In this document: piece by piece, positions 1 through 40,861 of the stretch
Layout of the letters: every line of letters begins with the position of its first letter
How positions within the stretch are numbered: position 1 is the first letter of the stretch
DNA from: an uncultured Flavobacteriales bacterium
GTDB taxonomy: Bacteria; Bacteroidota; Bacteroidia; Flavobacteriales_E; Vicingaceae
Assembly (NCBI GenBank): GCA_913056345.1
Contig: CAJXMH010000026.1
Span: 1 to 40,861 of the forward strand
Direction: 5' to 3'
DNA length: 40,861 nt
Notes under the pieces: model-generated
What the model saw: only the letters and a program-made list of their open reading frames with translations
What the model was told of the DNA's origin: nothing
Databases searched by the model: none
Position numbers and translations under genes: made by a program

Positions 1-275
1 ACGAATTTATTTTCGTAGCGTTCTGTATGTTCTTTTTGTAGTTCAGGTGCATGTTGGGCTTGGTATTTGTGTAGGTCAGCCATGCTGCTGCAATCATATT
101 GAATGTTGTAGGTGGTGCCGTCTTTTTCACCTTGGTGTGAAATCACTTTTAGCATGCGGTGGTCATGAAATAAACCTGTATTCATCACGTCAGGAATGTG
201 GGTTTCTTTCATCCACTTTAACCAATCTTCGTGAACTTCATCTTCAATATTTATGGTCACACTGTATACGATCAT
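1..275 (-). CDS. DUF4286 family protein (3' end outside window)
   Basis: Reading the minus strand from the ATG at 275 gives at least 91 codons, open to the window edge. The protein starts MIVYSVTINIEDEVHEDW and includes THIPDVMNTGLF and YQAQHAPELQKEH, which I recognise as the small DUF4286 family of Bacteroidota (usually about 100 residues), so only a few residues are missing. No signal peptide or membrane segment is visible, so it should be cytoplasmic; its function is unknown. The ATG overlaps the stop of the upstream TPR gene as ATGA (272-275), which suggests translational coupling and fixes the start. From memory, related genomes often place this gene near serS and rsmA; rsmA is not in the window. 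Confidence 0.8.
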   Translation of the reverse strand, partial: MIVYSVTINIEDEVHEDWLKWMKETHIPDVMNTGLFHDHRMLKVISHQGEKDGTTYNIQYDCSSMADLHKYQAQHAPELQKEHTERYENKF

Positions 276-2134
276 AACTCTTCTTCTTTCGGTATTTCTG
301 TGCTTTCTAAATTGTCACCTCTCAAAGCCCGGTATCGTTTTCGGCTTTCAACCACATGCAAACTAGAAGGATAAGTAGTAATTAAACTTTTATAAAGTTC
401 CATGGCTCTCTCCTTATTGTTGAGCTCAATTTCGTTCAGTTTGGCTAGTTCAAACAAGGCATCATCTGCCAAAACCTCTTCGGTGTAATCAGCAATTAAG
501 GTTTCTAAATAAGTGGCTGCTGTCTCATACTTGCGTTTGGCCTTATTTATTTCAAACTTGGTAAATAAAACATTGTCTTTTAAGCTACTCTCGGGAAAGA
601 ATTTTGGAATGGAGTCTAGTTTATTTAGTGCTTCTTGGTAGTCTTGTTTAAAAATCAAAAGTTGTGCCCTTGCATAGATCTGCAGCGGTTCAATTACACT
701 ATCTCGACCAACATTATCTGTTATTAATAGTGATAAGTCGAGCGCATCATTGGCGATAAGTTTAGAGGTAGAACCCTTTAAAACGTCGAGCTGAGCCTGT
801 GCCCAAAAAAAGTCACCGGTATAATAAGCCACTTTAGCATTTTTAAATTTAGCGCGTTCACCAAGTTCATCATACTTGAAGGCTTTCTCAACTTGTGAGT
901 AAAGCAGTGAAGCCTCCCAAATGTCATCATCTAGTAAGTAGAGGTCTGCTAATTCAAGTTTGGCCTCAGCTTTTTCTTCTTGACTAATTCCTCCTAAGGT
1001 GATTGCTTCATTTAGAATGTTGATAGCGGTATCTATTCGATCAAGGTAGTATGCATAAAGGTTGGCTTGCCCTCTGATCAACGAAAGGGTAAAATTGCTT
1101 TTACCTAATTCCGCAATGTTTTTTGCATAAGCCTGCTCCAGCTTTTCTAAGTCAGAAAATTCGTAATCAGTTTGAGTAATTTTTTCCTTCAGTACTTCCA
1201 CCAATTTCATTTTAGAAGATAAGAAGTAGGGGCTGCTTTCCCCTAAATTGATCACATATTCATAAGCTTCTTGTGCAACCTCGAAGGAATTGTTGTTAAG
1301 GGCCAACTGCCCTAATGAGTGCAAGCGCTTACCTTTTTCGTTGGTTTTACGATCTAATGCTCTTGCTTGGATCAAAGCACCCCGAAAGTTTTCATCTTGC
1401 AGGTAGAGCCAAATAAGCAGTTCTGCATAAACCTTCTGTTGGGGTTGGTCTTGAATTCTTCGCAGTAACTGCTCTTTTAAATCTTGCATTTGCTTTCCCT
1501 CGGGATCGGGGTAGAGAACACGCGAAAAAATATTTTGAACGGTCTGAATGTAGTTTCGATTTTTACCAACTACATCCAGATAAATATCGATCATTTCGCT
1601 CGTTTTGCCTTGTTGCGCTAAAGCATTAGCCAACTCAAACCGAAAGAGTTCTTCGTTTTTGTTGAGTTTTCTAGACTTAAGGTACACCGATTCAGTGTAG
1701 GCATATTTTTGGTAGCGGTTAAATTGGTTGGCTAACAGTCGAGCTTGCTGTGGATCTTGCCCTAATTGATCTACCGCTTCCTCATAAAACTTTACCGCTT
1801 CCTTTTCATTTCCTTGTTTTTCTTCTAACAACCCTTGGTCAACAATGTAGGCTAATTGATCCGAGTTTTTTCGGATTCTTTTTTTGATTAGTTTTTCCGC
1901 CTCTTTGTAGTTTTCTACCTTTAAGTAAAGTTCAACGAGTTCGCGGTAATAGAGGTCGGCTTGAGTTTTTTGGTACAGCTCTTCGTAATAGCTAATGGCT
2001 TTTTCCCATTCTCCATTTTCTTTTGCTTGTCTAGCTAAAGCATAATTGGTTTGTGTAGCTTTTTGCTGAGCAAGAGATGGGCTTGAAAAGCCAAGAAATA
2101 GAGAGAAGAATATGATTAAAAGCTGCCTTCTCAT
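272..2134 (-). CDS. Exported tetratricopeptide-repeat protein
   Basis: This 620-residue protein has an N-terminal signal peptide (hydrophobic IIFFSLFLGF, then SLAQQ near residues 20-24) followed by almost continuous helical TPR-like repeats. Examples are the segments around residues 30-60 (YALARQAKENGEWEKAISYYEELY) and 95-125, with others near the C-terminus (ELAKLNEIELNNKERAMELY). It should lie in the periplasm and act as a scaffold; the sequence shows no enzyme motif. It overlaps the upstream lipoprotein gene by ATGA (2131-2134) and the downstream DUF4286 gene by ATGA (272-275), so three products are probably made in fixed ratio. The partner is unknown; the lipoprotein next door is the obvious candidate. 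Confidence 0.8.
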   Translation of the reverse strand: MRRQLLIIFFSLFLGFSSPSLAQQKATQTNYALARQAKENGEWEKAISYYEELYQKTQADLYYRELVELYLKVENYKEAEKLIKKRIRKNSDQLAYIVDQGLLEEKQGNEKEAVKFYEEAVDQLGQDPQQARLLANQFNRYQKYAYTESVYLKSRKLNKNEELFRFELANALAQQGKTSEMIDIYLDVVGKNRNYIQTVQNIFSRVLYPDPEGKQMQDLKEQLLRRIQDQPQQKVYAELLIWLYLQDENFRGALIQARALDRKTNEKGKRLHSLGQLALNNNSFEVAQEAYEYVINLGESSPYFLSSKMKLVEVLKEKITQTDYEFSDLEKLEQAYAKNIAELGKSNFTLSLIRGQANLYAYYLDRIDTAINILNEAITLGGISQEEKAEAKLELADLYLLDDDIWEASLLYSQVEKAFKYDELGERAKFKNAKVAYYTGDFFWAQAQLDVLKGSTSKLIANDALDLSLLITDNVGRDSVIEPLQIYARAQLLIFKQDYQEALNKLDSIPKFFPESSLKDNVLFTKFEINKAKRKYETAATYLETLIADYTEEVLADDALFELAKLNEIELNNKERAMELYKSLITTYPSSLHVVESRKRYRALRGDNLESTEIPKEEEL

Positions 2135-2685
2135 TCGCTAGGCTTTGCTTTTTCTCTTTTATCATTTTGGATCAAGGAGTCAATTTTGGGGTTCATCTCA
2201 TCATACATGGGCTGCACCGTTTCATAAGCGTATAAAATGTCGCCCACCGATTCTTCTATCAAGGCTACATTATTACTTTCCAACTGATGATATTGCTGAA
2301 ATTGACCCTCTTCAATCAATCCATTTTCAAGATCGTGCATTAAATTACCGAGTCGCTCATCTGTGGTTCTAATTTCTTTAGCGGTCCTAGCGTAGGTAGA
2401 ACGGATCAACTTCATTGCCTTTCTTAGGCTGTAGTATTTGTCTACAAAGCGAGCAGTCTCTTCAGTTACCGTATCTCTGTAATCTGTTTTAAGGTATTGA
2501 ACATTCAAATTGTATTGCATAGCAGAGCCAACGCCCGTAGTTGAGTCAATTTTTGCAAATGCCCTTTTACTGCTATCAATTCTACTTTTGAGTTCATTTA
2601 CTTTTTCAACTTTGGCAGGATCCGCCTGTGGACTACAAGCTACTAGGCTTACTGCGAAAAAGAAGACAATTAGGTTAAATCTCAT
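2131..2685 (-). CDS. Small lipoprotein, unknown function
   Basis: This is a 184-residue protein with a lipoprotein signal peptide: MRFNLIVFFFAVSLVAC places the lipidated cysteine at residue 17. The remainder is polar, charged and predicted helical, with segments such as VEKVNELKSRIDSSKRAFAKI that look like coiled coil. I do not recognise a named domain. The start lies 3 bases after the serS stop, and the end overlaps the TPR gene, so it belongs to the serS operon. It is probably an envelope lipoprotein that works with the TPR protein; this is inference from gene order only. Confidence 0.7.
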   Translation of the reverse strand: MRFNLIVFFFAVSLVACSPQADPAKVEKVNELKSRIDSSKRAFAKIDSTTGVGSAMQYNLNVQYLKTDYRDTVTEETARFVDKYYSLRKAMKLIRSTYARTAKEIRTTDERLGNLMHDLENGLIEEGQFQQYHQLESNNVALIEESVGDILYAYETVQPMYDEMNPKIDSLIQNDKREKAKPSE

Positions 2686-2688
2686 GAG

Positions 2689-3957
2689 TTAAATTTTATC
2701 AAATCCTGTGTAAGGTACTAATACTTCTGGTATAGTAATGCCGTCAGCTGTTTGATTGTTTTCGAGTATTGCAGCTAATATTCTTGGTAAAGCCAATGCA
2801 CTTCCGTTTAGTGTATGGGCGAGTTCGGTTTTACCTGCCTCGTTTTTAAAACGAAGCTTCAGTCGATTTGCTTGGTAGGTTTCAAAGTTTGAGACAGAAC
2901 TAACCTCTAACCATTTTTCCTGTGCAGCAGAAAAAACTTCAAAATCGTACGTAATTGCAGCAGCAAAGCCTAAATCTCCTCCGCATAATAGCGCAATCCG
3001 GTAATGTAAACCGAGTTTTTGTAAAAGCCCTTTAACATGTTCGATCATACCTTCAAGGGCTTTTCCTGACTCTTTAGGGTGTGTAATCTGAACGATTTCT
3101 ACTTTGTCAAACTGATGTAAGCGGTTAAGCCCTCTTACGTCTTTTCCATAAGATCCTGCTTCTCTTCTAAAACAAGGAGTGTAGCCACATTTTTTAATAG
3201 GAAAGCTTTCTGCCTTTACGATTTCATCACGGTAAATGTTGGTAATAGGTACTTCAGCAGTAGGGATTAAGTACAACTCATCTTCTGTTACATGGTACAT
3301 TTGGCCTTCTTTGTCAGGTAGTTGCCCTGTGCCAATACCTGAAGCTTCATTCACTAAATGCGGTGGAATTACTTCTTGGTAGCCAGCCTTTTCTGCTTCA
3401 TCAAGAAAGAAATTGATCAAAGCGCGCTGCAATCGGGCACCTTTTCCTTGGTACAGTGGAAAACCTGCTCCGGTGATTTTTACGCCTGTTTCAAAATCAA
3501 TTAAACCGTATTTATTGGCAAGTTCCCAATGGGGAAGAGCTTCATGATCGAAATTTGCTGGAATACCTTCGGTATAAATGATTTCATTATCTGTATCGCT
3601 TTTGCCTGCAGGCACTTTGTCTTGTGGGATATTAGGTAGTTGGTAAAGTAGTTCAATCTGTTCCTCTTCAATTTTTCTCAGGCTCTCTTTTAGTGCGTTT
3701 GCAGAATCTTTCAAGCCCTTGCTTTTTTCTCTCAGTTGGTTGCCTTCTGCAGCATTCCCACTTTTAAATAGGTCACCAATTTTCTTGGCCATTTTGTTGG
3801 CTTCTGCTAATTGATCATCCATTTCTTGCTGAGTTGATCTACGCTGATCGTCTAAGCTTAAGATTTGATCGATCGTGCTAGCAGCATCTAGCTGCCGCTT
3901 GGCATAACGCTCTTTGATGAGCTCCTTGTTTTCTCTTAAAAAAGGAAGTTGAATCAT
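2689..3957 (-). CDS. serS: Serine--tRNA ligase
   Basis: Charges tRNA-Ser with serine in the cytoplasm. The 422 residues match the usual length. Residues 1-105 form the long antiparallel coiled-coil arm that binds the tRNA variable arm. The class II catalytic core follows: the serine-binding region TAEVPITN (233-240), motif 2 with PCFRREAGSYGKD (261-273), and motif 3 with LNGSALALPRILAAILENNQ (383-402), whose arginine contacts ATP. The start ATG at 3957 is preceded by a TAnnTTTG promoter element at 3977-3984, leaving a very short leader. It heads a four-gene unit with the lipoprotein, TPR and DUF4286 genes. Confidence 0.97.
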   Translation of the reverse strand: MIQLPFLRENKELIKERYAKRQLDAASTIDQILSLDDQRRSTQQEMDDQLAEANKMAKKIGDLFKSGNAAEGNQLREKSKGLKDSANALKESLRKIEEEQIELLYQLPNIPQDKVPAGKSDTDNEIIYTEGIPANFDHEALPHWELANKYGLIDFETGVKITGAGFPLYQGKGARLQRALINFFLDEAEKAGYQEVIPPHLVNEASGIGTGQLPDKEGQMYHVTEDELYLIPTAEVPITNIYRDEIVKAESFPIKKCGYTPCFRREAGSYGKDVRGLNRLHQFDKVEIVQITHPKESGKALEGMIEHVKGLLQKLGLHYRIALLCGGDLGFAAAITYDFEVFSAAQEKWLEVSSVSNFETYQANRLKLRFKNEAGKTELAHTLNGSALALPRILAAILENNQTADGITIPEVLVPYTGFDKI

Positions 3958-3976
3958 GTCTTCAAGATTGAAGCCG

Positions 3977-3984
3977 CAAAGGTA
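3977..3984 (-). promoter_or_regulatory. Putative serS promoter -7 element
   Basis: The minus strand reads TACCTTTG, an exact match to the Bacteroidota -7 consensus TAnnTTTG. It lies about 20 bases upstream of the serS start codon. I see no clear -33 TTTG partner. Confidence 0.55.
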
Positions 3985-4008
3985 ATGGAGTTGTTGCGAT
4001 TTTGTTGG

Positions 4009-4317
4009 TTAAGGATGCTTAAAACTATTGCTCAGTTTTTTTAAGCCAAGTAAAATTAAATGAGGACTTAAAGCAAGAATTGCTATGACTATTGACTCTA
4101 GAATAAAGAGTAATACAGCATCTGAGAGGTAATTGCTGAAGTAAGAATGAAATTGAGTTTCGCCTAGAAAAGATTGTAGAAAGCCAATTAGGAAAAAGGT
4201 CAACCAGGGTGGTTTGCCTTTTTGGAAAAGCTTAAAATCATTCTCTTGCTTTTTCCACCGAAATACTTCTCGACCCAAAATGAAAAGCCAAAGTAGGAGG
4301 CAGATTAAAGCAATCAT
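4009..4317 (-). CDS. Small membrane protein, hypothetical
   Basis: A protein of about 102 residues with three hydrophobic stretches: the N-terminus (MIALICLLLWLFIL), the middle (WLTFFLIGFLQSFL) and the C-terminal third (VLLFILESIVIAILAL). It is likely an inner-membrane protein. I do not recognise a family. I chose the ATG at 4317 because it opens directly into the first membrane segment; an in-frame GTG at 4335 would add six residues but sits right beside the rpmA terminator T-run. Being downstream of that terminator and upstream of the serS promoter, it may be poorly expressed or depend on read-through. It could be a chance open frame, but the hydrophobic pattern argues for a real gene. Confidence 0.5.
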   Translation of the reverse strand: MIALICLLLWLFILGREVFRWKKQENDFKLFQKGKPPWLTFFLIGFLQSFLGETQFHSYFSNYLSDAVLLFILESIVIAILALSPHLILLGLKKLSNSFKHP

Positions 4318-4337
4318 TGTAAAGTATTCCACCACCT

Positions 4338-4373
4338 AAAAATAAAAAACCCAACTCACTAAAGCAAGTTGGG
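4338..4373 (-). terminator. Rho-independent terminator after rpmA
   Basis: A 7-bp stem CCCAACT (4350-4356) / AGTTGGG (4367-4373) is followed on the minus strand by a T-rich run. It ends the rplU-rpmA unit 26 bases after the rpmA stop. The other strand also has a T-run after the stem, so it could work in both directions. Confidence 0.8.
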
Positions 4374-4398
4374 CTATTTTTTGTCTTGTAACTTGGTC

Positions 4399-4662
4399 TT
4401 AAGCTTCTGCCTCAGCCTTCACGTGTACAAATGACTTTTTACTTCCACGCGTTTGGAATGAAACTACTCCATCGGTCAATGCGAACAAGGTATGGTCTTT
4501 TCCCATTCCTACATTCTCACCTGGATGGTGCTTAGTTCCTCTTTGGCGTACAATAATATTTCCGGCAATAGCTTGTTGGCCGCCAAATATTTTAACGCCA
4601 AGGCGTTTACTTTCCGAATCTCTACCGTTTTTAGAACTACCGGCTCCTTTTTTATGTGCCAT
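4399..4662 (-). CDS. rpmA: 50S ribosomal protein L27
   Basis: Ribosomal protein bL27, placed near the peptidyl transferase centre. The 87 residues match the family, starting [24 protein letters not shown] and carrying [29 protein letters not shown], the L27 signature. There is no N-terminal pre-sequence of the Firmicutes kind. It is 18 bases downstream of rplU, the usual pairing, and followed by a strong terminator. Confidence 0.97.
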
Positions 4663-4680
4663 GATCTATAATTTTTAGGA

Positions 4681-5226
4681 TTACTTATCTTCTTTTTTAT
4701 CTTCTGCTTTCTTTGCAGCAGGCTTAGCTTTTGCTTTAGTAGCAGTTTCGCTTTTAGCCTTCGCTTCCTTTTTGGGAGCTGCTTTTTTAGCAGGCGCTTT
4801 TTTTGCTGTTTCCTTTTTTGCTGTAGCTTTTTTAGCTTCAGCTTTAGGTGCAGCTTCTTTCTTTTCTTTTTTAGCTTCAGTGGTCTCAGCTTTAGCTTTA
4901 GGTGCAGCTTTCTTGGCAGCGCCTATGCTTTCAATTTCAATTTTACTGAGGTACTGACGGTGACCGTTTCTCACCTTGTAGCCTTTTCTTCGTTTCTTTT
5001 TAAAGACGATCACTTTGTCGCCTTTAAGGTGTTCAACAATCTTTGCTGAAACTGAAACACCTTTTACAGCCGGGGCGCCAACTTCTACTTTTTTACCATC
5101 AGAAGTTAGAAGAACGTTGTCAAATGTGACTTTAGAACCTTCTTTACCTTCCAAACGGTGTACAAAAAGCTGCTGGTCTTTTTCTACTTTGTACTGTTGC
5201 CCTGCTATCTCTACAATTGCGTACAT
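4681..5226 (-). CDS. rplU: 50S ribosomal protein L21 with Lys/Ala/Glu-rich C-terminal tail
   Basis: Residues 1-103 are a standard bL21 (MYAIVEIAGQQYKVEKDQQL; FKKKRRKGYKVRNGHRQ; end near IESIGA), which binds 23S rRNA. The typical protein stops there, at about 103 residues. Here a tail of about 78 residues follows (104-181), made almost only of Ala, Lys, Glu, Pro and Thr with repeated units such as KKAAPKAKAE and AKKETAKKAPAKK. It is probably disordered and positively charged. No frameshift is visible, and the tail reads straight into the stop before rpmA. A TAnnTTTG promoter lies at 5267-5274. Confidence 0.96.
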   Translation of the reverse strand: MYAIVEIAGQQYKVEKDQQLFVHRLEGKEGSKVTFDNVLLTSDGKKVEVGAPAVKGVSVSAKIVEHLKGDKVIVFKKKRRKGYKVRNGHRQYLSKIEIESIGAAKKAAPKAKAETTEAKKEKKEAAPKAEAKKATAKKETAKKAPAKKAAPKKEAKAKSETATKAKAKPAAKKAEDKKEDK

Positions 5227-5266
5227 GCTTTAGGGTTTACGTTTGTTACTTTTTAAAAATGGACGG

Positions 5267-5274
5267 CAAATTTA
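5267..5274 (-). promoter_or_regulatory. Putative rplU-rpmA promoter
   Basis: The minus strand reads TAAATTTG, matching TAnnTTTG. A TTG at 5296-5298 lies 21 bases further upstream and fits the -33 element. The rplU start is about 40 bases downstream. Confidence 0.6.
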
Positions 5275-5310
5275 GTAAAAATCTTCTAAGCCTAGCAATA
5301 GCTAACTAAA

Positions 5311-6237
5311 TTATTGAGCCTTAGCTAATGTCGCACGCTCTTTCCGCTCTAATTTATTGTCGCGGTTGATCAAATAAACTCCAAATAGGATGATGCTAAT
5401 GCTAATAAGCTCTATAAATTCTATCTTTTCTCCGTCTACTACACCCCAAAAAATGGCAAAAACCGGAATAATGTAGGTGACCGAAGAGGCAAAAACTGCA
5501 GATACTTTCTTGATTAACATATTAAAAAGAATGACGGCTATTGCTGTGCCAAATATGGCTAATAGTGCAATAAAGAACAAGTTCAACCAAGCATCTGGGT
5601 CTGTTTGCATGCGTTGTGTAAAGTCGGTGGTAAAAAGATAGATTCCTGAAGCAGGTCCAATCAAAGCGAAGCCAAAGGTTGTGATGTTCAAGGAGCTGAC
5701 CTCTGCAAGCTTGGTTTTGATAAAGTTTACGTTAGTGGCGTAGCAAATGGTCGCTAAAACCACTAATGAGGCATATAAAAAATCATCGTTCTCTATGCTT
5801 ATGCCACCGTTAACCGCTAGTAAACTGATGGCTCCAATTAAGCCAACCAAAGCACCTAAAGCCTTAAGCTTTCTGAAGGTCATGCCAAAAAAGGCTAAGC
5901 CAATAACAACTGTAAAAAGCGGAACCAAGGAGTTTAGCATACCGGTTAGCGAACTGCTTATTTGAGTTTGAGCCTTGGTAAATAAAAAAGCTGGAATACC
6001 ACTTCCTAAAAATCCTGCTATCAGAATAGGAGTCCACTGCTTTTTTTTGATCTTACCTAAGTTTCGAATAAAGACAGGCAGTAAAAAAAGGAAAGAGATA
6101 AAAATTCGCAGGCAAGCCACTTGTATATTGTCGAAAGATTGAAGCCCATTTTTCATTAAAATGAATGAGCTTCCCCAAGTGAAGGCAAGGAAGATTAAAA
6201 AGATCCACTGGGTAAGCGGTTTGCTGAAATCGATCAT
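5311..6237 (-). CDS. EamA/DMT-family transporter
   Basis: A 308-residue inner-membrane protein with about ten hydrophobic helices, arranged as two EamA repeats (about residues 12-140 and 155-290). The start (WIFLIFLAFTWGSSFILMKNG) is typical of drug/metabolite transporters such as RhaT- or YdcZ-like exporters. The substrate cannot be told from the sequence. It is transcribed away from the HMA lipoprotein gene from its own TAnnTTTG promoter at 6254-6261. It stands alone, with no operon partner. Confidence 0.88.
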   Translation of the reverse strand: MIDFSKPLTQWIFLIFLAFTWGSSFILMKNGLQSFDNIQVACLRIFISFLFLLPVFIRNLGKIKKKQWTPILIAGFLGSGIPAFLFTKAQTQISSSLTGMLNSLVPLFTVVIGLAFFGMTFRKLKALGALVGLIGAISLLAVNGGISIENDDFLYASLVVLATICYATNVNFIKTKLAEVSSLNITTFGFALIGPASGIYLFTTDFTQRMQTDPDAWLNLFFIALLAIFGTAIAVILFNMLIKKVSAVFASSVTYIIPVFAIFWGVVDGEKIEFIELISISIILFGVYLINRDNKLERKERATLAKAQ

Positions 6238-6253
6238 GGGCTTTGTATGCTGT

Positions 6254-6261
6254 CAAAAGTA
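6254..6261 (-). promoter_or_regulatory. Putative promoter of the EamA transporter gene
   Basis: The minus strand reads TACTTTTG, a match to TAnnTTTG, about 17 bases before the start codon. It is back to back with the plus-strand element at 6301-6308. Confidence 0.5.
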
Positions 6262-6300
6262 AATTTATATTCTTTAACAGTGCATCAAACCCTTTATGCT

Positions 6301-6308
6301 TATCTTTG
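6301..6308 (+). promoter_or_regulatory. Putative promoter of the HMA-lipoprotein gene
   Basis: TATCTTTG matches TAnnTTTG. Transcription would start near 6315, so the ATG at 6296 cannot be used and the ATG at 6326 is the start. An AAAGGA sequence lies at 6313-6318. Confidence 0.55.
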
Positions 6309-6325
6309 TTCCAAAGGAAAAAGAG

Positions 6326-6826
6326 ATGAAAATCAGAGTACTAAGTTTTGCATTATTAATAAGTGTTGCTTTTGTTTTTAAATCTTGCCAAGAGGCAGAG
6401 ACTGAAGAAGCTACAGTTGCTACAGAAGTGCTTGCTGAAAACAAGCAAGAAGTTGATATGAAAGTTGACGGAATGGTTTGCGCCATGGGCTGTGCTAAAT
6501 ATATTGAAAAAGAAGTTGGCGACATGAATGGAGTTTTAGCTTCAACAGTAAATTATGAAGAGGGAACAGCACACTTTCAATTTGATAAAAGTGTTCTTTC
6601 AGCTAATGAAATCGAGCAATTTATAAATGATATTCACGATGGCCAATATGAAGCTTCTGTTTTAGCTGAAGCAACCTCTAAAGCTGAAGAATCTTCTTCG
6701 GAAGAGGAAAGAAGTATAGATAATAACGAAGACGAAGATGAAGTAGAAAAAGAGGTTGTTTCCTTAAAAGAAAACCTAAACATATCTTTTCCAAAGCTGT
6801 TTACTTACTTTTTAAAGGCACTTTAA
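6326..6826 (+). CDS. Lipoprotein with heavy-metal-associated (HMA) domain
   Basis: From the ATG at 6326 this is 166 residues. A hydrophobic signal (MKIRVLSFALLISVAFVFKSC) puts a possible lipidated cysteine at residue 21. Residues 43-112 look like an HMA metal-binding fold: GMVCAMGCAKYIEKEVGDMNGV carries Cys52 and Cys56, spaced CxxxC rather than the common CxxC. Next comes a very acidic stretch (121-145, SSSEEERSIDNNEDEDEVEKE), then a short hydrophobic end (NISFPKLFTYFLKAL). It should bind Cu or a similar soft metal in the periplasm. It lies upstream of ctaA, so a role in metal supply to the terminal oxidase is possible, but a terminator separates the two. An upstream ATG at 6296 is rejected because it overlaps the promoter. 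Confidence 0.8.
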   Translation: MKIRVLSFALLISVAFVFKSCQEAETEEATVATEVLAENKQEVDMKVDGMVCAMGCAKYIEKEVGDMNGVLASTVNYEEGTAHFQFDKSVLSANEIEQFINDIHDGQYEASVLAEATSKAEESSSEEERSIDNNEDEDEVEKEVVSLKENLNISFPKLFTYFLKAL

Positions 6827-6849
6827 AACAGTAAAATATTACAACCAAT

Positions 6850-6874
6850 CCCGCCTTGAAGCGGGATTTTTTTT
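6850..6874 (+). terminator. Rho-independent terminator after the HMA lipoprotein gene
   Basis: Stem CCCGC (6850-6854) / GCGGG (6861-6865) with loop CTTGAA, followed by eight T residues (6867-6874). It ends only nine bases before the ctaA start codon. Confidence 0.75.
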
Positions 6875-6882
6875 GGACAAAA

Positions 6883-7923
6883 ATGAAAAATTCAAATCGC
6901 CCAATCATCATCTGGCTACTTAGCGGTTGTGTTCTGATTTTCATTATGGTCGCAATAGGCGGCATGACTCGTTTAACCCATTCAGGTTTATCAATGGTAG
7001 AATGGACTTTATTCGGAAGTACTCCTCCTTCTACAGATGCTGCCTGGCTAGAAATGTTTGAGAAATACAAACAATATCCTGAATATAAATTAGTGAATTT
7101 CAATTTCAGCCTAGAGGAGTTTAAGCGGATCTTTTGGTGGGAATATATTCATAGAATGTTTGGTCGTTTTATTGGACTTGTTTTCATTATTCCTTTTTTA
7201 TGGTTTTGGATTAAAGGGAAGTTAAGCTCCTCTTTAAAACCTAAACTCGTGTTCTTGCTTTGCTTAGGGGGCTTTCAAGGATTACTTGGCTGGTATATGG
7301 TTAAGAGTGGATTGATCCAAGACCCTGACGTAAGTCATTACCGTTTAGCAATGCACCTTACAACAGCCTTTTTAACCTTTTCTTATACTTTTTGGTTGGC
7401 GCTCGGTCTGATCTACCCCAAACCTACTACGCAGGTTTCAGGCATGAAAAATTCGATTAGGGGATTGCTAATGCTCTTAATTGTGCAGATAGTTTGGGGA
7501 GCTTACGTAGCTGGCTTGAATGCAGGAAAGGTCTACAACAGCTGGCCGCTTATGGGTGATTCTTTGATAGCGGACTCTGTAACAGCAATGTCGCCTTGGT
7601 GGTCTAATTTTGTTGAGGGATTGGCAGGAGTGCAATTTGTTCACCGTTATTTGGCCTACGCAGTTGTTGCATGGGTAATCTACTTAGTGATTAAATCGAG
7701 GAAGAAGGTGCTTGCAAGCAGTCAGAAAGCAGGTATCAATTTCCTTGCTATTGCTGTAAGTTTTCAATTTTTACTCGGAATTTTTACGCTTCTGTATGCT
7801 GTTCCGGTAAGTCTAGGCCTATTGCATCAACTTGGTGCTTTTATTTTATTGGGCGGCACAATTTTTTGTTTGCACCGATTTAGCAAAACCTCTACTGATT
7901 TTGCTCAGGCGATTGCCAGCTAA
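6883..7923 (+). CDS. ctaA: Heme A synthase (COX15/CtaA family)
   Basis: Oxidises heme O to heme A for cytochrome aa3 oxidase, in the inner membrane. From the ATG at 6883 it is 346 residues with about eight membrane helices. The four family histidines are visible: His90 (EYIHRMFGR), His158 (LAMHLTTAF), His254 (FVHRYLAYA) and His315 (LLHQLGAF). The N-terminal GGMTRLTHSGLSMVEW is also typical. The length resembles alpha-proteobacterial and mitochondrial type enzymes. A TTG at 6856 would give a longer frame, but it lies inside the terminator hairpin, so I use the ATG. The last 32 bases overlap the convergent gldD gene. Confidence 0.95.
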   Translation: MKNSNRPIIIWLLSGCVLIFIMVAIGGMTRLTHSGLSMVEWTLFGSTPPSTDAAWLEMFEKYKQYPEYKLVNFNFSLEEFKRIFWWEYIHRMFGRFIGLVFIIPFLWFWIKGKLSSSLKPKLVFLLCLGGFQGLLGWYMVKSGLIQDPDVSHYRLAMHLTTAFLTFSYTFWLALGLIYPKPTTQVSGMKNSIRGLLMLLIVQIVWGAYVAGLNAGKVYNSWPLMGDSLIADSVTAMSPWWSNFVEGLAGVQFVHRYLAYAVVAWVIYLVIKSRKKVLASSQKAGINFLAIAVSFQFLLGIFTLLYAVPVSLGLLHQLGAFILLGGTIFCLHRFSKTSTDFAQAIAS

Positions 7924-8485
7924 AGGTTTCAATAAAGTGCTCAATGTCTTTTTGGATGTAACTTAAAACAGGAGCTATTGAATCGTAATTGGGTTCAACA
8001 TTAAAGTAAAGAGCTCCCCGCAAGAAATGTTGGTTGCTGTCCGTTACAAAGAATTGTAAGTTGGAGGCAGCATTACCTTCTATTTGATAGTACATACCAT
8101 AGACAGATTCTTCAGGATTTACGATCTGGTTTTCTTGGATGTCTTGAGCTTTAACAACGTGTTTATAAACGAGTGACCTAGAATCTTCAAGTAACTTTGC
8201 TAAGTTAGTGTCTACTGGCGCATAACTAAGGTGCACTCTTGCTCCAAAGCGCTTAAAATCTAAATTTAGAAAGTTTGGATTTTTTGCTGACCGTTCCAAG
8301 TTGGTTGCTGCATATTGGGGAAGTTCAAACCGAAAAGGAAAAGGCAGGCTATCTACTTCTCGGTAATTTTTTTCAGCTAAGTCTATCCTAAAATAACCTT
8401 CAGGCCTTGGAACGCTGCTCCTGTCGCAAGCCCCCCAACTGATCAGGCATAAGGTAATTGCTAGAAATCTAATTGGCTTAGGCAT
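7892..8485 (-). CDS. gldD: Gliding motility lipoprotein GldD
   Basis: A 197-residue outer-envelope lipoprotein required for gliding in Flavobacterium johnsoniae. The signal MPKPIRFLAITLCLISWGAC places the lipid cysteine at residue 20. The mature start RPEGYFRIDLAEKNYREVDSLPFPFRFELPQYA is the GldD signature, and FFVTDSNQHFLRGALYFNVEPNYDS is the conserved end. It starts 3 bases after the gldE stop, as in the known mutY-ssb-gldE-gldD order. Its 3' end overlaps ctaA by 32 bases on the other strand. Confidence 0.93.
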   Translation of the reverse strand: MPKPIRFLAITLCLISWGACDRSSVPRPEGYFRIDLAEKNYREVDSLPFPFRFELPQYAATNLERSAKNPNFLNLDFKRFGARVHLSYAPVDTNLAKLLEDSRSLVYKHVVKAQDIQENQIVNPEESVYGMYYQIEGNAASNLQFFVTDSNQHFLRGALYFNVEPNYDSIAPVLSYIQKDIEHFIETFSWQSPEQNQ

Positions 8486-8488
8486 AGC

Positions 8489-9826
8489 TTATTCGTTTCC
8501 TTCCTCTTTAGGGAGTATGGTTATTTTCACCCTTTTTATCCTTCTTTTATCTGCTGCATCAATGGTAATCAGAAAGTTTTCAAAGGTTGTTTTCTCATTT
8601 TTCTGCGGGATTTTACCAAAAATCTCAAGTGCAAATCCAGCTAAGGTTTCAGCTTCACCTTTAGCTTCATCAAAAGGTTCATCATCAAGGTCGAGTACTT
8701 TGTAAACATCATTTATTGGTGTCTTACCTTCGAAAACATAGTTGGAATCATCCAGTTTAGAATAAGTCAAGTCTTCATCGTCAAACTCGTCTGATATTTC
8801 ACCTACGATCTCTTCTAAAATGTCCTCTAAACTAATGATTCCGGAGCTCCCTCCATATTCGTCAACTACAATTGCTAAGTGAGTCTTTCTACCTTGAAAT
8901 TCTTTTAAGAGATCATCAATTTTCTTGTTTTCAGGTACAAAGAAGGGCTTTCGAATGAGTTTCATCCATTCAAAGTCGTCTTTGTTTAGGTGGGGGAGTA
9001 GATCTTTTATGAAAAGAACCCCTTTAATGTTGTCAAAATTATCGTGATATACAGGAATTCGAGAATAGCCTGACTCCAAAATGGTGCTCCTTACTTTCTG
9101 AATGTCATCGCTATCTTCTAAGCTGATCACATCAACCCTAGAGGTCATAACTTGCTTTACCTCAATATTGCCAAATCGAACTATTCCTTCTAATATCTTT
9201 TGGTCCTCATCGCGCTCATTTTCATCAGAGGTGAGTTCCAAAGCATGCGATAACTCATCGACGGAAATGTTGTGTCCTTTCTTTTTTATCCGTTTATCGA
9301 TAAAGTTGGTAGAGTTTACTAATAAACTGCTAAAGGGTTTTAAAAAGGCTCTTAAATAAAAGATGGGGAAGGCCATCAATGAGGCCAAGCTTAAGGCGTT
9401 TTTATTGGCATAGATCTTTGGTATTACTTCGCCTAGCAGCAATAATAGAAAAGTAACTACAACCACTTGTATTAAAAATTGAAGTGTCGGACTGAAGTCG
9501 GCGATCAGCTGGTCGGTTAAGTAGGTTGACAGGATCACAATCGCTACGTTAACAAAGTTGTTGGTGATCAAGATCGTGGCTAGTAGTCGTTTTGGCCTTT
9601 CAAGTAAAGAGGTGAGTAGTTTGGAAGACTTTATTTTTCCTCCTTCTATTTCTGTTCGGTCGTTTGGGCTTAGTGAAAAATAGGCCACTTCAGAACCTGA
9701 AATAAGGGCTGAGCATGCCAACAGGATCAGCATGGCTAAAACTGCAACAATAAGTTCTATTGATTGGAAAAGTGGGGAGTTGTTTTGTAAAACGAGCGCT
9801 AGGCTCTGTTGAAAGGGGTCATCCAA
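8489..9826 (-). CDS. gldE: Gliding motility protein GldE (CNNM/CBS/CorC-type membrane protein)
   Basis: A 445-residue protein of the hemolysin-C/CorC superfamily. Residues about 20-190 are a DUF21/CNNM membrane domain with several helices (ELIVAVLAMLILLACSALISGSEVAYFSLS). Residues about 215-335 form a CBS pair (VMTSRVDVISLEDSDDIQKV; HLAIVVDEYGGSSGIISLEDILEEIVGEISDEFDDE). The C-terminal 90 residues are the CorC_HlyC transporter-associated domain. In F. johnsoniae, gldE sits next to gldD and extra copies partly suppress gldB defects. A role in Mg or other ion homeostasis is possible from the family. It lies 41 bases downstream of ssb. Confidence 0.9.
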   Translation of the reverse strand: MDDPFQQSLALVLQNNSPLFQSIELIVAVLAMLILLACSALISGSEVAYFSLSPNDRTEIEGGKIKSSKLLTSLLERPKRLLATILITNNFVNVAIVILSTYLTDQLIADFSPTLQFLIQVVVVTFLLLLLGEVIPKIYANKNALSLASLMAFPIFYLRAFLKPFSSLLVNSTNFIDKRIKKKGHNISVDELSHALELTSDENERDEDQKILEGIVRFGNIEVKQVMTSRVDVISLEDSDDIQKVRSTILESGYSRIPVYHDNFDNIKGVLFIKDLLPHLNKDDFEWMKLIRKPFFVPENKKIDDLLKEFQGRKTHLAIVVDEYGGSSGIISLEDILEEIVGEISDEFDDEDLTYSKLDDSNYVFEGKTPINDVYKVLDLDDEPFDEAKGEAETLAGFALEIFGKIPQKNEKTTFENFLITIDAADKRRIKRVKITILPKEEGNE

Positions 9827-9867
9827 AATAAATTAGTTTGGTAAACACTTGCGTCAAAGCAATTAAA

Positions 9868-10293
9868 CTAAAACGGCAAATCGTCTTTTGAGTCCTCTTC
9901 TTGATTGTGATCAGCCGGAGCAGTTTTGCTGTTTTCCGTAGTTTTCGAAGCACTGTTTTCACCTCTGCTGCCAAGCATTGTCATGTTGTCTCCAACAATT
10001 TCGGTGGTATAACGAGTATTACCCTCTTTGTCTTGCCATGAACGGCTTCTTATTTTACCTTCAATATATACTTGACTTCCTTTTTTAAGGTATTGCTCAG
10101 CAACTTGGGCTAAGCCCCTCCAAAGCACGATGTTGTGCCATTCGGTTTGCTCTTGCCTATTGCCATTTTTGTCTTTATAGCTTTCAGTTGTAGCAACCGG
10201 AAAGTTGGCTACAGCTGCGCCATTTTCTAAATGTCTTACTTCGGGATCTTTTCCAAGATTTCCTACAAGTATCACTTTGTTTATTCCTGCCAT
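9868..10293 (-). CDS. ssb: Single-stranded DNA-binding protein
   Basis: A 141-residue SSB with the OB fold in residues 1-105 ([52 protein letters not shown]) and a short flexible tail ending in the acidic DDLPF tip that recruits repair and replication partners. It follows mutY by 11 bases but also has its own TAnnTTTG element inside the 3' end of mutY (10323-10330), so it can be expressed apart from mutY. Confidence 0.97.
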
Positions 10294-10304
10294 TCAGTGT
10301 AAAA

Positions 10305-11408
10305 TCAAGATTTTGCTTCGGGCAAAGATAGCAAATTGGTCTCTTCCTTTAAATACTTTTCAAGTAATATAGGAATGGGAAATTGCTTCAGGGAGGGTTT
10401 GGTGATTTGTTTGAATTTTAAAGGTTGAATTTCATCTAGGCGTTCAATCTTTAGGTGATAAAAACGGCTGTAAATTATCTGGTGAGATAAGATATGCTTG
10501 CGTTCTTCGGAAACTGCTTCGACAGTAAATGACTTTTGCTTAAGTAATTCTTTCAGCGCTTTGCTTTTGATTAGTTCTTCCGTGCTTTTTGGGGCAGTAG
10601 ATTCAATTAAAGGAAAATCGTATAGGTTTTGCCAAATTCCCTTTTGGTCGCGTTTTTTGATCAAAAGGTGTTTTTGATCTTCGATGATCAAATAGTGGAA
10701 GAAACGCTTTTTCTGTTTGATGCTTGCTTTCTTTACAGGTAGTTCAGCAGCTTTGTTTTTTTCGAAAGCAAAGCAATGTTCGTTAACTGGGCATGATTCA
10801 CATTTTGGTTTTTTAGGTGTACAAACCAAGGCGCCTAATTCCATTACTGCCTGATTGAATATAGCAGCTTGGTCTGTAGGCATTAAGGTTTGAGCGATTC
10901 GGCTAAACTCTTTTTTAGCCTTCGGCGTATTAATGGGCGTATAAATCCCGAATATTCGAGCCAGTAACCGATATACATTGCCATCAACCACGGCTGCAGG
11001 CTGATCAAAAGCAAATGAAGCAACAGCGGCTGCAGTGTAATCTCCAACACCCTTGAGCTTTTTTAATTCTGTAAAGGTGGTAGGAAACTTTCCATCGTAT
11101 TCATTTACAATTTTTTTAGCTGTAGCATGCAAATTCCTAGCTCTTGAATAATACCCTAAGCCTTGCCAATTTTTTAGCACCTCCTCTTCAGAAGCCTGAG
11201 CGAGATCTTCCACCTGGGGGTATTCCGCGACAAATTTCAAGTAGTAAGCAAGTCCTTGATCAACTCGGGTTTGTTGAAGTATTATCTCTGAAAGCCATAT
11301 TTTATAAGCATCAGTGGTTTCTCTCCATGGTAATTTGCGGTGGTTAGCCGTATACCATTTGATTAATTTAAAGCTGATTAGATGGTTCTGGTCTATAGAA
11401 TTATTCAA
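10305..11408 (-). CDS. mutY: A/G-specific adenine glycosylase
   Basis: Removes adenine mispaired with 8-oxoguanine. The 367 residues contain the HhH-GPD fold: catalytic Glu41 in LSEIILQQTRV, HhH motif LKGVGDYTAAAVASFAF, catalytic Asp142 in VVDGNVYRLLAR, and an iron-sulfur cluster at Cys196-x6-Cys203-x2-Cys206-x5-Cys212. Residues about 230-350 form the MutT-like NUDIX domain that reads 8-oxoG. No ATG is available near the N-terminus; the frame opens with TTG at 11408 (M-NNSIDQNHLISF), which I take as the start. It heads mutY-ssb-gldE-gldD and is divergent from the HU-like gene. Confidence 0.95.
   Translation of the reverse strand: MNNSIDQNHLISFKLIKWYTANHRKLPWRETTDAYKIWLSEIILQQTRVDQGLAYYLKFVAEYPQVEDLAQASEEEVLKNWQGLGYYSRARNLHATAKKIVNEYDGKFPTTFTELKKLKGVGDYTAAAVASFAFDQPAAVVDGNVYRLLARIFGIYTPINTPKAKKEFSRIAQTLMPTDQAAIFNQAVMELGALVCTPKKPKCESCPVNEHCFAFEKNKAAELPVKKASIKQKKRFFHYLIIEDQKHLLIKKRDQKGIWQNLYDFPLIESTAPKSTEELIKSKALKELLKQKSFTVEAVSEERKHILSHQIIYSRFYHLKIERLDEIQPLKFKQITKPSLKQFPIPILLEKYLKEETNLLSLPEAKS
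10323..10330 (-). promoter_or_regulatory. Putative ssb promoter inside the mutY 3' end
   Basis: The minus strand reads TATCTTTG, a match to TAnnTTTG, about 30 bases before the ssb start. It would give ssb (and gldE-gldD) expression independent of mutY. Confidence 0.5.
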
Positions 11409-11466
11409 ATCGTCGAATAGAATTTTAACAATATGATAATTAGTTAATTGAGGAGAAAATTATTAT

Positions 11467-11474
11467 TATATTTG
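11467..11474 (+). promoter_or_regulatory. Putative promoter of the HU-rng operon
   Basis: TATATTTG matches TAnnTTTG. A TTG at 11448-11450 is 16 bases upstream, slightly short for a -33 element. A small hairpin, AAGGG (11484-11488) / CCCTT (11493-11497), would sit at the very 5' end of the transcript. Confidence 0.6.
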
Positions 11475-11539
11475 CCGCCCGAAAAGGGAAACCCCTTATA
11501 CTTAACTATTGTTTCACACAAATCACAAATTTATTTAAG

Positions 11540-11827
11540 ATGACAAAAGCAGATATCGTAGCTGAGATTTCAGAAAAAACAGGAGTAGAAAAAGTGGCAG
11601 TACAAGCTACTGTTGAAGAATTTATGAGCTCTATCAGAAAGTCTCTAGAAAACGGCGAGAATGTTTATTTAAGAGGCTTTGGTAGCTTCATCACTAAAAA
11701 GAGAGCTGAAAAAACGGGAAGAAATATTTCAAAGAATACCACTATGATTATTCCTGAGCATTTTATACCTGCTTTTAAGCCTTCTAAAAGCTTTGTAGAA
11801 AAAGTTAAACAAAACGTAAAGCCTTAA
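11540..11827 (+). CDS. HU/IHF-family DNA-binding protein
   Basis: A 95-residue nucleoid protein: MTKADIVAEISEKTG, the helical dimer part (1-45), and the beta-arm region with GFGSFITKKRAEKTGRN (45-62), followed by the IPAFKPSKSFVEKVK end. The arm is ordinary in length, and the residues around NISKNTTMIIPEHFIPAF resemble the IHF-like branch common in Bacteroidota. It is the first gene of a plus-strand unit with the TPR gene, the 30-residue basic protein gene and rng. It follows a 65-base leader from the predicted promoter. Confidence 0.95.
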   Translation: MTKADIVAEISEKTGVEKVAVQATVEEFMSSIRKSLENGENVYLRGFGSFITKKRAEKTGRNISKNTTMIIPEHFIPAFKPSKSFVEKVKQNVKP

Positions 11828-11828
11828 T

Positions 11829-12719
11829 TTGAGCAAGTTTTCAAATACAACAAAGAAGCAACTCTTGCTAATACTAGCAGGAGTTGTTTTTCTGGTGGCC
11901 ATTATGTTCATGCCCAAGAGCAAGAGTAGTTCTGAAGATAATGAAATTGCAGAAGAGCTTTTACACAATGATGCTGAGCATGATCATGAACACGAGCATG
12001 AACAAGCTTCAGACGAACAAGAAATGGCTCCCGATCAACCGAGCTTAAGTCCTGAGCTAGCTCAAAAATTTGAGACTTTAGAGTCGAAAGCAAAACAAGT
12101 AGCAGATGTTGATACTAAACTTGCCTTATATGACTCTTTAATTGGGCTAAGCATCAAGAATAACTTACCACCATCTGTTGCAAAATACAGTAAACTAAAG
12201 GCACAGGCTGTACCTACAGAAAATAATTGGCTTTTAGCCGGTGATAATTATTTTAAAGCTTTTCGACTATCAAAGAACAAAGCTGCACCAATGATCAAGG
12301 GTGCGGTTAAATGTTACAATGAGGTTTTAGCGCTTAATGAGAACAACTTAGTGGCTCAAACTGCACTAGGCGTGGCCTATGTTGAAGGAGCCGCAGCCAT
12401 AGGCGCTATGCCTATGAAAGGAATAGGAATGCTTAAGGATGTGTTAAATGTTGACCCAGAAAATATAGATGCCTTAACAAATTTGGGTTACTTTGCAATT
12501 CAATCAGGTCAATACGAAAAGGCGATAGAACGTTTTGAAACAGTGCTTAGGATTGATCCTGAAAATGCTGAAGCTTACATTTATTTAACTGATGTTTATT
12601 TGAGCCAAGATAAGGTAAGCAAAGGGATAGAGACATTAGAACAATACAAATCTATGGTGAACGACCCACTTGTTGCTAAACAAGTGGATGAATACATCTT
12701 AGAATTAAAAAACAAATAA
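11829..12719 (+). CDS. Membrane-anchored TPR protein
   Basis: A 296-residue protein with an N-terminal membrane anchor (QLLLILAGVVFLVAIMFM, about 11-28). A linker rich in His, Glu and Asp follows (LLHNDAEHDHEHEHEQASDEQE, about 43-64). The C-terminal half holds TPRs, clearest at about 210-285 (DALTNLGYFAIQSGQYEKAIERFETVLRIDPENAEAYIYLTDVYLSQ). No ATG precedes the membrane segment, so the TTG at 11829, one base after the HU-like stop, is taken as start. The TPR part should face the periplasm if the anchor is N-in. The His-rich linker may bind metal. The partner is unknown. Confidence 0.82.
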   Translation: MSKFSNTTKKQLLLILAGVVFLVAIMFMPKSKSSSEDNEIAEELLHNDAEHDHEHEHEQASDEQEMAPDQPSLSPELAQKFETLESKAKQVADVDTKLALYDSLIGLSIKNNLPPSVAKYSKLKAQAVPTENNWLLAGDNYFKAFRLSKNKAAPMIKGAVKCYNEVLALNENNLVAQTALGVAYVEGAAAIGAMPMKGIGMLKDVLNVDPENIDALTNLGYFAIQSGQYEKAIERFETVLRIDPENAEAYIYLTDVYLSQDKVSKGIETLEQYKSMVNDPLVAKQVDEYILELKNK

Positions 12720-12737
12720 TATTTAAAACTTAAAGTT

Positions 12738-12830
12738 ATGCCAAGCGGTAAGAAAAGAAAAAGACATAAGATGGCGACACACAAGCGTAAGAAGAGACTA
12801 CGCAAGAACCGTCACAAAAAGAAAAAGTAA
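12738..12830 (+). CDS. 30-residue very basic protein, likely small ribosomal protein (mS38/bS22-like)
   Basis: An ATG at 12738 opens a 31-codon frame ending in TAA at 12828-12830. The peptide begins MPSGKKRKRHKMATHKRKKR and continues with LRKNRHKKKK; about two thirds of the residues are Lys, Arg or His. It is too short for usual gene callers. I recall near-identical peptides at the same place upstream of rng in many Bacteroidota. The KRKRHKMxTHKRKKRLRKNR pattern resembles the COX24_C/mS38 family, which includes actinobacterial bS22. That points to a ribosome component that threads into rRNA, but the assignment is inference. It lies 18 bases after the TPR stop. Confidence 0.75.
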   Translation: MPSGKKRKRHKMATHKRKKRLRKNRHKKKK

Positions 12831-12846
12831 TCCAATACTCTTTTAG

Positions 12847-12866
12847 GGGAGTTCTCTCCCTGTTTT
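12847..12866 (+). terminator. Weak stem-loop with short T tract between the basic-protein gene and rng
   Basis: GGGAG (12847-12851) / CTCCC (12856-12860) with loop TTCT, followed by TGTTTT. It may partly end transcription or act as a processing site before rng. The evidence is weak. Confidence 0.35.
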
Positions 12867-12928
12867 GATTCTTGAAATAATCCCTGCATGTACTATGCCT
12901 TGGGATTGTTTCGTTTGTATAACTTTTG

Positions 12929-12940
12929 GCCCTATAGGGC
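12929..12940. repeat. 12-bp perfect palindrome in the rng leader
   Basis: GCCCTATAGGGC is self-complementary. It lies 18 bases before the rng start and directly after a near-consensus promoter-like TAACTTTTG (12920-12928). It could be an operator or part of an RNA structure; the role is unknown. Confidence 0.5.
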
Positions 12941-12957
12941 GAATGAAGTAAATTATC

Positions 12958-14511
12958 ATGAGTGTTGATTTAGTAATCAGCTCTAAGCCTTCAGAAGATG
13001 TCATTGCTTTACTTGAAGACAAAAGGCTTATTGAGCTGCACAAAGAAAAGAGTAACAATAATTACTCTGTAGGCGACATATATTTAGCTAGGATAAAGAA
13101 AGTTATGCCTGGTCTTAATGCTGCTTTCGTTGATGTAGGCTACGGGAAAGATGCTTTTTTACATTACTTAGATCTCGGACCCAATTTCTCATCCTTGAAT
13201 AGTTATGTAAAAGCAGTTAGGGCTAATAAGTATCAATCAGCTTCACTTAAAAAATTCAAGTTTGAAGCTGAAATTGATAAAGGTGGTAAGATTTCGGATC
13301 AACTCGAGTCGAATCAGCATGTTTTGGTTCAGATAGCGAAAGAGCCTATTTCTACCAAAGGACCTAGGTTAAGCAGTGAGATTTCGCTTGCAGGCCGATA
13401 CATGGTATTGGTGCCTTTTTCGGATCGCATCTCTGTTTCTCAAAAAATCCGGAATTACGAAGAAAAAGAAAGGCTTAAAAGGCTGATTAAGAGTATTCGA
13501 CCTGAAGGTTTTGGTGTTATTGTGCGAACAGTGGCTGAGAATAAAAAGGTGGCTGATCTTCATGCTGATCTAAGTGACTTGATGAATAAGTGGGAAGAAT
13601 GTTTCAAGCAAATCAAGAAAGCAAAGCCTCCGCATCGTGTCTTAGGGGAGTTAAGCAGGACTTCAGCAATGCTAAGAGACTTGCTCAACAAAGACTTCAA
13701 TAAAATATACGTTGACAATTTTGATACCAAGAAAGAGCTTGTAAGCTACATAAAGTCCATAGCTCCCGGCAAGGAGAAGATGGTTCAAGGATATCGCCGT
13801 AAAATTCCAATTTTCCAGCACTTTGGCATTGAGAAGCAAATCAAAGCTTCATTTGGTAAAAATGTTACCATGAAGTCGGGTTCTTATCTAGTGATTGAGC
13901 ATACCGAAGCCATGCATGTTATCGATGTTAACAGCGGACAAAGGAGTCGTACAAGTGATGATCAAGAGCAAAATGCACTAGAAGTCAACATTGAATCAGC
14001 TGAAGAAGTCGCTCGCCAATTGCGTTTGCGTGATATGGGTGGAATCATTGTGGTGGACTTTATAGATATGCGTGAAGGGGCGAATCGCGAAAAGCTGTTT
14101 GAGAAAATGCGTGAATTCATGAAAGAAGACCGCGCCAAGCATACCATATTACCTCCCACTAAATTTGGTTTGATTCAAATTACACGGCAGCGTGTAAGGC
14201 CTGAAATGGATATCAAAACGGCGGAGAAATGCCCTTGCTGTAATGGCACCGGAGAAACGCAAGCCACTGTTTTATTGATCGATGAGATTCAAAACAATTT
14301 ACGCTACATTCTAACGCAGTTTAACCAGAAGAAGATTACCCTAACTGTACATCCATTTATCGAGGCTTATATCACAAAGGGATTTTACTCCCTTCAGCGT
14401 AAATGGTATATGAAGTATAAAAAGTGGGTAAATGTTAGAGCTTCTGACGCCTATCAGTTTTTAGAGTACCGCTTTTTTGACTTAAACGGCGAAGAAATCA
14501 AGCTGAAGTAA
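12958..14511 (+). CDS. rng: Ribonuclease E/G family endoribonuclease
   Basis: Cuts single-stranded RNA in rRNA maturation and mRNA decay. The 517 residues lack the long RNase E C-terminal scaffold, so it is RNase G-like in size. The S1 domain begins near residue 38 (VGDIYLARIKKVMPGLNAAFVDVGYGKDAFLHY) and carries an insertion (about 72-120, rich in Lys and Ser). The catalytic Asp residues are visible at 323 (VIDVNSGQR) and 367 (IVVDFIDM). The zinc-link is CPCC at 425-428. The start ATG at 12958 gives the conserved N-terminus SVDLVISSKPSEDVIALLEDKRL. Its stop is 7 bases from the convergent MFS gene stop. Confidence 0.95.
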   Translation: MSVDLVISSKPSEDVIALLEDKRLIELHKEKSNNNYSVGDIYLARIKKVMPGLNAAFVDVGYGKDAFLHYLDLGPNFSSLNSYVKAVRANKYQSASLKKFKFEAEIDKGGKISDQLESNQHVLVQIAKEPISTKGPRLSSEISLAGRYMVLVPFSDRISVSQKIRNYEEKERLKRLIKSIRPEGFGVIVRTVAENKKVADLHADLSDLMNKWEECFKQIKKAKPPHRVLGELSRTSAMLRDLLNKDFNKIYVDNFDTKKELVSYIKSIAPGKEKMVQGYRRKIPIFQHFGIEKQIKASFGKNVTMKSGSYLVIEHTEAMHVIDVNSGQRSRTSDDQEQNALEVNIESAEEVARQLRLRDMGGIIVVDFIDMREGANREKLFEKMREFMKEDRAKHTILPPTKFGLIQITRQRVRPEMDIKTAEKCPCCNGTGETQATVLLIDEIQNNLRYILTQFNQKKITLTVHPFIEAYITKGFYSLQRKWYMKYKKWVNVRASDAYQFLEYRFFDLNGEEIKLK

Positions 14512-14518
14512 GGACTCC

Positions 14519-15772
14519 TTATTTAAAAGTTAAGTTTCTGAGCTTTCGGTAATGCCAAAACAAGGGTATTAAAGAAATTATTGTAGCTATAGCTGCTAGA
14601 TGGAATGCCCAAGTAATGTTTGAGCCTTTACTGAAAAAGCTAAGCGAGAATAGGCCTATAAAAATAGATCGCAGCAAGATATTTATGCTTTGGAATACAC
14701 TATTGGTACGACCAATGATGTGATTCGGTATGTGATTGAATAAATAGGTGATTCGTTGAATGCGTATACCTGCATTGGCTATGCCAAGACCAAGAGCAAA
14801 GGCGAATAGCAAATAAATATTTTGACTAAGAGCGAGAACCTCAAAGCCAATCAAAGCAAGCAACATGAGTGCAATAATAGAGTATACGCTATTTTGATTT
14901 CTAAAAACTCTGCTCACAAAAAAACCTGCCAGAAGGGCTCCAATAGCATAATGTACTTTAGTGGTTGCATAGACATCGCCTGCTGCTTCAAGGTGTTGAT
15001 CTATGTAGATAGGCCACAAAACATGGGTAGATACTAACACAAAAATAAAAACGGTAAATGAAGCATTGCCAAAATAGAAGAGTAAAGGCCTATTTTTCAA
15101 ATATTGCAAGCCTTCTTTTAGTCTTACCGCAATTGGTTCTGTAGAAATTTTTTTGGGTGTTGTAGGAATGTATTTAATGAAGTAGATTAAGGTCATTGCA
15201 AGCAAATAGGTCATACCATCCATCAAAAATATTCGCTTTATTGGCCATGGCTCAATTTGTAAATGATAGCTTCCGATCGAAAGGTCAATTCCTTCAATAA
15301 GCATAACCGCTCCTGCTCCTGAAAGAACATTAGTGGCTTGACCCATGATCTCTAGTAAAGAGTTGGTTTTACTGTAAAGGTGTTTCTCGGTAATTTCTTG
15401 CCCAAAGGCATATAAGGTAGGGTAGTGGATGTTGTAATTGAAAAGGGTAAAGCAAAACACAAAAGCAACCAAGAGAAGTGGTACTTGGCCCTTTAAGTAA
15501 CCCGCTGCTGCTACACTGACTAAAACCACGAAGCTAATCGCACAAATAGTCAAGAAGATATTCTTTCTTGGAAAGCGATCGATCAGGGCACCTGCATACA
15601 GCCCCCAAAATAAAGTAATGAATGTTGCTATGGCGTAAATCAAAGTAAAGGTTGAGGGATCACCAACTATTTTCGTGAAATACCAAGGAATAGCTAACAT
15701 GCTTATTCCTTGCGCAAAATGCGATATTGCATTCGCACTTAATAGTAAAATAAGAGCTTTTTTATTCTTCAA
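14519..15772 (-). CDS. Major facilitator superfamily transporter
   Basis: A 417-residue inner-membrane protein with about twelve hydrophobic helices. The loop between helices 2 and 3 carries the MFS motif-A-like GALIDRFPRKNIFL. It looks like the EntS/enterobactin-exporter type MFS group, but the substrate is unknown. The frame opens with TTG at 15772 (M-KNKKALILLLSANAISHFAQG); the first ATG lies inside the first helix, so the TTG start is more likely. It is convergent with rng and divergent from recX. Confidence 0.87.
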   Translation of the reverse strand: MKNKKALILLLSANAISHFAQGISMLAIPWYFTKIVGDPSTFTLIYAIATFITLFWGLYAGALIDRFPRKNIFLTICAISFVVLVSVAAAGYLKGQVPLLLVAFVFCFTLFNYNIHYPTLYAFGQEITEKHLYSKTNSLLEIMGQATNVLSGAGAVMLIEGIDLSIGSYHLQIEPWPIKRIFLMDGMTYLLAMTLIYFIKYIPTTPKKISTEPIAVRLKEGLQYLKNRPLLFYFGNASFTVFIFVLVSTHVLWPIYIDQHLEAAGDVYATTKVHYAIGALLAGFFVSRVFRNQNSVYSIIALMLLALIGFEVLALSQNIYLLFAFALGLGIANAGIRIQRITYLFNHIPNHIIGRTNSVFQSINILLRSIFIGLFSLSFFSKGSNITWAFHLAAIATIISLIPLFWHYRKLRNLTFK

Positions 15773-15820
15773 ATCAGGACTTCCCGCTTATTTTCGTGCA
15801 AAGTAACAGAGCTGTTTTAA

Positions 15821-16297
15821 ATGTATCGTGCTAATAGAAAAATATCTTTAGAAGAAGCTACAAACAAGCTTATGCGTTATTGTGCCTATCAAGAAAGATG
15901 TTCTCAAGAAATCAAAACCAAGGCTAAGCAATATGGTTTAAGCACAGATCAAATTAATGAGGTACTAGCCCTCTTAAAGAAGGAGAATTTCGTGAATGAA
16001 CAACGCTTTGCTGAGGCATACGTTAGGGGAAAAGCAAAGGTGAAGCGTTGGGGTTACTACAAAATTCGAGCTGCCCTAAAAGCAAAGGCAGTTGAAGAGC
16101 AAGTAATTGACTCGGCATTGGAGCTATTAGACGAGGAGCTAGAACGCACTAATTTAGCTTATTGGTTTGCACGAAAGGTAAAAAGCGAAGAATTAGACTT
16201 TGAAGAGCAGCAAAAGGTATTTCATTATTTACAACAAAAAGGCTTTAAGTCTGAAGCTATTCAGCAACTCATGAAAAGTGAAGGTTTACTTAAGTGA
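15821..16297 (+). CDS. recX: Regulatory protein RecX
   Basis: A 158-residue RecX, which modulates RecA filaments. The sequence shows the three-helix tandem repeats: ATNKLMRYCAYQERCSQEIKTK, then LKKENFVNEQRFAEAYVRGKAKVKRWGYYKIRAAL (the RecX signature with RF..AYV.GK...G), then a more divergent third repeat. recA is not in the window. A TATTTTCG sequence at 15789-15796 is a near match to the promoter consensus. The 3' end overlaps the convergent unknown gene by 12 bases. Confidence 0.92.
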   Translation: MYRANRKISLEEATNKLMRYCAYQERCSQEIKTKAKQYGLSTDQINEVLALLKKENFVNEQRFAEAYVRGKAKVKRWGYYKIRAALKAKAVEEQVIDSALELLDEELERTNLAYWFARKVKSEELDFEEQQKVFHYLQQKGFKSEAIQQLMKSEGLLK

Positions 16298-16852
16298 CTT
16301 TCCTTTGATCAACCTAATTCCAAAAAGGCCATCTGAAAACTCAAGGGTTAAATACTCCCACTTCTTTTGGTGTTTTTTGTAGTTTTTATTCTGATTTACA
16401 GTTCTGAGGTATGTTTTTTCATCGTACGCATTATCTTCAAGGAGATAAACCGTGTTCCCATTTTCTCGAATACTTTGCTCTATGCGATAGGTCTCTTGGT
16501 AAGTCGGTCCGCTAAATATGCCGTTGATCAATATTATAGCTGCGCAAAAGAGTGGGCCTAGAGCCAAGAAGTTGAGTAGGATATATTCATAAAAGCTCAT
16601 GGTATATTTCTTTCGGTAGATTTTAATAGGAATGAAAAACCCAAGGCCAACACTAAAAATTGCCAATTGAAAAAGGCCAAACAGCTTAAGGTCCAAGCCT
16701 TTGAAAATAAAAAAGATGTAAAAATTACAAGCGAACCAAGCAATCACCATTAAGAGGTGTATGTCAGTCATGTTATCTTCTTGAGGAAGATCGAGTTTAC
16801 TGGATAACCTTTGTTTACTTACAGCAGTATGCTTTTTTCGGGGACTTTTCAT
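16286..16852 (-). CDS. Membrane protein, unknown function
   Basis: A 188-residue protein. The N-terminus is basic and polar (MKSPRKKHTAVSKQRLSSK). Three hydrophobic stretches follow (HLLMVIAWFACNFYIFFIF, LFGLFQLAIFSVGLGFFIPI, YILLNFLALGPLFCAAIILI). The soluble C-terminal domain (about 125-188) contains NTVYLLEDNAYDEKTYLRTV and WEYLTLEFSDGLFGIRLIKG. I do not recognise the family. It starts 10 bases after the M42-like peptidase stop, so the two genes are probably co-transcribed. Confidence 0.7.
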   Translation of the reverse strand: MKSPRKKHTAVSKQRLSSKLDLPQEDNMTDIHLLMVIAWFACNFYIFFIFKGLDLKLFGLFQLAIFSVGLGFFIPIKIYRKKYTMSFYEYILLNFLALGPLFCAAIILINGIFSGPTYQETYRIEQSIRENGNTVYLLEDNAYDEKTYLRTVNQNKNYKKHQKKWEYLTLEFSDGLFGIRLIKGKSLK

Positions 16853-16862
16853 TATTCATGAG

Positions 16863-17813
16863 CTAAAGCTGTTTCATTAAGTGAGAGTAAAGTTCTACCA
16901 TACAGCTAACATCATATTTATGAACGCGTTCATTCGGTTGATGTACATTGTTCTCAGCGGCACCAATAAAGCACCAGTCAATTGGATATGGAGCCTTTTG
17001 AAGCGCATTTCCATCACTACCACCTGCACTTTCCACTTCGATTTGATAGTCAATTCCTGAGGCTTTCGCTAAGTCAATTATCTTTTGAATGAAAGTTCTT
17101 CTTGGAATTCCTGAATCTCGATTAGAGATGGCTACTCCTTTACCATGTTCTACTCCTTCAGTTACCCAAGTGATATCAGAAATAAGTGCTTGACGAACTT
17201 GATACTTTTCATAAAGGTAGCGAGCACAATAACCAACGCTTCCTCCTCCAACTTCCTCCCAAGCTGAAAAAACGATTGCACCATCAGTAAGGGTTTTGGC
17301 AAGTTCAAGTGCATTCCACATTCCCAATCGATTGTCCAAGTAGTTGCTTTCTAAGTAATCTCCTTGGTCCATAAAATTGGTCTGATAACAAAGTGGAGTA
17401 CCTGGATCGATCATCCGGTCAGTTTGCAATACCGTTTTGATCACCTTGTTTTCTAGACTTTCGTCTTCTACCGAATAATGTAGTTTGCCTTTAATTTTAC
17501 CTTGACTATCTGAGCCAACTAGCACAGTGCCTTCCTCGGCTTTTGGTCCGCCAATTTTTAACAGTTGATTGCTATAGCCTACTGTATAACCAACCGAATC
17601 CATGTGGGCATATACAGCGGTTCTTGGTTTGCCAAAGACCAAGATCAGACAATCTTGGTAATCATCACCATGAATAAGTGTAGGCTCTACTTTCCAAGTG
17701 TTTTTAACTTTTTCAATGTAGGAAAGTAAAAAGGACTTCATTACACCTTCGCAGCCCGAGGGTGCTTGGATGTTTACAAGTTCTTTTAGTAAGGTAAAAT
17801 CGTAATTGCTCAT
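16863..17813 (-). CDS. M42/M20-like metallo-aminopeptidase
   Basis: A 316-residue zinc-dependent peptidase. The metal and catalytic residues are visible in family order: His70 and Asp72 (YAHMDSVGY), bridging Asp160 (YLDNRLGMW), Glu186-Glu187 (WEEVGGGS), Asp213 (SDITW) and His291 (NNVHQPNERV). The N-terminal IQAPSGCEGVM is typical of M42 and M20 enzymes. No signal peptide is present, so it should be cytoplasmic and trim N-terminal residues from peptides. A TAACTTCG just upstream (17818-17825) is a near-consensus promoter. An unknown membrane protein gene follows 10 bases downstream. Confidence 0.88.
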   Translation of the reverse strand: MSNYDFTLLKELVNIQAPSGCEGVMKSFLLSYIEKVKNTWKVEPTLIHGDDYQDCLILVFGKPRTAVYAHMDSVGYTVGYSNQLLKIGGPKAEEGTVLVGSDSQGKIKGKLHYSVEDESLENKVIKTVLQTDRMIDPGTPLCYQTNFMDQGDYLESNYLDNRLGMWNALELAKTLTDGAIVFSAWEEVGGGSVGYCARYLYEKYQVRQALISDITWVTEGVEHGKGVAISNRDSGIPRRTFIQKIIDLAKASGIDYQIEVESAGGSDGNALQKAPYPIDWCFIGAAENNVHQPNERVHKYDVSCMVELYSHLMKQL

Positions 17814-17840
17814 GCTGCGAAGTTACTCACAGCGCTTTAA

Positions 17841-18962
17841 TTAGTTGTTCAACATTACAGGCATAACAAGCATCAGAATTTCTTCTTGATCATTATCGTT
17901 GCTTGTAGGCGTTAAAATACCTGCTCTGTTTGGTGCAGACATAGCAATACTTACTTCTTCACTATCAAGATTGCTCAGCATTTCGATCAAAAACCTAGAA
18001 TTAAATCCGATTTCCATATCGTCTCCATCAAATTGGCAGGTAAGCCTTTCGCTAGCGTCATTGTTAAAATCAGCATCTTCAGCACTGATTTGCAATTCGC
18101 TTCCTGTCATTTTTAAACGCACTTGATGTGTTGTCTTGCTTGAGAAGATACTAACACGCTTGATTGAGCCTAGAAATGCATTTCGCTCAATGGTTAATTT
18201 GTTGGGGTTTTCTTTTGGAATAACCGCTTCATAATTCGGATACTTTCCATCTATTAAGCGGCAAACTAATTTAGTATCTGCAAAAGTAAAAGAGGCATTC
18301 GTCTCATTGAATTCAATTGCAATTTCATCGTCAACTGAGCTCAAGATGTTCTTTAATAAGTTAAGCGGTTTTTTAGGCATGATAAAACTTTCCGTTTTAG
18401 CCGCGCTAGAATCGCTTCTTCTGTACTTTACTAATTTGTGAGCATCAGTAGCCACAAAAGTTAGTTCTTCTTTAGAGAGTTCGAAGAATACTCCCGACAT
18501 AACAGGACGTAAGTCATCATTACCACTTGCAAAAATGGTTTTTTCAATGGCATTGAAAAGTAGTTCACCTGGCACATTTAGTTTAGAAGGTGATTCAACT
18601 TCAGGAGTTTTAGGAAATTCAGCACCATCCTGACCACTCAAACGGTATTTACCATAATCAGAAGAGATCTCAATCAGCTTTTTCTCTTGGTCAATGCTAA
18701 ACGTAAGCGGTTGATCTGGTAGCGATTTTAAGGTATCCAATAGCAATTTAGCAGGAATTGCCATCATGCCATCTTCTTTTGCTTCAACTTTTAATTGTGT
18801 GGTCATGGTAGTCTCAAGGTCAGAAGCAGTAACTTCCATTTGTCCTTCACTGATCTCAAAAAGAAAATGATCTAAGATTGGCAAAGAGTTAGTTGAGTTT
18901 AAAACACCACTAATGTTTTGCAGTTGCTTGAGTAAAGTTGAACTGGATACAATAAATTTCAT
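17841..18962 (-). CDS. dnaN: DNA polymerase III subunit beta (sliding clamp)
   Basis: The 373-residue clamp tethers DNA polymerase III to DNA. It has three clamp domains of about 120 residues. MKFIVSSSTLLKQLQNISGVL and LPILDHFLFEISEGQMEVTASDLETTM open domain 1, and the C-terminus ends with ILMLVMPVMLNN, where the usual family end is a ...MPMR-like strand. The gene is away from dnaA here and next to the gldFG-DUF4340 unit, as in other gliding Bacteroidota. It has its own promoter (18991-18998). Confidence 0.97.
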   Translation of the reverse strand: MKFIVSSSTLLKQLQNISGVLNSTNSLPILDHFLFEISEGQMEVTASDLETTMTTQLKVEAKEDGMMAIPAKLLLDTLKSLPDQPLTFSIDQEKKLIEISSDYGKYRLSGQDGAEFPKTPEVESPSKLNVPGELLFNAIEKTIFASGNDDLRPVMSGVFFELSKEELTFVATDAHKLVKYRRSDSSAAKTESFIMPKKPLNLLKNILSSVDDEIAIEFNETNASFTFADTKLVCRLIDGKYPNYEAVIPKENPNKLTIERNAFLGSIKRVSIFSSKTTHQVRLKMTGSELQISAEDADFNNDASERLTCQFDGDDMEIGFNSRFLIEMLSNLDSEEVSIAMSAPNRAGILTPTSNDNDQEEILMLVMPVMLNN

Positions 18963-18990
18963 CTTCGACTTATTTTTAACGAATAGCTAA

Positions 18991-18998
18991 CAAATTTA
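18991..18998 (-). promoter_or_regulatory. Putative dnaN promoter
   Basis: The minus strand reads TAAATTTG, a match to TAnnTTTG, about 29 bases before the dnaN start and 37 bases after the DUF4340 gene stop. Confidence 0.55.
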
Positions 18999-19034
18999 AC
19001 GGATTTGCTTAGGCCTTGGCAGCTCGATCAAAAT

Positions 19035-20081
19035 TTACTTTTCAACATTTGTTGATTCCGCAAAAGCATGGAAATCAGGAAGAAATTTGTCAAAATAAAA
19101 ATTCTGTACAATAGGATAGTTGTCTGCCCCCATAAACGAGCTGAAAGCATACATGCGTTCAGGATGATAGTCGATCGGAACCCCTTTTAAATTTGCTCCG
19201 GGTGCAACAGGCATATAAAATGTCTTAAGTAGGTGTTTGTCGCCATTTTGCATGACTACTTCAAGCTTATGTCTGTATGGCGATTGGTAGATGGAGTCAA
19301 GCTCTTCTTGAGGTGTTTTTTTATCTACGTATTCGTAGAAAACCTTAGAAAAGAGTTTAAAATATGGAATAGCTACAGCAGCTTCAACTTTAGCTTCTGT
19401 TCCCTTGTCTAAATTCTGAATGGAGAATTCAGATTTATCCTCCTGAACCAAACGAAAACTGGCCATACTATCTGCTGAATGTTCAACAGAAATACTTTTG
19501 ATCTTTTTGGGGTCTACTTGCAGAATAAGCGGGTTTCTCCATAATTCTGGTTCAACCATGAATCTTGGTCCCAAAAATCCGCGTTCCATCAGTAAATGGC
19601 CAATGTAAGGCATACTAGATTTCTGCCCATCTTTTTCTAACAACATATAAGTGCCCATTCGGCTGGCAGTAGCGTCTCCCACATACCATACCTTCAAAGG
19701 CTCCTTTTCTCCTTTTTCATAAAACTCTACTTTGGTAGCTCCGCTAGCTAACCTTTTGACAACACCTTCAAAGGTTTTTTTAGATACCGGGGCTTGTATT
19801 TTGAGGTCATGTGCTGTTTTTAAGATGAGTTTGATCGCATCTGGTCTCGCTTCAAACTTCCCGTTTACCAACCACTTTTTTCCTTCTCTTCGACTGATCA
19901 GCACCTTTTTTCCATTAGGCTGACTAATAAATATTTGGTCAATAGCTGAGGTATCTTCAATTGCAAAGTCCTTAAAATTATTGTCAGTGCTTAGAAGATT
20001 ATTTCCTTGCTCATTTTGGTATAAAAAATATGCAGCAAGTAAGAGTAGGATAAGGGCAAGGACTCCTAATAAATTTCTCAT
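19035..20081 (-). CDS. DUF4340 domain protein linked to GldFG
   Basis: A 348-residue protein with an N-terminal membrane anchor (LLGVLALILLLLAAYFLYQ) and a large outward domain. The stretch DFAIEDTSAIDQIFISQPNGKKVLISRREGKKWLVNGKFEARPDAI is the DUF4340 start. DUF4340 proteins commonly sit beside GldG-like ABC auxiliary proteins, so it is probably an accessory part of the same transporter. It lies 5 bases after gldG and ends before the dnaN promoter. Confidence 0.85.
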   Translation of the reverse strand: MRNLLGVLALILLLLAAYFLYQNEQGNNLLSTDNNFKDFAIEDTSAIDQIFISQPNGKKVLISRREGKKWLVNGKFEARPDAIKLILKTAHDLKIQAPVSKKTFEGVVKRLASGATKVEFYEKGEKEPLKVWYVGDATASRMGTYMLLEKDGQKSSMPYIGHLLMERGFLGPRFMVEPELWRNPLILQVDPKKIKSISVEHSADSMASFRLVQEDKSEFSIQNLDKGTEAKVEAAVAIPYFKLFSKVFYEYVDKKTPQEELDSIYQSPYRHKLEVVMQNGDKHLLKTFYMPVAPGANLKGVPIDYHPERMYAFSSFMGADNYPIVQNFYFDKFLPDFHAFAESTNVEK

Positions 20082-20086
20082 AGTAA

Positions 20087-21817
20087 TTAGGTATATTTTT
20101 TCTTTCGCACAAAGTAGATCACTACTCCAATCAATATGATCAAAGCAATAGGGCTTAGGGTATTTATTAGCTGGATTAGCAGACGGTTTTGCTGAATAAT
20201 TTGTGTATTTAGAAGTCTGATCTTAAAGCTTTTGGTTTTAGAAAGAATTAAGCCTGAATCATCGAGCAGGTAGCTCAAAATGTTCATGAAAAAGTCTTTG
20301 TTACCATAAAATTGTTTGGTGTATTTGTCGAAACCAAGTGCGTAATATTGATTGCTCTGTTCGTTATATTCGTTTCGGATCAATTCTCCATCCGAAAGGA
20401 ATACCATCTGCGTTTCAGGACTTTTTTCTTTGAATTGGATTTCCCCTGCCTTGTAGATATTTGAAGTTAAGCGGTTCTGATAAATAGATTCAAATTCTCC
20501 TTCTATTAGAACACCAAGCGGAACGTGTTTTTTAGTGAACTGGTCTTTTGGTGGTTCGTAGCTCAACATATTTAAACTAACCCTTGCAGGAAGCTTTAGC
20601 ACCTTGCTGTATTGAGAGGTGGAAAGTATCACTGTCTTTTTAAGCTTGTCGTTACCAACCAAATCAATGCTGCTTGCAAATTCTGCCTTTACAACATCTA
20701 GGTTTTTATTGATTGGGTGGTTGTTCTTTGAACTGATCAATGGGAAATAAAGCCAAGGGAATAGTTGTGTTTTAACTTGGGTTCCGTATTGCCCGCTTAC
20801 CACAGGAATAGGGGCCGCCCTTAGATCTTGCACGAGGTCTTGGTTTATTCTTACCCCGTACTCAAAGAATTGATCTTCTAGGTTAAGCGATCTTGCAATA
20901 GCTAAAGTGGTGTTTCTTTTACGCAAGCTGTCCATGTCAACTCTAGCCTGATCAACTAACCAAATTAGTTTACCGCCATACATAACAAATTGATCTAAGA
21001 TAAACTTGTCTTTTTCTGAAAAGGCACTATCAGGGCTAGCAACAATGGCTGCATCATATTTATTGACTACTATTGTTTCTGTACTATCTTGGGTTTTAAA
21101 AATGCGCTTAGAAAGGCTCGTTAAATTGCCGTTAAGGCGGACACGTTCAACTTCGTAAAATTCACGCATGCTCCCTAAAATATCGGCAGTTTCGTATTTG
21201 TTAAGCTCTCCATGCCCTTCTATCAGCGCAATGCTCTTTACCTTGTCTTCTGTTATTTTTTTAATAGCGGAGGCAATTTCGTATTCAAGGCTTTCGATCG
21301 ACTGGTTAAGCACTACCTCAGGAGGAGCGCCAAATTGGCTTTTTAATAATTGTACGGCTACTTGTTTACCTTGATAGTTTACGATTGCTCCAGGCCAAAC
21401 TACCTTTTTTGAAACGCCATCCTCATCTTTGATCTCTAGATCTGTTGGCCTAAGGCCTTGTTCATAAAGGTTTTTATAAACGCGATCCCTTTCTTTAATG
21501 TCGGGGTTTTCTGATGGATTGATGAATTCAAAGTCTAAATTACCTCCTGCATAGGCTTGAAACTCATCAAGCATCTCCCGGCTTTCATTTCTGAGCCTTT
21601 TGAAAGAAGCAGGAAAGTTACCTTCCAAGTATACTTGAACGTAAATTTGGTCATCCAAACTAGAAAGAAGCTCTTTTGTCGGTTTTGAAATAGAATAGCG
21701 ATTCTCAGCGGTTAGGTCTAAACGCAGAAAAGCAAAGCTCCCAATAAAATTGAGTAGGATTAGGATGCTCAAGGCAATTAAGAAACCAACAATATCTTTT
21801 CTTTTGTTCTGATTCAT
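20087..21817 (-). CDS. gldG: Gliding motility ABC transporter auxiliary protein GldG
   Basis: From the ATG at 21817 this is 576 residues. An N-terminal membrane helix (about 10-30) precedes the large periplasmic domain with the GldG signature (LTAENRYSISKPTKELLSSLDDQIYVQVYLEGNFPASF). A second membrane helix near the C-terminus (ALIILIGVVIYFV) ends in a basic tail. In F. johnsoniae GldG works with GldF and the ATPase GldA as an ABC transporter needed for gliding; gldA is not in the window. The ATG shares one base with the gldF stop (TAATG), which argues for coupling and against an in-frame TTG two codons upstream. Confidence 0.92.
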   Translation of the reverse strand: MNQNKRKDIVGFLIALSILILLNFIGSFAFLRLDLTAENRYSISKPTKELLSSLDDQIYVQVYLEGNFPASFKRLRNESREMLDEFQAYAGGNLDFEFINPSENPDIKERDRVYKNLYEQGLRPTDLEIKDEDGVSKKVVWPGAIVNYQGKQVAVQLLKSQFGAPPEVVLNQSIESLEYEIASAIKKITEDKVKSIALIEGHGELNKYETADILGSMREFYEVERVRLNGNLTSLSKRIFKTQDSTETIVVNKYDAAIVASPDSAFSEKDKFILDQFVMYGGKLIWLVDQARVDMDSLRKRNTTLAIARSLNLEDQFFEYGVRINQDLVQDLRAAPIPVVSGQYGTQVKTQLFPWLYFPLISSKNNHPINKNLDVVKAEFASSIDLVGNDKLKKTVILSTSQYSKVLKLPARVSLNMLSYEPPKDQFTKKHVPLGVLIEGEFESIYQNRLTSNIYKAGEIQFKEKSPETQMVFLSDGELIRNEYNEQSNQYYALGFDKYTKQFYGNKDFFMNILSYLLDDSGLILSKTKSFKIRLLNTQIIQQNRLLIQLINTLSPIALIILIGVVIYFVRKKKYT

Positions 21818-22548
21818 TACCAATTTCTTGAAGCTAGTTTTAGCTTGGTTAGCATAAAGAAAAGGCCGATCAAGGAGAAGAAATAGAGTGCATCTCGGCT
21901 ATCAATAACGCCCCTGCTCATGGAGGTGTAATGTTCATTGATCCCCAGCTTAATAATTAAAAGATCAATGCTGCCTAAAAAGCCTAATGATCCTATAAAG
22001 TCAAAGCCAATAAAACAGATAAAGCTCAAGAATACTGCTATAATGAATGAAATGACCTGATTGTCACTTAATGAGGAAGAAAATAAACCGATTGCTACAA
22101 AGCCAGCAGCTAAAAATAACAGGCCTAAGTATGAGCCCCACATACCGCCTTGGTCAATATTACCTTGCGGCGAGCCTAAATAATACAAGCTTAAAAAATA
22201 GACCAAGGTTGGAAGCACAGAGAAAAGCACCAAAACAAAGCCTGCTAGGTATTTTGCGGTTATAATCTGCAAATCAGTAAGTGGTTTGGTTAGGAGTTGT
22301 TCTATGGTTCCTGTTCTGTTTTCTTCTGCAAACAAACGCATGGTAACTGCAGGAATTAAGAACATAAAAACCCATGGGGCTAGGTTAAATAAAGCGCCAA
22401 GTGAGGCGTACTCTCCATTTAAAATATTCAAGTCTCCCGGAAAAACCCATAATACCAAGCCCACTATGGTTAAGAATACAATGATCACAATGTAGCCGAT
22501 CAAAGACCCTAAGAAGGATTGTATTTCTTTTTTTAATAAGCTGAGCAT
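21817..22548 (-). CDS. gldF: Gliding motility ABC transporter permease GldF
   Basis: A 243-residue ABC-2 type permease with about six membrane helices: MLSLLKKEIQSFLGSLIGYIVIIVFLTIVGLVLWVFPG opens it, and LIPAVTMRLFAEENRTGTIEQLLTKPLTDLQIITAKYLAG is the conserved ABC-2 coupling region. It pairs with GldG directly downstream. The start ATG at 22548 follows a TAnnTTTG element at 22569-22576. Confidence 0.92.
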   Translation of the reverse strand: MLSLLKKEIQSFLGSLIGYIVIIVFLTIVGLVLWVFPGDLNILNGEYASLGALFNLAPWVFMFLIPAVTMRLFAEENRTGTIEQLLTKPLTDLQIITAKYLAGFVLVLFSVLPTLVYFLSLYYLGSPQGNIDQGGMWGSYLGLLFLAAGFVAIGLFSSSLSDNQVISFIIAVFLSFICFIGFDFIGSLGFLGSIDLLIIKLGINEHYTSMSRGVIDSRDALYFFSLIGLFFMLTKLKLASRNW

Positions 22549-22568
22549 AGGGACAAAAACTTGGCTGG

Positions 22569-22576
22569 CAAATGTA
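22569..22576 (-). promoter_or_regulatory. Putative gldFG promoter
   Basis: The minus strand reads TACATTTG, a match to TAnnTTTG, about 20 bases before the gldF start. It is divergent from the lysC promoter 88 bases away. Confidence 0.55.
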
Positions 22577-22663
22577 AAAAATTAAGCCCGTCTTTTGGGT
22601 TCTTTAACAATTCTTCAGACACCGCAAAGCGCTTGTGGCTATTATTATGCAATTGTGGTTGAT

Positions 22664-22671
22664 TACCTTTG
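22664..22671 (+). promoter_or_regulatory. Putative lysC-lysA promoter
   Basis: TACCTTTG matches TAnnTTTG, 18 bases before the lysC ATG, so the leader is very short. There is no space for a lysine riboswitch, and I see none. Confidence 0.55.
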
Positions 22672-22689
22672 TTTCCTATTCAAAGATAA

Positions 22690-24003
22690 ATGCAAGTATT
22701 AAAGTTTGGCGGCACTTCAGTAGGAGGTGCAGAAAGAATGAAAAAGGTAGCTCAACTCATTAAAGGAGAAGAGCGAAAAGTGGTGGTGTTATCTGCCATG
22801 TCGGGAACTACCAATAGCTTGGTTCAAATTGCTGCTTACCTATTTCAAAAGCAAAATGAATTAGCAGCGGAACTTATTCAGGGTCTTAAGATCAAGTACC
22901 AAAAAACCATCGATGACTTATTTGAAAACGAAGCGAGTCAACAAAAGGGTGCAGAACTGGTTGAAAGCCATTTCAACTTTTTACTAGCTTTTACGCAAGA
23001 TTCTTTTACGATTCATGAAGAGAAGGCCGTGCTAGCACAGGGGGAGTTGCTATCAACTGCACTTTTTCAACTTTACTTGGAAGAAATTGGGATTGAGTCA
23101 AAATTATTGCCCGCCTTAAATTTTATGCGAATCGATAAGGACTTGGAACCAGATCACTTCTACATTAAGGAAAATCTTCATCGCTTACTGTCAGAAGCCG
23201 AAGAAACGAAGCTTTTTATTACTCAGGGGTTTATTTGCCGCAATGTATATGGCGAAATTGATAACCTCAAAAGAGGAGGTAGTGATTATTCTGCCTCTTT
23301 GATCGGTGTAGCATTAGCGGCTGATGAGGTTCAAATATGGACCGATATAGATGGCATGCACAATAATGATCCCAGGGTGGTTGATCAAACAATGCCCATC
23401 AGTCATTTGTCTTTCGATGAAGCCGCTGAGTTAGCTTACTTTGGAGCAAAGATTCTCCATCCCTCTAGCATAATGCCCGCGAAACAGGCAAATATTCCTG
23501 TTCGTTTAAAAAGCACTTTATCACCCGAACTAGAAGGTACTCTAATTACTGCTACTTCTTCAGGAAAAGGCTTAAAGGCCATTGCAGCGAAAGACGGCAT
23601 TACGGCTATCAAGATCAAATCAGGTAGAATGCTACTTGCTTATGGGTTTTTAAGAAAAGTATTTGAAATATTTGAGCTGTATAAAACCTCGATCGATATG
23701 ATTGCAACCTCTGAGGTAGCTGTGTCGGTGACAATTGACGATGATCGACATCTTAAAGAAATTATGGAAGAGCTTAAAACATACGGTAGTGTTGAGGTAG
23801 ATCAAGCTCAAACCATTATTTGTGTAGTTGGTGACCTTATCCGCTCTGACAAAGGGATTGCTAACCAAGTGCTTGATGTTTTGCAAACAGTGCCAATTAG
23901 AATGATTTCCTATGGTGGGAGTAATCACAACATTTCACTGCTAGTTGATGCGAGCCATAAGCAAACGGCCTTACGTCAGCTAAATACCCTCTTTCACGGA
24001 TGA
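22690..24003 (+). CDS. lysC: Aspartate kinase
   Basis: Phosphorylates aspartate, the first step to lysine, DAP, threonine and methionine. The 437 residues start with the kinase signature MQVLKFGGTSVGGAERM. LKRGGSDYSASLIGVAL and VQIWTDIDGMHNNDPR are the aspartate-binding and ATP-binding regions. Residues about 295-437 hold two ACT domains (AIKIKSGRMLLAYGFLRKVFEIF; IICVVGDLIRSDKGIA). The ACT domains suggest feedback control, probably by lysine. It is a single-function enzyme, not fused to homoserine dehydrogenase. It overlaps lysA by ATGA at 24000-24003. Confidence 0.94.
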   Translation: MQVLKFGGTSVGGAERMKKVAQLIKGEERKVVVLSAMSGTTNSLVQIAAYLFQKQNELAAELIQGLKIKYQKTIDDLFENEASQQKGAELVESHFNFLLAFTQDSFTIHEEKAVLAQGELLSTALFQLYLEEIGIESKLLPALNFMRIDKDLEPDHFYIKENLHRLLSEAEETKLFITQGFICRNVYGEIDNLKRGGSDYSASLIGVALAADEVQIWTDIDGMHNNDPRVVDQTMPISHLSFDEAAELAYFGAKILHPSSIMPAKQANIPVRLKSTLSPELEGTLITATSSGKGLKAIAAKDGITAIKIKSGRMLLAYGFLRKVFEIFELYKTSIDMIATSEVAVSVTIDDDRHLKEIMEELKTYGSVEVDQAQTIICVVGDLIRSDKGIANQVLDVLQTVPIRMISYGGSNHNISLLVDASHKQTALRQLNTLFHG

Positions 24004-25166
24004 ACAATTTCCTAACTGAAAAGCTTTCGGCCTTTCAAAGCCTCGAGACTCCTTTTTATTATTACGATCTTAACCTATTAGAACAAACTCTTACTAAGGT
24101 AAAAGAGGAGATTGTCAACAAGCCTTATCACATTCATTATGCAATAAAGGCCAATGCCAATAGTAGGGTGCTTAAGAGTATAAAAAAAGCAGGTTTTGGA
24201 ATTGATACCGTGAGTGGTAATGAAATTCTCAAGGCTCTTGAAATGGGTTTTGATTCCTCAATGATTGCTTTTGCAGGAGTTGGTAAAACGGACAAGGAAA
24301 TCTTAATTGGTCTAAAGCACGATATATTTACCTTCAATGTGGAATCTCTAGAAGAGCTTAAAATACTTGATCAGTTAGCAGGCAGTGAAGGAAAAAAAGC
24401 CGCGGTTGCTATCCGTTTGAATCCTAATGTAAATGCAAATACTCACCATTATATCACAACTGGTCTTGAAGAAAATAAGTTTGGCATCAATCCATGGGAG
24501 TTAAGTCAGCTTTTTGACCTTTTAGCTCAACTGAAAAATATTGAGCTAAAGGGGCTTCATTTTCATATTGGTTCTCAAATCAGAGACCTGAGCGTTTTTA
24601 AAAACCTATGTAATCGCGTTAACGAACTGCAAAAAGAGTTTAAGGCACGTAATATATCATTGGAGCACATTAATGTAGGCGGAGGTTTAGGAGTGAATTA
24701 TCAGGAACCCGATGCAGAACTGATTCCCGATTTTAAGGCCTTTTTTCAAGTTTTCGACGATTTCATCGAATTACTTCCCGGTCAAGAGTTACACTTTGAG
24801 CTTGGTCGTTCTCTAGTTGCGCAATCTGCAGCATTGATTAGTAAAGTGCTTTTTGTTAAAAAGGGCATAAAAACCAATTTTGTGATTTTAGATGCTGGCA
24901 TGACCGAATTAATTCGCCCTGCCCTTTATCAGTCTTTTCATAAGGTTGAAAACCTAAGCAAGGCAGATGCCCCAAGCAGCCATTTTTACGATGTGGTAGG
25001 TCCTATTTGTGAATCTTCTGATTGCTTTGGTAAAAACATCCAATTAGCAGAAACAGAAAGAGGAGATCTTTTAGCAATACGAACTACCGGAGCTTACGGA
25101 GAAGTAATGAGCTCAAACTATAATTTAAGAGAGGATGCAAAAATTTATTTTCATGATGAGATATAA
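24000..25166 (+). CDS. lysA: Diaminopimelate decarboxylase
   Basis: Converts meso-DAP to lysine with PLP. The 388 residues include PLP-binding Lys50 (HYAIKANAN), the HFHIGSQI motif, the glycine-rich phosphate loop GGGLGVNY, ELGRSLVAQ, and CESSDCFGK with the substrate-site cysteine. Together with lysC it covers the first and last steps of the lysine pathway. The ATG overlaps the lysC stop. The 3' end overlaps the M1 peptidase start by up to 14 bases. Confidence 0.95.
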   Translation: MNNFLTEKLSAFQSLETPFYYYDLNLLEQTLTKVKEEIVNKPYHIHYAIKANANSRVLKSIKKAGFGIDTVSGNEILKALEMGFDSSMIAFAGVGKTDKEILIGLKHDIFTFNVESLEELKILDQLAGSEGKKAAVAIRLNPNVNANTHHYITTGLEENKFGINPWELSQLFDLLAQLKNIELKGLHFHIGSQIRDLSVFKNLCNRVNELQKEFKARNISLEHINVGGGLGVNYQEPDAELIPDFKAFFQVFDDFIELLPGQELHFELGRSLVAQSAALISKVLFVKKGIKTNFVILDAGMTELIRPALYQSFHKVENLSKADAPSSHFYDVVGPICESSDCFGKNIQLAETERGDLLAIRTTGAYGEVMSSNYNLREDAKIYFHDEI

Positions 25167-27561
25167 TTTATTGATAACCGTTTTTTTACTGGTTTCTCTG
25201 GCTTTTGGTCAAGTTGAAAAACGCACCTATTTGGTTGATGATGAACTTGTGCCGGTTGAGCATTCAGTAGATATGCAGCACCTTAAGTTAAAAGCCTCAT
25301 TTCTGCCCGAAGAAAAGCTGATTAAAGGAGAGGTTGAGCAAACATTCGTGGTGCTTAGAAAAGCAGTAGATTCATTGGTTTTGAATGCTATAAGAATGAG
25401 AATTGAAGCGGTGGAGCTAAACGGTTCGCCTGTGAAGCACAAGAACACAGGTCGAGAACTCATCGTGTATTTTAAAGAGCCATTGGCTTGGAATAGCGAA
25501 CACAAGCTTAATATTCAATACCAAGCTAATCCTAAAAAGGGCCTTTATTTCATTGGTTGGAACGACCCAATGGGTAAGAGTAGAAAGCAAATATGGACAC
25601 AAGGCCAAGGGATCGATAACCGTCATTGGATTCCCATGTATGACGAAAAGAACGATAAACTCACCACTGAAATGATAATTGAGTTCGATGAAGGGTATGA
25701 AGTACTTTCAAATGGGGAAAAGTTGAAAGAGAAGAAGCTAGGGTCTGGTAAAAAACTGTGGCACTACCGCATCAGCCATCCTCATCCTACTTATTTGATC
25801 ATGTTGGGCATAGGCCAATATGGAATAGACGAAAGGAAATCAGCTAGTGGAGTACCCATGAAACTCTATTATTACCCTGACCAAAAAGAGCAACTTGAAC
25901 CAACTTATCGCTACTCGGTAGACATGTTTGACTATTTTGAAAAGGAGATTGGTGTTGCTTATCCATGGAAAACGTATGCCCAAATACCAGTTCAAGATTT
26001 TATGTATGGTGCAATGGAGAATACCACAGCTACCTTGTTTGGAGATTTCTATTTAGTTGATAGTCGAGGATATTTGGATCGGAATTACGTTAGGGTAAAT
26101 GCCCATGAGCTAGCTCATCAATGGTTTGGTGATATGGTAACCGCACGCTCAAGCGCTCACCATTGGCTACAAGAGAGTTTTGCGACCCATTATGATTTGG
26201 TTTACCAAGGTGAAGCATTTGGAAAAGATCATTTTGATTGGACAAGGAGAAATTACAACTTACAGGCTTTAGAGGCTTCTAAAAAGGACTTAAAGCCTAT
26301 TGCTCACAGCAAGGCAGGAACAGTGCGGCATTACCCCAAAGGAGCATTTGTTTTAGAAATGCTTAAGTATGTAGTGGGTAGAGCGCAATTCAATGCAGCA
26401 ATTAAATATTACCTAGAAAAACACGCTTATGGCAATGTTGATAGTGGAGATCTGCTGCTTGCTTTTCATGAGAAATTGGGTCTTTCTCTTGATTGGTTCT
26501 GGGAAGATTGGGTTTACCGTGGTGGAGAGCCTGAGTATGAAGTGAAATTTGTTCAACTTGCTGATAAAGCAAGCTTTAAAATAAAGCAGGTACATGAGCA
26601 GAATGAATTGGTCGACCTTTTTAAAATGCCCATTCTTTTTCAGTTGCATTACCAAGATGGCAGCTTTGAAGAAAAGCAAGTTATAATCGAAGTGCAGACC
26701 CATGAAGTAAGCTTTCAAATACCTGCAGGAAAGGAAATTAGTTTCGCCTTATTTGATCCCAATAGCCAAATTTTAAAAAAGGTACAGTTTCAAAAAAGCA
26801 CCTCAATGTTGAAAGCACAAGCAGTCAATGCTCCCTTTATGCTCGATCGTTACGATGCTGTTGCTGCATTGGTTGAACGTGAATTTGATGCGAAAGAAGC
26901 TTTTTTAATGCAGCGCTATCAAGCAGAGCGCTTTCATGCTATTAAGTCTGAAATCATCAAGTATTTCTTACCGCAACTTAATGCCACTTCATTTGAATTA
27001 GCAAAAATGGCCATTAATAAGGGCGATACAGAGGTGAAAAAGATCCTACTTGCAAGTACATTAAGAATTCCTGAAGAGTTAGAAACTGAGTATAGTAAGC
27101 TCTTAAAAGACTCTTCTTATCAAGTAGTGGAGCAGGCGCTTACTTTACTTTGTTTCTACTACCCTAAAAATGCAGAAAAGTACTTGACCACCTGTGATGG
27201 TTTAGTTGGTGATCGATCACATAATGTTAGAATAGAATGGTTGAAACAAGCTTATTTACATCGAGGTAAATTAGAGTATGTTCAAGAATTGAGCGACTTG
27301 TGTGGAGAATCTTATGAATTTTTGACAAGAGTTAAGGCAGCCGAGGCTTTAAAAGAGCTTAACTACTTCGATACAAAAGCCCTTGCCAATATGCTGCATG
27401 CTACTTTTAGCTTTAATAGAAGATTAGTTGGACCTGTTAGAGCTGTGATTGATCATTTTTTCGAACAAACTGCCTACAAGCAAATGATCGTGAATTACGT
27501 CTCTATAAAACAATGGGATGACGATGAATTCAATAAGGTCAAACGCTATTTGAAGCCTTAA
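25153..27561 (+). CDS. Secreted M1-family aminopeptidase
   Basis: A zinc aminopeptidase of about 802 residues that should act outside the cytoplasm: MMRYNLLITVFLLVSLAFG is a signal peptide. The M1 exopeptidase motif GAMEN is at 286-290, the zinc motif HELAH at 318-322 and the third ligand Glu at 341 (WLQESFATHYD). The C-terminal half looks like HEAT-type helical repeats. I chose the ATG at 25153 because it gives a clean signal peptide; the ATG at 25156 is equally possible, and one at 25135 would add six residues inside lysA. The start overlaps the lysA end. The stop overlaps the convergent T9SS cargo stop as TTAA (27558-27561). Confidence 0.92.
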   Translation: MMRYNLLITVFLLVSLAFGQVEKRTYLVDDELVPVEHSVDMQHLKLKASFLPEEKLIKGEVEQTFVVLRKAVDSLVLNAIRMRIEAVELNGSPVKHKNTGRELIVYFKEPLAWNSEHKLNIQYQANPKKGLYFIGWNDPMGKSRKQIWTQGQGIDNRHWIPMYDEKNDKLTTEMIIEFDEGYEVLSNGEKLKEKKLGSGKKLWHYRISHPHPTYLIMLGIGQYGIDERKSASGVPMKLYYYPDQKEQLEPTYRYSVDMFDYFEKEIGVAYPWKTYAQIPVQDFMYGAMENTTATLFGDFYLVDSRGYLDRNYVRVNAHELAHQWFGDMVTARSSAHHWLQESFATHYDLVYQGEAFGKDHFDWTRRNYNLQALEASKKDLKPIAHSKAGTVRHYPKGAFVLEMLKYVVGRAQFNAAIKYYLEKHAYGNVDSGDLLLAFHEKLGLSLDWFWEDWVYRGGEPEYEVKFVQLADKASFKIKQVHEQNELVDLFKMPILFQLHYQDGSFEEKQVIIEVQTHEVSFQIPAGKEISFALFDPNSQILKKVQFQKSTSMLKAQAVNAPFMLDRYDAVAALVEREFDAKEAFLMQRYQAERFHAIKSEIIKYFLPQLNATSFELAKMAINKGDTEVKKILLASTLRIPEELETEYSKLLKDSSYQVVEQALTLLCFYYPKNAEKYLTTCDGLVGDRSHNVRIEWLKQAYLHRGKLEYVQELSDLCGESYEFLTRVKAAEALKELNYFDTKALANMLHATFSFNRRLVGPVRAVIDHFFEQTAYKQMIVNYVSIKQWDDDEFNKVKRYLKP

Positions 27562-28595
27562 TGCACGGCAAATTTCGAAGTGGTGCTTTCTCCATTTGGA
27601 AGATTGATCCTTAGAAAGTAAAGCCCTTTTGATGGAGCATTAAAGTCTAGGCTGTTTTCAGCGCTCAGCCTTAAGTTCTCTTGCAGCAACTGTTTTCCAC
27701 TTAAGTTAAAAACCTGGATTAAAACCGTTCTATTGATATTGCTTGAAAAAATAATTCTTTGGTCTAGATAGCGGAGTTTACTCGGCCTGATCTGCTTCAT
27801 TAAATCTTCCATACCCACTACCACAGATACGCACCTATTTGGATTGGCTGTGCTATTTGTTTGAAAGAATTTTGTACCTACTAAGGTAGCACATAGCCTG
27901 TAGTTGTTCTCTAATTTGAAGTTATAAGCTTGAATCAAGGTATACTCTTTTACATCCCCAATTCTTAAAGAATCTTCTGCGGGTATCGCTAAACTGTAAA
28001 GTTCAGTTGTGTCTGAATTTGCAATCGACAAATTGAAATAGAAGGTGTCAGTGTCTTCAATTATGTTTGGTCCCTCGTTCAAAACTGTTAAGCTAACGTC
28101 TACCGTAGCATTACTATCGTAGTTTACATTTGGAAGAGGTGAAGTAATTGCCTGTATGTCCATACTGTTTTGGTTCAAGTAATCAAATACTGTCACACAT
28201 TTAGTGGCATTTTTTGTCAAGTTTGTTGGAAAACTTTTTGAACCAAGAACTGTAGCACAAAGTGTGTAGCTTCTTTTTGCTTTAAAATTGTAGTTTGTGA
28301 TTAAGGTATATTCTTTAACATCATCCACGTTAAAAAAGCCTGCTGAAGGAACCTCGAAATTGTAAAATTCAGTGGTGTCAGAATTAGCAATACTAAGGTT
28401 GATATAAAAAGTATCGGTATTTACAATAAAGTTCGGCCCATCATTTCGAATAATCAGACTAACATCAACTGTTGAATTAGTGTTGTAATCAATGTTTGAT
28501 AAAGGAGAGGTGATTGCTGCTATGTCCAATCCATTTTGCGCCACTGCTGTGCTGAAGCAAAAAATGGTAATCAAATACACTACTGTTTTTCTCAT
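27558..28595 (-). CDS. T9SS cargo with two tandem domain copies
   Basis: A 345-residue secreted protein. The signal peptide is about residues 1-20 (ends AVAQ). Residues about 22-139 and 144-260 are two copies of one domain with a period of 122 residues; both begin DIxAITSPL and share NLSIANSDTTE and DVKEYTLI. Each copy has a cysteine pair 20 residues apart (Cys113/133 and Cys235/255), possibly a disulfide. The copies resemble a CARDB-like beta sandwich. Residues about 274-345 fit a type IX secretion C-terminal sorting domain (VFNLSGKQLLQ; GLYFLRINLPNGESTTSKFAV). Function is unknown; likely surface-attached or released. It lies 6 bases downstream of the S4 gene. Confidence 0.85.
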   Translation of the reverse strand: MRKTVVYLITIFCFSTAVAQNGLDIAAITSPLSNIDYNTNSTVDVSLIIRNDGPNFIVNTDTFYINLSIANSDTTEFYNFEVPSAGFFNVDDVKEYTLITNYNFKAKRSYTLCATVLGSKSFPTNLTKNATKCVTVFDYLNQNSMDIQAITSPLPNVNYDSNATVDVSLTVLNEGPNIIEDTDTFYFNLSIANSDTTELYSLAIPAEDSLRIGDVKEYTLIQAYNFKLENNYRLCATLVGTKFFQTNSTANPNRCVSVVVGMEDLMKQIRPSKLRYLDQRIIFSSNINRTVLIQVFNLSGKQLLQENLRLSAENSLDFNAPSKGLYFLRINLPNGESTTSKFAVH

Positions 28596-28601
28596 CTCTT
28601 C

Positions 28602-28805
28602 TTAAATTATTTTAATCAGTAAGTCGTCAACTTCGATCTTATCGCCTTTTTTTAATTTTAAACGTTTACGAAGTTCAACTACCCCATTACATTTAACCTC
28701 TTTGTTGTCAACCATGCTTTTGGCATGGCCGCCAGTTTCTGCAATACCAAGAACTTTCAGTAATTTGATGAGTTCAATGTATTCGTGTTCAAGTTTAAAG
28801 TCCAT
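28602..28805 (-). CDS. S4-domain RNA-binding protein
   Basis: A 67-residue protein that is one S4 domain of the YbcJ type: KVLGIAETGGHAKSMVDNKEVKCNGVVELRKRLKLKKGDKIEV. It should bind structured RNA, perhaps rRNA. It is the first gene from the promoter at 28815-28822 and is followed 6 bases later by the T9SS cargo gene. Confidence 0.9.
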   Translation of the reverse strand: MDFKLEHEYIELIKLLKVLGIAETGGHAKSMVDNKEVKCNGVVELRKRLKLKKGDKIEVDDLLIKII

Positions 28806-28814
28806 AAATCAGGG

Positions 28815-28822
28815 CAAATCTA
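28815..28822 (-). promoter_or_regulatory. Putative promoter of the S4-domain gene
   Basis: The minus strand reads TAGATTTG, a match to TAnnTTTG, just upstream of the S4 gene start. Confidence 0.5.
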
Positions 28823-28860
28823 CTTTTATTTACGAATCTTTGACTTAAGTGTTCCATTCT

Positions 28861-29706
28861 ATGTCTAACAATCTATTAGCCTTTAGCATTCGTTTTCTTT
28901 TTTTAGCTGCCTTTTGTTGCTTTAGTCTGTCTTCAGTTGCACAAAAATGCCAGCTCAAGAATTCGGCCTTTCAAGTAGGAGAGCGCATAGATTATACTAT
29001 TTATTACCACCTTGCAGGGGTGTGGGTAGGGGCAGGAGAGGTTTACTTTCAAGTTGACTCAGCTAAAATTGGAAAAAGGTCTTACTACCATTTTGATAGC
29101 TATGGAACAACCTTCAAACGCTATGATTGGATTTACAAGGTCAGGGACCACTACCAAGCCTATACTAGCATGAAAGATTTCCAACCCTTACGTTTTAAAC
29201 GCGAGGTAAATGAAGGGGATACCTATATTAGAGAAGATTATCTTTTTGATGCAAGAGAGCATCAAGTGTACAGCTTGCGTAAAATGGAAGAAGACCTGCC
29301 TTATGTAAAAGATACGGTGCCTTACCCAAACTGTAGTTTTGATGTTTTAAGTATGATCTACTACGCGCGTAACATAGATTTCTCTGATGCAGAGGTAGGC
29401 GATAAAGTGCCCATAAAGATCTTTATTGACAATAAATCACATGAAAGTTACATCCGTTATTTAGGGAAAGAAGAGATAAAAGTAAAAGGTCTTGGAAAGT
29501 ACCGCTGCATTAAATTTTCGCCTTTGTTGATTGAAGGAACGATTTTCAATGCAGGGGAAGACATGACGGTTTGGGTTACCGATGACCAGAACAGAGTGCC
29601 AATACTGATTGAGACTCCTATACTAGTTGGCTCGATCAGAGCTAGAGTAAGCAAAATGAAGGGTTTGCTGCATGCTACTGATGCGTTGATCGAAAAAGCT
29701 GATTAG
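28861..29706 (+). CDS. DUF3108 domain protein, exported
   Basis: From the ATG at 28861 it is 281 residues. A signal peptide (IRFLFLAAFCCFSLSSVAQ) opens it. The mature part FQVGERIDYTIYYHLAGVWVGAGEVYFQVDS and FDVLSMIYYARNIDF fit DUF3108, an envelope family of unknown role. A GTG at 28849 would add four residues, but the ATG fits the signal peptide better. It is divergent from the S4 gene. Its stop overlaps the DUF2905 gene stop on the other strand (TTAG, 29703-29706). Confidence 0.85.
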   Translation: MSNNLLAFSIRFLFLAAFCCFSLSSVAQKCQLKNSAFQVGERIDYTIYYHLAGVWVGAGEVYFQVDSAKIGKRSYYHFDSYGTTFKRYDWIYKVRDHYQAYTSMKDFQPLRFKREVNEGDTYIREDYLFDAREHQVYSLRKMEEDLPYVKDTVPYPNCSFDVLSMIYYARNIDFSDAEVGDKVPIKIFIDNKSHESYIRYLGKEEIKVKGLGKYRCIKFSPLLIEGTIFNAGEDMTVWVTDDQNRVPILIETPILVGSIRARVSKMKGLLHATDALIEKAD

Positions 29707-29924
29707 AATAATTTTCGAAGCAGCCAGATAAAGGCTGAAAGAGCAACAGAAACAAGCAGCATAGAGGCAAGTGGCATGTAGAAGGAAAAGTTTTCTTTTT
29801 TGATTTTAATGTCACCTGGAAGGTTTCCAAACCAGCTAAATTTTTCTCCTGCAAAAAAGATTAGCAAGCCTATTCCAAAAATTATTAGGCCGGCCGCCGC
29901 AAGGTATCTGCCAATTTCTTGCAT
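29703..29924 (-). CDS. DUF2905 family small membrane protein
   Basis: A 73-residue protein with two membrane helices (YLAAAGLIIFGIGLLIFFAG; MLLVSVALSAFIWLL) and the family core FGNLPGDIKIKKENFSFYMPLAS between them. Function is unknown. The ATG shares one base with the upstream DUF493 stop (TAATG), so it belongs to the HEAT-DUF493-DUF2905 unit. Confidence 0.85.
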   Translation of the reverse strand: MQEIGRYLAAAGLIIFGIGLLIFFAGEKFSWFGNLPGDIKIKKENFSFYMPLASMLLVSVALSAFIWLLRKLF

Positions 29925-30202
29925 TATAAAGCCATTAAACCTTGAATTTTATTCGCTTCTTCGTAGCGCTCAATCACTTTTTCTGCGCTCAGCATAAGTT
30001 CTTTTGCACTTACGCTTACATAATTTCCTTTATGCGACTGTTTAATGGTAACCTGCGCTTCCACTCCAAATAGGGCTTCCACCTTTGCAAGTTTCTGATT
30101 GTCTGATGGGATAATAAACTTGAAGAAGTAAACTCGAGGCCATTCTCCACTTTCCTTTAGTTTTTGTCTTAAGTCAGCATAGGGGTCATTCGTTGTGCTC
30201 AT
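29924..30202 (-). CDS. DUF493 (YbeD-like) protein
   Basis: A 92-residue cytoplasmic protein. EWPRVYFFKFIIPSDNQKLAKVEALFG and GNYVSVSAKELMLSAEKVIERYEEANKIQGLMAL fit the small ferredoxin-like DUF493/YbeD family. The role is unknown; in enterobacteria the family member lies near lipoic acid genes, but no such gene is here. It starts 3 bases after the HEAT-repeat gene stop. Confidence 0.85.
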   Translation of the reverse strand: MSTTNDPYADLRQKLKESGEWPRVYFFKFIIPSDNQKLAKVEALFGVEAQVTIKQSHKGNYVSVSAKELMLSAEKVIERYEEANKIQGLMAL

Positions 30203-30205
30203 GGG

Positions 30206-30739
30206 TTATTCTCCTTCAATTGGTAGCTTGTCAATAACTTCTTTTAAGCTTTCTAACAAGGCTTTCTTATCACTGTTCTTTTCTTCTTCAATTGCCTCCG
30301 TAAGATCTAAGGAGTAGCTCTGAAGCTCACTTTCGCTAAATGCACTATCAAAGTTCTCAATCACGGTGAGTGCCTCAAGGCAAACCATATAGTCTCCTTT
30401 AATCGCATGCCTCACAAAAAGGCTTAGGTGGTCCGAACCATCAAGTTTTGACTGCCAAAAAGCAGCAACTAAGAAACTATTGTAAAACTCGAGTGAATTT
30501 TCTTCCAGTACGCGAATCAACTCAGGGGTTGCGCTACTGTCTTTTAAGTCAAACAAAAATTCAATTATGGCAGATTCAACCGTTGGCTCGTCAGTTTTAC
30601 CTAGGGTTTCGAGCAAAGCTTTAAAAGTCTTTTGGTTGCCATCCTTGCGGTTTCTTTTTATAGCATCAAGTACGATTTTTGGGTCTGATGCACCTAATTC
30701 TTTTAAAATGCTTTTTACTGCTGCTGAATCTTCTGCCAT
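30206..30739 (-). CDS. HEAT-repeat protein
   Basis: A 177-residue acidic, helical, soluble protein with HEAT-like repeats (DPKIVLDAIKRNRKDGNQKTFKALLETLGKTDEPTVESAIIEFLFDLKDSSATPELIRVL). It probably acts as a binding scaffold. It is first in the HEAT-DUF493-DUF2905 unit, with a TAnnTTTG promoter at 30756-30763. Confidence 0.8.
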   Translation of the reverse strand: MAEDSAAVKSILKELGASDPKIVLDAIKRNRKDGNQKTFKALLETLGKTDEPTVESAIIEFLFDLKDSSATPELIRVLEENSLEFYNSFLVAAFWQSKLDGSDHLSLFVRHAIKGDYMVCLEALTVIENFDSAFSESELQSYSLDLTEAIEEEKNSDKKALLESLKEVIDKLPIEGE

Positions 30740-30755
30740 GGCTTTTATTTTCGCA

Positions 30756-30763
30756 CAAAGTTA
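30756..30763 (-). promoter_or_regulatory. Putative promoter of the HEAT-DUF493-DUF2905 unit
   Basis: The minus strand reads TAACTTTG, a match to TAnnTTTG, 16 bases before the start codon. Confidence 0.55.
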
Positions 30764-30800
30764 AGCGGAACTTGCCCATGAATTAAATTTTACGACTCTG

Positions 30801-31505
30801 TTATGGGACTTTTAGCTGAGCCAAATAACTTCCATCATCCTCATGTTTTATTAACATAGCCTCTAAACCAACTTTATTTGCTATTTCCTTAAGAGGCTCA
30901 AATCCTAAATATAGCCATGAGTATTTTGCACCGAGCTTTTCTTCAAAGGCAAGCTGGTAAAGTACCTCACCTTCTTCAACTATATTTTTTTGATTCTCAT
31001 CAAAGTAGTCAGGGTCAGAGGAGTCAAGCAAGATTTGCCCTCCTCCATTGCATAGTTTTATAGCTTGAAGCAGAAAATCACGCAAAGCTGCTTGCTTGCC
31101 TGCAATGCCTATTCCGTTCATTAAGAAAAGCAAAGTATCAAACTTCTGATCGCTTTCGTAGCTTAAAAAGTCAGTGGTTACGGTTTTCTTGATTCCTCTT
31201 GAATTCATGACTTCCACCGCTTCAGCAGATGGGTCTAGGGCGCATACCTCAAAGCCATTATTTTGCAAGACTAATGCATGGGCTCCTGCACCAGCTCCAA
31301 TATCAAGTATTCGCCCTTTGCATAAACTCAATGCAATTTGTTCTATTTCGGGAAATTCATCTTCAGCTCTAAAAAAAAGTCCAACTTCCATTTCAGTGGA
31401 GGTTCCATCCTCTGTATTCACCGTTAGAGTAGCGTCCTCTTTGCCTTCTTCATAAGCTTTTAGAGCTAGGCCATATGGTTTCCAAGCTGGTAAAAGAGCA
31501 CTCAA
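30801..31505 (-). CDS. Class I SAM-dependent methyltransferase
   Basis: A 234-residue protein with the SAM-binding motif LDIGAGAGAHA (67-77), acidic Asp91 at the end of strand 2 (EVCALDPSAEAVEVM), and a TLLFLMNGIGIAG segment where motif IV should be. The substrate is unknown. The frame starts with TTG at 31505, three bases after the YggS stop; no ATG occurs before residue 39, which would cut into the N-terminal region, so TTG is the likely start. It is the last gene of the DUF1015-YggS-methyltransferase unit. Confidence 0.85.
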   Translation of the reverse strand: MSALLPAWKPYGLALKAYEEGKEDATLTVNTEDGTSTEMEVGLFFRAEDEFPEIEQIALSLCKGRILDIGAGAGAHALVLQNNGFEVCALDPSAEAVEVMNSRGIKKTVTTDFLSYESDQKFDTLLFLMNGIGIAGKQAALRDFLLQAIKLCNGGGQILLDSSDPDYFDENQKNIVEEGEVLYQLAFEEKLGAKYSWLYLGFEPLKEIANKVGLEAMLIKHEDDGSYLAQLKVP

Positions 31506-31508
31506 GGT

Positions 31509-32174
31509 CTAATTTCTTGCTCCAAATATTTGACTACCAATGCGTACCATGTTCGAGCCTTCCTCTATGCCGATTTGATAGTCGCCGCTCATACCCATGC
31601 TCAATATGCTAAAGTTTGGGTCATCATTGAAATAATTTGCCTTGGTCTGGTCGAAAATCTGCTTTAGCTTTTTAAACTCACTTCTTACCTTATCCATGTC
31701 ATCTGTAAAAGTGGCCATGCCCATCATGCCGACAATCTTTATATTCTCAAAGTTTTTCAGTTTTTCAGATTCTAAAAAGCTTGTAAGCTTTTCTTCATCC
31801 ATACCAAATTTACTTTCTTCTTCTGCAATGTGCATTTGCAGTAGCACTTTAATGGTCCTTTCGTTTTGCTTTGCTCGTTTATTGATCTCTTTTAAGGTGC
31901 TCAACTTATCAATCGAGTGGATCATGCTTACGAAGGGTGCGATATACTTTACTTTATTCGATTGCAAATGACCAACCATATGCCATTCTATATCCTTGGG
32001 CAAGGCCTCGGCCTTTTCTTGCATTTCCTGCGGTCGATTTTCACCAAAAATACGTTGACCAACATCATAAGCTTCTTGAAGGTCTGCTATTGGTTTGGTT
32101 TTAGAAACCGCCACTAGCTCTACCTTATTTCCTAGTTCTTCTTTAAAGCGTTTTATATTTTCAGCAATATCCAT
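31509..32174 (-). CDS. YggS-family PLP homeostasis protein
   Basis: A 221-residue alanine-racemase-like TIM barrel that holds PLP on Lys25 (LVAVSKTKP). GENRPQEMQEKAEAL, EWHMVGHLQSNKVKYI and LSMGMSGDYQIGIEEGSNMVRIGSQIFG are all YggS signatures. The family (YggS/PLPBP/PROSC) buffers free PLP rather than catalysing a reaction. Nearby serC is PLP-dependent, so the context fits. It starts 1 base after the DUF1015 stop. Confidence 0.93.
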   Translation of the reverse strand: MDIAENIKRFKEELGNKVELVAVSKTKPIADLQEAYDVGQRIFGENRPQEMQEKAEALPKDIEWHMVGHLQSNKVKYIAPFVSMIHSIDKLSTLKEINKRAKQNERTIKVLLQMHIAEEESKFGMDEEKLTSFLESEKLKNFENIKIVGMMGMATFTDDMDKVRSEFKKLKQIFDQTKANYFNDDPNFSILSMGMSGDYQIGIEEGSNMVRIGSQIFGARN

Positions 32175-32175
32175 T

Positions 32176-33432
32176 TTAATCGTCTTTCTGATTTGTTGAA
32201 TAAACGGTTAAGCCACTTCTTAGTTTTGGTTCGATCCAAGTGCTCTTTGGAGGCATGATCTGATCAGCGTCTGCAATGTCTTTTAGTTGCTGCATGCTAA
32301 CCGGAAAGTGCGCAAAGGCAACCTTAAACCTTCCGCTATCTACTTCTTTCATTAGTTTGTCAACCCCTGCTAAACCACCCATGAAGGCAATTCGCTTGTC
32401 GGTTCTCAGGTCTTTGATGTCTAGAATAGGGTCTAAAAGGTGATTGGTTAAGATGGCGACATCCAAACTGTTAACCGGATCATGTTCTTCGTATAGCCCT
32501 TCCTTTGGAACGAGGCAATACCATTTATGGTCGATATACATGCCGATCTCGTGAACTTTCCTTGGAATAAAAACAGCCTGGTCTGTGTACAATACTTCAA
32601 ACTCCTTGTTGAGCTCTCTCAAAAATTGCTTAGTACTTAGACCTCCGATATCTTTTACTAGTCTATTAAACTCGTAGATCTGGAGCTCGCTTTCGGGAAT
32701 AAAAATTCCCATGAAGTAATTATAAGCCTCGTCTCCTTGATGATTTGGGTTTTGATTTTTGAGCTCAGTTCCAAGTAGTGCAGAAGAAGCTGATCGATGA
32801 TGACCGTCTGCAATATAGATGGAATCAAGCTTCCCGAAAGATTTTTGTATGGTGCTTATGTCTTGATCATAATCTATGATCCAAAAAGTATGACGGACTT
32901 TATTTGTGGTCGTAAAGTCATATTCTGCTCTGTTCAGTAACACTTTTTGGACTACCCCATCAATTTCTGGCTGATTGGGGTAGGTGAAACAAACGGGCTC
33001 TGCATTTATTTCCACTCCTTTTAAATACTCTTTGAACATTTCCTCTCTTTTGGCAATGGTAGCTTCGTGCTTTTTGATCACTTTTTGATTGTAATCTTCC
33101 ACTGCTGCACAACCAATAATGCCTAAATAAGGATGTCCGTCTTTTACCTGCCGATACAAGTAGAAACAGGGCTTTTCGTCTTGTGTTAGAATTTGCTGTT
33201 CAACAAACTCCTCAAAACGCTCTCTTACCATTTCATATTTAGCAGCACCCTGCTTTTGCTCCTTGACTTTTAGCTTATATTCAGGATTTAAGATGTGCAA
33301 AAAGGTAAAGGGATTTTCATCAAGCTTTTGCCTCAGGGCTTGAGGCTTATAGCTGATATAAGATCTAGAAGCCACTAAATGTACTTTGTCTCGGCTAGGC
33401 CGAATGGCTTTGAATGGTTTTACGGTTGCCAA
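32176..33432 (-). CDS. DUF1015 family protein (ParB-like motif)
   Basis: A 418-residue cytoplasmic protein. The start ATVKPFKAIRPSRDKVHLVASRSYISY, NPFTFLHILNPE, and the motif ADGHHRSAS (208-216) mark DUF1015, sometimes labelled SpoOJ/ParB-like. The DGHHR motif resembles the ATP-binding motif of ParB/sulfiredoxin-fold proteins, including the archaeal serine kinase SerK. The frame opens with TTG at 33432, right after an in-frame TAG, and the protein matches the family N-terminus exactly there, so TTG is the start. It lies after the serC-serA terminator and heads YggS and the methyltransferase. Its reaction is unknown. Confidence 0.85.
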   Translation of the reverse strand: MATVKPFKAIRPSRDKVHLVASRSYISYKPQALRQKLDENPFTFLHILNPEYKLKVKEQKQGAAKYEMVRERFEEFVEQQILTQDEKPCFYLYRQVKDGHPYLGIIGCAAVEDYNQKVIKKHEATIAKREEMFKEYLKGVEINAEPVCFTYPNQPEIDGVVQKVLLNRAEYDFTTTNKVRHTFWIIDYDQDISTIQKSFGKLDSIYIADGHHRSASSALLGTELKNQNPNHQGDEAYNYFMGIFIPESELQIYEFNRLVKDIGGLSTKQFLRELNKEFEVLYTDQAVFIPRKVHEIGMYIDHKWYCLVPKEGLYEEHDPVNSLDVAILTNHLLDPILDIKDLRTDKRIAFMGGLAGVDKLMKEVDSGRFKVAFAHFPVSMQQLKDIADADQIMPPKSTWIEPKLRSGLTVYSTNQKDD

Positions 33433-33469
33433 ATTCTATGCTTTTGTAGGCTAAGTTAAACAGAATGCT

Positions 33470-33511
33470 TGTCTAAAAAGAAAAGGGCAAAAGTGAATCA
33501 CTTGCCCTTTT
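33470..33511 (-). terminator. Terminator after serC-serA
   Basis: A long stem: AAAAGGGC (33481-33488) pairs with GCCCTTTT (33504-33511), and AAGTG (33491-33495) with CACTT (33499-33503), around loop AAT, with a two-base bulge. The minus strand continues with a CTTTTTAG T-rich tract. It lies 19 bases after the serA stop and 38 bases before the DUF1015 start. Confidence 0.8.
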
Positions 33512-33529
33512 CAAAAAATCGAATAATTT

Positions 33530-34477
33530 CTACTTGTAAAAATCGATAATGGTATCGGCTAGTTCGTGGCCAATCCTGTCTTGAGCTTCTGCCGTAGCAG
33601 CCCCAATGTGTGGACTTAAGGAAATACGCTCATGTTCTAAAATGGCTGATTGTGGATTAGGTTCGTTTTCAAAAACATCTAAAGCAGCATGAGCAAGTTT
33701 GCCATTGTTGAGGGCTTCAAGTAGAGCAGCTTCATCAATTACACCACCTCTTGCAGCATTGATCAAGATGGCTCCGTCTTTCATTTTTGAAATTTCTTCT
33801 TTCCCAATTAAAGCTTTACCAACTGCAGGTACATGCAAACTAATAAAGTCCGACTCTTGGATCATTTGATCAAGATTGGTCTTAGGAACACTTAGTTTTA
33901 CGGTCTGATCAGCGATTTGCAGGTTTAATTCAAAAGGACCGTCAAGCATGTCAAAGGCAAGAACGTTCATGCCGCAGCCTAAGGCATATTCAGCTAAGGC
34001 TTGGCCGATTCTACCAAATCCATAAATGCCCAAGGTTTTACCTCTGAGTTCTGTTCCCTTTCCATAACTTTTCTTAAGTGCTTTAAAGTCAGTGTTGCCT
34101 TTACTTGGCATGTTTCTATTGGCTTGGTGTAAAAAACGCACGGCGCCAAATAAATGCGCCATTACCAACTCTGCTACAGACTGTGAAGAAGAGGCGGGAG
34201 TATTGAAAACTTCTAGGCCTTTACTTCGCCCATAGTCAACATCAATATTGTCCATGCCTACTCCGCCGCGTCCAATCATTTTCAAAGATGGACAAGCGTC
34301 GATCAGCTCTTTTCGAACTTTAGTAGCAGAACGCACTAATAAAACTTCATACTCTTCTTCGTTGATCGCAGACTCTAGATTATCTTGCTCTACCTTTTCG
34401 GTAATCACCGTAAAACCTGCTTTTTCTAATGCTTCTTTTCCTGATGGAGCAATGCCATCGTTTGCTAAAACCTTCAT
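33530..34477 (-). CDS. serA: D-3-phosphoglycerate dehydrogenase (D-2-hydroxyacid dehydrogenase)
   Basis: A 315-residue NAD-dependent enzyme for the first step of serine synthesis. NAD loop GFGRIGQ is at 153-159; the catalytic set is Arg243 (NAARGGVIDE), Glu272 (DVFENEP) and His290 (SPHIGAAT). It is the short form and has no C-terminal ACT domain, so no serine feedback domain is present. It follows serC by 6 bases, which supports the serA call over other 2-hydroxyacid dehydrogenases. Confidence 0.9.
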   Translation of the reverse strand: MKVLANDGIAPSGKEALEKAGFTVITEKVEQDNLESAINEEEYEVLLVRSATKVRKELIDACPSLKMIGRGGVGMDNIDVDYGRSKGLEVFNTPASSSQSVAELVMAHLFGAVRFLHQANRNMPSKGNTDFKALKKSYGKGTELRGKTLGIYGFGRIGQALAEYALGCGMNVLAFDMLDGPFELNLQIADQTVKLSVPKTNLDQMIQESDFISLHVPAVGKALIGKEEISKMKDGAILINAARGGVIDEAALLEALNNGKLAHAALDVFENEPNPQSAILEHERISLSPHIGAATAEAQDRIGHELADTIIDFYK

Positions 34478-34483
34478 ATACCT

Positions 34484-35557
34484 TTATCCTTTCTTGTTTT
34501 CTAATTCTTTCATTACATCTACCAACACTTGAACGCTTTCTAGTGGCAAAGCATTATACATAGAAGCTCGATAACCACCAACTGAGCGGTGACCGTTTAA
34601 GCCGTTAATGTTGGCTTCTTTCCACATTGCATCAAAATCTTCTTTTAAGCTTTCATTGGTCAGTACAAAGGTTGCATTCATATTAGAGCGATCCTCTTTG
34701 GCGGTCACGCCCTCGAACAAGGGATTTCGATCAATTTCTGCATAAAGCAAGTCGGCCTTTGCTTGGTTTTGTTTAGCAATGGCCGGTACTCCTCCATTCT
34801 TTTTCAACCACTCCAAGGTTAGCATACTCACATAAATAGGGTATACAGGCGGTGTATTGAACATAGAATCTTTTTTGATGTGAGTCCTCAAATCAAGCAT
34901 AGTTGGAATGTTGTCACCCGCTTTGCCAAGAGCTGATTCTTTCACTATATAAAGTGTGGTTCCTGCAGGACCCATATTCTTCTGTGCTCCCGCATAGATC
35001 AAGTCAAATTTTGAAACATCTATTTCTTGGCTAAAAATGTCAGATGACATATCACACAAGATAGGAACCCGGCTGATTGGAAACTGCTTGAATTGGGTTC
35101 CGAAAATGGTGTTATTTGACGTAAGGTGAAGGTATTTGGCTTCACTTGGAATACCATAACCCTTTGGTATGTAGTTAAAGTTTTTATCTTCACTACTCGC
35201 AACTTCAATTACTTCTCCTATGCGGTTTGCTTCTTTTATTGCTTTAGTAGACCATGAGCCTGTATTGATGTAAGCGGCTTTTTCTCTAGGTGGTAAAAAG
35301 TTATAGGCTGCCTTAAGAAAGCCAAGACTTGCTCCCCCTTGCAGGAATAGAACCTGATAACCCTCCGGAACATTTAAAAGCTCCTTCACTAATGCTCTTG
35401 CTTTTTCCATTACCTCTACAAAATCTTTGCTTCGGTGAGAAATCTCTAAAATTGAGAGGTTAAGGTCGTTAAAGTTTAATACCGCTTGTGAGGCTTTTTC
35501 AAACACTTCTTGTGGAAGTATGCAGGGGCCTGCACTATAATTGTGCACTTTAGTCAT
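34484..35557 (-). CDS. serC: Phosphoserine aminotransferase
   Basis: Transfers an amino group to 3-phosphohydroxypyruvate. The 357 residues match the family. HNYSAGPCILPQEV opens it, PLP-binding Lys193 lies in YAGAQKNMGPAGTTLYIV, and FLQGGASLGF and HRSVGGYRASMYNALP are also typical. It is the first gene of serC-serA, with a promoter at 35604-35611. A serB phosphatase gene is not in the window. Confidence 0.96.
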   Translation of the reverse strand: MTKVHNYSAGPCILPQEVFEKASQAVLNFNDLNLSILEISHRSKDFVEVMEKARALVKELLNVPEGYQVLFLQGGASLGFLKAAYNFLPPREKAAYINTGSWSTKAIKEANRIGEVIEVASSEDKNFNYIPKGYGIPSEAKYLHLTSNNTIFGTQFKQFPISRVPILCDMSSDIFSQEIDVSKFDLIYAGAQKNMGPAGTTLYIVKESALGKAGDNIPTMLDLRTHIKKDSMFNTPPVYPIYVSMLTLEWLKKNGGVPAIAKQNQAKADLLYAEIDRNPLFEGVTAKEDRSNMNATFVLTNESLKEDFDAMWKEANINGLNGHRSVGGYRASMYNALPLESVQVLVDVMKELENKKG

Positions 35558-35603
35558 GAAATTTTGATTTTTTTGGTCTTGTTCAAAATTGCGAAATAAA
35601 AAG

Positions 35604-35611
35604 CAAAACTA
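35604..35611 (-). promoter_or_regulatory. Putative serC-serA promoter
   Basis: The minus strand reads TAGTTTTG, a match to TAnnTTTG, giving a leader of about 40 bases. Confidence 0.5.
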
Positions 35612-35716
35612 AGTCATGAGTTGAAGCTTAATCAAGCTTAAAGCGGTTAAATTTGTGTAACCAAAAGCTTAGCAGAAATTATTATACTTTAGGTTTACTA
35701 TAATTTGAAATTGTTG

Positions 35717-35724
35717 TATATTTG
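35717..35724 (+). promoter_or_regulatory. Putative rpmE2 promoter
   Basis: TATATTTG matches TAnnTTTG, 26 bases before the rpmE2 ATG. The same octamer precedes the HU-like gene. Confidence 0.6.
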
Positions 35725-35749
35725 CCCTCCAATTTTTTAAGGCAGAATC

Positions 35750-36043
35750 ATGAAAAAAGACATTCATCCAGAAGATTATAGATTTGTAGTTTTTAAAGAT
35801 ATGTCAAACGACTATTCTTTTTTAACTAGATCAACTGCACCTTCAAAAGATACGATCAAGTGGGAAGATGGAAACGAATATCCATTGGTAAAGTTGGAAA
35901 TCTCTCACATGTCACACCCATTTTATACCGGTAAGATGAAGTTGGTAGATACTGCGGGACGTATTGATAAGTTTAAAAACCGTTACAAGAAATTCGATAA
36001 GAAAGCGGAAAAGAAAGAAGAAGAAACAGAAGAAAGTAAATAA
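35750..36043 (+). CDS. rpmE2: Type B 50S ribosomal protein L31
   Basis: A 97-residue bL31[31 protein letters not shown] and [35 protein letters not shown] are the type B signatures. It lacks the zinc-binding CxxC of type A L31, so it is zinc independent. The final 14 residues ([14 protein letters not shown]) are a charged tail. It has its own promoter and a strong terminator, so it forms a single-gene unit. Confidence 0.96.
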
Positions 36044-36063
36044 GCAACAATTGCTACAACAAC

Positions 36064-36097
36064 AAAGCCCCAAAGTTTTCACTTTGGGGCTTTTTTT
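36064..36097 (+). terminator. Strong Rho-independent terminator after rpmE2
   Basis: An 11-bp stem AGCCCCAAAGT (36066-36076) / ACTTTGGGGCT (36081-36091), loop TTTC, then seven T residues. Confidence 0.9.
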
Positions 36098-36210
36098 GGG
36101 CTAGAAACCAAAAATTAAGCTAGTCTAGAAGTCAGTATTTCAGATTGTTAGGGTTGGAGTATAATAATATTGTAATTGAATACAATAAAAATATAACAAT
36201 ATTGTAAAGA

Positions 36211-36227
36211 AGACCTGTCAAGTTTTC
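36211..36227 (+). repeat. Degenerate half copy of the GACCTGCCAGG palindrome
   Basis: AGACCTGTCAAGTTTTC differs at two of 17 positions from the left arm plus centre of the palindrome at 36236-36252. It lies 8 bases before that palindrome in the same direction. Confidence 0.7.
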
Positions 36228-36235
36228 GCTTAATA

Positions 36236-36268
36236 AGACCTGCCAGGTTTTCAAAACCTGGCAGGTCT
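36236..36268. repeat. Perfect 33-base palindrome (16-bp arms)
   Basis: The left arm AGACCTGCCAGGTTTT (36236-36251) is the exact reverse complement of the right arm (36253-36268), around a single C. I recall similar GACCTGCCAGGTTTT palindromes scattered in other Bacteroidota genomes, so this is probably a REP-like element. It could also act as a 3' hairpin for transcripts coming from either side. Confidence 0.85.
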
Positions 36269-36283
36269 CGTTGCGAAAAACAG

Positions 36284-36334
36284 CTCAGAGTGTTCGACTT
36301 GTCCACCTCAGGAGGAAACCCTCTGAGATTTTTT
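36284..36334 (+). repeat. Inverted repeat with inner hairpin and T tract
   Basis: CTCAGAG (36284-36290) pairs with CTCTGAG (36321-36327), followed by ATTTTTT. Inside, CCTC (36306-36309) pairs with GAGG (36312-36315). It may be a terminator on the plus strand or a second repeat family. Confidence 0.5.
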
Positions 36335-36358
36335 AAGATCTAAAATGAGATATTTAAC

Positions 36359-37210
36359 TCAACTCAACAACACTTTCCAAGCTTGCTCAATCTTCGCCTC
36401 ACACAATAAGTCATGCGCCAGCTTTTGTTTGCCTTCCCAGTCTCCGGCTACATCAAAAGCGTCGCTATAGTCTGAGATTTCTTCGCCAGAAGGCATGCGT
36501 TCCACATTACCGAGCATACCCAAGTCGTTGCCAGTTAAAATCTTGCTAGTTCTGATTTTTTCTGGTAATTGATCTACGCCAATCCCTTTTTGACGGATAG
36601 GTTTAGGCACTTCAAATAAGGCATCTCCATTAGCATGCACATACCAATCTCCGCCCATCCGGCCTACCAGATCGATTTTCTTGGTGTCAATGTTTCCTTC
36701 TTCATCCAATACATCATCGCTAATGTGAATTAGTACAATCTCGCAAATAATTAAGTTTCCCGAGCCGCCTTCATCACCTAGTTCAACCACTTCTCTTACT
36801 TTACACTCTAATGAAACAGGCGATTCTTTAACTCTTGCTGGTTTAACCATTTCAGAATCGATGGGAGTTAGCCCTGATTTAGCAAATTCGTCTACTTCAG
36901 GTCCATAGGCGGTGCTCGATAAGGACATCTGTTGGACAATGTCGTGATTGACAACATTGATTACCACTTCCATGGTTTCTTTGGCATTGTGATAAGTGTC
37001 TTTTTGGGTATTGGTGCGTCCACTTTTAGCAGGAGAAAAGATTGCGATAGGAGGTCGAGTACTAAAAACATTGAAGTAGCTAAAAGGGCTCAAGTTTCTA
37101 TTCCCGTCTTTGTCTACTGTAGAGGCAAAAGCAATTGGTCTTGGTGCTATGGCGCTTAACATATGGTGGTGCAAGCGGCCAAGCGAAATATCTTCTGGTT
37201 TAACTTTCAT
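36359..37210 (-). CDS. Flavin reductase-like FMN-binding split-barrel protein
   Basis: A 283-residue protein. LHHHMLSAIAPRPIAFASTVDKDGNRNLSPFSYFNVFSTRPPIAIFSPA is the DIM6/NTAB flavin-reductase-like start, and ETMEVVINVVNHDIVQQM and SPVSLECKVREVVELG complete the barrel (about 1-190). The last 90 residues (KGIGVDQLPEKIRTSKILTGNDLGML) are an extension seen in some Bacteroidota members. It probably binds FMN; whether it is a reductase or only a binding protein is unknown. A near-consensus TAATCTTG lies at 37238-37245 upstream. Confidence 0.87.
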   Translation of the reverse strand: MKVKPEDISLGRLHHHMLSAIAPRPIAFASTVDKDGNRNLSPFSYFNVFSTRPPIAIFSPAKSGRTNTQKDTYHNAKETMEVVINVVNHDIVQQMSLSSTAYGPEVDEFAKSGLTPIDSEMVKPARVKESPVSLECKVREVVELGDEGGSGNLIICEIVLIHISDDVLDEEGNIDTKKIDLVGRMGGDWYVHANGDALFEVPKPIRQKGIGVDQLPEKIRTSKILTGNDLGMLGNVERMPSGEEISDYSDAFDVAGDWEGKQKLAHDLLCEAKIEQAWKVLLS

Positions 37211-37307
37211 GGTAAGTAATTTTATGCTCGTTTAGTACAAGATTAACTATATCCCTGCTGTTTTAAAAACAGTCTGTCTTCAGATTGTGTGATTTTTGAA
37301 AAAGTAT

Positions 37308-37315
37308 TACTTTTG
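37308..37315 (+). promoter_or_regulatory. Putative tRNA-Leu promoter
   Basis: TACTTTTG matches TAnnTTTG. A TTG at 37285-37287 is 20 bases upstream and fits the -33 element. The tRNA begins 43 bases downstream. Confidence 0.55.
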
Positions 37316-37358
37316 CGCTCCTGTTTGAATAAAACAGCTGTTCATAATATATTGAAAT

Positions 37359-37443
37359 GCGGATGTGGTGAAATTGGTAGACACGCTAGATTTAGGATCT
37401 AGTGCTTCGCGGCTTGTGGGTTCGAGTCCCTCCATCCGCACCA
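37359..37443 (+). tRNA. tRNA-Leu (anticodon UAG)
   Basis: An 85-base class II tRNA with encoded CCA. The acceptor stem GCGGATG pairs with CATCCGC (37433-37439). The anticodon stem CTAGA / TCTAG encloses loop TTTAGGA, giving anticodon TAG for CUN leucine codons. A long variable arm follows (TGCTTCGCGGCT region), then the T arm GTGGGTTCGAGTCCC. D-loop GG is present (TTGGTAGACAC). Confidence 0.97.
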
Positions 37444-37447
37444 AATG

Positions 37448-37483
37448 AATGGCGTAAGGCTTTGGTTTTACGCCATTTTTTTT
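37448..37483 (+). terminator. Terminator-like hairpin between tRNA-Leu and tig
   Basis: A 10-bp stem AATGGCGTAA (37448-37457) / TTACGCCATT (37468-37477), followed by eight T residues. It ends 16 bases before the tig ATG, so it would also lie in the tig leader. Confidence 0.85.
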
Positions 37484-37499
37484 AACAAAAAATCAAGCT

Positions 37500-38849
37500 A
37501 TGGAAGTAGTAAAAAAAGACCTTGACAAGCTCAATGCAGAAATCATCATTAAAATTGGTGAAGCAGATTACAAAGAAAAAGTTGAGCAATCATTAAAGAA
37601 TTACCGAAAGCAAGTAAACATGCCCGGTTTTAGAAAGGGCCATGTCCCTATGGGTATGGTGAAAAAAATGGTGGGCACCAATATTTTAGCCGAAGAAATC
37701 AATCGTATGCTTTCAGACAAGCTTTATGCCTACATTGGTGAAGAAAAGCTAAATGTTCTTGGTAACCCTATGCCTAAAGAAGAGGACGCTAAGAATATTG
37801 ACTGGGAAAGTCAAAAGGAGTTTGAATTTACTTATGAAGTTGGTCTGGCACCTGAGGTGAAAGTAGACATTACTGAAAAGGATAAGTTTGATAAACATAA
37901 GATCAAGATCACCGATAAAATGGTGAATGAGCAAATTACCGAAATGGCTAAGCGCTATGGTAAAATGATCGAAGTAGAGCAGTCTGAAAAAGGCGATATG
38001 CTTTACGGAAAGTTTGAAGAGCTAGAAAAAGGTAAAGTTAAAGAAGAAGGTATTTCAAACGGAACAGTTTTGAATATTGATACCATCACCAAAGACAAAG
38101 ACAAGAAAAAGTTTATTGGCCTAAAGAAAGGAGATGTTGTAAAAGTAAAGCCACAAAATATTGCTGAACCTAATTACGTTGCAGCTTGGTTGGGAATCGA
38201 TGAGCAATATATAAAAGATCAAAAGTCTGAATTTCAGTATACCGTTGAAAAGATCAACCGCATGGAACCGGCTGAGTTAAATCAAGAGTTTTTTGACAAG
38301 ATCTACGGTCCTGATGTGATCAAGAGCAAGGAGGAGATGCAAGAGCGTATTAAGGGTGAAATGCAAACCAATTTCGATCAGAATGCACTGCAGTTGCTAG
38401 AACGTGATGTGCAAGAGTATTTGTTGAAGAAAGCCAAGCTTTCTCTGCCAGATGCTTTTATGAAAAAGTGGTTAAAAACCGCTAATGAAAAGCCCATAAC
38501 CGATGAGCAAATCGAAGAAGAGTACGAACAATATGCTAAAGGTTTGAAGTGGCAACTGATTGAGAACAAGTTGATCAAAGAACACGACATTAAGGTAGAA
38601 AAAGAAGAAGTAATTGAACATACCAAAAACCTTGTGAAGCAGCAACTAGCAGGCATGGGTCAAGGAATGATGGGCGAAGAAGAAATTGAAGCAACTGCTC
38701 AACGTGTATTGGAGAACCAAGATGAGGCTCGACGGTTATATGAGCAATTATATTCAGTTAAGTTGAGAGACTTTTATCTAAGAACAGCAAAGATCAAAGA
38801 GCGTGAAACAAGCTATGATGATTTTGTTAAATTAGCTGAGAAACGATAA
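37500..38849 (+). CDS. tig: Trigger factor
   Basis: A ribosome-bound chaperone for new proteins. The 449 residues include the ribosome-binding loop GFRKGHVP (43-50), the N-terminal tail-binding domain (1-115), and a middle PPIase-position domain (about 145-250) that looks degenerate compared with FKBP. The helical C-terminal arms span about 260-449. Bacteroidota trigger factors commonly diverge in the PPIase region. It lies between tRNA-Leu and clpP-clpX, the widespread tig-clpP-clpX order. Confidence 0.94.
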   Translation: MEVVKKDLDKLNAEIIIKIGEADYKEKVEQSLKNYRKQVNMPGFRKGHVPMGMVKKMVGTNILAEEINRMLSDKLYAYIGEEKLNVLGNPMPKEEDAKNIDWESQKEFEFTYEVGLAPEVKVDITEKDKFDKHKIKITDKMVNEQITEMAKRYGKMIEVEQSEKGDMLYGKFEELEKGKVKEEGISNGTVLNIDTITKDKDKKKFIGLKKGDVVKVKPQNIAEPNYVAAWLGIDEQYIKDQKSEFQYTVEKINRMEPAELNQEFFDKIYGPDVIKSKEEMQERIKGEMQTNFDQNALQLLERDVQEYLLKKAKLSLPDAFMKKWLKTANEKPITDEQIEEEYEQYAKGLKWQLIENKLIKEHDIKVEKEEVIEHTKNLVKQQLAGMGQGMMGEEEIEATAQRVLENQDEARRLYEQLYSVKLRDFYLRTAKIKERETSYDDFVKLAEKR

Positions 38850-38888
38850 GTTTTGACTTAGTACTCATCAGTAAAAAGAAACCAAAAG

Positions 38889-39548
38889 ATGGATTTTAGT
38901 AAAGAATTTAAAAGTTACGCTACCAAGCATAAAGGGCTTAACAGCATGCATGTTGAAAATTACATGGAGTCTGTTACTCCGTACATTATTGAAGAACGTC
39001 AGCTGAATGTTGCTCAAATGGATGTTTTCTCACGTTTGATGATGGATCGCATCATTTTTCTCGGGACAGGCATTAATGAGCAAGTGGCTAATATTATCCA
39101 AGCACAGCTTCTATTTTTAGAGTCTGCCGATGCAAAAAAAGATATTCAGGTTTATTTAAATTCTCCAGGAGGCTCTGTTTATGCAGGTCTTGGGATTTAT
39201 GACACCATGCAATACATTAATCCAGATGTTGCAACTATTTGTACTGGTATGGCAGCTTCTATGGGTGCTGTATTACTTTGCGCCGGAGCCAATGGAAAGC
39301 GAACTGCTTTACCTCATGCAAGAGTAATGATTCACCAACCTATGGCAGGAACTCAAGGCCAAGCTTCCGATATGGAAATTGCGGTGAAAGAAGTATTGAA
39401 AATGAAGAAAGAACTTTATGAGATTATTGCTAACCACTCGGGTCAGAAGTTTGATAAAGTAGAAGAAGACTCAGATAGAGATTACTGGATGACTGCGAAA
39501 GAAGCCAAGGATTATGGCATGATCGATGAGGTTCTAGCAAAGAAATAA
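38889..39548 (+). CDS. clpP: ATP-dependent Clp protease proteolytic subunit
   Basis: A 219-residue serine protease that forms the Clp barrel with ClpX. The catalytic triad is Ser124 (GMAASMGA), His149 (MIHQPMAG) and Asp198 (DSDRDYWM). YLNSPGGSVYAGLGIYDTM is the classic substrate-binding region. About 28 residues precede the usual ClpP core and may be a cleaved propeptide. It lies 39 bases after tig and ends before the terminator at 39573-39606. Confidence 0.97.
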   Translation: MDFSKEFKSYATKHKGLNSMHVENYMESVTPYIIEERQLNVAQMDVFSRLMMDRIIFLGTGINEQVANIIQAQLLFLESADAKKDIQVYLNSPGGSVYAGLGIYDTMQYINPDVATICTGMAASMGAVLLCAGANGKRTALPHARVMIHQPMAGTQGQASDMEIAVKEVLKMKKELYEIIANHSGQKFDKVEEDSDRDYWMTAKEAKDYGMIDEVLAKK

Positions 39549-39564
39549 GCACTTTTTAAATCCT

Positions 39565-39572
39565 TAACTTTG
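39565..39572 (+). promoter_or_regulatory. Putative clpX promoter
   Basis: TAACTTTG matches TAnnTTTG, directly before the clpP terminator hairpin. Transcription would start near 39579, inside that hairpin. Confidence 0.55.
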
Positions 39573-39606
39573 TGGCCTCGATAATTATCGGGGCCATTTT
39601 GTTTTT
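39573..39606 (+). terminator. Terminator hairpin between clpP and clpX
   Basis: TGGCCTCGAT (39573-39582) pairs with ATCGGGGCCA (39587-39596) through one G-U wobble, loop AATT, followed by TTTTGTTTTT. It lies at the end of the clpP unit and four bases before the clpX ATG. Confidence 0.8.
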
Positions 39607-39609
39607 ACT

Positions 39610-40848
39610 ATGAAAGACGAGAAGAAGATACATTGTTCCTTTTGCGGACGCGATAAGAAAGATACAAACGTGCTAATTGCCGGTATTACTGGCCATATTT
39701 GCGATAATTGTATTGCTCAGGCTGAAGCTATTGTTAAAGAAGAGTTTGGAAACTCCGATAAAGAAGACTTGAACTTTACTTTATTGAAGCCAAAGCAAAT
39801 CAAAGAGCATCTAGATGAGTATGTAATCGGTCAAGAAGAAGCTAAAAAGGTACTTTCAGTAGCTGTTTACAATCATTATAAAAGAATTACACATGGTACT
39901 TATCAAGATGTAGACCTAGAAAAGTCAAACATTCTACTCGTAGGTGAAACCGGAACTGGAAAAACACTTTTGGCAAAAACCATCGCCAAACTGTTAGAGG
40001 TCCCATTTTGTATTGCTGATGCTACCGTTTTAACCGAAGCTGGCTACGTGGGAGAGGATGTTGAAAGTATTTTGTCTCGCCTTTTACAAGCAGCTGACTA
40101 CGATGTAGCCAAAGCCGAAAAAGGGATCGTATTTATAGATGAATTAGATAAAATAGCGCGTAAAAGTGATAATCCTTCAATAACACGAGATGTTTCAGGT
40201 GAAGGAGTGCAACAAGCCTTATTGAAGTTACTTGAAGGGGCTACGGTAAGTGTTCCTCCCCAAGGTGGAAGAAAGCACCCTGAGCAAAAAATGGTTTCAA
40301 TCAATACGCAGAATATACTCTTTATATGTGGTGGAGCATTTGACGGCATACAGCGGTTAATTGCTAAGCGGTTGAATACTAATGCTATTGGCTATAAGAA
40401 CAAAGATGAGGAGGAGGTTATCGACGAAACCAACTTTCTACAGTACGTAACCCCTCATGACATTAAAAGCTTTGGCTTAATTCCAGAATTAATTGGACGA
40501 ATTCCTGTAATGACCCATTTGGATCCACTCAGCAAGGCTGCATTAAGACGTATTTTGACTGAGCCTAAGAATTCTATAATCAAGCAATACATTCGTTTGT
40601 TTGAATTAGACGGAGTGGAGTTGAGCTTTGAAAAGAAAGCCCTTGATTTTATCGTAGAAAAAGCAGAAGAATATAATTTAGGAGCAAGGGGTTTAAGGTC
40701 CATTTGCGAGGCAATCATGCTAGATGCCATGTATGAAATCCCTTCAGATAATTCAGACAATAAAGAAGAAAAACTCGCCATTACTGCAGCCTATGCAAAG
40801 CAGCGATTCAACAAGTCGACTTTGAAGAAGTTGAAGGTGGCGAGCTAG
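39610..40848 (+). CDS. clpX: ATP-dependent Clp protease ATP-binding subunit ClpX
   Basis: A 412-residue AAA+ unfoldase that feeds ClpP. The zinc-binding domain uses Cys9, Cys12, Cys31 and Cys34 ([10 protein letters not shown]...HICDNC). Walker A GETGTGKT is at 112-119, the pore loop GYVGED at 145-150 and Walker B VFIDELD at 174-180. The C-terminal [11 protein letters not shown] is the family sensor region. The stop is at 40846-40848, so the gene is complete. It has its own predicted promoter as well as possible read-through from clpP. Confidence 0.97.
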
Positions 40849-40861
40849 TTGCAGCTGTATT

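Follow-up and report, generated by a model that had tools for sequence, protein, structure and literature searches.

Ribosomal protein bS22 of Flavobacterium johnsoniae and of Borrelia lies in the same 30S pocket, made up of h2, h27, h44 and h45, and contacts H68 (PMC10618245). It is equivalent to the mitochondrial mS38 and to the eukaryotic eL41 (PMC10618245, PMC10085706), and a bridge from bS22 to H67 of the 23S rRNA has been described as well (PMC10085706). The window analysed here, a stretch of DNA of 40,861 nucleotides, contains a short frame at positions 12738–12830 of the plus strand that almost certainly encodes bS22, a bent-helical, highly basic 30S protein that would sit in the h2/h27/h44/h45 pocket and bridge to 23S H67/H68. 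The gene is not new: earlier work had recorded bS22 in Bacteroidetes, and ribosome structures of relatives have been solved.

Identity and conservation of the bS22 frame

Translation of 12738–12830 rendered MPSGKKRKRHKMATHKRKKRLRKNRHKKKK followed by a stop. The frame runs from ATG to TAA and specifies 30 residues, 21 of which are Lys, Arg or His, in agreement with the original prediction of a very basic 30-residue product with a clean start and stop. When the PDB sequences were searched, three distinct chains were matched, all of them gapless from residue 1: a chain of 9i5v named AURKAIP1/COX24 domain-containing protein (28/30 identical, E 1.2e-10), chain 5 of 7jil (27/30, E 3.8e-10) and chain V of 8fmw, the Borrelia bS22 (20/28, E 1.1e-5). 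Entry 7jil is presumably the F. johnsoniae ribosome, which is consistent with PMC10618245 and PMC10085706. The product therefore shows full-length homology to chains built as bS22 (7jil, 9i5v, 8fmw); it also falls within a length of ∼28–33 residues, more than half of it is Lys, Arg or His, it starts with MPxGxKRK and it finishes with a THKRKKxxxKNRHKK-like end. The identification as bS22 rests on these full-length matches to chains of solved ribosomes and on the literature (PMC10618245, PMC10085706), and the same evidence bears out the earlier reading of the frame as an mS38-like small-subunit ribosomal protein. The accompanying view of bS22 as an actinobacterial protein was too narrow, since it is also known in Bacteroidetes and Borrelia. 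PDB entries (7jil, 9oz9, 9ozn, 9ozz, 9p0e) give an identical 30-residue chain two names, 30S S22 and 50S L38; the latter is probably a mislabelling, because in the Borrelia paper bL38 designates a different, 50S protein (PMC10618245).

Family models performed less well. No NCBIfam model matched the 30-residue protein, and a family search of the organism's own whole genome did not pick it up. The HMM comparison with PF08213 (COX24_C) proposed along with the original prediction gave 12.1 bits (E 0.19) for the single sequence, below the Pfam gathering cut-off of 23 bits, although the alignment spans nearly the full profile (residues 3–30 on profile positions 3–30). The PF08213 test is thus formally negative, although the mS38-like relationship is correct. 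A ribosomal protein that is close to universal in its phylum, yet has no NCBIfam match and stays under the Pfam cut-off, is easily overlooked in annotation; a dedicated bS22 model would mend this gap.

Conservation of the reading frame in related genomes, earlier named as a test of the gene, was evident at both scales analysed. A matching frame was found in 56 of 60 relatives (50/51 when only those of good quality are counted) and in 377 of 392 genomes sampled across the phylum (374/389 for good-quality genomes), nearly always as one copy per genome in the phylum sample. Pairwise comparison of eleven 30-codon copies gave a mean pS of 0.76 and a mean pN of 0.03, the latter biased low because the copies were chosen by high protein score; the phylum-wide matches point in the same direction, being 90–100% identical among the matches listed. 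The variation in bS22 DNA is mainly synonymous, and the frame is a strongly conserved coding gene. A search of phage records found none carrying the protein.

By analogy with the solved structures, bS22 would have the same ribosomal role in the source organism: it would insert into the 16S pocket formed by h2, h27, h44 and h45 beneath the decoding region, form an additional inter-subunit bridge by contacting 23S H67/H68, and stabilise the joint between the subunits as well as the top of h44. A peptide this basic might instead bind nucleic acids or act as an antimicrobial, with its main job off the ribosome, and purified Cutibacterium acnes bS22 does inhibit both bacteria and cell-free translation (PMC10085706). 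We consider this very improbable here, as the 30 residues hold no hydrophobic secretion signal, and a sequence that is near-invariant across the phylum, together with a defined ribosome site in relatives, fits a structural ribosomal protein. That 12738–12830 is a chance Lys-rich frame within A-rich DNA and no gene at all, as the low complexity of the 30-residue peptide and its AT-rich DNA could suggest, is refuted by the conservation of the frame, which hundreds of genomes keep with mostly synonymous changes, and runs against the full-length matches to solved-ribosome chains.

Neighbouring genes and transcription

The bS22 gene is preceded on the same strand by genes for an HU-family DNA-binding protein (11540–11827, +; PF00216, 94 bits) and a TPR protein (11829–12719, +; Pfam TPR families), and followed by rng, of the ribonuclease E/G family (12958–14511, +; PF10150, 328 bits). 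Among loci of the same class, drawn from 20 families, all 20 had rng downstream of bS22 in the same orientation, its match beginning ∼160–380 nt from the bS22 start; bS22 was preceded by a co-oriented HU gene in 18 and by a TPR gene in 16, with a divergent mutY further upstream in 15. The rng linkage was also present in 33/33 same-class loci of the first sets. Outside the class, rng was near bS22 in none of 20 further loci (one of which, L106, offers too little downstream sequence to tell), nor was it found within 1.5 kb of bS22 in any of the 16 other-class loci of the first sets. HU was upstream on the same strand in 13/20 of the former and near bS22 in 15/16 of the latter. Since HU stays with bS22 outside the class and rng does not, the HU–bS22 linkage looks like the older one, with rng joining within the class. 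This class is inferred to be Bacteroidia from the F. johnsoniae match and a gldE-like neighbour. The synteny with rng that had been proposed for checking thus holds throughout the same-class loci but is absent from the rest of the phylum; being confined to one class, it says little about rRNA processing, which weakens the earlier argument from co-location with an rRNA-processing RNase.

Several other-class bS22 genes (loci L021–L023, L028, L032, L037, L041 and L042) are preceded by a Shine-Dalgarno-like GGAG or AGGAG. The same-class copies have A-rich leaders only, in line with the lack of Shine-Dalgarno use in Bacteroidia.

A pattern scan and folding revealed a terminator-like hairpin just 3′ of the bS22 stop (12846–12861, +); hairpins that differ in sequence occupy this position in several relatives (e.g. 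loci L010 and L020). In view of this hairpin and of those in relatives, the HU-TPR unit probably closes with bS22, rng being transcribed separately or by read-through; bS22 would be transcribed mainly with HU and TPR, the transcript ending at the hairpin before rng. Of the HU-TPR-rng operon originally predicted, the same-strand neighbours are as described, but the terminator-like hairpin comes between bS22 and rng.

A stem-loop in the rng leader

The whole bS22–rng spacer folds better than 200 of 200 shuffled versions (z -4.15). It contains a stem-loop at 12872–12918 (+), recognised by folding, by comparison with relatives and by a covariance model, in which the core CCCTGCA..TGC..TGGG is invariant and the outer stem shows compensatory changes at 4 of 13 pairs. 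The model, built from eight members, was run over 56 sources and matched ahead of rng in 11 of them, all belonging to one family; five of these 11 (L111, L112, L114, L115 and L117) are outside the model and scored 25–58 bits. In the organism's own whole genome the only good match was 12872–12918 itself, and no Rfam family matched the stem-loop. At the corresponding position, other genera of this family carry a hairpin that differs in sequence. In E. coli, the rne leader serves the autoregulation of the RNase mRNA. We suggest, tentatively and as the less probable outcome, that the spacer may hold a new cis-regulatory RNA, the rng-leader stem-loop providing rne-like autocontrol of RNase E/G from behind the terminator that separates it from bS22.

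Apparent losses and comparison with known bS22 proteins

No bS22 match was present in any of the seven sampled genomes of family f57 (G203, G251, G255, G365, G379, G391, G424), nor in five of nine genomes of genus g125 (G283, G330, G342, G394, G445), all of them near-complete. A degenerate DNA pattern proved too strict, missing the true bS22 of G137 and G207 (also g125, with a variant carrying S10, I12 and K14), and a profile was used in its place. Re-searching eight non-matching f57 and g125 genomes with the profile found no bS22 apart from one partial match in G365, which is weak, covers 13 residues and lies inside a long frame. Basic peptides near HU in the genomes with no match included no convincing divergent bS22; for one such peptide, at locus L053, no counterpart turned up in the two congeners inspected. 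The absences in f57 and g125 are apparent lineage-specific losses, and because these genomes have no match, confirmed by profile for the eight re-searched apart from the weak one in G365, bS22 seems dispensable in some lineages. Such scattered losses, affecting one whole sampled family and part of one genus, offer natural comparisons for bS22 function.

Among known relatives of the product of 12738–12830, the F. johnsoniae bS22 (7jil chain 5) also has 30 residues, aligns without gaps and differs by three substitutions (M12V, L21A and K23A). The B. burgdorferi bS22 (8fmw chain V) aligns over residues 1–28 and shares its pocket with the Flavobacterium protein (PMC10618245), but the deposited chain has 28 residues; the start codon is GUG, and the protein was found from its density. 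The mitochondrial mS38 (AURKAIP1/COX24) is longer than bS22, and the query scores below the PF08213 cut-off, but mS38 and eL41 share with bS22 both the ribosomal site and the basic helix (PMC10618245, PMC10085706).
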